From assembly GCF_944390845.1 (NCBI RefSeq), contig NZ_CALXRM010000020.1:1-49803 (forward strand): 49,803 nucleotides of DNA. The letters run 5' to 3'. Made by a program: the position numbers and the translations under genes. Each line of letters opens with the position of its first letter. Position 1 is the first letter of the stretch. Under the pieces are notes generated by a model that was not told where the DNA came from, ran no database searches, and worked only from the letters and a program-made list of their open reading frames with translations. The stretch comes from an uncultured Brachyspira sp. Its GTDB lineage: Bacteria > Spirochaetota > Brachyspiria > Brachyspirales > Brachyspiraceae. Below, piece after piece: positions 1 to 49,803 of this stretch.

Positions 1-95
1 TTCTAGTAATTTAAATTATAAGGAATACCTTCTTTTTTTAAACTAAAAGTGTGCAATATCTATGGCTCTTAAACAAACTATATTTTTTAATGTTC

Positions 96-124
96 TTGCA
101 ATTTTTTAATAATAGTATTATTAT
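96..124 (+). promoter_or_regulatory. Candidate sigma-70 promoter for the first gene
   Basis: TTGCAA at 96-101 and TATTAT at 119-124 are separated by 17 bp, about 30 bp before the first start codon. In DNA this AT-rich such matches occur by chance, so the call rests on spacing and position only. Bases 1-95 hold no gene that I can see. Confidence 0.35.
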
Positions 125-157
125 ATACTGTACTATACAATAATCGGATAATAGTTA

Positions 158-1138
158 ATGACTAACACAAATAAAAATACATCTTTTGTTATTGCATACA
201 GTTTTTGGTCTTATATATTAATTGCTATTGTATTATTTAACTATATCCTGTTTAGAAGTATAGTGGTTGATAATAATTCTTTTCTATATCTAGTAACATT
301 TATATTTGATTATATAGTACTAATAACATTCTTTCTATTAGTCTTTTATCAATTTTATAATGCTATATTTAATTCAAATATATTATTGTCTTTTATGGGT
401 ATATTATTTCTAATATTTGGAACTCTCAAATTATATGTTATGGAAATAAATATACATAATATAATTGAATTCTTATTCTTTGCAGCAACATTAATATTAA
501 CTATAAAAATTTTATTTCCTATAATAAAATCAAAAGATACAATAGAATTAGAAAGAGGAATATATGTATTTATATTATTATCATTATTAGCTTCAAATAT
601 AAATTATATTATAATATCAGCTAATAAATTAATAGATTCCGACATCTTTCATTATATATCAACACATATTTCTACTTATACAAGCAAATTATCAGCATTT
701 TCTTTTTTAATATTAATAATAGCTTATATATTAATATTCATAAAAGAAATCATTATGAAAAACATTAATAAAGCATTTGTATTTGTAATACTTGCTATTA
801 TATTATCAATATTAAGTATATTCCTATTTGGAGCAAATTTTTTATTAATCATAATATCATTCTTTAATGCCTTAGGAATTGTAATGTATTTACCATTCAC
901 AATATATATGGTAGTGATGATAATGTTCTTTATAACTTTGTTTTCATCATTTATTACATCAATAGTATCAAAAAACTATTATCCTAAATTAATAATATTC
1001 ACATTATTAATATTAGCTGGTCTTGATATGAGTAATTTTTCATTAAGATTAATATCAATATTTGCAATTTTAGAAATGTCAAATATACAAAACTCTAAAA
1101 AAGAAGATATTTCATATTTGACAAATAATGACCTATGA
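158..1138 (+). CDS. Polytopic membrane protein of unknown function
   Basis: The 326-residue product is almost entirely hydrophobic, with roughly nine or ten membrane-spanning stretches rich in Ile, Leu and Phe, so it should sit in the inner membrane. The loops are short. I recognise no transporter motif, catalytic motif or signal peptide. The last 15 or so residues are polar and probably cytoplasmic. It lies 45 bp upstream of tsaE in the same direction and may be the first gene of a tsaE-lipoprotein-mnmE transcription unit, but nothing in its sequence links it to tRNA modification. The start has no strong ribosome binding site (the upstream sequence is atcggataatagtta), so a slightly different start is possible. 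The function is unknown. Confidence 0.6.
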   Translation: MTNTNKNTSFVIAYSFWSYILIAIVLFNYILFRSIVVDNNSFLYLVTFIFDYIVLITFFLLVFYQFYNAIFNSNILLSFMGILFLIFGTLKLYVMEINIHNIIEFLFFAATLILTIKILFPIIKSKDTIELERGIYVFILLSLLASNINYIIISANKLIDSDIFHYISTHISTYTSKLSAFSFLILIIAYILIFIKEIIMKNINKAFVFVILAIILSILSIFLFGANFLLIIISFFNALGIVMYLPFTIYMVVMIMFFITLFSSFITSIVSKNYYPKLIIFTLLILAGLDMSNFSLRLISIFAILEMSNIQNSKKEDISYLTNNDL

Positions 1139-1183
1139 TATATTATTTTCTAAACTAATTATAAAATAAAAAATTAATAAACT

Positions 1184-1633
1184 ATGAAAAAAGAAATATT
1201 AAAAGAAGAAGAAAATATAAATATTGACAATATAGAAACTATTGCTTCATTTTTCAAAAGCATATTAAAAAACGGCGACATAGTAATTATGGAAGGAAAT
1301 TTAGGATTCGGAAAAACAACATTCGTTAGAATCTTATCAAGATTATTAGAGAGTGAAGATATAGTTAGCAGTCCTTCTTTCACATTGATAAATGAATATG
1401 ATATTATACTTAACGGAAAAGAAAGTATATTAAGACATGTTGATTTATATAGACTAGACAGTAAAGAAGAACTTGATGATATAGGATTTAAAGATAAAAT
1501 CAGAGAAAATGGAATAACTATTATAGAATGGGGAAATAAATTCAAAGACTATTTTGAACCTCCATACTATTTATTTGAAATAGAAATGAAAGAAAAAAAC
1601 AGCAGATTATATAGGATAAGTTTAATTTCATGA
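1184..1633 (+). CDS. tsaE: tRNA threonylcarbamoyladenosine biosynthesis ATPase TsaE
   Basis: TsaE is the small ATPase that works with TsaB and TsaD to transfer threonylcarbamoyl to A37 of ANN-decoding tRNAs, in the cytoplasm. The 149-residue length is normal for the family. The P-loop GNLGFGKTT (residues 38-46, Lys44) has the family form, followed by SSPSFTL in switch I and HVDLYRL, with the conserved IIEWG near the C terminus. Its stop codon overlaps the start of the next gene by 4 bp (ATGA), which indicates translational coupling. The partner gene tsaD lies 43 kb away in this window; tsaB is not seen. The assignment is secure from motifs and length. Confidence 0.93.
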   Translation: MKKEILKEEENINIDNIETIASFFKSILKNGDIVIMEGNLGFGKTTFVRILSRLLESEDIVSSPSFTLINEYDIILNGKESILRHVDLYRLDSKEELDDIGFKDKIRENGITIIEWGNKFKDYFEPPYYLFEIEMKEKNSRLYRISLIS

Positions 1634-2658
1634 AAAAATTCATATTACTATTTTTTATATTAATATTTATTTCCTGTTCAAAACCAATAGATAAAAACAC
1701 TATAATATCATCAAAAACAAGTGTGTCTTCTGTGAATATAATAATAGGAAATATTGTAGAATATGAAGTACGTATAGTATCAAAAAATAATATAGATTAC
1801 AATTATGAAGATGTTTCATTTGACGAAAGAAACAGTAAATCAAGAATAGTATCCGTTGAAAATAAAACTAGAACTATAGGTGATTATAAAGAAAGAACAA
1901 TAAAATACCAAATAGGTTTCTATGATGTAGGACAATTTGTTATATATCCATTCAAAATCTCTTACAATTATAACAATGAATATAAAGAGCTTTACGGAGA
2001 AGAAATCAATATATTAGTAAATTCATTCTCAGACGGAGAAACATTGCCTCCTATGAAAAACACTATGGGAATACCAATGCCTAAATATGTATGGATATTT
2101 GCTGTATTAATAGCCTTTGCTGTTATAGGATTAATAATATTGATATTCTCTATAGTAAAATATATAGAAAAGAAATTCAATGAAAAAATAAATATCAAAG
2201 AAGATACTGAAGCATTAAATGCATTAAAAGTTATGGATTGTAATGCTTATTATAATGAAAATAAATATGCTGAATACTATTTTGAATTAACATTTATATT
2301 TAAAAGATATCTCACAAAAAGATTCAGATTCAATATAGAAGATATGACAACAACTGAAATAAATGAACTATTTAATAATAATAACTTCAATGAAAATGAA
2401 TATATAATAAAAATGTTTGAAGAATCAGATTATGTAAAATTTGCAAAACAAGTACCTGAACTTAATAAAATGCAGGCAGATTATAATTTCTGTGTTGATT
2501 ATATAATCAATAACGGAAACTTGCAAACAGCATTAAAATTGGAAGAAAAAGAAAATAAAAAAATATACAAAGAAGAAAGAAAGAGATTAAAAAGAGAATT
2601 AAAAGAACATAAAAAGAATCAGAAAAAAATCGGACAATTAGAAGAAAATAACAATTAA
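1630..2658 (+). CDS. Inner-membrane lipoprotein with a BatD-like layout
   Basis: The 342-residue product starts with a lipoprotein signal peptide ending in a lipobox (FISC, lipidated Cys16). Next come about 135 residues of extracytoplasmic beta-rich domain, one membrane helix at about residues 153-177, and a cytoplasmic part of about 165 residues. The cytoplasmic part has an acidic-aromatic region and a very basic, probably coiled-coil tail (about 300-335). This order, a periplasmic domain, one late membrane helix and a cytoplasmic helical domain, resembles BatD/oxygen-tolerance proteins, but I cannot confirm homology by eye. The ATGA overlap with tsaE and the 12-bp gap to mnmE point to one operon. 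The function is unknown. Confidence 0.7.
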   Translation: MKKFILLFFILIFISCSKPIDKNTIISSKTSVSSVNIIIGNIVEYEVRIVSKNNIDYNYEDVSFDERNSKSRIVSVENKTRTIGDYKERTIKYQIGFYDVGQFVIYPFKISYNYNNEYKELYGEEINILVNSFSDGETLPPMKNTMGIPMPKYVWIFAVLIAFAVIGLIILIFSIVKYIEKKFNEKINIKEDTEALNALKVMDCNAYYNENKYAEYYFELTFIFKRYLTKRFRFNIEDMTTTEINELFNNNNFNENEYIIKMFEESDYVKFAKQVPELNKMQADYNFCVDYIINNGNLQTALKLEEKENKKIYKEERKRLKRELKEHKKNQKKIGQLEENNN

Positions 2659-2670
2659 GAGTTTATATAT

Positions 2671-4065
2671 ATGAATGAATATGATATAAAAGATACTATT
2701 GTAGCATTATCAACACCCTACTCAAAAAGTGCATTAGCATTAATAAGAATGTCTGGAAGCAAAGCATTAGAAATAGCATCAAAAATATGCTTCTATGCTC
2801 ATAATGAAAATAAAAACATTAAAAACTTTGAACATAGAAAAAGTTATTATACTTTAATAAAAGATGAAAATAACACCCCTATAGATGAACTTATAGTACT
2901 TACAACATTATCTCCGAATTCATTTACATCAGAAGACACTGTAGAATTTATTTCACATGGAAGCATTGTAGTAATAGATTCTTTAATTAACCTTCTAATA
3001 AGAAACGGAGCAAGAGCGGCTAATAAGGGAGAGTTCACATACAGAGCATATATCAATGGAAGAATTGGTATAAGCGAAGCAGAAGCTATACATGATTTAA
3101 TAGATTCTAATAATAAACTTATGGCAGAAGCCAGCATATATAAAATGAGAGGAAGGCTCACAAGAGAAATTGACAGATTAAGAGATAGTATAAAAAATTC
3201 TCTAATGCTTGTTTATGGTGAATTAGATTTCCCTGAAGATGATACAGAAAGTTTCTCTTATGACAAATTAATAGAAAATTTCTTACAAATAAAAAAAGAC
3301 ATAGAAAATATATTATCAAATTCCAAAAGAGTAGAAAATCTTATTAATGGTATAAAAGTAGCTATACTTGGAAGGGTTAATGCTGGAAAGAGCAGCATAT
3401 TCAATATGATATTAGACAGAGAAAGAGCAATAGTTTCAAATATAGCAGGAACTACAAGAGATTTTTTAAGCGAAAATATTTATATAGATAATATACCATT
3501 TTATTTAATGGATACTGCTGGATTTCACAAAGAAGCTGATAATGATATAGAACTTGAAGGGATTGAAAGGGCTAAAAAATGTGCTGATGAAGCTAATATT
3601 ATACTTGCGGTTTTTGACAGCAGTGACAATGCCAATGAAGATGATATTAATTTAATAGAATTTCTAAACTCATTGAATAATAAAAATATAATATATATTC
3701 TAAATAAAAGCGACAGTGAAAAAAGATTTAATTACAATATAAAAAGTAATAATATAATAGAAATAAGTGCAAAAACTAAAGCAGGTAAAGATACTTTAAT
3801 ACAGGCATTAAAAAACTATGTTGCCGATTCTGATATAGATATATTCAATAAAGAAAGCTATGTTAATAACAGAGAAAGAGGATATTTAGAAAGCGGACTT
3901 AAACAGATTGATGTATGTATAGAAAAATCAGAACAGCAATATTCATTAGATGAAGTTGCAGAAGAAATGAATATATTAAATAATATACTTGGAAATGTAA
4001 GCGGCAAAATAGATGCTGAAGAAGTAATAAATGAAATATTTGCTAATTTCTGTATAGGCAAATAA
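2671..4065 (+). CDS. mnmE: tRNA uridine-5-carboxymethylaminomethyl modification GTPase MnmE
   Basis: MnmE (TrmE) works with MnmG to install the cmnm5 group on wobble U34 of certain tRNAs, using methylene-tetrahydrofolate. The 464-residue protein has the N-terminal folate-binding domain (DTIVALSTP, then SPNSFTSEDTVE and GEFTYRAYINGR). The GTPase domain has G1 GRVNAGKS at 234-241, G2 TTRD, G3 DTAGF and G4 NKSD. It ends with the essential C-terminal motif CIGK, whose Cys is catalytic. Length and all key residues are intact. It is probably the last gene of the tsaE operon. A 112-bp AT-rich gap separates it from the next gene. Confidence 0.97.
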   Translation: MNEYDIKDTIVALSTPYSKSALALIRMSGSKALEIASKICFYAHNENKNIKNFEHRKSYYTLIKDENNTPIDELIVLTTLSPNSFTSEDTVEFISHGSIVVIDSLINLLIRNGARAANKGEFTYRAYINGRIGISEAEAIHDLIDSNNKLMAEASIYKMRGRLTREIDRLRDSIKNSLMLVYGELDFPEDDTESFSYDKLIENFLQIKKDIENILSNSKRVENLINGIKVAILGRVNAGKSSIFNMILDRERAIVSNIAGTTRDFLSENIYIDNIPFYLMDTAGFHKEADNDIELEGIERAKKCADEANIILAVFDSSDNANEDDINLIEFLNSLNNKNIIYILNKSDSEKRFNYNIKSNNIIEISAKTKAGKDTLIQALKNYVADSDIDIFNKESYVNNRERGYLESGLKQIDVCIEKSEQQYSLDEVAEEMNILNNILGNVSGKIDAEEVINEIFANFCIGK

Positions 4066-4177
4066 TAATATTCTAAATTTTATTTTATAAAACACAATAA
4101 AATATTATATTTAAAAAGACGATAAATATAATAATATATTATATTCATTTATAAACAAAAGGAGTTTAATTATAATT

Positions 4178-4900
4178 ATGAAAAAATTGCTTATTACTAT
4201 AGGAGTTTTTATATTTATTAATTTATCTCTTTTTGCCAAAAGCGGTATAGAAGCAATAATCAATGTTCCTATGGGATTGTCAGTTGGTATGCCTATGGGA
4301 AAGATCGATAATATTTCAAGAAAACCTGACTTGGGATTTGATATAGGAATTTCCGGATCATTTGGATATATGATAGATTTAAAAAATGGTATGGGTGTTA
4401 GCATTTTAGGAGAAGCAGGTTACAGTTATGATACTTATGCCTATTCTGTAAGTGAAGATAAATCAAAAACATCAATAAAATTTCATAACTTCCAAATAGG
4501 AATATTGCCTAAATTTAATATAGGAGATTTTTCAATAGGATTAGGTGTAGGTGTAAAAATTCCTTTAGTTGGATATGAATATATAGAAACTAAATCAGAA
4601 GAAAATAAAAATCAATCTACAATAAATGTAACTAAATATGATATTGCCTATATAACAGCAGCATACAATTATATAAATGTAATACCTTATATAAAATTAA
4701 CATTCGATTATTCTATATTCAATACTCATAATATAGCAGCTAATGTTGGTTTATATGCAGGATATGAATTTGGAGTAAGAAAAAAAAGTGAAGATAATAA
4801 AATTACTTCAGTTGACAGTATTGATATGGGATTACAATTCGGCTTAAGATTTGCTCCTTCACAATTAGTTGCTATTGATACAAAAGAAAAAGAACAATAA
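4178..4900 (+). CDS. Predicted outer-membrane beta-barrel protein
   Basis: The 240-residue product begins with a cleavable signal peptide (Lys-Lys followed by a hydrophobic run ending near LFAKS, cut after about residue 20). The rest alternates short amphipathic strands rich in Gly, Tyr and Phe (for example FDIGISGSFGYMIDL and GLQFGLRFAP), typical of a small 8-10-stranded outer-membrane barrel. No enzyme motif is visible. AGGAG lies 13 bp upstream of the ATG, a rather long spacing. A short hairpin directly after the stop serves as terminator. It is probably a surface protein of spirochaete type; the specific role is unknown. Confidence 0.6.
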   Translation: MKKLLITIGVFIFINLSLFAKSGIEAIINVPMGLSVGMPMGKIDNISRKPDLGFDIGISGSFGYMIDLKNGMGVSILGEAGYSYDTYAYSVSEDKSKTSIKFHNFQIGILPKFNIGDFSIGLGVGVKIPLVGYEYIETKSEENKNQSTINVTKYDIAYITAAYNYINVIPYIKLTFDYSIFNTHNIAANVGLYAGYEFGVRKKSEDNKITSVDSIDMGLQFGLRFAPSQLVAIDTKEKEQ

Positions 4901-4907
4901 AAATACC

Positions 4908-4932
4908 AATCATTAATTATAATGATTTTTTA
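4908..4932 (+). terminator. Intrinsic terminator after the outer-membrane gene
   Basis: AATCATTA and TAATGATT form an 8-bp stem with a 4-nt loop, followed by a run of T on the plus strand. The hairpin overlaps the 3' end of the convergent regulator gene, so it may work for both. Confidence 0.55.
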
Positions 4933-6115
4933 AAGATAGTCTTTTTTTATATATCTCATACTCTTTTATGATTTCATTAATATCTAGTATATGAATATAA
5001 TCTTCTTCATCTATACTAATAGCGTTAATCTTTTTTAATTCATTTCTAACAGCATCTATTTTATTGCAACCTATTATTGTCACTATATCATGTACTTTAT
5101 AAAGAAGATCAATATTATTTACTTCTTTGCTAAGAAATAAAATTTCAGTTCTTACTATATAATATATAGTGATCAAAATTTTCATAAAAAGATCATTACT
5201 ATTAAGAGCCATAACTTTAAAAATATTATTTCTTATTTTTGTACAAATTATTTTAAAATAATAAGGTCTTAAAGAATTCACATTAGCAACTATTGATATA
5301 AATTCCTCTTTACTTAATAATTTTATTTTTGAATCCTCTAATACTATAGTTGTAGTTGATAAAGGCTGATAAATAATATCCGGCATATATCCATCTACAA
5401 GATTATTGCTTGAATAAATAGCCCTTGTAACTAATTGGGAATTTACAACATTATACACCCCTACTTTACCGGAATTAATAAGATAAAGATAGTTGCTTGC
5501 CATAATCTCTGTATATAAACAATATCCTTTTTTACAATAAAAAACATTATCATCTATTTCAACAGGCTCTGGTAAATTGTATTCACTCATAGAATTTATT
5601 ATATCTTTAATAGATTGAGAATTATCACTTCCAGGAAATAATTTTAAACATTGTTTATACATTTCATAGGCAATAGTAGGAAAACCATTGTCAATATATA
5701 TTTGAGCCATATTTAAAACATATTCTTCTTTAATATCATATTTTGTAATAGAATTATGATGCGAAAGATTAATATAATATTTACTGAGCCAAATTTCTAA
5801 AGAATTTTCCAAGTAATAATGTATTTTTTTAATTATATCTCTATTATATATCTTTATAATTTCATCTACATTTATCTCCAATGCCTCAACATCAGTTTCA
5901 GCTCTCATATTGAAAAAATAAGGCTCATTCAAAGCTGAATTTACCAACCCTAATATATCACCTGTAGTATATTCCATCTTACTGTCGAAATAGATACCAT
6001 AAGACACCGCTTTACCGCTGGTAATTATATAAAAAGAATTTTTAGGACAAGTATCCTCTATAAAGATTAAAGAAGATTTTTTGAAAGAAACAATATTATT
6101 ATAATTAATCATCAT
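4913..6115 (-). CDS. Regulator with two cyclic-nucleotide-binding-like domains
   Basis: The 400-residue protein has two Crp-type cNMP-binding beta-roll domains. One is N-terminal (about residues 8-100, FYIITSGKAVSYG and a TTGDILGL turn). The other is central (about 185-285, YLYLINSGKVGVYN). A short helical TPR-like segment lies between them (about 128-165, YEMYKQCLKLFPG). The last 85 residues are helical and could form a Crp-like winged helix (DIVTIIGCNKIDAVRNELKK), so it may bind DNA. The canonical phosphate-binding arginine motif of true cAMP receptors is not obvious, so the ligand is open. GAGGTGG precedes two adjacent ATGs; the second (5' end at 6112) has the better spacing. It stands alone on the minus strand. 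Confidence 0.7.
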   Translation of the reverse strand: MMINYNNIVSFKKSSLIFIEDTCPKNSFYIITSGKAVSYGIYFDSKMEYTTGDILGLVNSALNEPYFFNMRAETDVEALEINVDEIIKIYNRDIIKKIHYYLENSLEIWLSKYYINLSHHNSITKYDIKEEYVLNMAQIYIDNGFPTIAYEMYKQCLKLFPGSDNSQSIKDIINSMSEYNLPEPVEIDDNVFYCKKGYCLYTEIMASNYLYLINSGKVGVYNVVNSQLVTRAIYSSNNLVDGYMPDIIYQPLSTTTIVLEDSKIKLLSKEEFISIVANVNSLRPYYFKIICTKIRNNIFKVMALNSNDLFMKILITIYYIVRTEILFLSKEVNNIDLLYKVHDIVTIIGCNKIDAVRNELKKINAISIDEEDYIHILDINEIIKEYEIYKKRLSLKNHYN

Positions 6116-6269
6116 ACCACCTCATGTTAATATGATGAATTACATGTTACATTATTAATTATATAAGTCAATATTATAAATTAAAATTTCTCAAAATAAA
6201 ATCAAAAATTTAAAAGTACAGTATACATATCACTTTATATATATCAATACAGAACAATATAAGAATAAA

Positions 6270-6310
6270 AAACAAAAAATAGGAGCCTTATAAAAATATA
6301 AAGCCCCTAT
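6270..6310 (-). terminator. Intrinsic terminator of purB
   Basis: On the minus strand TAGGGGCTTTATA pairs with TATAAGGCTCCTA around a 4-nt loop, followed by a T run (the A run at 6270-6279 on the plus strand). It lies directly downstream of the purB stop. Confidence 0.85.
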
Positions 6311-6333
6311 ATATTAATTTATTTTAATATAAA

Positions 6334-7626
6334 TTATATTCCAAATCTTTTCATGATTACATCGATATTTCTTAGATAGTAAGCATAATCGAAGCAGTCA
6401 TCAATTTCCTGAGAACTTAAATATTTTGTAATATCTTCATCTTTATGAACATTCTCTCTGAAGTCTTCGTTATTGAGCCATCTTTTCATAGCATTTCTTT
6501 GAACCCATCTGTAAGCATTATCTCTGTCAATGCCTTTATTAACTAAACTTATTAATATTCTTTGACTGAAAATTAAACCGCCTGTCTTTTCAATATTAGC
6601 TTTCATAGCTTCTGGATAAATTAAAAGCTTATCTACTATATCAATGAATTTATTAATAGCATAATCAACTGCGATTGTAGAATCTGGAAGTATAACTCTT
6701 TCTACTGATGAATGGCTTATATCTCTTTCATGCCAAAGTGTAATATCTTCCATAGAAGCTAAAGCATTACCTCTTACAATTCTAGCTAAACCTGATATTC
6801 TTTCGCAAGTGATAGGGTTTCTTTTATGAGGCATAGCTGATGAACCTTTTTGTTTTTCACTGAAATATTCTTCTGCTTCTCTTATATCTGTTCTTTGTAA
6901 ATTTCTAATCTCTGTAGCAAATTTCTCTAATGAACTAGCAACAATAGCTAAAGTTGTAAGATACTGTGCATGTCTGTCTCTTTGTATTATTTGAGTAGAA
7001 ACTTTGTCAGCTTCTATGCCTAATTTTTTGCAAACTATTTCTTCTATTCTAGGATCAATATTGCTATAAGTACCAACAGCACCAGAAAGCTTACCAACAG
7101 AAACTTGTTTTTTAGCTTCCTCTACTCTTTTAATATTTCTTTCATTCTCATCGTACCATAAAATAAATTTTAAACCTAATGTCATAGGCTCAGCATGTAT
7201 ACCATGAGTACGTCCTATACAAGGAGTATATTTATGCTCTTTAGCTCTTCTTAATAATACTTCTGATAATCTTTTTAAATCATCTAATATAATTTCAGCA
7301 GATTTTTTCATCATAACAGCTAATGCAGTATCTTTTACATCGCTTGAAGTTAAGCCTTTATGTATATATTGTCCGCCCTCGCCTACATTTTCCTGAACTG
7401 CTGTTACAAATGATATAATATCATGATTAGTTTCTTTTTCTATTTCTGCAATTCTCTCAACTGTGAAAGTAGCTTTTTCTTTAATATTCTTTACTGCCTC
7501 TGCAGGAATCTCTCCTATTTCAGCCATAGCCTCACAAGCAGCAATTTCAACATCAAGCATAACTTGAAACTCATTTTGTAAGCTCCAAAGTTCGCCCATT
7601 TCTTTTCTAGTGTATCTTTTTATCAT
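6334..7626 (-). CDS. purB: Adenylosuccinate lyase
   Basis: PurB cleaves adenylosuccinate to AMP plus fumarate and SAICAR to AICAR in purine synthesis. The 430-residue protein matches the bacterial family in length. It carries the fumarase/lyase superfamily signature SSAMPHKRNP (Ser262/Ser263 on the flexible catalytic loop), GRTHGIHAEP with a catalytic-region His, and TSSDVKDTA near the N terminus. The start MIKRYTR is typical of PurB. It is monocistronic with its own terminator, and no other purine gene is nearby. The assignment is secure. Confidence 0.97.
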   Translation of the reverse strand: MIKRYTRKEMGELWSLQNEFQVMLDVEIAACEAMAEIGEIPAEAVKNIKEKATFTVERIAEIEKETNHDIISFVTAVQENVGEGGQYIHKGLTSSDVKDTALAVMMKKSAEIILDDLKRLSEVLLRRAKEHKYTPCIGRTHGIHAEPMTLGLKFILWYDENERNIKRVEEAKKQVSVGKLSGAVGTYSNIDPRIEEIVCKKLGIEADKVSTQIIQRDRHAQYLTTLAIVASSLEKFATEIRNLQRTDIREAEEYFSEKQKGSSAMPHKRNPITCERISGLARIVRGNALASMEDITLWHERDISHSSVERVILPDSTIAVDYAINKFIDIVDKLLIYPEAMKANIEKTGGLIFSQRILISLVNKGIDRDNAYRWVQRNAMKRWLNNEDFRENVHKDEDITKYLSSQEIDDCFDYAYYLRNIDVIMKRFGI

Positions 7627-7886
7627 AATTTATTATCCTTAAATAATATAATTTATTGCGTTATATTATAGGTAAAATTATAATTTATTTCAATTACATA
7701 ATATTTTTTTTGATAAATACCATTTTATATGACAATAAATTACAATAAATTTATTTTTTCATTTATCATATACCAATTATAACTGTTTATATAATACACT
7801 TGTAATTTATTTTAAAACACATACAATTATTGTGCTTATAAATTATATTATTTTTAGGAAGAATAAAAAATTGGAGTAATGTTAAA

Positions 7887-8930
7887 ATGAAAATCTATGA
7901 TTTAAGAACCGACACCATAACTAAACCAGATGAAGCAATGCGTAAAGCTATATACGAAGCTGAATGCGGCGATGACGTTTATATGGAAGACCCTACAGTA
8001 AATAAGCTTCAAGAAATGGCTGCAGAAATTACAGGAAAAGAAAAATCTATATTTGTTTCAAGCGGTACTATGGGTAATTTAATACCTATGTTAATAAAAG
8101 GAACAAGAAGCAAACAAATGCTTTTAGAAGAAGAATCACATATTATGCATTATGAATTGGGAGGAGCTTCTTCTCTTGCTGGAATTATGACTATAACAAC
8201 AAAAGCAGACAGAGGAATATTAACAAAAAGTATAGTAGAAAAATATTTTGCAGGCCATCAGCCATATTTCGTTTCACCTATAAATATGGTAGAGGTAGAA
8301 AACAGTCATAACAGACATGGCGGTTCTGTTTATCCTATAGAAGTACTTAGAGAATTATATCAATTTACACAATCTAAAAACGTTCATCTTCATATGGACG
8401 GAGCTAGAGTATTCAATGCATCTATTGCTGCAAAAGTACCTGTAAAAGAAATAGCATCAAATACAGATTCCATTACATTCTGCTTATCTAAAGGTCTTGG
8501 TGCACCAATGGGAGCTATGATTTGCGGAGAAGAAGAGTTTATAGAAGAAGCATTCATTATGAGAAAATTAATAGGCGGCGGTATGAGACAAATTGGTTTA
8601 ATGGCTGCTGCTGGTATATATGCATTACAGCACAATATAGAAGCATTGGAAGAAGATCATATAAAAGCTAAAAAAATAGCCAAAACTATCGTAGAAGCCG
8701 GAATTGGTACTCTTGATTTTGAACATGTAGAAACTAATATAGTTATAGCAGATACTGAAAAAACTTCAGAATATATAATTGGTAAATTGGAAGAACTTGG
8801 TGTAAGAGCTAGCTCATTTGGAGAATATAAAGTAAGATTCGTTACTCATAGAGATATAAGCTTAAAAGAAGTAGATGAAGCCTGCGAATTAATTAAAAAG
8901 TTAAACTATAATAATATAAATATTCATTAA
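7887..8930 (+). CDS. ltaA: Low-specificity L-threonine aldolase
   Basis: This PLP enzyme splits L-threonine or L-allo-threonine into glycine and acetaldehyde. The 347-residue protein begins with the family hallmark DLRTDTITKPD. It also has GDDVYMEDPTVN, the SSGTMGNL phosphate loop, HLHMDGARVFNA (Asp that pairs with the PLP ring nitrogen), and the lysine that binds PLP in LSKGLGAP (Lys202). Length is normal. It is a single-gene unit ending in a bidirectional terminator shared with the chemoreceptor gene opposite. Related beta-eliminating lyases cannot be excluded, but the motifs fit the aldolase best. Confidence 0.9.
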   Translation: MKIYDLRTDTITKPDEAMRKAIYEAECGDDVYMEDPTVNKLQEMAAEITGKEKSIFVSSGTMGNLIPMLIKGTRSKQMLLEEESHIMHYELGGASSLAGIMTITTKADRGILTKSIVEKYFAGHQPYFVSPINMVEVENSHNRHGGSVYPIEVLRELYQFTQSKNVHLHMDGARVFNASIAAKVPVKEIASNTDSITFCLSKGLGAPMGAMICGEEEFIEEAFIMRKLIGGGMRQIGLMAAAGIYALQHNIEALEEDHIKAKKIAKTIVEAGIGTLDFEHVETNIVIADTEKTSEYIIGKLEELGVRASSFGEYKVRFVTHRDISLKEVDEACELIKKLNYNNINIH

Positions 8931-8931
8931 T

Positions 8932-8970
8932 AAAAAAGGAGCAGCTATATAAAATAACTGCTCCTTTTAT
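8932..8970. terminator. Bidirectional terminator between ltaA and the chemoreceptor
   Basis: AAAAGGAGCAG and CTGCTCCTTTT form a strong stem with A and T runs on either side, so it can stop transcription arriving from both convergent genes. Confidence 0.88.
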
Positions 8971-8988
8971 TTTACTGTTTATTGAGAA

Positions 8989-10797
8989 TTAAGAGTTAAG
9001 TTTAAAATACTCAAGTTCAGAATATAAATTATTAGTACCAGCTACAACTTCTTTTCCAAGTATAGAACTTTCATTAACAAGTTCAGCATTTTCCTGAGTG
9101 ATGCTATTTAATTCATTCATAGCTATATTAATTTGCTTAACACTTTCTTCTTCTTCTGAAGCAGCTTCATATATTTTTACAAGTATATCAGAAACATCTT
9201 TAGCAGACTTTTCTATCTCCAAAAGTATATCCAAAGAACGTTTAACAGACTCATCTCCTACCTGTATCTTAGCAACAGTTGTTTCTATAATGTCTGTAAT
9301 ATTTCCTGCTGCCTCATTAACATTCTGTGCCAAAGCTCTAATTTCAGAAGCAACAACAGCAAATCCCCTTCCCTGTTCTCCTGCACGTGCTGCCTCAACT
9401 GCTGCATTAAGTGCCAATATGTTAGTTTGAAATGCTATAGACTGTATCAATTTTGTAATATTAGATATTTCCTTACTTGATTCTGATATCTCTATCATAT
9501 TATTAGATATTTCACCAACAGCAGATACACCATGCTGAGTTGATTCCGTAACTTTAGAACTCATATTCTTAGCTTCATAAGAATTCTTTGATGTATTGGA
9601 TATTGCTGATAGTAAATTTTCTATAGAACCTGTAATTTCTTCAACAGCTGCTGCCTGAGATGATGTTCTATCAGATAAATCATCTATACCGCCTGATATT
9701 TTTTCAGAAGAATTATTAATTACAGATATATTACTTTTCAATTCAGCAACTATATTATGCATTATAAGCTGCATATCATTAATAGAATTAGATAATACGC
9801 CAGCTACATCTTTTCTCTTTAAATCATTTTCATCAAATTTACTGTCAAATCTGCCATCTTGTATCAATTTCATTATATCAATAGCATGATATAAATTCTT
9901 AGATAAAGGTATAACTATTCTTGCTACTAATAAACATTCCAATATTATAAGAAGTACAATACATAGGAACAAATACAGCATTAAAAATGTAAATTGAGAA
10001 TAGAAAGGCTTAGCACTTCCTTTAAATACCAATAACCAAGGAGCATTATCAGTTTTTTGAATAGAATACCATTCATCACCAACAATATCTAAATCTCCAA
10101 TATGAGATGATAAATTATTTTTGAAATCAGCAAATATTTCATAAGTAAATAAATTATTTTTTTCATTTAAGATGTAATCCTCATTATCATGAGTCATAAA
10201 TATACCATCTTCAGAAACAATATAAACTTCTTCTTTAAAATTTTTCTTTAAACTTTCAGCTATACTATTAATATTGGCAAAATCTATTGCACAAACACCT
10301 TTTAAAGCTCCATTAGTATAAACTGATTTACCAAATGTTACTGTAAGTTTCTTAACAGCGAAATCAATATATGGAGCACTAATCATTATGCCATTGGTCG
10401 CTACAGAATCTTTATACCAATCTCTGGAGGTTTGATCATAAGTTAAAGGATAAACTTCTAAAGTGTTCATAAAAACACCACCTTGCGGATAAGGAAGGCT
10501 TCCTCCAAAATAAACATTTAAATATCCGGAATTTAGCTTTTGTACATTGGTTAAAAAATTACCAAATTCTACCCAACTAGGATTGGATTCCAGATAAGCT
10601 CCCATAACATATATTGTATTTTTGAGTTCCTCAACATACCCTTCTGTTCTTGTTTTAGCTTCTAATGTTTTAAGATATCTTTCATTTAAAAACCTATCCC
10701 TATATATAGGTCTGTAAACAAAAGATATTACAATAAAAAGTATCATTAGAAGTATTATAAAAGGCGCCAAGAATTTGATCATTAGCATGTTTTTCAT
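8989..10797 (-). CDS. Methyl-accepting chemotaxis protein with an amino-acid-type dCache sensor
   Basis: The 602-residue receptor has an N-terminal membrane helix (about 7-29), a large extracytoplasmic double-Cache domain (about 35-265), a second helix (about 272-294), a HAMP-like linker and a long signalling coiled coil. The coil has the universal hairpin tip ([20 protein letters not shown]). The Cache domain shows YDQTSRDWY followed by SAPYID and a later Asp in GVCAIDF. This matches the published amino-acid-binding dCache pattern (Y-x4-R-x-W-Y, Y, D), so an amino acid ligand is likely. There is no CheR/CheB-binding pentapeptide; the C terminus is YFKLNS. It stands alone, with no chemotaxis genes next to it. 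Confidence 0.93.
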
Positions 10798-10926
10798 AGT
10801 AAAACCCCATATATAAAATTAAAATAAAAGAACTTATATTTTAAATAATAAACATTATAAAAATAAAGTCAAAAATAATTATAATTTTTTTTATAAAAAT
10901 CTATAAAAAGTTATATATCGGTATAT

Positions 10927-11823
10927 TTACATACTAATTTGTGCTATTATTCTGATATTTTCACCGTAAGACCATATATTATTGTTATCATAATACTCTA
11001 TAAATGTAGATTTCGGCACAATAAATGTTTTAAAACCAAACAGACCAAAAGAAAATAAATTAGAAACACTTGGCAAACTACCCTCTAAAATATTGGCTCT
11101 CAAACTTTCATTTTTATTAGATACAGAATAATTACTGTATACACATTCTATAATATTTAATTTTGAAGATTCTACAAACATCTTCAAATTTGACATGTTA
11201 AAATTAACGATATGTTCTGTAGATAAATATCTAATTAACATTTCATGACTGCATTGATCAATCATAGGAGAATTCGGAACTTCTATATATATGTATCCAT
11301 TTTCATTGAGCATACCTTTTATTTTTAATAAAACATTTTTTGCATCTTTAAAATGCTCAATAACATGCGAAAGAATTATAATATCATATTTATTTTTACT
11401 TTCTAAGAAGTTAGGCTTCAAATCAATATCATATTTATTTTTAGCATAAGCTCTGGCATTATCATTAAGTTCATATCCATAAACATCGCAATTATTTTTC
11501 TTGAATATGCTCAATAATAAACCGTCAAAAGCACCTATTTCACATACTTTTTTATTTTTACAGTCTATATGCTTATTAATAAAATTAAATTGAGATAGGC
11601 TTCTAGCATAACGCATTTTGCTTTTAGCCATCTCAAATAATTTATTTTTTATATTATTATGATATTCATTTTTATATAAAAGGTATATTTCTTCATCTGT
11701 AGGCAATTCTATAAAATATAATTTACAGTTATTACACTGATAAACTTTTTTATCATTTTGCCATACATTTTTTATGATGCCGACTTCAGTATAATTTTCG
11801 CTTCCGCAAACCTCACATTGCAT
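10927..11823 (-). CDS. SAM-dependent methyltransferase with N-terminal zinc ribbon
   Basis: The 298-residue protein opens with a zinc-ribbon-like pair of Cys motifs (CEVC at 3-6, CNNC near 30). It then has a class I methyltransferase core: the SAM-binding motif I as VCEIGAFDG, an acidic residue after YGYEL, then ILSHVIEHFKD and LNENGYIYIEVPN. This type 11/23 architecture often acts on sugars, lipids or other small molecules, and the substrate cannot be read here. It begins 11 bp after the nusA stop and is probably the last gene of the rimP-nusA operon. That position is suggestive of an RNA or translation role but not proof. Confidence 0.75.
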   Translation of the reverse strand: MQCEVCGSENYTEVGIIKNVWQNDKKVYQCNNCKLYFIELPTDEEIYLLYKNEYHNNIKNKLFEMAKSKMRYARSLSQFNFINKHIDCKNKKVCEIGAFDGLLLSIFKKNNCDVYGYELNDNARAYAKNKYDIDLKPNFLESKNKYDIIILSHVIEHFKDAKNVLLKIKGMLNENGYIYIEVPNSPMIDQCSHEMLIRYLSTEHIVNFNMSNLKMFVESSKLNIIECVYSNYSVSNKNESLRANILEGSLPSVSNLFSFGLFGFKTFIVPKSTFIEYYDNNNIWSYGENIRIIAQISM

Positions 11824-11834
11824 ATATAACTCAA

Positions 11835-13322
11835 TTATTCAAAAGAAAGCTCTATTCCGCATTTAGGACATTTAGTCATACCCTCTGTAATGCTTGATCC
11901 GCAGTTAGGACATTCATAAACTTCTATTTCTTCAACAACTTCCTCTGAAGTAGTTTCATAATCATCTTCGCCTTCAACTATTTCAACAACATCTTTCATT
12001 ACAAGCATCAAATTATCAACTGTATCTTTATCAAGGTTAGTTTTTTCCATAATCTCTTCAGATGATAAATTGTATAATTCTTCGATAGAATTAATGTTAT
12101 TTTCAATAAGAGTTTTAATGATAGATTCTTCAACACCTTGTAAAGAATAAAGGTTGCTTTCAAATACTTCTGCCACTTCTGTTTCTTCTGCTGTAGCTTC
12201 TGTTTCTTCTGCTGTATCAGAGAATATTTGATTTAATGGAACTATATCTTTCAACAATTCTGGATTTTCTTTAATATCTGTTTCTGTTTTAATATCAAAA
12301 TAATATCCTGTAAGCTGTGAAGCAAGTTTAACATTGTATCCGCTCTTACCAAGTGCTAAAGAAAGCTGCTCATCTGGTATTATTATCATAGCTTCTTTCT
12401 TTTCCGGATCTGTAATAATAATTCTTATAGGTTTAGCAGGTGTTATAGCCTCAGCAATATATTCCCTAATATCTTTAGACCATTTTACAACGTCTATTTT
12501 CTCGCCTTCAATTTCTTTGATTATTGATTGTATACGTATACCTTTTTGACCTATACATGCACCTATAGGATCAACTTCAGGTTTATTTGATACAACAGCC
12601 ACTTTGATTTTTAATCCCGGCTGTCTTACAACATTTTTTATTTCTATTGTACCGTCAGCTATTTCCGGTATCTCTAATTCAAAAAGTTTTTTAATAAAAT
12701 CAGCTTTTGTTCTAGTTAATAATATTTTAGTTGGAAGCTCTTTACCTTTATCATCTTTTCCGCCCTGAACTTTATATATATAAGCTCTTATTCTGTCGCC
12801 AACTGCATAATGTTCTCTAGGAGATTGGTCTTTTTTCTGTAATTCACCTTCTGTTTTACCTAAATTCACATAAATAGTGCCTTTATGTTCTCTTTGGAAA
12901 TATCCATTTACTAACTGATTTTCTCTTCTTTTAAATTCATTATATATAAGATTTTTTTCAAGATCTGATATTTTTTGGAAGAATGTAGTTTTAGCTACCA
13001 TACTTTCTATTCTTCCGAAAGCTTCTACTTGATCTACAAGTATCAAAACTTCATCGCCTAAATTGATATCCTGATCCAATTTTTTAGCTTCTACTAGAGA
13101 TATTTCTTTATTTTTATCTCTAACTTCTTCTACAACGTTAGCTCCCTTATATACAGTAGGATTATTTTTATTATCAAAATGAATATGAAAATTTATATCA
13201 TTGCCATATTTCTTTTTTAAAGCCAAAACCATAGTAGATTCTATAACTTCTTTCAAAAGATCTACACTAATATCCTTTTCATCAGAAAGTTGCTGTAAAT
13301 AAGTTCCAACGTTTTCAAACAT
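11835..13322 (-). CDS. nusA: Transcription termination/antitermination factor NusA, with extra C-terminal zinc ribbon
   Basis: NusA binds RNA polymerase and nascent RNA and controls pausing, termination and antitermination. The 495-residue protein has the N-terminal polymerase-binding domain (about 1-125), an S1 domain (about 135-200), and tandem KH domains with DPIGACIGQKGIRIQ and LALGKSGYNVKLAS. An acidic linker with two copies of a TAEETE repeat and one helix-hairpin-helix unit (about 390-440) follow. The last 25 residues contain CPNC and CPKC, a zinc ribbon that standard NusA proteins lack. It sits downstream of rimP, 39 bp apart, the classic order. Core assignment is secure; the tail is unusual. 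Confidence 0.96.
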   Translation of the reverse strand: MFENVGTYLQQLSDEKDISVDLLKEVIESTMVLALKKKYGNDINFHIHFDNKNNPTVYKGANVVEEVRDKNKEISLVEAKKLDQDINLGDEVLILVDQVEAFGRIESMVAKTTFFQKISDLEKNLIYNEFKRRENQLVNGYFQREHKGTIYVNLGKTEGELQKKDQSPREHYAVGDRIRAYIYKVQGGKDDKGKELPTKILLTRTKADFIKKLFELEIPEIADGTIEIKNVVRQPGLKIKVAVVSNKPEVDPIGACIGQKGIRIQSIIKEIEGEKIDVVKWSKDIREYIAEAITPAKPIRIIITDPEKKEAMIIIPDEQLSLALGKSGYNVKLASQLTGYYFDIKTETDIKENPELLKDIVPLNQIFSDTAEETEATAEETEVAEVFESNLYSLQGVEESIIKTLIENNINSIEELYNLSSEEIMEKTNLDKDTVDNLMLVMKDVVEIVEGEDDYETTSEEVVEEIEVYECPNCGSSITEGMTKCPKCGIELSFE

Positions 13323-13361
13323 TTTAATTCTCCATTTTTTATTTTGTATATATAATAAATA

Positions 13362-13937
13362 TTAACAATTTAATCTTGCTTTTATGATATCATTTTTTAA
13401 TATTTTGATATTTTTTTCATTAGTAATATTTTCTTCATCAATAACGCTAATTACAATATAATCATCTTTAGCTTCTTTTAATACGGCATAATCAGTAACA
13501 AAATCTTCACCATTTCTATATTTTATTTTTATAGGCATATCTTCAAATAATTCATATCTGCTGTCAAATTTCCATCTAAAACCAGCACTTGATACAGTAA
13601 TAGTATAATCTCCTTCATCATAACCATTGGATTTTATACATTCCTGAATTATTCTTGTAGTTTCTATACAATGAGTATGTGAAACGCTTTCTTTCTTTTT
13701 AAATATAACACCATATACTTTTTTATTGTCTGAAATATTTCTTACCTTCAAATCCAATAAATATATGCCTTTATTTTCCAATATATCTTTTATACCATCA
13801 AATAACAAGTTTTCATCAATAATATTATCATCTGTCTTTTTATTTAATTTTTCTTTTTTTGGAAATTTCTTTTTTTTAGGCTCTCTGCCGTATTCTTTCT
13901 GTTTTTGAGGTTTTATTTTATTATTCTTATTACTCAT
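13362..13937 (-). CDS. rimP: Ribosome maturation factor RimP with basic N-terminal extension
   Basis: RimP assists 30S subunit maturation. The 191-residue protein is longer than the usual 150 because of a Lys-rich, low-complexity N-terminal extension of about 40 residues (KKKKFPKKEKLNKK). The core has the RimP features: YLLDLKVRN, then CIETTRIIQECI, TITVSSAGF (the SSPG-like region) and the C-terminal Sm-like part (DDYIVISV). It is the first gene of rimP-nusA-methyltransferase. No good ribosome binding site lies just before this ATG, so translation might start at a later codon or be leaderless-like after processing; the basic extension should be treated with some caution. Confidence 0.85.
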   Translation of the reverse strand: MSNKNNKIKPQKQKEYGREPKKKKFPKKEKLNKKTDDNIIDENLLFDGIKDILENKGIYLLDLKVRNISDNKKVYGVIFKKKESVSHTHCIETTRIIQECIKSNGYDEGDYTITVSSAGFRWKFDSRYELFEDMPIKIKYRNGEDFVTDYAVLKEAKDDYIVISVIDEENITNEKNIKILKNDIIKARLNC

Positions 13938-13975
13938 ATAAAAACTGTTATTATTTAATGTATTTTCCTCTATAT

Positions 13976-14033
13976 AAAAAAAGAGTGTCGGTCTCTCTCA
14001 AATGAAAGAAAACCAACGCCCTTCATTACAAAT
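13976..14033 (-). promoter_or_regulatory. Terminator-like attenuator in the rimP-nusA leader
   Basis: On the minus strand GTTGGTTTTCTTTC pairs with GAGAGAGACCGAC around an ATTT loop. The stem extends by further pairs (AAGGG with CTCTT) and is followed by seven T (13976-13982). It lies about 12 bp downstream of a good promoter and about 40 bp before rimP. No minus-strand gene lies upstream that it could terminate, so its natural reading is an attenuator of its own operon. The plus-strand side has no T run. Confidence 0.65.
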
Positions 14034-14051
14034 ATTTTCGGAAGTATAATT

Positions 14052-14079
14052 ATTGTACAGTACTAAGGAAATTTGTCAA
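14052..14079 (-). promoter_or_regulatory. Sigma-70 promoter of the rimP-nusA operon
   Basis: On the minus strand TTGACA (14074-14079) and TACAAT (14052-14057) are separated by 16 bp. Transcription would start near 14045, just before the leader hairpin. Confidence 0.75.
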
Positions 14080-14194
14080 GTACTTCAATAAATTTATTAT
14101 TATGTTAATGTGATTTTCTTGACTTTTATTATTTTCTATATTATCCTTTGAAAGTAAATAGATATTTTAGGGAAATTGTGTATAGATTAGAGAT

Positions 14195-15721
14195 ATGCTG
14201 TTTTATATATTAACGATTATATTTTTTTTGTATGTTGTATCAATAGCAATAAAAATGCTGCTTGAAAATAGGCCGCCTTATTCTTTTATTGCTTGGCTTA
14301 CGGTTCTAGTATTCTTGCCTTATGTAGGAGTAATATTTTATATATTTTTAGGAATGGACTGGAAAAAATCTAAAAGGAAAATATCAGCAAAACTTCCTGA
14401 AGATATGATCAAGAAACATTTCTCATCGCTTTTAAAAACCCAAATTAAAATACTTGATGATATGAAAGGAAATTATGAAAAAAATATCAATTTAGTAAAG
14501 CTTGCAATTAAAAGCGGTTATTCTTTAATTACTGTACAAAATGAAGTTTCCATATTTGATGACGGCGAAGAGCTTTTTAATGCTATGATACAGGATTTAA
14601 AATTAGCAGAAAAAACAATACACATGGAATATTTTATATGGAGAAGCGATAAATTAGGTGAAAGAATAAAAGATGTACTCATAAAAAAGGCTGATCAGGG
14701 AGTAGAAATAAGATTAATATTTGACGGAGTTGGTTCTTTAAAAAGAATAAGCCATAAATACAAAAAAGAATTAAAAGCACATGGAATAAAATTTTTATAT
14801 TATCATGATCCTTTCTCTATATTATGGACTAGATTCGTTAATTATAGAAATCACAGAAAAATAGTAGTTGTTGATGGAGTAGTTTCATATATGGGAGGAA
14901 TGAATCTAGGACAGGAATATATAGACGGAGGAAAACGTTTTGAATCTTGGAAAGATGTTCATATGAGAATAGTTGGGGATTCCTGTAATCTTATACAGAA
15001 TGTATTTGTATGTGATTGGTATAATGCCGGAGGAAGAGATTTAGACGTATTTGATGCAAAAGAAAACAAACACAGACATTCAAGAAAAATAAAATTTGCC
15101 AATAAAGATTTAAACGAGGAAAAACTTTCCATAATAAGGAAAGATTTATTCCCTTTGGCAACAACTGATAAATTCCTTCCTGTTCAAATAATAACTTCAG
15201 GCCCTGATTCAAATTGGGACAGCATACAAAAAGTATATTCTAAAATGATAGAAGAAGCAAAAGAAACTATTTATATAGAAAGCCCTTATTTTGTGCCGGA
15301 TGATGCTTTTTTAATTGCATTAGAGAATGCTGCTTTATCTGAAGTTAATGTCAATTTAATGATTACAGGAAAACCTGATAAATTAGTAGCTTGGTGGGTT
15401 GCTCAAACATATTTTGAAACTTTGCTCAAAGCTGGAGTTAATATATATTTATATGAAAAAGGATTCCTACATAGTAAATTCTGTGTTATGGATGGAAGAA
15501 TAGTGTCTTGCGGTACTTGTAATATGGATATAAGAAGCTTTTATTTACATTATGAGATGAATGCGGTTATATATGATGCAGATACAGCTAAAAAATTTGA
15601 GGATATGTTCAAAAAAGATATGATGAACTCTCATAAAATAACATTAGAAGAATATTCTAAACAGCCTGCACTTGTAAGACTTAGAAACTCAGCTTGCAGA
15701 ATAATAGCACCAGTCCTTTAA
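14195..15721 (+). CDS. cls: Cardiolipin synthase
   Basis: The enzyme condenses two phosphatidylglycerol molecules to cardiolipin and glycerol at the inner membrane. The 508-residue protein has two N-terminal membrane helices (about 2-20 and 30-53, with the typical RPPYSFIAWL between them). It then has two phospholipase D (HKD) motifs, NHRKIVVVDG with GGMN downstream and LHSKFCVMDG with GTCNMD downstream. Length and order are those of bacterial Cls. It is the first of three closely packed plus-strand genes (33 bp to the next). The upstream divergent gap also holds the rimP promoter. Confidence 0.95.
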   Translation: MLFYILTIIFFLYVVSIAIKMLLENRPPYSFIAWLTVLVFLPYVGVIFYIFLGMDWKKSKRKISAKLPEDMIKKHFSSLLKTQIKILDDMKGNYEKNINLVKLAIKSGYSLITVQNEVSIFDDGEELFNAMIQDLKLAEKTIHMEYFIWRSDKLGERIKDVLIKKADQGVEIRLIFDGVGSLKRISHKYKKELKAHGIKFLYYHDPFSILWTRFVNYRNHRKIVVVDGVVSYMGGMNLGQEYIDGGKRFESWKDVHMRIVGDSCNLIQNVFVCDWYNAGGRDLDVFDAKENKHRHSRKIKFANKDLNEEKLSIIRKDLFPLATTDKFLPVQIITSGPDSNWDSIQKVYSKMIEEAKETIYIESPYFVPDDAFLIALENAALSEVNVNLMITGKPDKLVAWWVAQTYFETLLKAGVNIYLYEKGFLHSKFCVMDGRIVSCGTCNMDIRSFYLHYEMNAVIYDADTAKKFEDMFKKDMMNSHKITLEEYSKQPALVRLRNSACRIIAPVL

Positions 15722-15754
15722 TCATTATTTAAATAAAATTTTTAGGTAAAAATT

Positions 15755-16717
15755 ATGAGAAATATAAAAATATCTGAATTAGATAATCAAAGTCTCTTTG
15801 ATTTAGGACTTTCAAAAGAGAGTCTGACTTTATTTGTAGATGATATAGGTATACCAAAAGAAAATATACCAACTCTTAATGAAATATTAAGAACTAGAAG
15901 CGATTTCTTCTTAAATATATCATCTGACAGAAATGAATCTTATAAAAATAATGTGATGGGAAATGATTTATTAATGGTTTTGCCGGATATTCAAAATCTA
16001 ATATATCATGCATCATTAAAAAAACCTTTAAAAAGCGTTAATATATTTGCAAGACTAATAAATTTAAAAAGTCTTCATTTATATGGTGATTTATTGAAAG
16101 ATATGGAATTAAAACCTCTTGATAATATAGAAAATTTAGAGAGTGTATATATAGAAAATGGATTAACATTAAGACAAGATGTTTATTTGGCAGCAAGACC
16201 AACTATAAAGGAAATAGGTGCTGGTACATTCAGAATGGAATCATTTGACAAGAATCCTAATTTGAAAAAAATAGCTATTCTTTCCGGCGTATCGCATGAA
16301 GAAGAAATGCCTAAAAAACTTCCTTGTATAGAGGAATTATATATAGAAAAAGGTAAAAATATAAGATCTTTTAACTTTTTATCCAATATGAAAACTCTTA
16401 AATCATTAGAACTTAATAATATACCAGCAATGACAGAATTACCTAACTTTGATAATTTAGAAGAATTAGAAAAAGTAAGACTTACCAATTTAAGAAATCT
16501 TGAAAATATGGATTCAATATTAAATCATGCTAGAATAAGAAGACTTATATTAGAAAATATAAAATGCTTTAATATTGATATGCTTTCAAAAGAAACTGCT
16601 CCTCGATTAAAATATGTTACAGTAATAACTGATGATAAAATGTGGGATAAAAAAATAAAAAAATCATTGGAAGAGCGAGGATATAAAGAGGCTATAGAAA
16701 CTTCAAATGATAATTAA
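15755..16717 (+). CDS. Leucine-rich-repeat-like protein
   Basis: The 320-residue product has no signal peptide, so it is probably cytoplasmic. From about residue 95 to 300 it contains irregular repeats of the LxxLxLxxL type (for example LKSLHLYGDL, LKSLELNNIP, LEKVRLTNLRNL, IRRLILENIK), which suggests a leucine-rich-repeat solenoid used for protein binding. The first 90 residues are a helical cap. It sits between cls and an amidase gene, overlapping the latter by 11 bp. Binding partner and role are unknown. Confidence 0.65.
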   Translation: MRNIKISELDNQSLFDLGLSKESLTLFVDDIGIPKENIPTLNEILRTRSDFFLNISSDRNESYKNNVMGNDLLMVLPDIQNLIYHASLKKPLKSVNIFARLINLKSLHLYGDLLKDMELKPLDNIENLESVYIENGLTLRQDVYLAARPTIKEIGAGTFRMESFDKNPNLKKIAILSGVSHEEEMPKKLPCIEELYIEKGKNIRSFNFLSNMKTLKSLELNNIPAMTELPNFDNLEELEKVRLTNLRNLENMDSILNHARIRRLILENIKCFNIDMLSKETAPRLKYVTVITDDKMWDKKIKKSLEERGYKEAIETSNDN

Positions 16718-17507
16718 TGCCATTGAATTTGATGTACAAAAAGACAAATATAAAAATTTAGAAATAATAAATAATTTTGTACAAGAAATAAATAATAAAT
16801 ACAAATCCGATTTAATAGTATTGCCTGAATTATCATCTAGTGGATATTTATTTGAAGATAGAGAAGAAGTTAAAAAAATATCTGAAAATATAGAAGATGG
16901 TATATTTATAAATAATTTAGTAACAATATCAAAGGAAAATAATACTTCTATAATTGCAGGTTTTCCTGAAAATTTTCAAGATAAAATTTATAATTCAGCC
17001 ATAATAATAGAAAAAGGTAATATTAAAGGTGTATACAGAAAAATACATTTATCCGATTTTGAAAAAAATTTCTTTGACTCTGGAGATATAAATAACGCTG
17101 ATTTAATTTTTAATATTAATGGCGTTAATATATCAGTACAAATATGCTTTGATTTATGGTTTACTGAGATATCAAGAAAACAAATATTGAATGGAAGTAA
17201 TTTAATATGTGTACTTGGTAATTTTGGTTCATCTACAACATTTGAAATAGCAAGAATCAGAGCAATAGAAAATTTAACTCCTATTGTATTATGCAATCGT
17301 ATAGGAATAGAAAAAAATTCTATTATGGAAGCTGATTTTATAGGAAAAAGTTTTATATGCGATGAAAAAGGAAATTTTTTAAGCGATATAGAAAATGATA
17401 ATAAAATAAACAAATATATAAGTGCCGATTTAGAAATAAAAACAAAAAGACAAAATATAATATGTTCTGATTTTATGAAAGAAATACAAAGACATTATAA
17501 AATTTAA
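16707..17507 (+). CDS. Carbon-nitrogen hydrolase (nitrilase/omega-amidase family)
   Basis: The 266-residue protein is a nitrilase-superfamily amidase with the full Glu-Lys-Cys triad: Glu41 in LPELSSSGY, Lys112 in YRKIHL and Cys147 in QICFDLWF. These proteins hydrolyse carboxylic amides such as deaminated glutamine, other omega-amides or carbamoyl compounds. The short single-domain form and the CFDLWF context fit omega-amidase or a generic amidase more than a true nitrilase. It overlaps the repeat-protein gene by 11 bp, so the two are translationally coupled, and it ends the cls unit. The substrate cannot be inferred. Confidence 0.85.
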   Translation: MIINAIEFDVQKDKYKNLEIINNFVQEINNKYKSDLIVLPELSSSGYLFEDREEVKKISENIEDGIFINNLVTISKENNTSIIAGFPENFQDKIYNSAIIIEKGNIKGVYRKIHLSDFEKNFFDSGDINNADLIFNINGVNISVQICFDLWFTEISRKQILNGSNLICVLGNFGSSTTFEIARIRAIENLTPIVLCNRIGIEKNSIMEADFIGKSFICDEKGNFLSDIENDNKINKYISADLEIKTKRQNIICSDFMKEIQRHYKI

Positions 17508-17514
17508 ATAAAAA

Positions 17515-17555
17515 AATAATGAGCCTAATTTATATAATCAAGCTCATTATTCTCT
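17515..17555. terminator. Bidirectional terminator between amidase and chemoreceptor genes
   Basis: AATAATGAGC (17515-17524) and GCTCATTATT (17542-17551) form a 10-bp stem between two convergent genes, with A-rich and T-rich flanks. Confidence 0.75.
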
Positions 17556-17568
17556 ATATTATATAATT

Positions 17569-19422
17569 TTAGAATTTGAAATAACTTACTGTTTCTATTA
17601 ATTTTTGAGCTTCACTGCTTAATGTTATGCTGGCCTCTTTTGACTGTTCTACCAAACTGGCATTTTCCTGAGTGCTTGCATCCATTTTTAATACAGCCTG
17701 ATTAACTTGATCAACTCCGCTTTGCTGTTCTACTGCAGTTTGAGAAATATCTTTCATTATATCAGCAGTATTTTCTATTTTATCTTTTATATCAATAAAT
17801 ATCTCCTGTGATTTTCTTGCAGCTTCTGCAGCAACTCTTATTTTCTCATCAGAATCAGATATTAATGAAGTAATATTTTTAACAGAAGTTTGAGTATTTT
17901 GAGCTAAAGTTCTAACTTCAGAAGCAACAACAGAGAATCCCCTTCCCTGCTCTCCAGCACGTGCTGCTTCAACTGATGCATTAAGTGCCAATATATTAGT
18001 TTGAAAAGCAATATCTTCTATCAATTTAGTTATATTAGTTATTTTTCTGCTTGCCTCAAAAACTGCTTCCATACTTCTAGTAGTGCTTTCTATTATAAGA
18101 CCTGCTTCCTCAACTGATTTCTTTGAATCATTCATCATATTATTTCCTATAACTGATTTTTCAGCAGAATTTTTTATAGTAGAAGCCATTTGTTCCATAG
18201 AACTGGCAGTTTGTTCCAATGATGAAGATTGAGATTGAGTTCTTAAAGCTAAATCATTATTTCCGCTTGCCAATTCTTTTGAAGTTAATTCTATATTATT
18301 AGAAGAATCCATTATATTGCTTACTATATGTTTTAATTTTTCTATAGTATTATTAAAACCATTAGCTATTATTCCAAATTCATGATTTTGATATTTGCTT
18401 GATAAAAATTTAGTAGGTGCTGATACAGTCAAATCTCCATTTCCAAGTCTGTTCAAATCGCTTGCTATTCTTGATAAAACCCTAGAAATATTTCTATTAA
18501 CATACATACCAACTATTAATGAAGTTATGACAAGAAGTATTACACTCAAGACTATAGTTATTTTTATAAGAGTATGTTTATTTGCAAAAAACTCACTGTC
18601 AAGCATAGTAACACATAATATCCAATCCATATTATCAAGTCTTGAGAAGGCCATTATTTTTTTTCCTTCATCTTCATAATGCAAAGCACCTTTTCTTTGT
18701 GAAGCTGCTGCTGATAATGCATTCTTAGAACCTATTGATATAGTGTTAACTTTATTTACATCTTTATGAGCTACTCTTTTTCCATCTTCATTAACTATAT
18801 ATATGTTGCCAGTTTCACCTATAGTTATTTCAGAAAAATATTTATTTACAAATTCATTCCATCTCAATTCAGCATACAATACACCTGCTATATTATTATT
18901 AGCATCGAAAACACCAGCCAAAACTCCTATAACATAGTTTCCTGTTACACTTGATAAATAAATTTCATCTTCAATGGCATACTTGTAATTATTTTCTTTA
19001 AGTTCTTTCCATATAGTTTTTTGAGATATAGAATTTAATTGAGTATTAGAAGCAGTATCAAGTACAACATTTCCATTCAAATCAATCAAAGCAAAAGCAG
19101 AATAATGAGATTTTAACTCATTCAATAATTCATTGAACTCATCTTTAGCTATATTCAAAGTACCATTATTAGGATTTTGAAAATAATCTAAAAATTCAGA
19201 TTCCTTTGATATAACAGAAGTTAAATCGGCTTGGTCTTCTATCCGTATAGAAACCAAATCTCTATAACCGTCAGCTGTTTCCATAAAACCGCTAATGGCA
19301 GTTCTTTCCATAAAAATAGCAGAAGCAGAAATAACAACTATCATAAGAACTAATAGCATTATTACTACAGCAGATATAATAGCAAAAGGCATTTTAAATT
19401 TTAAAGTTTGCATAAATTTCAT
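17569..19422 (-). CDS. Methyl-accepting chemotaxis protein with Cache sensor
   Basis: The 617-residue receptor has a first membrane helix at about 13-36 and an extracytoplasmic Cache domain (about 40-280; [14 protein letters not shown] and [16 protein letters not shown] are the two sub-domain strands). It then has a second helix (about 283-308), a HAMP domain and the cytoplasmic coiled coil with its conserved tip ([19 protein letters not shown]). Unlike the receptor at 9-10.8 kb it lacks the R-x-W-Y amino-acid motif, so its ligand is open. It ends in SYFKF, similar to the other two receptors here, and has no CheR-tethering pentapeptide. It is monocistronic. Confidence 0.93.
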
Positions 19423-19613
19423 AAATAACCCCCTAATGTCTTAATCACTATAACAATATTATATTACAAAAATTATAAAAAATCTATATTTATGTAAATA
19501 ATTTTTACTAAAAATACTAAAAAATAGCTATTTTTTTTACATAAAAGGTAAATATTAAGTAAATTTATGTAATATTTGTAAAATATATTTATTAATTTAT
19601 TTTATTTTTTTCT

Positions 19614-19652
19614 TTGACAAAATTAATATTATTGTATATGATGATATATCAT
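19614..19652 (+). promoter_or_regulatory. galK promoter with palindrome at the start site
   Basis: TTGACA (19614-19619), 17 bp, then TATGAT (19637-19642) is a good sigma-70 promoter. A perfect 12-bp palindrome ATGATATATCAT (19641-19652) overlaps the -10 edge and the expected start site, a typical place for an operator. Which protein binds it is unknown. Confidence 0.6.
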
Positions 19653-19670
19653 AAAAAATAAGGATTAAGT

Positions 19671-20954
19671 ATGTATAATATAGCCCAATTAAAAGAATTA
19701 CTACAAGATAAAAAAATGGATGAAAAATTTTCCTCAATTTATGGAGGAGATGAAAAAAGCATATCTGAAGCTTATGGAAGATTATCAGACACTATAAAAC
19801 ACTTTGAAAACATTGATAAAAGTCAAGAAGTATATTTATTTAGTGCTTCTGGAAGAACTGAGTTATCAGGAAACCATACTGACCATAATAACGGCTGTGT
19901 ATTAACTGCCTCTATCAATTTAGATAAATTAGCATTAGTTGCTAAAAGAAATGATAATAAAATAGTAGTTTATACAGATTATTCCAATAATCCTGATGTG
20001 ATAGATGTAAATAATTTAGAATTAGACAAAGATGAATACGGCAAATCAAATGCTTTAATAAGAGGTGTTTGTGCCGGAATAAAAAATAAAGGTTATCAAG
20101 TAGGAGGCTGTACAGTATCATTAAATAATAAAGTTTTAATGGGAAGCGGATTAAGCAGTTCTGCTAGTTTTGAATCTTTAATTGGTGAAATACAAAATGC
20201 CTTATACAATGATAATAAACTAAGCCCTGTTGAAATAGCAAAAATAGGTCAATATGCTGAAAATGTTTATTTTGGTAAGCCTTGCGGACTTATGGATCAA
20301 ATGGGATGTTCTGTAGGCGGAATTATGTCTATAGACTTTAAAGATAACGACAACCCTATTATAGAAAAAGTTGAATATGATTTTGAAAAAGCTGGTTATG
20401 CTTTGATGATAGTAGATGCTAAAGGTGACCATAGCGGACTTACAAATGAATATGCTGCTATAAGAGAAGAAATGAATGCTATAGCTAATTACTTCGGTAA
20501 AAAAGTGTGCAGAGATATCACTAAAGAACAATTATTAGAAAATGCTTCAAAATTAAGAGCTGAAATCGGAGACAGAGCTGTAATGAGAGCTTATCACTTC
20601 TTAGAGGAAAATGAAAGAGTAATAAATCAAATTAACGCTTTAAAAAATAATGATATCAATACATATTTAAAACTTATGAATGAATCAGGACTTTCAAGCT
20701 TTATGTATTTACAAAACTGTTTCTCTATTACAAGTTCTAAGAGTATGGGAGTTGCATTAGGTATATGCTTAACAAAAGATTTCTTAAAAGGTGAAGGTGC
20801 TTGCCGTGTACATGGAGGCGGTTTTGCTGGAACTATACAAGCTTTAGTACCTGTAAACAGAGTTGATGAATACAAAAAGTTTATGGATTCTATATTCGGA
20901 GATGGAAGTGCTGTAAAAATAAGAGTAAGACAATCTCCTGTATGTGAAATCTAA
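19671..20954 (+). CDS. galK: Galactokinase
   Basis: GalK phosphorylates alpha-D-galactose at C1 with ATP, the first committed step of the Leloir pathway, in the cytoplasm. The 427-residue protein has the GHMP-kinase set. The galactokinase signature is GRTELSGNHTDHNNG, a variant of the usual GRVNLIGEHTDYN. The ATP loop is MGSGLSSSASFE, and the C-terminal GGGFAGTIQA motif follows a CRVHGG. GKPCGLMDQM holds the catalytic-region Asp. The start is well placed (AGGATTAAGT before ATG). No galT or galE is adjacent. Another GHMP sugar kinase is conceivable, but the His-Thr-Asp-His motif favours galactose. Confidence 0.9.
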   Translation: MYNIAQLKELLQDKKMDEKFSSIYGGDEKSISEAYGRLSDTIKHFENIDKSQEVYLFSASGRTELSGNHTDHNNGCVLTASINLDKLALVAKRNDNKIVVYTDYSNNPDVIDVNNLELDKDEYGKSNALIRGVCAGIKNKGYQVGGCTVSLNNKVLMGSGLSSSASFESLIGEIQNALYNDNKLSPVEIAKIGQYAENVYFGKPCGLMDQMGCSVGGIMSIDFKDNDNPIIEKVEYDFEKAGYALMIVDAKGDHSGLTNEYAAIREEMNAIANYFGKKVCRDITKEQLLENASKLRAEIGDRAVMRAYHFLEENERVINQINALKNNDINTYLKLMNESGLSSFMYLQNCFSITSSKSMGVALGICLTKDFLKGEGACRVHGGGFAGTIQALVPVNRVDEYKKFMDSIFGDGSAVKIRVRQSPVCEI

Positions 20955-20977
20955 TATATATTAAAATACAATAAAAT

Positions 20978-21014
20978 AAAGAGGCAAGGTAAAATTTTAC
21001 TTTGTCTCTTTTTT
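20978..21014 (+). terminator. Intrinsic terminator of galK
   Basis: AAAGAGGCAAGGTAAAA pairs with TTTTACTTTGTCTCTT (two mismatches), followed by a run of T. Confidence 0.85.
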
Positions 21015-21033
21015 ATTATAAATATTTTTTGTT

Positions 21034-21320
21034 TATACCAAAAATTTTTAACTTTGTCAACTGATACACTTTATATAAATGTTATCAACTTTTTGCCGCA
21101 CAAAAAAAGTTTTTATCCTTCGTATACGCTACGCGAAAAACGCAATTGCTAGAACTTTATATTAAAAACATGCCTATTAAATATATGGTATATCCTATAA
21201 AAATGCAGTTCTTTTGGTTCTTTTATACCAATAAAAGAACTGGGGTATGGGGCAAAGCCCCAGATATAAAAACAAAAATATAAATTTATTTTTGACAAAA
21301 TATAGTTGTTTAGGTATATA
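21034..21320. repeat. Dispersed promoter-ended repeat, copy A
   Basis: About 287 bp, non-coding. The left end (about 21033-21060) and right end (21292-21320) are imperfect inverted repeats. Each reads outward as TTGACA, 17 bp, then TATAAA (left, reverse) or TATATA (right, forward). The core contains a hairpin made of AGTTCTTTT and AAAAGAACT and the short stem GGGGCAAAGCCCC. The right end merges with the left end of copy B through a shared TATATA at 21315-21320. No open reading frame in it looks real. Confidence 0.75.
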
Positions 21321-21662
21321 CTAAAAATTTTTAAGTTTGTCAATTGAGGCACTTTATCTAAATTTTATCTACTTTTTTGTCGCACAAAAAAGTAGCAAAA
21401 AAAGCAATTTCTAGAATTTTATATTTGAAAAATACTTATTAAATATAGGATATAACCTAATTTATATTAAAAATGCAGTCTTTCGCGAAGCGTATCCGAG
21501 CCTGTCGAGGATATAGGTTCTCGCCGAAGGCGGGCTGTGCCTTATGCCAATACTTACAGTACTTCCTTCGATCGCAAAAGAACTGGGGTTTGGGGCAAAA
21601 CCCAAAATATAAAACCAAAACATAAATTTATTTTTGACAAAGTATATTTGTTTAGGTATATA
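21315..21662. repeat. Dispersed promoter-ended repeat, copy B (head-to-tail with A)
   Basis: About 348 bp. The left end 21315-21343 and right end 21634-21662 match those of copy A, including both outward TTGACA-N17-TATATA promoter-like arrangements. The first third of the core follows copy A. The middle carries extra GC-rich modules at 21483-21585, including TTCGCGAA, TATCC...GGATA and CGCCGAAGGCG stems. The right promoter points toward the acetyltransferase gene 196 bp downstream. The remaining gap 21663-21857 is AT-rich and featureless to me. Confidence 0.75.
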
Positions 21663-21857
21663 TTAAAATTTAATAAAATAAAGACAAAATAATATTTTCA
21701 TTATAATACTTTTTATTTAATCATTTTTTAGTTTAGTATAAAAATATATTAGTACTAAATCATACCAAATAAATATTTATTATTTTTTTCACAATTATAT
21801 TTGCTATAATTAAAAAATAGTATATAATCGGACTATTCAAAGTATAAGAGGTTTTCT

Positions 21858-22421
21858 ATGATTAAATTAATAGAAATGAAAGATAATTTACAAAATAAAG
21901 AATTTTACAGAAATTTATATAATGATGCTTTTCCTCCTGAAGAAAGATGGAATTTTGATATGACATTAGAAAATAAAGATAATCATAATTATAAATTTTA
22001 TGCTATATTAGATGATGATACTCCAATCGGTTTAACTATGCTTTGGGATTTAGAAGATTTTAATTACGGTGAATATTTAGCTATAGATAAAAATTTAAGA
22101 GGCAAAAAATACGGCTCTGAAGTATTAACAAAGATATTGGATATACTAAAAAATAAACTTATAGTTATAGAAGTAGAACCTTATGATTTAGATGAAATAG
22201 CAAGAAAACGCATAGAATGGTATAAACGTTTTGGTCTTATATTAGCAGAATATGATTATGATATGCCTTGTATTGATAAAAGCAACAATATATCAACCAT
22301 GAAAATGAAAATCATGACAAGCAGAGAAATACAAAGCAAAGAAGAACATGATAATATAACATCAATAATATACAAAAAAGTATATAAGCCGAGATTAGAT
22401 GAACTTGATAAATGGAGATAA
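21858..22421 (+). CDS. GNAT-family N-acetyltransferase
   Basis: The 187-residue protein has the GNAT fold: a strand ending in YGEYLAID, then the acetyl-CoA pyrophosphate loop RGKKYGSEVL (an R-x-x-x-x-G form of motif A), and a helix-strand-helix that follows (LIVIEVEPYD, then RIEWYKRFGLILAEYDY, the typical late strand with an aromatic-rich bulge). These enzymes acetylate amines of small molecules or proteins; the acceptor cannot be told. AGAGG before the ATG is a fair ribosome binding site. It is monocistronic, downstream of the two dispersed repeats, whose right-hand promoter could drive it. Confidence 0.82.
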   Translation: MIKLIEMKDNLQNKEFYRNLYNDAFPPEERWNFDMTLENKDNHNYKFYAILDDDTPIGLTMLWDLEDFNYGEYLAIDKNLRGKKYGSEVLTKILDILKNKLIVIEVEPYDLDEIARKRIEWYKRFGLILAEYDYDMPCIDKSNNISTMKMKIMTSREIQSKEEHDNITSIIYKKVYKPRLDELDKWR

Positions 22422-22683
22422 AATTCAATAAAAATTACAACTTAACATAATAATATAATAAAAAATTGTTTATTTTATTTACAATAATATTTACACTTAT
22501 GTTGATTTCCAAAGATATTTATACTATATTGTTATTATACTAAAAACAATATATTTTGTAAAAGTACTATATTTTTTATAATTTTAGCATAACTTTTATT
22601 GTATATGCTATCAAAAAATATATATTACACTACATTTAATATATAAAGTTTTAGTATATAATCTTATTTCTTAAGGGTTCATT

Positions 22684-25056
22684 ATGGATAATAAATATAC
22701 TAAAAAAATCAAAGAATTGATTAATGAAATGACATTAGAAGAAAAAGTATCTTTATTAAGCGGTAAAGACTTCTGGTCAACTAAGTCAATACCAAGACTC
22801 AATATAGATTCAATATATTTAACCGATGGACCTCACGGAGTTAGAAAGCAAAGTGTAAATTCCGGTGAATTAAGTTTACAGCAATCTGTTGCAACAACTT
22901 GCTTCCCTACTGCTTGCTGCAGTGCTTGTTCATTCGATCCAAATATAATGTATGAAATGGGTGAAGCTATATCAAAAGAAGCTAAAGCCAACAATGTAGC
23001 TGTAGTATTAGGACCTGGAATTAATATTAAACGTTCACCTCTTTGCGGACGTAATTTTGAATATTTTTCTGAAGATCCATATTTATCCGGAAAAATGGCA
23101 GGCGGTTGGATAAGCGGATTAGAGGATAACGGCATACAATCAAGTTTAAAACATTTTGCTGCAAATAATCAGGAAACTTTAAGACTTATAATAGACAGTA
23201 TAGTTGATGAAAGAGCTTTAAGAGAAATATATTTATATGCATTTGAAATAGCAATAAAAGAAGCAAAACCATCTACTGTTATGTGTTCGTATAATAGCGT
23301 TAATGGAACATTGGCTTCTGAGAATAAATATTTACTTAATGATATTTTAAGAAATGAATGGGGATTTGACGGAATCGTTATTTCTGATTGGGGTGCTGTA
23401 AATGAAAGAGTTGATGCATTAAAAGCCGGACTTGATTTACAAATGCCTTCTACTAATGGCCAAGATGATAAAAAAGTTTATGATGCTGTTAAAGAAAATA
23501 AACTTGATGAGAAAATTTTAAATAAGGCTGTAGAAAGATTATTATATTTTTCTCTATATTCTATGGATAATATTTATAAAAATTATTCTTATGACAAAGA
23601 AGAAAATCATAATATTGCAAGACATATAGCTGAAAATTCTATAGTTTTATTGAAGAATGAAGATAAAATACTTCCAGCAAAAAAAGAAAGCAAAATAGCT
23701 ATTATAGGAGAATTTGCTCAAAAACCTAGATATCAAGGAAATGGAAGTTCTCTTATAAATGCATACAAAATAGACACTGCAGAAGAATATTTCAAAGAAA
23801 ATAATTTAGAATTTAATTATGCTAAAGGTTATGATTCAAATTCTTCTGCTATTGATGATGTCTTAATAGAAGAAGCAGTAAATATATCTAAAGACAAAGA
23901 TTTAGTTATAATATTTGCAGGATTAATTAATTCCTACGAATCTGAAGGCTTTGACAGAAAACATTTAAATTTACCTGAAAATCATAATCATTTAATCGAA
24001 GAAATATCAAAAGTTAATAAAAATATAGTTGTAGTATTATCTATAGGTGCTCCTGTACTAATGCCTTGGATTGATAAAGTAAAAGGAGTACTCAATTTAT
24101 ATTTAGCAGGAGAAGCTGCAATCAGTGCCGCATTCAATATAATATTCGGAATAGTAAATCCTAGCGGTAAATTAGCAGAAACATTCCCATTAAATTTAGA
24201 AGACACACCTAGCTATAAATATTTCCCAGGAGGAAACAAATCAGTACAATACAGAGAATCAATTTTTGTAGGATACAGATATTATGACAAAGCAGAAAAA
24301 GAAGTTTTATTCCCATTTGGTTTTGGATTATCATACACTACATTTGAATTTTCTCATTTGATAGTTTCCGATGCCAATACAATTGCAGGACTTGATAATA
24401 TACATGTGGTTTTTGATATAAAAAATACCGGTGATGTATTCGGATGTGAGGTAGCTCAATTATATGTAACTGCCCCTGAAAATAATATATTCAAAGCTAG
24501 AAAAGAATTAAAAGGATTTATAAAAGTATTCTTAGAACCTAATGAAACAAAAACTATTATACTAAAATTAAATAGAAGAAGTTTCTCTTTCTATAATGCT
24601 GAAACAAAAAAATATGAAATAGAAACTGGTATTTATACTATATCAATAGGTAATTCATCAAGAAATATACTATTAAGCAAAAATATGGAAATAAACGCTA
24701 ATAGTTATTATCAAAAAAGAATACCTAGTTATTTTAACTTTAAAGATATAGATATACCTGATAATGATTTTGAGGAATTAATGGATAAAAAATTAAAACC
24801 TATTAATATAAAAGCCTCTAAACCTTATAACCTTAATAATAATTTATTAGATTTGATTCATGAAAATATTGCTAAAGAATTTTATAACAGAATCTTGTCT
24901 GGTCTTGATGAGATGTTCAAAGATGATAAAACAGACACAAAAAATATGTTCAAAAGTATGATGCTTGAAACTCCTTTAAGAACATTATCAACTATGACTG
25001 GAAATATTGTAACTAGAAAGGATATTGAAAATTTGCTTAATATTTTAAATGAATAA
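22684..25056 (+). CDS. Glycoside hydrolase family 3 beta-glucosidase
   Basis: The 790-residue protein has the three-part GH3 layout: a TIM-like barrel (about 10-300), an alpha/beta sandwich (about 315-545) and a C-terminal fibronectin-III-like domain (about 575-665, DVFGCEVAQLYV and ELKGFIKVFLEPNET). Seen in the barrel are LTDGPHGVR, LKHFAANNQE and GIVISDWGAV, where Asp235 is the expected nucleophile. The extra 120 C-terminal residues are helical and not a known domain to me. There is no signal peptide, so it should act in the cytoplasm on imported beta-glucosides. The related exo-xylosidases of GH3 cannot be ruled out. It is monocistronic. Confidence 0.93.
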   Translation: MDNKYTKKIKELINEMTLEEKVSLLSGKDFWSTKSIPRLNIDSIYLTDGPHGVRKQSVNSGELSLQQSVATTCFPTACCSACSFDPNIMYEMGEAISKEAKANNVAVVLGPGINIKRSPLCGRNFEYFSEDPYLSGKMAGGWISGLEDNGIQSSLKHFAANNQETLRLIIDSIVDERALREIYLYAFEIAIKEAKPSTVMCSYNSVNGTLASENKYLLNDILRNEWGFDGIVISDWGAVNERVDALKAGLDLQMPSTNGQDDKKVYDAVKENKLDEKILNKAVERLLYFSLYSMDNIYKNYSYDKEENHNIARHIAENSIVLLKNEDKILPAKKESKIAIIGEFAQKPRYQGNGSSLINAYKIDTAEEYFKENNLEFNYAKGYDSNSSAIDDVLIEEAVNISKDKDLVIIFAGLINSYESEGFDRKHLNLPENHNHLIEEISKVNKNIVVVLSIGAPVLMPWIDKVKGVLNLYLAGEAAISAAFNIIFGIVNPSGKLAETFPLNLEDTPSYKYFPGGNKSVQYRESIFVGYRYYDKAEKEVLFPFGFGLSYTTFEFSHLIVSDANTIAGLDNIHVVFDIKNTGDVFGCEVAQLYVTAPENNIFKARKELKGFIKVFLEPNETKTIILKLNRRSFSFYNAETKKYEIETGIYTISIGNSSRNILLSKNMEINANSYYQKRIPSYFNFKDIDIPDNDFEELMDKKLKPINIKASKPYNLNNNLLDLIHENIAKEFYNRILSGLDEMFKDDKTDTKNMFKSMMLETPLRTLSTMTGNIVTRKDIENLLNILNE

Positions 25057-25142
25057 TTTAATATATTAAGAAAAATTTTACAGCACTCTTTTTAATTAAA
25101 AAGTGTAATATAATTAACAAGCATAACAACAATAATAAAAAT

Positions 25143-25174
25143 AAAGCCCCAGTACAAATACTGAGGCTTTTTAT
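25143..25174. terminator. Bidirectional terminator between GH3 gene and groL
   Basis: AAAGCCCCAGTA and TACTGAGGCTTT form a stem with one bulge and a 4-nt loop. A and T runs on the two sides suit both convergent genes. Confidence 0.88.
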
Positions 25175-25220
25175 TTATAATTTATTATTTTTATAATAAT
25201 AAATGTTTATGAGCTAATTA

Positions 25221-26867
<1,647 letters not shown>

Positions 26868-26904
26868 TTAGTATTATTAAATTAAATTATTAGCATTATT
26901 GAAC

Positions 26905-26965
26905 TTTTAAAATTAATCAATTTTAAAATTGTAAAAATTATACATCAAAAAATAAATATTTTCAA
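26905..26965 (-). promoter_or_regulatory. groL promoter and downstream palindrome
   Basis: On the minus strand TTGAAA (26960-26965), 17 bp, then TATAAT (26937-26942) is a strong sigma-70 promoter. Just downstream, TTTTAAAATT and AATTTTAAAA (26905-26928) form a perfect 10-bp inverted repeat with a 4-nt loop. It could be an operator or a leader hairpin, but chance is possible in such AT-rich DNA. The HrcA target TTAGCACTC-N9-GAGTGCTAA is absent. Confidence 0.6.
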
Positions 26966-27049
26966 GTATATAGTATTAATTAATAAAAAAAGCATTAACT
27001 TTTAGAACATTAATATTCAAATAAAAAATTAACAATCATATTTCATAAA

Positions 27050-27090
27050 TACATAAAAAAAGCATTGGTATGCTGGATACCAATGCTTTG
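27050..27090 (-). terminator. Intrinsic terminator of rpsU
   Basis: AAAGCATTGGTAT (27059-27071) and ATACCAATGCTTT (27077-27089) form a perfect 13-bp stem with a 5-nt loop. On the minus strand it is followed by a T run. It separates rpsU from groL. Confidence 0.92.
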
Positions 27091-27109
27091 AAATAAAAAT
27101 ACAGATAAA

Positions 27110-27319
27110 TTATAGTAAACCTAATCTGCGTTCTTTTTTGATTTTTCTTTTCATTCTTTTAAGAGCTTTTTCTCTTTGAAGTTTTTTCTCAAGAGATGGT
27201 TTTTTATAGAATTGTTTTTCTTTTAAATCCTGTAAAATACCTTCGTTTTCACAAGCTCTGCGGAATCTCTTAATAACGCTTTCTACTGGTTCACCTTCAT
27301 TAGCGAATACACGTACCAA
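27110..27319 (-). CDS. rpsU: 30S ribosomal protein S21
   Basis: S21 is a small basic protein of the 30S platform near the anti-Shine-Dalgarno region, important for initiation. The 69-residue product has the family pattern VRVFANEGEPVESVIKRF, then RRACENEGI and a Lys/Arg-rich C terminus (KRMKRKIKKERR). The start chosen is TTG at 27319: AGGTGAG lies 5 bp before it, and the next codons give the canonical Val-Arg-Val. No ATG lies at the right place. It directly follows two tRNA-Met genes on the same strand and appears to share their promoter. Confidence 0.95.
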   Translation of the reverse strand: MVRVFANEGEPVESVIKRFRRACENEGILQDLKEKQFYKKPSLEKKLQREKALKRMKRKIKKERRLGLL

Positions 27320-27348
27320 TTAACTCACCTGCCTTTTTATAAAAATAT

Positions 27349-27422
27349 TAGCGGCGAAGGGACTTGAACCCCTGACACTGCGGATATGAGCCGCATGCTC
27401 TAACCACCTGAGCCACGCCGCC
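27349..27422 (-). tRNA. tRNA-Met (elongator, anticodon CAU)
   Basis: A 74-nt cloverleaf on the minus strand: acceptor GGCGGCG pairs with CGCCGCT (G1-U72 wobble), D stem GCTC/GAGC, anticodon stem TGCGG/CCGCA with loop CTCATAT, T loop TTCAAGT, discriminator A. CCA is not encoded. The G1-U72 acceptor and CAU loop resemble elongator tRNA-Met of low-GC bacteria, as I recall it. A lysidine-modified tRNA-Ile2 also has CAU, so some doubt remains. Confidence 0.9.
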
Positions 27423-27452
27423 AAAAATAAACAAGCCTTTATTATTGGCTAT

Positions 27453-27525
27453 TAGCGGGGGCAGGACTTGAACCTACGGCCTTTGGGTTATGAGCCCAAC
27501 GAGCTACCAACTGCTCCACCCCGCG
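27453..27525 (-). tRNA. Initiator tRNA-fMet (anticodon CAU)
   Basis: A 73-nt cloverleaf on the minus strand. Initiator marks are present: a 1-72 mismatch (C1 against U72), and three G-C pairs ending the anticodon stem (TTGGG, loop CTCATAA, CCCAA). The start CGCGGGGTGGAGCAG is like that of other bacterial initiators. CCA is not encoded. Confidence 0.95.
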
Positions 27526-27542
27526 ATGTAAGTAATGAAAGT

Positions 27543-27570
27543 ATTATACAATTTTCCAAAAAAATGTCAA
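27543..27570 (-). promoter_or_regulatory. Near-perfect sigma-70 promoter of the tRNA-rpsU unit
   Basis: On the minus strand consensus TTGACA (27565-27570), 16 bp and consensus TATAAT (27543-27548) lie 17 bp before the first tRNA base. It starts 7 bp after the stop codon of the next gene upstream. Confidence 0.9.
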
Positions 27571-27576
27571 GCACTT

Positions 27577-28530
27577 TCATACAAACTTGCTCAAAAACTC
27601 CTCTGGTTTTGTACTTGCTCCTGATTCAAATAGATTTATTATATATTTATTAATAAAGATTTTCTCTTTCTTTACTTTGGTTTCCATAAATAAGCCTTCT
27701 TCTCTAAGCTTAGATAATAATCTTGCGGCTTTGTCCCTTTTCCAATCAAACATATCCATTAAATCAACTATACGAATATAAGGTGTTATAAATATAATAT
27801 AGAATATACTTGAATCTGTTAATTTCTTAAATGTTTTATTAAGAAGTAATTGATTTCTTAATACTATTAAATTCTCATGAACAAAACTAATAGTATCTAC
27901 AGCATATAAACATATACCTCTTAAAAATTTCAAATATCTTATTATTGATTCTTTATCAGATGAACCATTAATACTAGCTTCAAAAAACTGATAAGGATAT
28001 AATATAGGAGTATCAAGCAATTTCAATTTGTATGAATAAATATTAAATACAACCCTACATATTATAAAACAGCCTTGATATTCTTTTACATATTCATAAG
28101 ATATTTTTTGATATACAAGTAATTTTAATATAGGATCCAAATCCAAACTGTCTATATATTCTATATCTTCATCATATTTTTTATCAATAATAATCTCTTT
28201 ATCTTCAAACAAACTCACTATTTTTGAAAATACTGATGAATCATAATCTCCATTCAATACTTCTTTTAATATACGGAATTCTTTATGTTTGGAATGATAT
28301 TCTTCCAATATACCATAAGATATCATGGCAATATCTTTATATTCATAATTGTTTGCCGGATTCAATATCAATGATAATATACTTAAAAGATATTCTGAAT
28401 TTTTCAAAGACAAACATGACATTCTAAAATTATAATATGCATGCCAAGTCTTAGCCAGTTCTTTTAATACGTCAATATCATCAAACATTTTTACATCTAT
28501 TTTATTACACATAGTAATATATTTTAACAT
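27577..28530 (-). CDS. Unknown helical protein with a C-terminal winged-helix-like end
   Basis: I do not recognise this 317-residue protein. It is helical throughout, without signal peptide or membrane segment. The last 65 residues (IVDLMDMFDWKRDKAARLLSKLREEGLF and a following basic strand, VKKEKIFINKYI) look like a helix-turn-helix with wing, as seen at the end of Fic-type and similar proteins, but no Fic motif (HPFxxGN) exists upstream. A DNA-binding role is therefore only a guess. It starts 38 bp after the next upstream gene on the same strand and probably forms a pair with it. The start has no clear ribosome binding site; other ATGs lie 7 and 14 codons downstream. Confidence 0.55.
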   Translation of the reverse strand: MLKYITMCNKIDVKMFDDIDVLKELAKTWHAYYNFRMSCLSLKNSEYLLSILSLILNPANNYEYKDIAMISYGILEEYHSKHKEFRILKEVLNGDYDSSVFSKIVSLFEDKEIIIDKKYDEDIEYIDSLDLDPILKLLVYQKISYEYVKEYQGCFIICRVVFNIYSYKLKLLDTPILYPYQFFEASINGSSDKESIIRYLKFLRGICLYAVDTISFVHENLIVLRNQLLLNKTFKKLTDSSIFYIIFITPYIRIVDLMDMFDWKRDKAARLLSKLREEGLFMETKVKKEKIFINKYIINLFESGASTKPEEFLSKFV

Positions 28531-28568
28531 TCAAATGATTATATAGCAATATAAATTTTCAGTATATA

Positions 28569-29459
28569 TTATATTGTATTAAGTTTTTTAATAGCTTCTT
28601 CTATGGCTTCCATCTTAGCTTCATATTTATTTATATCTTCTATTCTGTTTATTCCGTCGCATGCCTGCCATAAAGAAACTAAAGCTACATAATCTTCTGC
28701 CTTATCTGAAGCATCATAATTATCAAAATGATATGTTATTCCAGATAATACACATTCAAAATCACCAATAATAGCTTCATACATCTTTTCTGCTTTTTCA
28801 AAATCTTCTATTTCTTCAAAGCATAAAGCCGTTTTTATCATATCAGGACCAACTAAACCTCTATAATTAGACATAACATTACAAGTAATATAGCTTTTAT
28901 AATACATAACTTCAGCTCTGGATCTGGCATCACCTGCAATTTCAGAAAAATCAGCTAATACATCAAATATAGCTCTGTATATAGATGATGTTATAACTAA
29001 ACTAACCCTATTTATAGCAACTGCATTCTTAAAATTTGATACTATATTATGAGATATTTCTGATATAAGCTCGTATATTTTTTTCACTAAAATATTAAGT
29101 TCATCTCTATATCCGCCGAAATACAAAGCATAAATAAATCTTACAAAATCCCCATAAAGCAATGCATTATTTGCTGTTAAATCAAAATTAATGTTATCGA
29201 TTTCATTGATAGTTCTATTATCAATTAATTCTTTTATAACCCTTATAACACTTCCGTCATCTTCATAATGAAGTTTTGAATTTTCTGAAGTGAATAATTC
29301 TATAGCATTTAATTTTCTTTTTTCTGTGAACTCTCTTATATATGAATTTAATGTTGATTTTGCTAAAAATGTATTGCCTGTAGATAAAGGCTTTAATATA
29401 TCTGCATATTCTCCATTAAATAATTCATCTCTTAAATGTTTAATTTCTTTATCTGTCAT
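28569..29459 (-). CDS. Unknown helical (TPR-like) cytoplasmic protein
   Basis: The 296-residue product is all helical and acidic, with no signal peptide or membrane helix. One segment near residues 225-245 (EEIEDFEKAEKMYEAII) resembles a tetratricopeptide repeat helix pair, suggesting a scaffold that binds another protein. No catalytic motif is visible. AAGGGG lies 8 bp before the ATG. It is the first gene of a two-gene minus-strand unit with the unknown winged-helix-like protein downstream. The function is unknown. Confidence 0.6.
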   Translation of the reverse strand: MTDKEIKHLRDELFNGEYADILKPLSTGNTFLAKSTLNSYIREFTEKRKLNAIELFTSENSKLHYEDDGSVIRVIKELIDNRTINEIDNINFDLTANNALLYGDFVRFIYALYFGGYRDELNILVKKIYELISEISHNIVSNFKNAVAINRVSLVITSSIYRAIFDVLADFSEIAGDARSRAEVMYYKSYITCNVMSNYRGLVGPDMIKTALCFEEIEDFEKAEKMYEAIIGDFECVLSGITYHFDNYDASDKAEDYVALVSLWQACDGINRIEDINKYEAKMEAIEEAIKKLNTI

Positions 29460-29593
29460 AATAATCCCCTTTTAATATATTATATAATATATTAAAAAAT
29501 AATAATATAGTTAATTACCATTAAAAAATATATACTTTTTATTAATTTTAATATAAAATGTCAATTAATAAAAAATTATAGGATATATTAAAA

Positions 29594-30826
29594 ATGGAAC
29601 TTTTAGCACCTGCTGGAAATAAAGAAAAATTAGAAGTAGCATATCATTATGGAGCAGACGCTGCATATATAGGCGGAGCTTTATTTAATTTAAGACATCA
29701 AAGTAAAAACACTACTACTGATGAACTTGCTGAATGTGCTGAACTTGCTAAAAAATTAGATAAGAAAATTTATTTAACTTTAAATGCTTTTTTGCATGAA
29801 TATGATAAAAATAATTTAAAAGCATATTTAAAAGAAATTCAAAATTTAGATATAGATGCATTTATTATATCTGATTTAGGAGTATTAGCAGTAGTAAAAG
29901 AAATAATACCTGAAGCAACTATTCATATAAGCACACAAGCATCAGTTACTAACAGCTATTCATGCAAAATATATGAAAGTCTTGGAGCAAGCAGAATAAT
30001 ATTAGCAAGAGAACTTTCATTAGATGAAATAAAAGAAATTAGAGACAACACCGATTTAGAATTAGAAACATTTGTACATGGGGCAGTATGTATGTCTTAT
30101 TCCGGAAGATGTTTGCTTTCAAACTTTTTAAATAACAGAGATGCAAACGGAGGAGAATGCTCTCAGGTTTGCAGATGGAATTTCAAAACTTACATAGAAG
30201 AAAAAACAAGACCAGGCGAATTTATGGAAATAGAGGAAGGAGAAGATCATTCTACTATATTAAGCAGCAGAGATTTACAAATGGCAGAATATTTGCATTT
30301 GCTTCAGAAAGCCGGTATTGATTCCATAAAAATAGAAGGAAGAATGAAAAGCGTTTATTACGTGGCTAATACAGTGAGAGTTTATAGAGTATTATTAGAT
30401 TTACTTGATAAAATCGGATATGACTCTTATCCTGAAGCTATAAAGAAAGAACCTATTGCAAGTTATTTAAAAGAATTAGATACTATAAGCAGAAGGGAAA
30501 GCGACACTGGTTTTTATTTTGGAAGGGATAATATAAAACCAACATTAAAGGGATACCTCAAAGGCAGAAGACTTATGGGTATGATTGCAGATGACAGTGA
30601 AGAATATGCTAAAATCACAGTATATAACACAATCAAAAATGGTGATAATTTAGTATACATAGGAAAAGATTTTATAAAGCATAATGATAACAGATTTAAA
30701 CTATTTATAAAAACAGAAGAAAATGAATTGATAGAAGTTGATAATATTAGAAACATAGATAATGCATATATAAAATCTGGTGCTCATGATTTCAAAAAAT
30801 ATGATATTATTACAATAGAAGATTAA
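29594..30826 (+). CDS. Peptidase U32 family protein, TrhP-like tRNA hydroxylation factor
   Basis: U32 proteins were once called collagenases. Family members such as TrhP (YegQ) and RlhA are now known to be needed for prephenate-dependent hydroxylation of tRNA or rRNA bases, with a [4Fe-4S] cluster. The 410-residue protein starts with the family hallmark ELLAPAGNKEKLEVAYHYGADA, shown here only in part as LAPAGNKEKLE. It has the U32 signature from about residue 158 (FVHGAVCMSYSGRCLLS, with the Cys residues), followed by GGECSQVCRW and SIKIEGRMKS. The length fits TrhP better than the longer RlhA. Which RNA is modified is not readable from sequence. Confidence 0.85.
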   Translation: MELLAPAGNKEKLEVAYHYGADAAYIGGALFNLRHQSKNTTTDELAECAELAKKLDKKIYLTLNAFLHEYDKNNLKAYLKEIQNLDIDAFIISDLGVLAVVKEIIPEATIHISTQASVTNSYSCKIYESLGASRIILARELSLDEIKEIRDNTDLELETFVHGAVCMSYSGRCLLSNFLNNRDANGGECSQVCRWNFKTYIEEKTRPGEFMEIEEGEDHSTILSSRDLQMAEYLHLLQKAGIDSIKIEGRMKSVYYVANTVRVYRVLLDLLDKIGYDSYPEAIKKEPIASYLKELDTISRRESDTGFYFGRDNIKPTLKGYLKGRRLMGMIADDSEEYAKITVYNTIKNGDNLVYIGKDFIKHNDNRFKLFIKTEENELIEVDNIRNIDNAYIKSGAHDFKKYDIITIED

Positions 30827-30869
30827 AATAAAATATTTATAAAATAAAGCCTAATTAAAAATAATAAAG

Positions 30870-30907
30870 TATAAAAAAGGAGAGGATATTATCCCCTCCT
30901 TTTTATT
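30870..30907. terminator. Bidirectional terminator between the U32 gene and the GH63 pseudogene
   Basis: AAAAAGGAGAGGATA and TATCCCCTCCTTTTT form a strong near-perfect stem with A and T runs on both sides, between convergent units. Confidence 0.85.
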
Positions 30908-30930
30908 TAACTAACTAATTAATAAAAATA

Positions 30931-33127
30931 TTATTTATTAGTACTATTCAAATCATGATGCATTAATATAAGCATTGAAGATGACCAGCTGAAGCCAGGA
31001 GCATTTAAAGGTTTTCCTGTTATAGGGCTGTAATTTTCATTAATAGGAACATCATTTAAAAGTCCGTCCAAATTATTAAATATTTTAACTGTAAGTTCAT
31101 CAGCTTCATCATTATATCCGTAATTTCTAAGACCTTTAATAGCAAAATAACTTTGATCAAGCCATACAGGGCCTCTCCAATATTCCTCATGAGCGAATGA
31201 AGGATTATCTTTAGCAACTGTTGGTAAAGGAACATAAGTATTAAATACATTTTCGTCCATTATTAAATCACATACTCTTTTTGCCTGTTCTTCTGTTGCA
31301 ACGTTAGCCCATAATGGTATATATGTTTCAGCTGCTTTTCCTCTATTAACTAATAATCTAGTTGTATTATTATCATAATCAAACTGTAAATCATAAAAAG
31401 CACCTGTTTCTTCATCAAACATATTATTAACTATATAATCTTTTAATACTTCAGCATCTTTCAAGAACTTTTCTTTTTCATCTTTTTTGCCTAATAAATC
31501 AGCCATATATGACAAATAAATTTTTTCGGCATAAAGATATGAATTCAAATCAACTGATTCCTGATTAACAGTATGAGCTATTACCTCACCTTTTTCATTT
31601 GTAATATCATAAGTTTTTACACCTATATCATCTTTTCCATAACCTGCTCTGTCAAATCTAGGAGCATTATCCATACCGCTATCCCAAGCAGAAGCTAATA
31701 TCTTTTCATCTTCATTGTTATTCAATGGGTGTACAGTAGCACCATATTCAGCAACACCGTTTTTATTATAATCTCTGTTTCTGTACCACCATTCATGATA
31801 AAATTTTATTTTGTCATACATTTCTTCTACGAAAGCTTTATCATTATGTTCTTCATAAATACACCATACTGCCCAAGCTGACAAAGGCGGTTTAGAATTT
31901 CTTTCATTCCAGTTTCCGCCGTCTCCTCCTCTATATGTATCTTTATTGAAAAATACAGCATCTATTATCATACCTGCATCCTGAGGTCTTACAGTATCGT
32001 TGCTTTGAATTTGCAAATCAAATAAAACTCTCATATTAGCTTTTGCAAGTTCTTCATCAAATAAAGTAGCTGCTGCAACCTGCTTCCAAGAATCCCAAGG
32101 CCAAAAACCATTAAACCATTTTACCGCTAATGCTGGAGTTATTCCGTCAGAAGGTATAGAACCTGCTCCGCTTCTCCAATTCACTATTAAAGTTTCAAGT
32201 CCTTTAACTGATACTATATTATATTCATTGTCATTAGGTTTTGTTATTTTATTTATATAGTCATTCCATCTAGAATCATTTTGAACAAACAATTTTATAG
32301 GTTCTTTAAATGCCTCATTCAAATTATTCATTGCCGTATTTAATTCATCATTATTGAAAGTATGAATCATAGCATAATAAAATACTGCATTAGAAGATGA
32401 TCCTATTATCAAGTTTTTCATTTGCCTTATTTTCATAACTATTATTATTTATTGTACTTACTGAAGGATAAGAAGTAACAAGAGTAAATTGTTCATTTGT
32501 GCTTGTTAAATAAGTCCATACTTCTCTAAGACCTTTAAACTTTACTGCAACACCATTATCAATAGTTTCTAAATAAGAATCATCTTTATAAGAATTTATA
32601 TCTCCTTTAATATTAATTTGTGCTGAAATATTTTTATCTGTTTTATTTGTAATTTCAACTTTTATTAAAGAAGTTCTATTATTTATAAATATTAATTCCT
32701 GACTAATATCCAAATTATCCAAAGAATAATTTTGTAAAAGTCCTCCAGGTATAGAAATAAAAGAAGCTTTGCTTTTTGATAAATCTACTCTTTGATCATC
32801 AGCATATAAATCTAATATTGCAAAAGCTTTACTTAAATAAACTCCGTATTCTTCTGCTATATATAGAGGTCCAGTGAATCCTCCCCATACAGTATTATCC
32901 TAATAAGTAGGCAAATAATGTGCATGCCAAGCTCCCATATCTACAAAAGGAAAAAACTCATGTTCTGTTTGAGGAAAAGTATTAGTTGGAACTCCTCTCA
33001 TATTGATAACATTTGAATACTGCATTCTAATATCAGAAATTTTATAATTTTCTTTTTTACTATTTCCGCTGCCGCAGGAATATAAAAATATTAGAATGAA
33101 AATAAAAAAGTAATTTAGAAATCTCAT
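30931..33127 (-). pseudogene. Broken GH63/YgjK-like alpha-glucosidase lipoprotein
   Basis: Read through its lesions this would encode about 732 residues. It begins with a lipoprotein signal (ATG at 33127 after GGAG; lipobox LYSC), an N-terminal beta-sandwich (GGFTGPLYIAEEYG) and an (alpha/alpha)6 barrel with GFWPWDSWKQ, SAWDSGMDNAPRFD (probable general acid Asp), EYWRGPVWLDQS and ENYSPITG (probable general base). This is the GH63 YgjK-type pattern; GH37 trehalases share part of it. Two lesions break it. An in-frame TAG lies at 32900-32902 (codon after LPTY). A frameshift lies between about 32393 and 32436, possibly at the A5 run (T5 at 32414-32418 on the plus strand). All domains downstream stay intact, so the decay is recent or the bases are misread. 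Confidence 0.85.
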
Positions 33128-33268
33128 AACATACTCCAATATATTTTTTACAAGATTATAGTATAGTAATTTTGTATGATTAGTCAAAAAATATCATACA
33201 AATATTACAATTTAATAAAAATTAGTTTATAATATATTAACTTTATTACTTTATAATTTGGATATTAA

Positions 33269-33694
33269 ATGGTACTTGGTGTAGATTTCGGAAGAAAAAA
33301 AACAGGCACTGCTTTTATGGATATGGATATAAAAATACCTTTTCCATGCAAACTAATAGAAGAAAGCAATGCCAGAAAAATAAAACGTGCTTTAATGGAT
33401 ATCATTGAAGAGAAAAAAATTGATACTGTTGTTTTCGGACTTCCTTTATCTGATGAAGGAAAGGAAAGCGAATGGTGTGCTGAAATAAGAAGGTTTTCTG
33501 AATTTCTATTAAAAAGTGTAAAAGTAAATATTGTATTCGTTGATGAATACGGAACTTCTAAAGAAGCTGATTTCATATTAAGAGGAAAAAAGAAAAATGT
33601 CAAAAATAAAGCGAATGATTTAATTGCTGCTACTTTAATATTAGAAAATTATTTAAATGTTCTTGATATGAAAAACAGAAATAAAAATGAATAG
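33269..33694 (+). CDS. ruvX: Putative pre-16S rRNA nuclease RuvX/YqgF
   Basis: YqgF (RuvX) is an RNase H-fold nuclease that in E. coli matures the 5' end of 16S rRNA. The 141-residue protein has the N-terminal LGVDFGRKKTGTA, in which the Asp is a metal ligand. It also has VVFGLPLSDEG, VFVDEYGTS (conserved Glu) and the C-terminal KANDLIAATLILENYL (conserved Asp). The length is that of the family. It is divergent from the broken glucosidase and stands about 100 bp before the next plus-strand gene. The ribosome binding site is weak (GGAT 5 bp before ATG). Confidence 0.9.
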   Translation: MVLGVDFGRKKTGTAFMDMDIKIPFPCKLIEESNARKIKRALMDIIEEKKIDTVVFGLPLSDEGKESEWCAEIRRFSEFLLKSVKVNIVFVDEYGTSKEADFILRGKKKNVKNKANDLIAATLILENYLNVLDMKNRNKNE

Positions 33695-33797
33695 CAAAAA
33701 AACTTATGATATAGTATAATTATTTACTATTTTTATTCTTAAATAGTTATATATTAGTAAAATTAATAAAATCAATAACATAAGGGTAATAAAAAGA

Positions 33798-34724
33798 ATG
33801 AATAATAACATAACAAAAAAATATATAACATTATCATCTATAATAGTAGTTTTAATAATCATATTAATAGCAACAATGTTCCTAAAAAATAGAGGATATT
33901 CATTACCTACTCTAAAAGCTATAAATTCAAATATATCTGAAATAATAGTTAATAGAGGATTAAATGAAACTATATCAATAAAATATAAAGATAATAATTG
34001 GATTATAAATGATAAATATAATGCTGATTCTTCTTTAATAGATTCTATGACAAATGCATTAAATAAAATACAGCCTGTTGAAATAGTTTCAAGGGGTGAT
34101 GATGATACTATATCAAAATATAAATTATCTGATGAAGAAGTTTTATCAGTTAAAGCTTTAGACGGTTCTTCAAAGGAAGTAAGAAATATAAAATTTGGTA
34201 TGAAATCAACATTCGGAAACAGCGTATACGGCAGAATTGATAATGACAAAAACATATATTTGCTTGGAAATACTGCTTCAAATCCTAAAGATATATTCGA
34301 TAAAACACAAAATGATTTGATAAATAAAACTATTTCAAAAATACGTAATGATGAAATAGACAGCATAACTATTGAATACAATAATAATTCTTATACATTG
34401 GAAAGACAAAAAAATGATACAAATGATAATTGGGTTAAAACTTGGAATAATAACACTGTAAAAGGAAACGATGTATATACAAGCATATTTACTTTGGCTA
34501 ATTTTAATGCTGATGGTATTATAACAAATGAAAGTATAAATAAAAATGCTTCTTTATACAAAATAAATATACAATCAACAAATAACAATATGTTTTATGA
34601 GATTTTAAACAAACTTGATGACAATAATTATGAAATAGTAAAAAATAATGATAATAATAGATATTATATGACAGAAACTTCATTTAATACATTTATAGAA
34701 GCTATTAATTATATAATTAAATAA
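33798..34724 (+). CDS. DUF4340-type membrane-anchored protein
   Basis: The 308-residue protein has one N-terminal membrane helix (about residues 9-28) and a long extracytoplasmic part that matches what I recall of DUF4340. Features are an IKYKDNNWIINDKYNAD unit, repeated later in a degenerate form (YTLERQKNDTNDNWV), and GRIDNDKNIYLLG. Such proteins often accompany GldG-like ABC transport or gliding-type complexes, but no such partner lies next to this gene. There is no lipobox. It ends in a strong bidirectional terminator facing lptB. The function is unknown. Confidence 0.65.
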   Translation: MNNNITKKYITLSSIIVVLIIILIATMFLKNRGYSLPTLKAINSNISEIIVNRGLNETISIKYKDNNWIINDKYNADSSLIDSMTNALNKIQPVEIVSRGDDDTISKYKLSDEEVLSVKALDGSSKEVRNIKFGMKSTFGNSVYGRIDNDKNIYLLGNTASNPKDIFDKTQNDLINKTISKIRNDEIDSITIEYNNNSYTLERQKNDTNDNWVKTWNNNTVKGNDVYTSIFTLANFNADGIITNESINKNASLYKINIQSTNNNMFYEILNKLDDNNYEIVKNNDNNRYYMTETSFNTFIEAINYIIK

Positions 34725-34747
34725 GATTATAAATTACAAATGTAAAA

Positions 34748-34777
34748 TAAAGGGGCTTTAATAAGCTCCTTTTTTAA
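34748..34777. terminator. Bidirectional terminator before lptB 3' end
   Basis: AAAGGGGCTT and AAGCTCCTTT form a stem with one mismatch and a 4-nt loop between the convergent DUF4340 gene and lptB, followed by six T. Confidence 0.85.
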
Positions 34778-34806
34778 TGTTATAAATATAAATTTAGATA
34801 TAAAAT

Positions 34807-35643
34807 TTACATAGTGAAAGATTCGCCCAAATACACTTTACGTGCTAATGGGTTATTAATTATTTCATCTGGAGTGCCTTTTACTAATATCTGACCATTA
34901 CCCATTATATATGCCCTGTCTGTGATCCTTAAAGTTTCACGTACATTGTGGTCTGTTATTAATATTCCTAGTCCTTTTTCTTTTAGTGAGGCAATAATAT
35001 TTTGTATGTCTATAACGGCAATAGGGTCAACACCTGCAAATGGCTCATCTAATAATATAAACTTTGGATTAACTGTTAAAGCCCTTGCTATTTCACATCT
35101 TCTTCTTTCACCGCCTGAAAGAGTGTATCCTTTTTGCTTTCTTACATGCGTAATATTAAATTCAGCAAGAAGCATATCAGTAATATCCATTCTATCCTTC
35201 GATGATAATGCTTTATTATACTCTAATATAGAAAGTAAATTATCTTCTACTGAAAGTTTACGGAAAATAGAAGCTTCCTGAGGCAAATAACCTATACCTA
35301 ATGTAGCTCTTTCATGCATGTGAAGCTTTGTAATGTCCAAATCATTTAAATAAACATTACCAGCAGTAGCTGTAACAAATCCAACTGTAATATAGAAACT
35401 TGTAGTTTTTCCTGCCCCATTAGGCCCCAACAGTCCTACAACTTCACCTTGTTTTACACTATATGAAATATCGCCTATAATCTTTCTTTTACCATAAAAT
35501 TTTGTAAGATTAACAGCTCTTATTTCATAAGGATTGGATTTATCATAATTAAAAAAATTCTCTGCTGTTACAGGTTCATTATTAGAGGGTATAATACTTG
35601 AATTATCCTTTTTTTTGAAAATATTTAAAAATTTATCAATCAT
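34807..35643 (-). CDS. lptB: LPS export ABC transporter ATP-binding protein LptB
   Basis: LptB powers extraction of lipopolysaccharide or lipooligosaccharide from the inner membrane, with LptF and LptG. The 278-residue protein has Walker A GPNGAGKTT (Lys79), the Q-loop in YLPQEASIFRKLS (a LptB hallmark), signature LSGGERRRCEIARAL, Walker B FILLDEPFAGVDP and the H-loop ITDHNVRETL. An N-terminal extension of about 40 residues precedes the normal start (IRAVNLTKFYGKR) and may be disordered. The start follows GAGAGGG. lptA, lptC, lptF and lptG are not beside it. It shows the organism has an outer membrane with a lipid-linked saccharide. Confidence 0.94.
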   Translation of the reverse strand: MIDKFLNIFKKKDNSSIIPSNNEPVTAENFFNYDKSNPYEIRAVNLTKFYGKRKIIGDISYSVKQGEVVGLLGPNGAGKTTSFYITVGFVTATAGNVYLNDLDITKLHMHERATLGIGYLPQEASIFRKLSVEDNLLSILEYNKALSSKDRMDITDMLLAEFNITHVRKQKGYTLSGGERRRCEIARALTVNPKFILLDEPFAGVDPIAVIDIQNIIASLKEKGLGILITDHNVRETLRITDRAYIMGNGQILVKGTPDEIINNPLARKVYLGESFTM

Positions 35644-35676
35644 ATACCCTCTCTTTATTCTTTAATTATTTATTTT

Positions 35677-36219
35677 TTATTGTGCACTTATATTAAGTCC
35701 GCCTGAATGTTTTTCTGTATTCAAAGTATTCATAGCTTTATCGAATGTATAAAGGTTTCTTCCTTCTAAGTTACCGCCGCCAAGCATTTTTATTTTTTCA
35801 ATAATATCATTGAATAATTCTTCTTCTTCAAGCTGCTCTTGTATAAACCAGTCTAAGAATCTAGATGTAATATAATCTTTACTTTCCATAGCAGCACCTA
35901 CAAGTTCATTAATACAAGAAGTAACATATTCTTCATGTTTTAATACTGTTTCAAATAAATCTTCTACTGATTTGAAATCGCTTTGAGGAGCATGCATTTC
36001 GCTGATTACTGCTTGTCCGCCTACTTTATTTATAAAATCTCTAAATTTTTCAAAATGTTCTAATTCTTCTTTATAGTGTCCATATAAAAAGCTGCTGCAT
36101 CCTTTCAAACTTTTCTTATCGCACCAACCAGCCATATTAAAATAAAGGCTAGCTGAATACAATTCTTTATTTAATTGAATGTTTAATAGTTTTATAGTTT
36201 CTTCTTTTATGATAGACAT
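35677..36219 (-). CDS. ftnA: Ferritin (non-haem), paralogue 1
   Basis: The protein stores iron after oxidising Fe(II). The 180-residue four-helix bundle has the ferroxidase ligands: Glu in NIQLNKELYSASLYF, EELEHFEKF (Glu and His), the third-helix Glu in FETVLKHEEYVTSCI and Gln/Glu in FIQEQLEEEELF. There is no haem-binding Met pattern of bacterioferritin. It is 201 bp downstream of a second ferritin that is about 65-70 percent identical by eye, so the two probably come from a duplication. The C terminus carries an extra short tail (HSGGLNISAQ). A good ribosome binding site (AAAGGAG) precedes the ATG. Confidence 0.95.
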   Translation of the reverse strand: MSIIKEETIKLLNIQLNKELYSASLYFNMAGWCDKKSLKGCSSFLYGHYKEELEHFEKFRDFINKVGGQAVISEMHAPQSDFKSVEDLFETVLKHEEYVTSCINELVGAAMESKDYITSRFLDWFIQEQLEEEELFNDIIEKIKMLGGGNLEGRNLYTFDKAMNTLNTEKHSGGLNISAQ

Positions 36220-36365
36220 AACAAAACTCCTTTATATATTTTATAACCTAGAAAATTATAGTATTATTTCACTTTGTATATATTATAACATATTTTTGAT
36301 AAAATTCTAAAAATTTATTATTAAAAAATAAAAGCAAAAAGGAATTTGTTATAATTTTGAAATAA

Positions 36366-36402
36366 TAAAGGGTATACTATTATTATAATAATATACCCAA
36401 GG
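36366..36402 (-). terminator. Hairpin terminator of ferritin paralogue 2
   Basis: GGGTATA and TATACCC, extended by alternating AT pairs, form a long stem directly after the stop codon; the T run after it is weak (TTTATTATTT on the minus strand). Confidence 0.55.
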
Positions 36403-36420
36403 ATTAAAAGAGTTAATTAA

Positions 36421-36936
36421 TTAAGAATTATGTTCTTTAGAATCTAAATTATCAATAAATTTATCAAATGTATAAAGATTTCTGCCTTTCAAATCTCCTA
36501 AAATCTTTATCTTTTTTAGAATATCATTAAATAGTTCTTCTTCTTCAAGCTGTTCTTCAACAAACCACTCTAAAAATTTCAATGTTACATAATCTTTATT
36601 ATCCATAGCTATGCCGACTAACTTATTAATACAAGAAGTAATATATTCCTCATGCTTAACTATTTTTTCAAATAATTCCTCTACAGAATTAAAACTGCTT
36701 TCAGGAGCTCTCATCTCTCCCATAATAGCCTGTCCTCCGGCTTTATTGATAAACTCTCTAAATTTCTCTAAATGAGTATGTTCTTCAGCAGAATGATTAT
36801 ATAAAAATTTACTGCAGCCTTTTAACCCCTCTCTTTCACACCAGCCAGCCATATTGAAATAAAGATTAGCTGAATAATGTTCTTCATTTAAATGAGCATT
36901 TAATAGTTTTACTGTTTCTTCGTTTATAATTGACAT
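36421..36936 (-). CDS. ftnA: Ferritin (non-haem), paralogue 2
   Basis: This 171-residue ferritin has the same fold and ligands as its neighbour (NEEHYSANLYF, AEEHTHLEKF, VEEQLEEEELF) but a different C-terminal tail. Both genes are monocistronic with separate leaders and hairpins, so they may be expressed under different conditions. In the leader, between the likely -10 (TATAAT, 36975-36980) and the ribosome binding site AAAGGAG, lies the perfect palindrome TTAGATTAATCTAA (36951-36964), a possible operator. A classical Fur box was not found. Confidence 0.95.
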   Translation of the reverse strand: MSIINEETVKLLNAHLNEEHYSANLYFNMAGWCEREGLKGCSKFLYNHSAEEHTHLEKFREFINKAGGQAIMGEMRAPESSFNSVEELFEKIVKHEEYITSCINKLVGIAMDNKDYVTLKFLEWFVEEQLEEEELFNDILKKIKILGDLKGRNLYTFDKFIDNLDSKEHNS

Positions 36937-36950
36937 TTTTAACTCCTTTC

Positions 36951-36980
36951 TTAGATTAATCTAACATATTTTATATTATA
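36951..36980 (-). promoter_or_regulatory. Ferritin 2 promoter -10 and palindrome
   Basis: On the minus strand TATAAT at 36975-36980 is followed by a perfect 14-bp palindrome TTAGATTAATCTAA at 36951-36964, near the expected start of transcription. No good -35 box is seen. Confidence 0.4.
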
Positions 36981-37188
36981 CTAACAATTTTAGCAATATG
37001 TTTTTTTGATAATTTTTTATTTTAATATTTTATGATTTAAATCAATACACTATTATATATAATAAGAAACTTTATAGTTATTAAAATATTGATATTAAAA
37101 TTTGAATAAAAAAACAGTAAGATATCATTTTATTAAATGTATACCTTGCTGAAATAGAAATTAATTTATATTTTCACATATCTATAAA

Positions 37189-39123
37189 TCAATATTTTAA
37201 TTTAAAATATTCTATAGATTTAACTAACTCATTAGCCTCACTCAATAATGACTCAGAAGCAGAAGTAGCCTCAGTAACTAAAGCAGCATTTTTCTGAACT
37301 GAAGAATCCATATTATTAATAGCTATATTTATTTGCTCTATACCTTTTTCCTGTTCCTGTGCTGCTATATTAATTCTATCCATTAATGTAGAAGCACTGT
37401 CCATTTTTTCAGATATTTCAGCAAATATTTCTTTTGATTCTCTTACACTATCTGCAGCTAAATATATCTTTTCATTACTATCAGTAATTAGAGAAGTAAT
37501 ATTTTTTACTGATTCCTGTGTAGTCTGTGCCAAATTTCTTACTTCACTAGCTACAACCGCAAAACCGCGTCCCTGTTCCCCTGCTCTTGCTGCCTCAACA
37601 GAAGCATTCAAAGCAAGTATATTTGTTTGGAAAGCAATATTTTCTATAAGTTTAGTAATATCCATAATCTTATTACTTGATTCATAAACATCATCCATTT
37701 TACTTACACTTTCTTCAACTATCTTACCTGCTTTATTCAAATGCTCTTTTGCTTCAGATACCATAGTAGTACTTGTTGCAACATTCTCAGCTGATTCTTT
37801 AATAGCACTAGCCATTTGATTCATAGAAGCTGCTGTTTCTTCCAAACTAGAAGCCTGTGATTCTGTTCTTTGAGATAAATCATTGTTTCCAATCAATACT
37901 TCATTTGCAGCAGTAGAAACTTGTTCAGCAGAATTTTTAACTGTATTTATTACATTGTTAAAATTCTTCATAGCCTTATCCCAGCCTCTCGCTATATCAC
38001 CCCATTCATCTCTTCTTTGATCAAAATGTTTAGGTATTTCTCTAGTCAAATCACCTTCAGCCATAGCTAAAATATCTTTTGACAATGCATTGATTATATT
38101 GGATACTTTTCTTCCTATGATGTATGGGATAATTAAGAAGAGTATAGCAATTATCAAAATCAAAATTATAAGAAGAACATAGCTCATAGCAATACTATCT
38201 TTCAATACTACATTTTTTGCTGAAGCCAATTCCAAACACCAAAAAACTCCTTTAGATATCTCTATTGGTGTAAATGCATATAAAAGCTCTTCCTTAGAAA
38301 CATCACTATATCCCTCTATCATTAATGATTTACCATTTTTAATATTATCTAAAACATTATAATCTTTATAATGAGGATATGCTTCATAAATATTTTTAGA
38401 AATATTAGATTTATTATATGTATCATATATAACAGAACCATTTTGATCATACAATTCAACAGTTGTATCCTCAAAAGGTTTAATATTATTCAATAAAGAA
38501 GTAATTGAATCTACAAAAATATCAACATATATAACACCTATAAATTTATTATTAGGAGCTATAGGTATACATAAAGTAAATAATACTGTATCAGCATTAA
38601 CTGTGGAATTATAAACACCAGATACATATATCTGACCTGTTTTTTTAGGTTCTGTATAATAATCTACATTAAAAGTATCCAAACCTAAATATGCTTCTCC
38701 GTTTCTTGATATATAATAATTAAATCTTCCATTAGAAGGTCTATATTCCGTATTAATATAATCTGCATCATTATCTAATGCATTAGGTTCAAAAGCTATT
38801 GATAAGCCATTTATATCATCAGGAAGGCTATTAAAAAATACTGAAGTTGATTGTTTATATGTTGCCCTATCTCTTATCCCTTTATTATATATATTTTCTA
38901 TATTAACTTTAAGTCCCATAACACTATATATATGTTTTTCTATATTAAATTTTATATCATTAGCTTCTTTTAATGAAGTTTCCTGTAATATCTTATACGA
39001 TAAATTTTTAGTTATTTTACCTACATACAACATAATTACAGTATTTGCTATTATAATAATTATTATAATAGGAACTAATATAATGGCTGTGATTTGAAAT
39101 TTCAATCCGACTTTTTTAAACAT
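37189..39123 (-). CDS. Methyl-accepting chemotaxis protein with dCache sensor
   Basis: The 644-residue receptor has a first membrane helix (about 11-34), a double-Cache extracytoplasmic domain (about 40-305, with [21 protein letters not shown] and [14 protein letters not shown]), a second helix (about 313-338), HAMP and the signalling coil with tip [19 protein letters not shown]. The amino-acid motif R-x-W-Y of the first receptor is absent; in its place is VDYYTEPKK, so the ligand differs. The C-terminal end EYFKLKY resembles those of the other two receptors. It stands alone. The 252-bp gap between it and the ferritin gene holds nothing I can name beyond the ferritin promoter. Confidence 0.93.
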
Positions 39124-39337
39124 ATTTCCTCCAACTTATAAATATATAATGAACAATAATCAACATTATTTATTATAGCAATATTAACAATGCTAAAAAT
39201 AAATAAACCATATATTCTCAGTTAAATTTGATAATATTAAAAAATACTTATAAAGTAATAATATAATACAAATAAAAAAAAACAATAAAAATATCAAAAA
39301 TAATTGATAAAAAATACTATAAATAATAAAAAAAGTC

Positions 39338-39366
39338 TTGATTTTTTATCATTCTACTAATAGAAT
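39338..39366 (+). promoter_or_regulatory. ilvD promoter with inverted repeat at the -10
   Basis: TTGATT (39338-39343), 17 bp, then TAGAAT (39361-39366). The inverted repeat ATTCTA-CTAA-TAGAAT (39351-39366) overlaps the -10 box, a possible repressor site. It is a short repeat in AT-rich DNA, so it may be chance. Confidence 0.5.
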
Positions 39367-39401
39367 GTATTAACTTAAATTTATTAAATGGAGAAATAAT
39401 T

Positions 39402-41084
39402 ATGAGTTTCAGAGAAAATAGTTCTTTAAGAAGCGACAGAGTATTGAAAGGTGATGAAAGAGCACCAAACAGATCATTATTCTACTCTATGGGATATACA
39501 GATGAAGAATTAAAAAGACCTCTGATCGGAATTATTTCTGCATATAGTGAAATCGTACCTGGACATATACATCTTGATAAACTTTCTCAGGCTGTTAAAG
39601 CTGGCGTATTAATAGGAGGAGGTACTCCAATACTTATACCTTCAATAGGTGTTTGCGACGGAATAGCTATGGGACACTTAGGAATGAAATATTCACTTCC
39701 TTCAAGAGAATTAATAGCTGATTCTGTTGAAAGTATGGTTATAGCTCATGGTTTGGACGGAGTTGTACTTGTACCTAACTGCGATAAAATAGTTCCTGGA
39801 ATGATAATGGGACTTTTAAGAATGAATATACCTGGAATAGTTATAAGCGGAGGAGCTATGCTTCCAGGTGATCATGGAGAGGAAAAAGTAAGTTTATCAA
39901 ATATATTTGAAGCTGTTGGAGCTAAAAAAGCTAATCTTATAAATGACGCTGAATTGGAAGAATATGCTCAGCATACATGCCCAAGCTGCGGTTCTTGTGC
40001 GGGTATGTATACTGCTAATAGTATGAACTGTCTTTCTGAGGCATTAGGTATAGCTTTGCCTGGAAACGGAACAATACCTGCTGTTTATTCTGCTAGAACT
40101 TTACTTGCTAAAAAAGCCGGTATGCAGGTTATGGAATTATTGAAAAATAATATAAAACCATTAGATATAATAACTCCTGAATCTTTTAAAAATGCCCTTG
40201 CTGTTGATATGGCATTAGGCTGTTCTACAAATAGCGTACTTCACTTGCTTGCTATAGCTAATGAGGCAGGAATAGAATTAGACTTAAAAATCATAAATGA
40301 AGTAAGCGACCGTACTCCTAATCTTTGTCATTTAGCCCCTGCCGGACATAATTATATAGAAGATTTATACAAAGCCGGCGGAATACCTGCTGTTATGAAA
40401 GAGCTTGAAAAAGGCGGATTTATAAATACTTCTCTTGTAACAGTTACAGGTAAAACTATAGCTGAAAATATAAAAGATGCTGTTAACAAAAATAATAATG
40501 TTTTAAGAAATATAGAAAACCCTTATAGTAAAACTGGCGGTATAGCAATACTTTGGGGAAATATAGCAAAAGACGGCTGTGTTGTTAAGCGTTCTGCTGT
40601 TGCTGATGAAATGCTTGTACATAAAGGCCCTGCAAGAGTATTCGACTGTGAAGAAGATGCAATATCCGCTATATATGCCGGTAAAATAAATAAAGGTGAT
40701 GTTGTTGTTATAAGATATGAAGGACCAAAAGGCGGACCTGGTATGCGTGAGATGTTAAACCCTACTTCTGCACTTGCTGGTATGAAATTAGATAAAGATG
40801 TTGCTTTAATAACTGACGGAAGATTCTCAGGAGCTTCAAGAGGTGCATCTATAGGTCACGTTTCACCGGAAGCTGCAAGCGGCGGAGAAATAGCATTCAT
40901 AAAAGAAAATGACATCATAAGTATAGACATTCCTAATCATAAAATCAATTTAGAAATCTCTGATGAAGAAATGGAAAAAAGAAGAAAAGAGATTCCTATT
41001 AAACCTTTAGAAGAAATTAGAGGCTGGCTTGGAAGATATAGAAAACTTGTTCAGTCTGCTAATACTGGTGCTGTATTAAAATAA
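39402..41084 (+). CDS. ilvD: Dihydroxy-acid dehydratase
   Basis: IlvD dehydrates 2,3-dihydroxy-isovalerate and -methylvalerate in branched-chain amino acid and pantothenate synthesis. The 560-residue protein has the expected Fe-S ligands and motifs: [26 protein letters not shown], and the C-terminal [13 protein letters not shown] containing the catalytic Ser. Length is typical of the short bacterial form. No other ilv gene is nearby, so the pathway may be scattered or incomplete. Sugar-acid dehydratases of the same family are an alternative, but [16 protein letters not shown] is typical of IlvD. GGAG lies 9 bp before the ATG. Confidence 0.93.
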
Positions 41085-41106
41085 TAATTAATAATTAAAA
41101 AATAAA

Positions 41107-41146
41107 TTGATGTTATAGATATTATTCTTAAATCTATAACATCAAA
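41107..41146 (+). terminator. Hairpin after ilvD
   Basis: TTGATGTTATAGAT (41107-41120) and ATCTATAACATCAA (41131-41144) form a perfect 14-bp stem with a 10-nt loop. There is no T run, so it may be a processing or weak termination signal. Confidence 0.6.
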
Positions 41147-41308
41147 TAAGCACTATTAATCTAATAATCTAAAAGTCATCATAAAAAATTAATATTACAG
41201 ACTGCTTGAATATCTATCTTTTAAGCCAGGATAAAAATTGTTTAGTTTATAGCTGATATAAGCTTAAACTAAATTTATTTTAAATAAAATTTTTTAAAGG
41301 AGAAAAGT

Positions 41309-41326
41309 ATGATTATTAAAAATTAA
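41309..41326 (+). other. Five-codon open frame behind a good ribosome binding site (gene-start remnant?)
   Basis: AAAGGAG precedes ATG by 6 bp, but the frame (MIIKN) stops at 41324. A leader peptide or the leftover start of a deleted gene are both possible. The rest of the 603-bp gap between ilvD and the BASS copy holds a hairpin of TTTAGTTTA and TAAACTAAA near 41240-41275 and the repeat fragment listed next. Confidence 0.25.
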
Positions 41327-41396
41327 TTTTATAAAGCAATAGACTTGTCTTAGAACTTTTAAATATATTGGTAATAATTATAGTATTTAAATTTTA

Positions 41397-41580
41397 TAAT
41401 GGGGCTTTGCCCACCGCGAAGCGTACCCGTAGGGTAACACCCTACTTCTTTTACCGACGCTCTGCGTGCCATAGGCAAGGTACCTTTCGGTATTGGTATA
41501 AGGCGAAACCCGCCTGCGGCGAGAAGATATATCCTCAACAGGCTCGGATACGCTTCGCGAAGAACCGCATTTTTAAATAC
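41397..41580 (-). repeat. Dispersed repeat fragment, copy D (inverted, ends missing)
   Basis: From about 41490 to 41570 this is the reverse complement of the GC-rich centre of copy B. Shared words include GGCTCGGATACGCTTCGCGAA and the CGCC...GGCG stem, read here as 20 bases or fewer (GGCTCGGATACGCTTCGCGA). The left part (GGGGCTTTGCCC) matches the end of the copy A and B core in reverse. The promoter-like tails found on copies A-C are absent. Any reading frame across it is an artefact of its higher GC content. Confidence 0.75.
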
Positions 41581-41687
41581 TAAAATATATTAAATATTAT
41601 TTAATCAATATTAATAAGTTTTGAAACAAATCTAATATAAAAATAATAAAATAAAATTTAAATAATAATAAAAAAGGATAATTAAAA

Positions 41688-42263
41688 ATGAAAACATTAA
41701 AACAAATAAGTAATTTCTTCGGTAAATATATGTCAGTTATAGTATTGGTTGTAGCAGCAGTATCTTTATTCTTCCCAAAATCTGTAAGTTTTATAAAAAC
41801 AACTTATGTTAACTATCTTCTTATGACAGCAATGTTCTGTATGGGTATAACATTAAAAGTTGAAGATTTCAAAGTATTATTCACAAGACCAAAAGATATA
41901 GCCAGATGTACTTCCTTTAATATCAGTAGTAGCAGTTGTTGCAATAGTAGCTGCTGTAGTATCTGCAAACTCTCAAAGACTTATGCAGGTTGGTCACTTG
42001 GTAGTTATAGTTATAATAATACATAATACTTTAGGTTATATGCTTGGCTATTTCTTAGGAAAGGTATGCAAATTCAATAATGCTAAATGCAAAACTATAT
42101 CTATAGAAGTTGGTATGCAAAATGCCGGATTAGCTTCCTCACTAGCTTCAACACATTTTGCATATATGGCATTAGCTGCAGTACCTGGTGCTATAGGAGC
42201 GTATGGCATTGTATATCAGGTTCAATAGTTGCTAATATAATGGCGGCAAGGACAAAAGAATAA
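41688..42263 (+). pseudogene. Decayed bile acid:sodium symporter (BASS) family gene
   Basis: This is a broken copy of the intact transporter at 43482. Its first 71 codons match that protein almost exactly (MKTLKQISNFFGKYM to FTRPKDI). Then about 370 bp are missing and the sequence resumes, in another frame, at the part that in the intact copy encodes LPLISVLAIVAIVA. The 3' third is readable in a second frame (KVCKFNNAKCK, VGMQNAGLA). It has a further loss of about two bases near 42198 and ends at the taa of 42261-42263. With about 370 bp gone, including several membrane helices, it cannot make a working transporter. It lies upstream of the dehydrogenase gene, so the pair BASS-dehydrogenase-BASS suggests an old tandem duplication. 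Confidence 0.9.
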
Positions 42264-42362
42264 AATTTATTATTAATTGCAGTAAACTTTATTTCTTAAT
42301 TATCATATTCTAGTTTACCGCTTAAAAAAATAAAAATAAAATATTAATTATAAGGATAAAAA

Positions 42363-43451
42363 ATGAGTAAAGAAAATTTATTTTTAACAAACTTTAGTAT
42401 AGGAAGCGATGCTTATAAAGATATATATAGTATATGTTCAAATTATGGTAAAAAAGCTGTTATAATATCAGGTAAAAAATCTCTGCAGGCATCAATAGAA
42501 TTAATATTAAACAATATAAAAGATATAACCATAACAGGAATGTTTCATTACGGCGACAAGTCTACCTTTGAAAATGTAGATTTACTAAAAAATAAACAGG
42601 CTGTAATGGAGGCTGATATGATATTCGCTGTTGGAGGAGGAAGATCATTAGATACATCAAAAGTTTTAGCACATACTATAAATAAGCCTATATTTACATT
42701 TCCAACATTAGCTTCAAATTGTGCTGCTGTAACTGGTCTTTCTGTTGTTTATCATAGTGACGGAAGCTTTCAAAAAATGTTTGCTGAGAAAAGACCTCCT
42801 TTGCATACATTTATAAATACTGATATCATATTAAATTCTCCTGAAAATTATTTCAGAGCCGGTATAGGTAATGCAGTTTCCAAACAGTATGAAGCTTTAT
42901 TCTCTACAAGAAATGAGAATTTAAATTATCAAAATTTCTTAGGAATAGAAATAATAAAAAACTGTTCCAATGATATATTAAAACATTATTCAGAAGCTAT
43001 AAACGATTTTAAAAATAAAAAGGTAACTGATGTTTTAAATAGAATAATACTTCATATAATATATACTACAGGTTTAACATCAGTAATGGCTAAAGATGAT
43101 TATCATGTATCCTTAGCACATGGCATGCATACTGGATTTACAAAAGTAAAAAGAATAAGAGAAAAACTGCTTCATGGTGAATTAGTATCTTATGGAATAT
43201 TATTGCTTCTTACTATGGACGAACAATATGAAGCAAGAGAAAATATTTTCAGATTCAATAAATCTATATCTCTGCCAACATGTTTAAAAGATATAGGAAT
43301 AAATAAAGCAAGTTTGGAAGATGAAGAACTTAATCATGCATTGGAAGAAGTTCTTGCAGGAAAAGATTTAAATATAAGTCCGTATAAAGTTGATAAGGAA
43401 ATGATATTAAAGGCTATAATAGATTTAGAAGATTTCAATAATAAACAATGA
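42363..43451 (+). CDS. Iron-type alcohol/glycerol dehydrogenase family protein with a changed metal ligand
   Basis: The 362-residue protein belongs to the group-III alcohol dehydrogenase superfamily, glycerol-dehydrogenase branch. It has an N-terminal NAD-binding part with AVGGGRSLDTSK and TLASNCAAVTGLSVVY, then a helical metal-binding half. In GldA the metal is held by Asp171 and two His. Here the two His are present (LAHGMHTG at 251-258 and LHGELVSYG with His271), but the Asp position in RAGIGDA is Asn170 (RAGIGNA). The protein may bind the metal weakly, use another metal, or be inactive. It sits between the two BASS copies, 30 bp before the intact one, so it may act on the transported solute. 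Confidence 0.85.
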   Translation: MSKENLFLTNFSIGSDAYKDIYSICSNYGKKAVIISGKKSLQASIELILNNIKDITITGMFHYGDKSTFENVDLLKNKQAVMEADMIFAVGGGRSLDTSKVLAHTINKPIFTFPTLASNCAAVTGLSVVYHSDGSFQKMFAEKRPPLHTFINTDIILNSPENYFRAGIGNAVSKQYEALFSTRNENLNYQNFLGIEIIKNCSNDILKHYSEAINDFKNKKVTDVLNRIILHIIYTTGLTSVMAKDDYHVSLAHGMHTGFTKVKRIREKLLHGELVSYGILLLLTMDEQYEARENIFRFNKSISLPTCLKDIGINKASLEDEELNHALEEVLAGKDLNISPYKVDKEMILKAIIDLEDFNNKQ

Positions 43452-43481
43452 TAAAAAATAATTTATAAAAAGGATAAAAAA

Positions 43482-44420
43482 ATGAAAACATTAAAACAAA
43501 TAAGCAATTTCTTTGGCAAGTATATGGCTGTTATAGTATTAATAGTAGCTGCTGTATCATTATTCTTTCCAAATACAGTAAGCTTTATCAAAACAAGTTA
43601 TGTTAACTATCTATTAATGATAGTAATGTTTGGTATGGGGCTTACATTAAAGCTGGAAGATTTTAAAGTGGTATTTACAAGACCAAAAGATATAATAATA
43701 GGAGCTATAGCACAATTTACTATAATGCCTTTACTTGCATTCCTGCTTTCTATTATTTTTAAACTTCCTCCTGAACTTGCTGTAGGAGTTATACTTGTAG
43801 GAACTTGTCCCGGCGGAACTTCATCAAATGTTATGACATATTTAGCTAAAGGCGATGTGGCTTTATCTGTGGGTATGACTTCCGTATCAACAATACTTGC
43901 ACCTTTTGCAACTCCATTACTCACTTTATTATATGCAGGACAAAAGGTTGATGTTAATGCTGTGAGTATGTTCGTATCAATAGTACAGGTTGTTATACTT
44001 CCTATAGCTTTGGGTTTTATAATAAATAAATTCTTTTATAAATTTACAAACAGCATAAAAGAAATACTTCCTTTAATATCAGTACTTGCTATTGTAGCAA
44101 TAGTAGCTGCCGTTGTATCAGCAAACTCACAAAGATTAATGCAGGTTGGTTATTTAGTTATAATAGTAGTTGTACTTCATAATTGTTTAGGATATTTATG
44201 CGGCTATTTATTAGGTAAATTATTCAGATTAAACAATGCTAAATGTAAAGCTGTATCAATAGAAGTTGGCATGCAAAACTCAGGACTTGCAACTTCTCTT
44301 GCTGCAACTCATTTTGCATCAATGGCACTTGCAACAGTACCGGGAGCTATATTTAGTGTATGGCATAATATATCAGGTTCAATAGTAGCTAATATAATGG
44401 CTTCAAAAATAAAAGATTAA
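43482..44420 (+). CDS. Bile acid:sodium symporter (BASS) family transporter
   Basis: The 312-residue inner-membrane protein has about ten membrane helices and the BASS motifs GTCPGGTSSNVMTYLAKGD (here in the fourth helix region, the Na+-binding crossover) and EVGMQNSGLATSLAATHF (second crossover). Members import organic anions such as pyruvate, pantothenate, keto-acids or bile acids with Na+; the substrate cannot be told. It is coupled with the upstream dehydrogenase (30-bp gap, good AAGGAT site), which suggests a hydroxy- or keto-compound. A truncated sister copy lies 1.2 kb upstream. Confidence 0.92.
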   Translation: MKTLKQISNFFGKYMAVIVLIVAAVSLFFPNTVSFIKTSYVNYLLMIVMFGMGLTLKLEDFKVVFTRPKDIIIGAIAQFTIMPLLAFLLSIIFKLPPELAVGVILVGTCPGGTSSNVMTYLAKGDVALSVGMTSVSTILAPFATPLLTLLYAGQKVDVNAVSMFVSIVQVVILPIALGFIINKFFYKFTNSIKEILPLISVLAIVAIVAAVVSANSQRLMQVGYLVIIVVVLHNCLGYLCGYLLGKLFRLNNAKCKAVSIEVGMQNSGLATSLAATHFASMALATVPGAIFSVWHNISGSIVANIMASKIKD

Positions 44421-44436
44421 ATTAATTATAAAAAAT

Positions 44437-44477
44437 AAACAATGGGCTTAGATATAATATTCAAGTCCATTGTTTAA
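44437..44477 (+). terminator. Intrinsic terminator of the BASS operon
   Basis: AAACAATGGGCTT (44437-44449) and AAGTCCATTGTTT (44463-44475) form a 13-bp stem with one mismatch, right after the BASS stop. The T run is short. Confidence 0.7.
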
Positions 44478-44671
44478 TAAAACTATTATTAAAATTTATT
44501 CCATTTGAATTAAAATACACATAAAACTCGGTAATCATATTTAATAAAAATATATAACTTTATCAATATAATCAATAAATACATTACTCTATAAAATAAA
44601 ACTATTTACAAATATCTGAAAAAAATATATATTAATATCAATATAATTATTTTAATAATATTGGAGAAAAC

Positions 44672-45694
44672 ATGATAATATTAGGTATAGATACTTCCTG
44701 TGATGATACTTCAGTTGCTATAGTAGAAAATGGAAATAATGTTTTATCATCAGTATTAAGTTCATCAATAGATGCTCATAAAGATTTTCAAGGTGTAGTT
44801 CCTGAGATAGCAGCTAGAAAACATTTAGAAGCTATACTATATGTTATAGACAAAGCATTAAAAGATGCAAATTTAACTTTGGATAAAATAGATATATTTG
44901 CTGTTACTAACAGACCTGGACTTTTAGGTTCATTGCTTGTTGGAGTTGGAAGTGCAAAGGCTTTAGCTTTTTCATTAAATAAACCATTATTGGCATTAGA
45001 CCATATAGCAGCACATATTTATTCACCTCATCTTACAAATAATATAGAATTTCCGTATATAGCATTAGTTGTATCCGGAGGACATACTATAATAACAGAA
45101 GTACATGATTACGGTGAATACAAAGTAGTAGGAACAACTTTAGATGATGCTGTTGGTGAAGCTTATGATAAAGTTTCAAAATTTTTAAATTTAGGATATC
45201 CAGGCGGCCCTATAATAGATAAGCTGGCAAAAGAAGGCAACAAAGAAGCTATAAAATATCCTATAGTACTTCTTAATGGAATAGATGAATTCAATTTCTC
45301 ATACAGCGGATTAAAAACTGCTTGTGTATACTCTACAAAAAAATATTTAAAAGAAGGTTATGAAGCTACTAATGAAAATATAGCGGCTGCTTTTCAAATT
45401 AGTGCAATAGAACCTCTCTATATAAAAACTCTTAAGTATATAGAAAAAAGCGGTATTAAAAGAGTTACATTATCTGGCGGAGTAGCATGCAATAGTTATT
45501 TACGTGAGAGATTTGGAAACTCTAAGGATTTTGAATGTTATCTTCCTGCTTTAAAATATACTACTGACAATGCTGCTATGGTTGCTGGTCTTGCTTATTA
45601 TATGAAAGATAAACAGGATTTTGCTGATTATGGTTTGGATTGTTCTTCTAGGGTTCTTAACAAGAAATATAATAAAAACAAAAGTATTAAATAA
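44672..45694 (+). CDS. tsaD: tRNA threonylcarbamoyladenosine transferase TsaD
   Basis: TsaD (Kae1/YgjD) is the catalytic subunit that transfers the threonylcarbamoyl group to A37. The 340-residue protein has the ASKHA fold motifs GIDTSCDDTSVA, GVVPEIAARKH and the metal ligands His111 and His115 in LDHIAAHIYS. It also has VSGGHTII, DDAVGEAYDKV, LSGGVACNSYLRE and a C-terminal metal-ligand Asp in YTTDNAAMVAG. Length is typical. TGGAG lies 7 bp before the ATG. It works with TsaE, found at the start of this window. Its 3' flank is the hairpin-rich gap. Confidence 0.97.
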   Translation: MIILGIDTSCDDTSVAIVENGNNVLSSVLSSSIDAHKDFQGVVPEIAARKHLEAILYVIDKALKDANLTLDKIDIFAVTNRPGLLGSLLVGVGSAKALAFSLNKPLLALDHIAAHIYSPHLTNNIEFPYIALVVSGGHTIITEVHDYGEYKVVGTTLDDAVGEAYDKVSKFLNLGYPGGPIIDKLAKEGNKEAIKYPIVLLNGIDEFNFSYSGLKTACVYSTKKYLKEGYEATNENIAAAFQISAIEPLYIKTLKYIEKSGIKRVTLSGGVACNSYLRERFGNSKDFECYLPALKYTTDNAAMVAGLAYYMKDKQDFADYGLDCSSRVLNKKYNKNKSIK

Positions 45695-45704
45695 TAAACT
45701 TTAT

Positions 45705-46144
45705 CACCGCACGCTTAACAAAATTATAAATATAAATAAAACAATAATTACAATTATTATCTTCTATTATATTAATAATGTTTAACGTGCGGTGAATAAT
45801 TCTATAAATCTAATCTCCGTTTGGGCGGGCGTGCTTTTTATAATTACGCATAAAAAATAAAAAATATTATATATTCTAATAAAAACATAAAAACAAAAAG
45901 GGCGGGACTTAGAATAATTTTCTTTTTTGAATTATTCTAATACCCCCACCCTTTAGGTTTATTAACCTATATCTATAATCACAATATTATTTTTCTTAAT
46001 TAGCTTTAATAAACAATATAACACCCACCCTAATTTTTTTAAATTTATAAAGTATTTACCGCACGCAGAATGAAATTAAAAATATTGATTAATTTAGAAT
46101 TCTAATTTATTTTAATATTTAAAATTATGTTAACCGTGCGTTAA
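45705..46144. repeat. Nested GC-rich inverted repeats in the gap after tsaD
   Basis: This 474-bp gap has no gene. It holds several stems. CACCGCACGCTTAACA (45705-45720) pairs with its near-complement at 45779-45794 (14 of 16). GGGCGGGCGT (45823-45832) pairs with ACACCCACCC (46021-46030; 8 of 10). A long hairpin at 45897-45953 has arms AAAGGGCGGG-AC-TTAGAATAATT and the matching AATTATTCTAA plus CCCACCCTTT. A last pair at 46058-46066 and 46131-46144 again uses CGCACG. TTAGAATTCTAA (46093-46104) is a palindrome. The first hairpin may act as the tsaD terminator. Confidence 0.65.
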
Positions 46145-46168
46145 TTTAACTATATTATTAAATATTTA

Positions 46169-47668
46169 TTATTCAATTAACCATTCATCACCATATTTTT
46201 TAACCTCTAAAATTACAAACTCTCCTGCCTCATTACTTATACATAAAGACTTTCCTTCATCGTCATAATTTACTACATTTTTAAGCGTCATTTCATTAGT
46301 TATAATATTAAGATAATAATCAATCTCTTGTGTAGCTAAAAACCAGTCTGCTTCCATACCATCAACAGTTCCATCACTTTGTTTATTTTCTTCCAAATTA
46401 TTTTTTATTTCTTCAAAACTATTTTCTAAATTTTTAATATAATTATCAGAAAAATATCCCGAATTTTTAAATTTAGCTATATAGAGATATACATTCTCCA
46501 TATTAATCTCATAATATCCGCCGCCCTCAAAATCGAAATCTACTATTTTATTAAAAATATCATTTAATTCACTATAATTTTCAGCATACCATCTGCAAGC
46601 ATTATAATATGCTTTTTCTTTAGTGCTTTTATCATTAGCATCTATAGCATCCACTATTTCAGGAGCTTTTTTATATACTCCAGTAAATCCATAGCTTCCA
46701 TTAGGCTCTGTTACTATAATAGTATCAGCATTTATAGGCTGAATAGATATAATATAACCTCCATCCATTCCTACAGTCTCTTCATAATCTAAAGTATGAG
46801 AACCTATACCGCAATGAGGTTCAACATACTGATTCTCTTGTAATACCATTTTACTAACATCTGTACTTTGAATATTAGTTACTGTTTGTCCGTTTTCATC
46901 TATAGTTATGTTAATAGCATATAAATAGAAAGTTTCATCATTATTTTTCTTTAATTCTATAGAAGAATTATTATTTGAATATATACCGTTAAAATTATAA
47001 GTATTAATATTACCTACTTCTTCTGGTTTATACTCTGATTCTGATATTAATATACCTTGCTGTCTTTCATTATACGCTTCAAAGGTTACATCAGCTTTAT
47101 TTTCATAAGGGAAATTATCAAAATTAGGATTTTCTTTTACTTCTCTATAATAGTAATTAGAATAATAATTTTCTTTTTCCCATTTAACCATTATAGTTTC
47201 ATTAGGATCGCCTTCATAACCTTGATAATTATCCTCATAAAGAATTCCATTTTTTACTGAAAAGCCTTTATAATTTGTAGCTATATTACTTGGTCCTTTT
47301 TCGTACTTATCCTGTATATTATAAGTTTCATAATAATAAGCATTAGTTCCGTCTTTTGAAGATTCAAAGATATAATTTTTATCTTCTCTATAACTTCCGG
47401 AATCATATAGATATTCTATATCGCCGTTATCTTTAAAAGTATATTTTGCCATACCGCTTATAATTATTTTATTTTTTACTTTATCTAAAAATGCTGCATC
47501 TGCCTGTGATAATATTTTTGTTGCTGGTATAGTTTCATTTGACTGTACTGCCTCATTTGTATTAACAGTATTTGTATTAACATCTGTTTGATTATTAGAT
47601 GAATTTTTATTACCGCATTGAATTATAATTAAAGACATTATTGTAATGAGTACAAATATTTTCTTCAT
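46169..47668 (-). CDS. Lipoprotein of unknown function
   Basis: The 499-residue product has a lipoprotein signal peptide with a lipobox-like IIIQC (lipidated Cys18), then a Asn/Ser/Thr-rich spacer (about 19-50), the usual flexible tether. The mature part is acidic and Tyr/Asn-rich with beta-like segments (for example NIDYLYDSGSYRED-type patterns, FNGIYSNNNSSIELKK) and a helical C-terminal third (about 340-450). No enzyme motif or known domain is apparent. It is probably anchored in the outer or inner membrane facing the periplasm or the surface. It is monocistronic, between the hairpin-rich gap and the MATE region. Confidence 0.7.
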   Translation of the reverse strand: MKKIFVLITIMSLIIIQCGNKNSSNNQTDVNTNTVNTNEAVQSNETIPATKILSQADAAFLDKVKNKIIISGMAKYTFKDNGDIEYLYDSGSYREDKNYIFESSKDGTNAYYYETYNIQDKYEKGPSNIATNYKGFSVKNGILYEDNYQGYEGDPNETIMVKWEKENYYSNYYYREVKENPNFDNFPYENKADVTFEAYNERQQGILISESEYKPEEVGNINTYNFNGIYSNNNSSIELKKNNDETFYLYAINITIDENGQTVTNIQSTDVSKMVLQENQYVEPHCGIGSHTLDYEETVGMDGGYIISIQPINADTIIVTEPNGSYGFTGVYKKAPEIVDAIDANDKSTKEKAYYNACRWYAENYSELNDIFNKIVDFDFEGGGYYEINMENVYLYIAKFKNSGYFSDNYIKNLENSFEEIKNNLEENKQSDGTVDGMEADWFLATQEIDYYLNIITNEMTLKNVVNYDDEGKSLCISNEAGEFVILEVKKYGDEWLIE

Positions 47669-47783
47669 AGTTTTTCCTTTAATATTATTAAAATAAGTAT
47701 ACTATATAGATGTATTTATTTCAATATACATATATAAAGCAAATAAAATTTATAAAAAATATATAAATTTATTAGTCCAAAAT

Positions 47784-47812
47784 TTGACTTTTTATTATTT
47801 ATATATTATTAT
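47784..47812 (+). promoter_or_regulatory. Promoter of the MATE riboswitch leader
   Basis: TTGACT (47784-47789), 17 bp, then TATTAT (47807-47812). Transcription would start near 47819, exactly at the beginning of the structured leader. Confidence 0.65.
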
Positions 47813-47819
47813 AAATATC

Positions 47820-47907
47820 GTTCATCGGAGGGTGAAATAACATTTGAAGTTATTAGCTGGATAAGATGACGGGTGGAATCCCCGTTTTCTTATTCAGCTT
47901 TTTTTTT
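47820..47907 (+). promoter_or_regulatory. Candidate guanidine-IV (mepA-motif) riboswitch with terminator
   Basis: The leader has CGGAGGGTG (47826-47834), a 6-bp stem AATAAC/GTTATT (47836-47841, 47849-47854) with a 7-nt loop, and a second stem ACGGG/CCCGT (47869-47873, 47881-47885) with another 7-nt loop. Four bases of the two loops can pair (GAAU with AUUU). The second stem sits inside a 12-bp terminator stem, AGCTGGATAAGA with TCTTATTCAGCT, followed by nine T (47899-47907). Position before a MATE efflux gene and these features agree with the guanidine-IV class as I remember it; the class is reported as a transcription-controlling switch. I did not have an alignment to score it. Confidence 0.7.
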
Positions 47908-47971
47908 GGATTTTATTTTGCCATATACAAAACCAATATTGAACATAAAAATTAATAATAGGAGTTATAAA

Positions 47972-49339
47972 ATGAAAGAACAAACTTTAACGCAAGGAAA
48001 AATATTAAAATCATTAATTTCATTTGCTTTTCCAATACTTTTGGCATTATTTCTGCAGGCTATGTACGGAGCTGCAGACTTGATAATAGTAGGACAGTTT
48101 GCAGGAACTAATGAACAGTCTGGAGTTGCTTCAGGCAGTCAATTATTCAATATGATAACTATGATAATAACAGGACTTACTATGGGTGTAACTGTATTTG
48201 TAGGAGAAGCTATAGGAGCAAATAAAAGCCAAAAAGCAGCACAGGGAATAGGAAGCGGAATTATTATTTTTTCAGTTATCGCTGTTATAATTACTTTCTT
48301 TATAGTTCCTTTCAGCGATCAAATTGCAGTATATATGCATGCCCCAAAAGAAGCATTTACACAAACAAGCAATTATATAAAAATATGCGGTATAGGAACA
48401 ATATTTATAGTAGCATATAATTGTATAGGTGCAGTATTTAGAGGAATTGGAGATTCAAAAACTCCATTAATTACTGTTGCTATTGCCTGTTTTATTAATA
48501 TAGTAGGAGACATTATATTAGTTGCCGTTTTCGATATGGGAGCTTCTGGTGCTGCCATTGCTACCATTTCTTCTCAGGCTGTAAGTGTAATATTTTCACT
48601 TTATTTTATAAGTAAGAAAAAACTTCCTTTTACATTTTCTAGAAAATATATCAAATTAGAAAAAGAATCTGTAAAAAGAATACTGTTTATAGGTTCCCCT
48701 ATTGCTTTACAGGAAATGCTTGTTCAGTTTTCATTTTTATTCATACAGGTAATAGTTAATGGAATGGGAGTAATGTAATCTGCAGCTGTTGGAGTAGCTG
48801 AAAAAGTATGTGTATTTTTAATGCTTGTTGCTTCTGCCTATATGCAGTCAATATCTGCATTTGTAGCACAAAATAATGGTGCAGGATTATATGAACGTTC
48901 TAAAAAAGCATTAATTTACGGCATTAGAACGGCTTTTATAGCTGGAATAATTATGGGAATATTTTCTTTCTTTTTCGGATCATTATTATCAAATATATTC
49001 TCAAAAGAAAATACTGTTATATTAGCATCGCATAGTTATTTGAAAGCTTATGCTATAGACTGTATGCTTACCGCTATTTTATTCTGTTTTGTAGGATATT
49101 TTAACGGATGCGGAAAAACATTGTTTGTTATGATTCAAGGAATAGTAGGGGCATTTTTTGTAAGAATACCTGTTGTATATTTAATGAGTCAGATTGATAA
49201 TGCTTCGCTTTTTACTATAGGACTTGCTACACCAATATCATCTATGGTGCAGATAATTTTATGTTTAATAGCCTATAATTTACATAAAAAAAGTTTATGT
49301 GATTCTCAAAAATTTGAGAAATCATATTCAGCTATTTAA
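47972..49339 (+). pseudogene. MATE-family multidrug efflux gene interrupted by one stop codon
   Basis: The true start is the ATG at 47972 (AGGAG 7 bp before it); the in-frame extension upstream would run through the riboswitch terminator. The frame encodes about 455 residues, the normal MATE length, with twelve membrane helices in two halves (ISFAFPILLALFLQAMYGA; GVASGSQLFNMITM; C-half AEKVCVFLMLVASAYMQS). A single TAA at 48776-48778 splits it after residue 268 (GVM-stop-SAAVGVAEK). The same frame continues intact to 49339. One base change, for example from CAA, explains it. As it stands, only the first half could be translated from the normal start. MATE pumps export cations such as guanidinium-like drugs in exchange for Na+ or H+. 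Confidence 0.88.
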
Positions 49340-49353
49340 TTATATTATGCTTT

Positions 49354-49393
49354 TATAATAGGAGGGTTTTATATAAAGCCTTCCTATTATATA
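49354..49393 (+). terminator. Hairpin terminator after the MATE gene
   Basis: TATAATAGGA and TCCTATTATA form the stem, extended by TTTTATATAAA-type pairs, right after the MATE stop. The downstream T run is weak. Confidence 0.6.
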
Positions 49394-49430
49394 AATAATA
49401 AATTCTAATTATATAAATAATAAATTCTAA
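49387..49430. repeat. Two perfect 22-bp tandem repeats
   Basis: The 22-bp unit, beginning TTATATAAATAATAAA and ending TTCTAA, occurs twice in direct succession at 49387-49408 and 49409-49430. The first copy overlaps the terminator's right arm. Confidence 0.85.
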
Positions 49431-49461
49431 AACTAATTTATTTATCTGTTTTGAAATTTAA

Positions 49462-49799
49462 TATATACTGAAAATTTTTAAGTTTGTCAAAAAATACAAT
49501 TTTAAATTTAGGTTATTTGCGGGGACTACCCCCACCGCTCTGCGTACTTCGTAACACCACCAGTTCTTTTGCGACTGAAAGGGAGTGCCTGTGGCGTGGC
49601 ACAAAGAACCAAAAAGACTAAATTTTAACCTAAATTTTAGGTATTACCATAAATTTAATACATATTGTAATAATATAAGGTTGTAGTATTTGCGTTTTTT
49701 GCAACTTTGACGAAGTCCGCAGAGCGTGTGCGTCAAAAAAGTTGATAATACATCTGCCAAGATATCAAAATTGACAAAATATAGTTGTTTAGGTATATT
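49462..49799. repeat. Dispersed promoter-ended repeat, copy C (core inverted)
   Basis: About 338 bp, ending 4 bp before the window edge. The left end 49462-49490 and the right end 49771-49799 match the ends of copies A and B in the same orientation. Each again reads outward as TTGACA, 17 bp, then TATATA or TATATT. The core between them runs the other way: the reverse complement of 49690-49770 (TTATCAACTTTTTTGACGCA) matches what follows the left end of copy A (TTATCAACTTTTTGCCGCA). The GC-rich part at 49515-49610 lies at the left here but at the right in A and B. Confidence 0.72.
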
Positions 49800-49803
49800 A
49801 AAT

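Follow-up and report, generated by a model that had tools for sequence, protein, structure and literature searches.

The nearest described case to the repeats reported here is that of RUP and IS630-Spn1 in the pneumococcus (PMC2229807). RUP of Streptococcus pneumoniae is 107 bp in size, has 9-bp terminal inverted repeats (TIRs), inserts at TA, and occupies some 100 or more sites between genes (PMC2229807). The repeats of Brachyspira are likewise short non-coding elements whose ends resemble the ends of an IS630-family insertion sequence in the same genome (IS630-Spn1 in the case of RUP) and which probably insert at TA, whereas they differ from RUP in their size (240-430 bp), in the length of their ends (about 28 bp), in their variable interiors and in having three freely recombining end types. 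ISY100 of Synechocystis, a member of the IS630/Tc1/mariner group, encodes a transposase with an N-terminal helix-turn-helix (HTH) and a C-terminal DDE domain between inverted repeats (PMC2170065); in experimental tests this IS630-type element inserted almost only at TA, which it duplicates (PMC2170065). An HTH and DDE transposase, inverted repeats and, probably, insertion at TA are common to ISY100 and the Brachyspira element. However, ISY100 is complete and tested, whereas its Brachyspira counterpart is known from a decayed copy and from contig ends, and favors a longer target with a TATATA core.

Two further families bear on the promoter-like appearance of the ends. The Correia elements (NEMIS) of Neisseria are abundant MITEs with 5'-TA termini, TIRs of about 24 bp, proposed promoters and an IHF site (PMC2229807). 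The Brachyspira repeats are similar in their abundance, terminal TA, TIR length and promoter-like ends, and different in sequence, length and host. MITEAba12 of Acinetobacter (113 bp, 9-bp duplication, parent ISAba12) has putative outward sigma-70 promoters at both ends, and transcripts were seen from one end (PMC6382973). The Brachyspira repeats share with it the outward sigma-70-like ends and a similarity to the putative parent insertion sequence that seems limited to the TIRs; they differ in length, duplication, end sequences and parent, and their promoter-like ends are predictions from sequence. Outward promoter activity also has precedent in other insertion sequences (PMC9330008). In the literature searched, no paper was found to connect IS630 with Brachyspira or to describe such repeats. 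Based on the comparisons below, the three copies A, B and C studied here very probably belong to a Brachyspira MITE family that is mobilized in trans by a transposase of the IS630 (Tc1/mariner) family.

Copies, ends and distribution of the repeats

The stretch of DNA analyzed here (the window; 49,803 nucleotides) is contig C20 of a 3.43-Mb Brachyspira genome in 133 contigs, and contains copies A (21032-21319), B (21315-21661) and C (49462-49798), whose features are listed in Table 1. Among named records, the proteins nearest to the GalK encoded in the window are those of Brachyspira. A preliminary description of the window had reported that every end, read outward, gives TTGACA, exactly 17 bp, and then TATAAA, TATATA or TATATT, and this was reconfirmed for all six ends. 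The same description had discounted the presence of terminal inverted repeats, but the ends are true, if imperfect, terminal inverted repeats: the six are copies of two homologous inverted-repeat ends (L and R), and six independent events are ruled out. No ORF of 100 aa or more was found within copy A or B, and Rfam gave no match at any of the three copies. Copy B had no BLAST match among plasmids and phages, and IMG/VR scans with the right end and with the transposase N-terminus were likewise negative.

Table 1. Positions of repeat copies and neighboring features in the window
Feature	Positions	Strand	Remarks
Terminator-like hairpin downstream of galK, before copy A	20978-21011	+	
Copy A left (L-type) inverted-repeat end with flanking TA	21032-21060	+	outward TTGACA-17-TATAAA
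Putative TA target duplication, left of copy A	21034-21035	.	by analogy with the empty/filled comparison and the end profile
MITE copy A (TAC...GTA), L-type left end and R-type right end	21036-21316	+	putative limits
Copy A right (R-type) inverted-repeat end	21292-21319	+	outward TTGACA-17-TATATA
Copy B left (L-type) end with flanking TA	21315-21343	+	
TA common to copies A and B (fused junction)	21317-21318	.	
MITE copy B, adjoining A in the same orientation	21319-21658	+	putative limits
Copy B internal hairpin CTACTTTTTTGTCGCACAAAAAAGTAG	21368-21394	+	fold of copy B, z-score -2.7
Copy B internal G+C-rich module	21467-21553	+	inverted counterpart without ends at 41490-41576
Copy B right (R-type) end	21634-21661	+	outward TTGACA-17-TATATA; 197 bp before acetyltransferase gene
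Acetyltransferase gene's own promoter-like site	21801-21828	+	TTGCTA-16-TATAAT
MITE copy C (L- and R-type ends)	49466-49795	+	putative limits

In the whole 3.43-Mb genome, the right-end pattern gave 294 matches and the left-end pattern 250 at up to three mismatches, and a reversed control pattern gave none under the same conditions; the repeats are far above chance expectation. BLAST of copy B hit 107 places in this genome. The length between paired left and right ends is mostly 240-430 bp, and the elements, being short, non-coding, dispersed and high in copy number, have the properties of MITEs. A search for the ends throughout the genus with a count of copies and neighbors had been proposed in the preliminary description; as run, it recognized right ends in 22 of 26 Brachyspira genomes, at 0 to 294 copies per genome, and none of the family ends in 270 other genomes of the phylum, among them two other genera of the family Brachyspiraceae.

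The ends were scored in 80 stretches around copies together with the window, giving 103 left and 137 right ends (240 in total). The nearest end pairs were L-R in 77 cases, R-R in 12, M-R in 11 and L-L in three, and the end types combine freely. M is a third end type (outward GTGCAGTAGTCGGCAAAATGAAATCGTTTCAGTATATA) with the same register as R, but in which TCGGCA replaces TTGACA; its flank (AGTCGGCAAAATGAAATCGTTTCAG) had been considered as a repeated target, a candidate that was dropped on the basis of the interior and register. Inside the elements, the hairpin CTACTTTTTTGTCGCACAAAAAAGTAG followed by CAAAAAAAGC is seen in many copies, with variants that preserve the pairing (CAACTTTTTTGTGCGGCAAAAAAGTTG). 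A G+C-rich stretch at 41380-41580 of the window resembles an inverted interior of copy B without ends and has small palindromes, such as TTCGCGAAGCGTATCCGA; mini-hairpins of this kind occur inside many of the MITEs and give the impression of a mobile module of their own.

Fused neighboring copies have one TATATA in common, in several end combinations and orders. Arrays with such a common 6-bp core could be formed by site-specific recombination cassettes, integron- or dif-like, in which the TATATA junctions serve as recombination cores. However, most of the copies stand alone at dispersed places in the genome, ends are joined in several orientations, and identical ends bound an IS630-type DDE transposase gene, on whose discovery the cassette idea was abandoned as extremely improbable.

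An IS630-type element with the same ends and its target

Many contigs of the window's assembly stop inside one common sequence. Inward from the L end, these contig ends show the start of a gene (..TTGTATAATAATAATATGGATTTTAATTTAACAGACGAAGAAATA.., MDFNLTDEEI...), and inward from the R end they show the end of a gene (...ELSIALAENFHLFEN*), whose stop codon TGA lies inside the TTGACA of the end. The gene tail is found on about 20 contig ends with an identity of about 96-100%, as is expected of a collapsed, recently active multicopy insertion sequence, and genome G024 has a like pattern of contig ends with the gene tail. Because the assembly breaks at the insertion sequence and its MITEs (contig ends L191-L209), no complete autonomous copy was found in the window's genome. 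A decayed full element of 1.06 kb with ends as in the MITEs was found in genome G015 (L215:515-1575). Its decayed frames contain an N-terminal HTH and the stretches FFMDDVH and ICYNARYY...NLNLIE, in which 34 residues separate E from the second acidic position, where Y now stands for D. The frames match DDE_3 (1.5e-10) and NCBIfam transpos_IS630 (3.5e-12; a partial match below the NCBI full-length cut-off). In its HTH, DDE_3 domain and D(34)E spacing, with Y for D, the partner gene is thus of the IS630-transposase family. The decayed G015 copy is the one match to Pfam DDE_3 across the genus, and none of the genomes searched contained an intact transposase in its assembly. Before the gene start, the left-end motif of the insertion sequence, inward TTGTCA-17-TATAAT, is probably the transposase promoter, as predicted from its sequence; in the outward direction the motif yields the pattern noted in the preliminary description.

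The L and R ends, about 28 bp each, are thus common to the 240-430-bp repeats and the 1.06-kb element, and because they bound a gene with DDE_3 and transpos_IS630 matches, the repeats are taken as MITEs of the IS630-type element. By eye, similarity between the MITE interiors and the insertion sequence is not evident beyond the ends, so that the parentage rests on the ends and the MITEs may be of type II, with other sequences placed between the ends. Together with the lack of an intact transposase in the genomes searched, this limited similarity fits an alternative in which another transposase with TA-rich targets moves the MITEs and the IS630 copy has acquired similar ends through exchange. 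That alternative is highly improbable: both end types are common to the two kinds of element over their full length, and insertion-sequence copies and MITEs are both abundant in the window's genome.

Movement is recorded at the orthologous site L044, which is filled in the window's genome and in G022, G023 and G011, and empty in G007 and G009 (also in G012, G013 and G021, where the alignment is less clean). The empty sequence is GGTTTATTTATCATAA, against GGTTTATATATACC...CAGTATATCATAA when filled; G007 reads straight through GCAGGTTTATTTATCATAA, against the filled GCAGGTTTATATATACC...CAGTATATCATAA. The simplest reading is a TAC...GTA element that would have duplicated a TA, and TATA fits equally at this one clean site. 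The suggestion of a mobile element in the preliminary description was correct. At this TA site (L044:1281-1640, and L237, L238 and L240), the element of the window's genome has the opposite orientation to that in the three other species in which the site is filled; it could have been inverted in place between its ends, or a further insertion could have hit the same target. A clean empty site was not obtained at L062, L076 and L091, where the joined flanks are too diverged. For copies A and B near galK, no empty site was alignable in the Brachyspira genomes with species names, because other genes come after galK in those genomes.

The position profile of 157 isolated ends shows the inner two TA at 99% and the outer TA at 87/94%, with R, A, T and T preferred further outward. 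The preferred target is therefore palindromic around TATATA, and of the promoter-like -10, two bases belong to the element, two are the target TA and two come from the preferred flank. Several ORFs end a few bases from the edge of an element (L062:1303-1601, L064:1271-1577, L067:1329, L070:1276, L086:1267 and L091:1645), since stop codons are contained in TTTTAA/TTTTAG, the preferred target flank.

By comparison with the IS630/Tc1 family, the N-terminal HTH of the transposase would bind the inner TTTGTCAA of each end, the enzyme would cut next to TAC...GTA, and the ends would be joined to TA within the preferred target TTTTAR-TATATA-YTAAAA with duplication of the TA. TTGACA is the conserved inner motif read on the opposite strand, and at the right end of the insertion sequence this hexamer includes the TGA stop of the transposase gene; TATATA would consist of a TA of the element, the target TA and a preferred flanking TA. 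On this mechanism, the constant 17-bp spacing would result from the fixed length of the end, and the sigma-70 look from a transposase-recognized end joined to a TA-rich target. Since TTTGTCAA is nearly palindromic, it resembles a -35 box in both directions.

Promoter-like character of the ends

The preliminary description had read the ends as sigma-70-like promoters, possibly under selection, on the ground that the two hexamers are conserved while the spacer varies. That statement came from a comparison of left with right ends; within each end type the spacer is conserved at least as well as the -35 hexamer. Mismatches per site in the -35, the spacer and TATAT(A) were 6.2, 3.1 and 2.0% in right ends and 6.1, 4.7 and 3.1% in left ends, in a sample picked by similarity to the consensus, a selection that acts equally on all sites. 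Five other Brachyspira genomes provided 86 diverged right ends, in which the corresponding values were 7.5, 4.7 and 4.0 mismatches per site. The comparison of hexamers with spacer, which had been set beforehand, thus went against the promoter reading in the case of the -35 (6.2% vs 3.1% for R; 6.1% vs 4.7% for L), and the low mismatch rate of TATATA is predicted by a transposon terminus joined to a TA target.

The neighborhood of the elements points in the same direction. For 63 elements with clear neighbors, 42 of the 126 ends face the 5' side of a gene and 84 the 3' side (P = 2e-4), so that no enrichment upstream of genes in the sense orientation was found, and the surrounding gene pairs are convergent in 25 cases, tandem in 34 and divergent in only four. 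Insertions seem to gather at the 3' ends of genes. TTGACA is exactly preserved in 180 of the 240 ends, and not significantly better in sense-facing ends (35/41) than in antisense-facing ends (74/95; P = 0.36).

These results bear on the proposal that the ends are kept as outward sigma-70 promoters, the repeat being kept or spread by delivering promoters or antisense transcripts to its neighbors. All six window ends fit TTGACA-17-TATAWW, about 75% of the 240 ends retain the exact TTGACA, about nine ends in the sense orientation are no more than roughly 50 bp away from the gene start that they precede (e.g. L076, L094, L101, L105 and L109), and outward promoters are known in other MITEs such as MITEAba12 (PMC6382973). 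However, the -35 hexamer has accumulated more changes than the spacer, the M-type end has TCGGCA instead of TTGACA, ends are depleted before gene starts, TTGACA is no better kept where it faces a gene in sense, and the -10 is largely target sequence that straddles the insertion point. We therefore regard this proposal as very improbable. The promoter-like ends are not evidence of dispersed promoters, but very probably transposase recognition sequences joined to a TA target, and outward promoter activity is possible but incidental.

Consensus matching alone tells little in this DNA because it is very A+T-rich: a generic promoter scan of 20900-21900, whose -10 rule excludes TATATA, found five sites against 7.5 expected by shuffling. 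As first described, the right end of copy B faces the acetyltransferase gene, at a distance of 197 bp, but this gene has its own promoter-like site (Table 1), of which AGTATATAATCGGAC is conserved in G009, G022 and G024, all without copies A and B. Viewed as a whole, the earlier interpretation is partly supported.

Some of the sense ends (L076:3770, L094:1742, L101:1787, L105:1330 and L109:948) lie 26-50 bp upstream of genes and might act as promoters. That a sizeable minority of all ends are active outward promoters, and that a handful 26-50 bp upstream (e.g. L076, L094, L101 and L105) have replaced the native promoter, seems unlikely, although the chance is appreciable; if true, the TTGACA-17-TATATA end built into this transposon family would rewire expression genome-wide.

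Consequences for Brachyspira genomes

Brachyspira gains an abundant transposon family that was not found described in the literature searched; by our estimate, about 290 copies would make up about 2.6% of the window's genome. The elements break short-read assembly and supply homologous sites for rearrangement. The genome paper of B. pilosicoli has tied mobile elements to rearrangements (PMC3532143). Gene order is broken at copies A and B (window positions 20954-21858): they lie between galK and the acetyltransferase gene, and in those relatives in which both genes could be placed, the two are on different contigs or at a great distance from each other. Chromosomal rearrangement by recombination between dispersed copies would be expected to leave such a break. 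The family also illustrates that an inverted repeat joined to a TA-rich target can mimic a perfect promoter.
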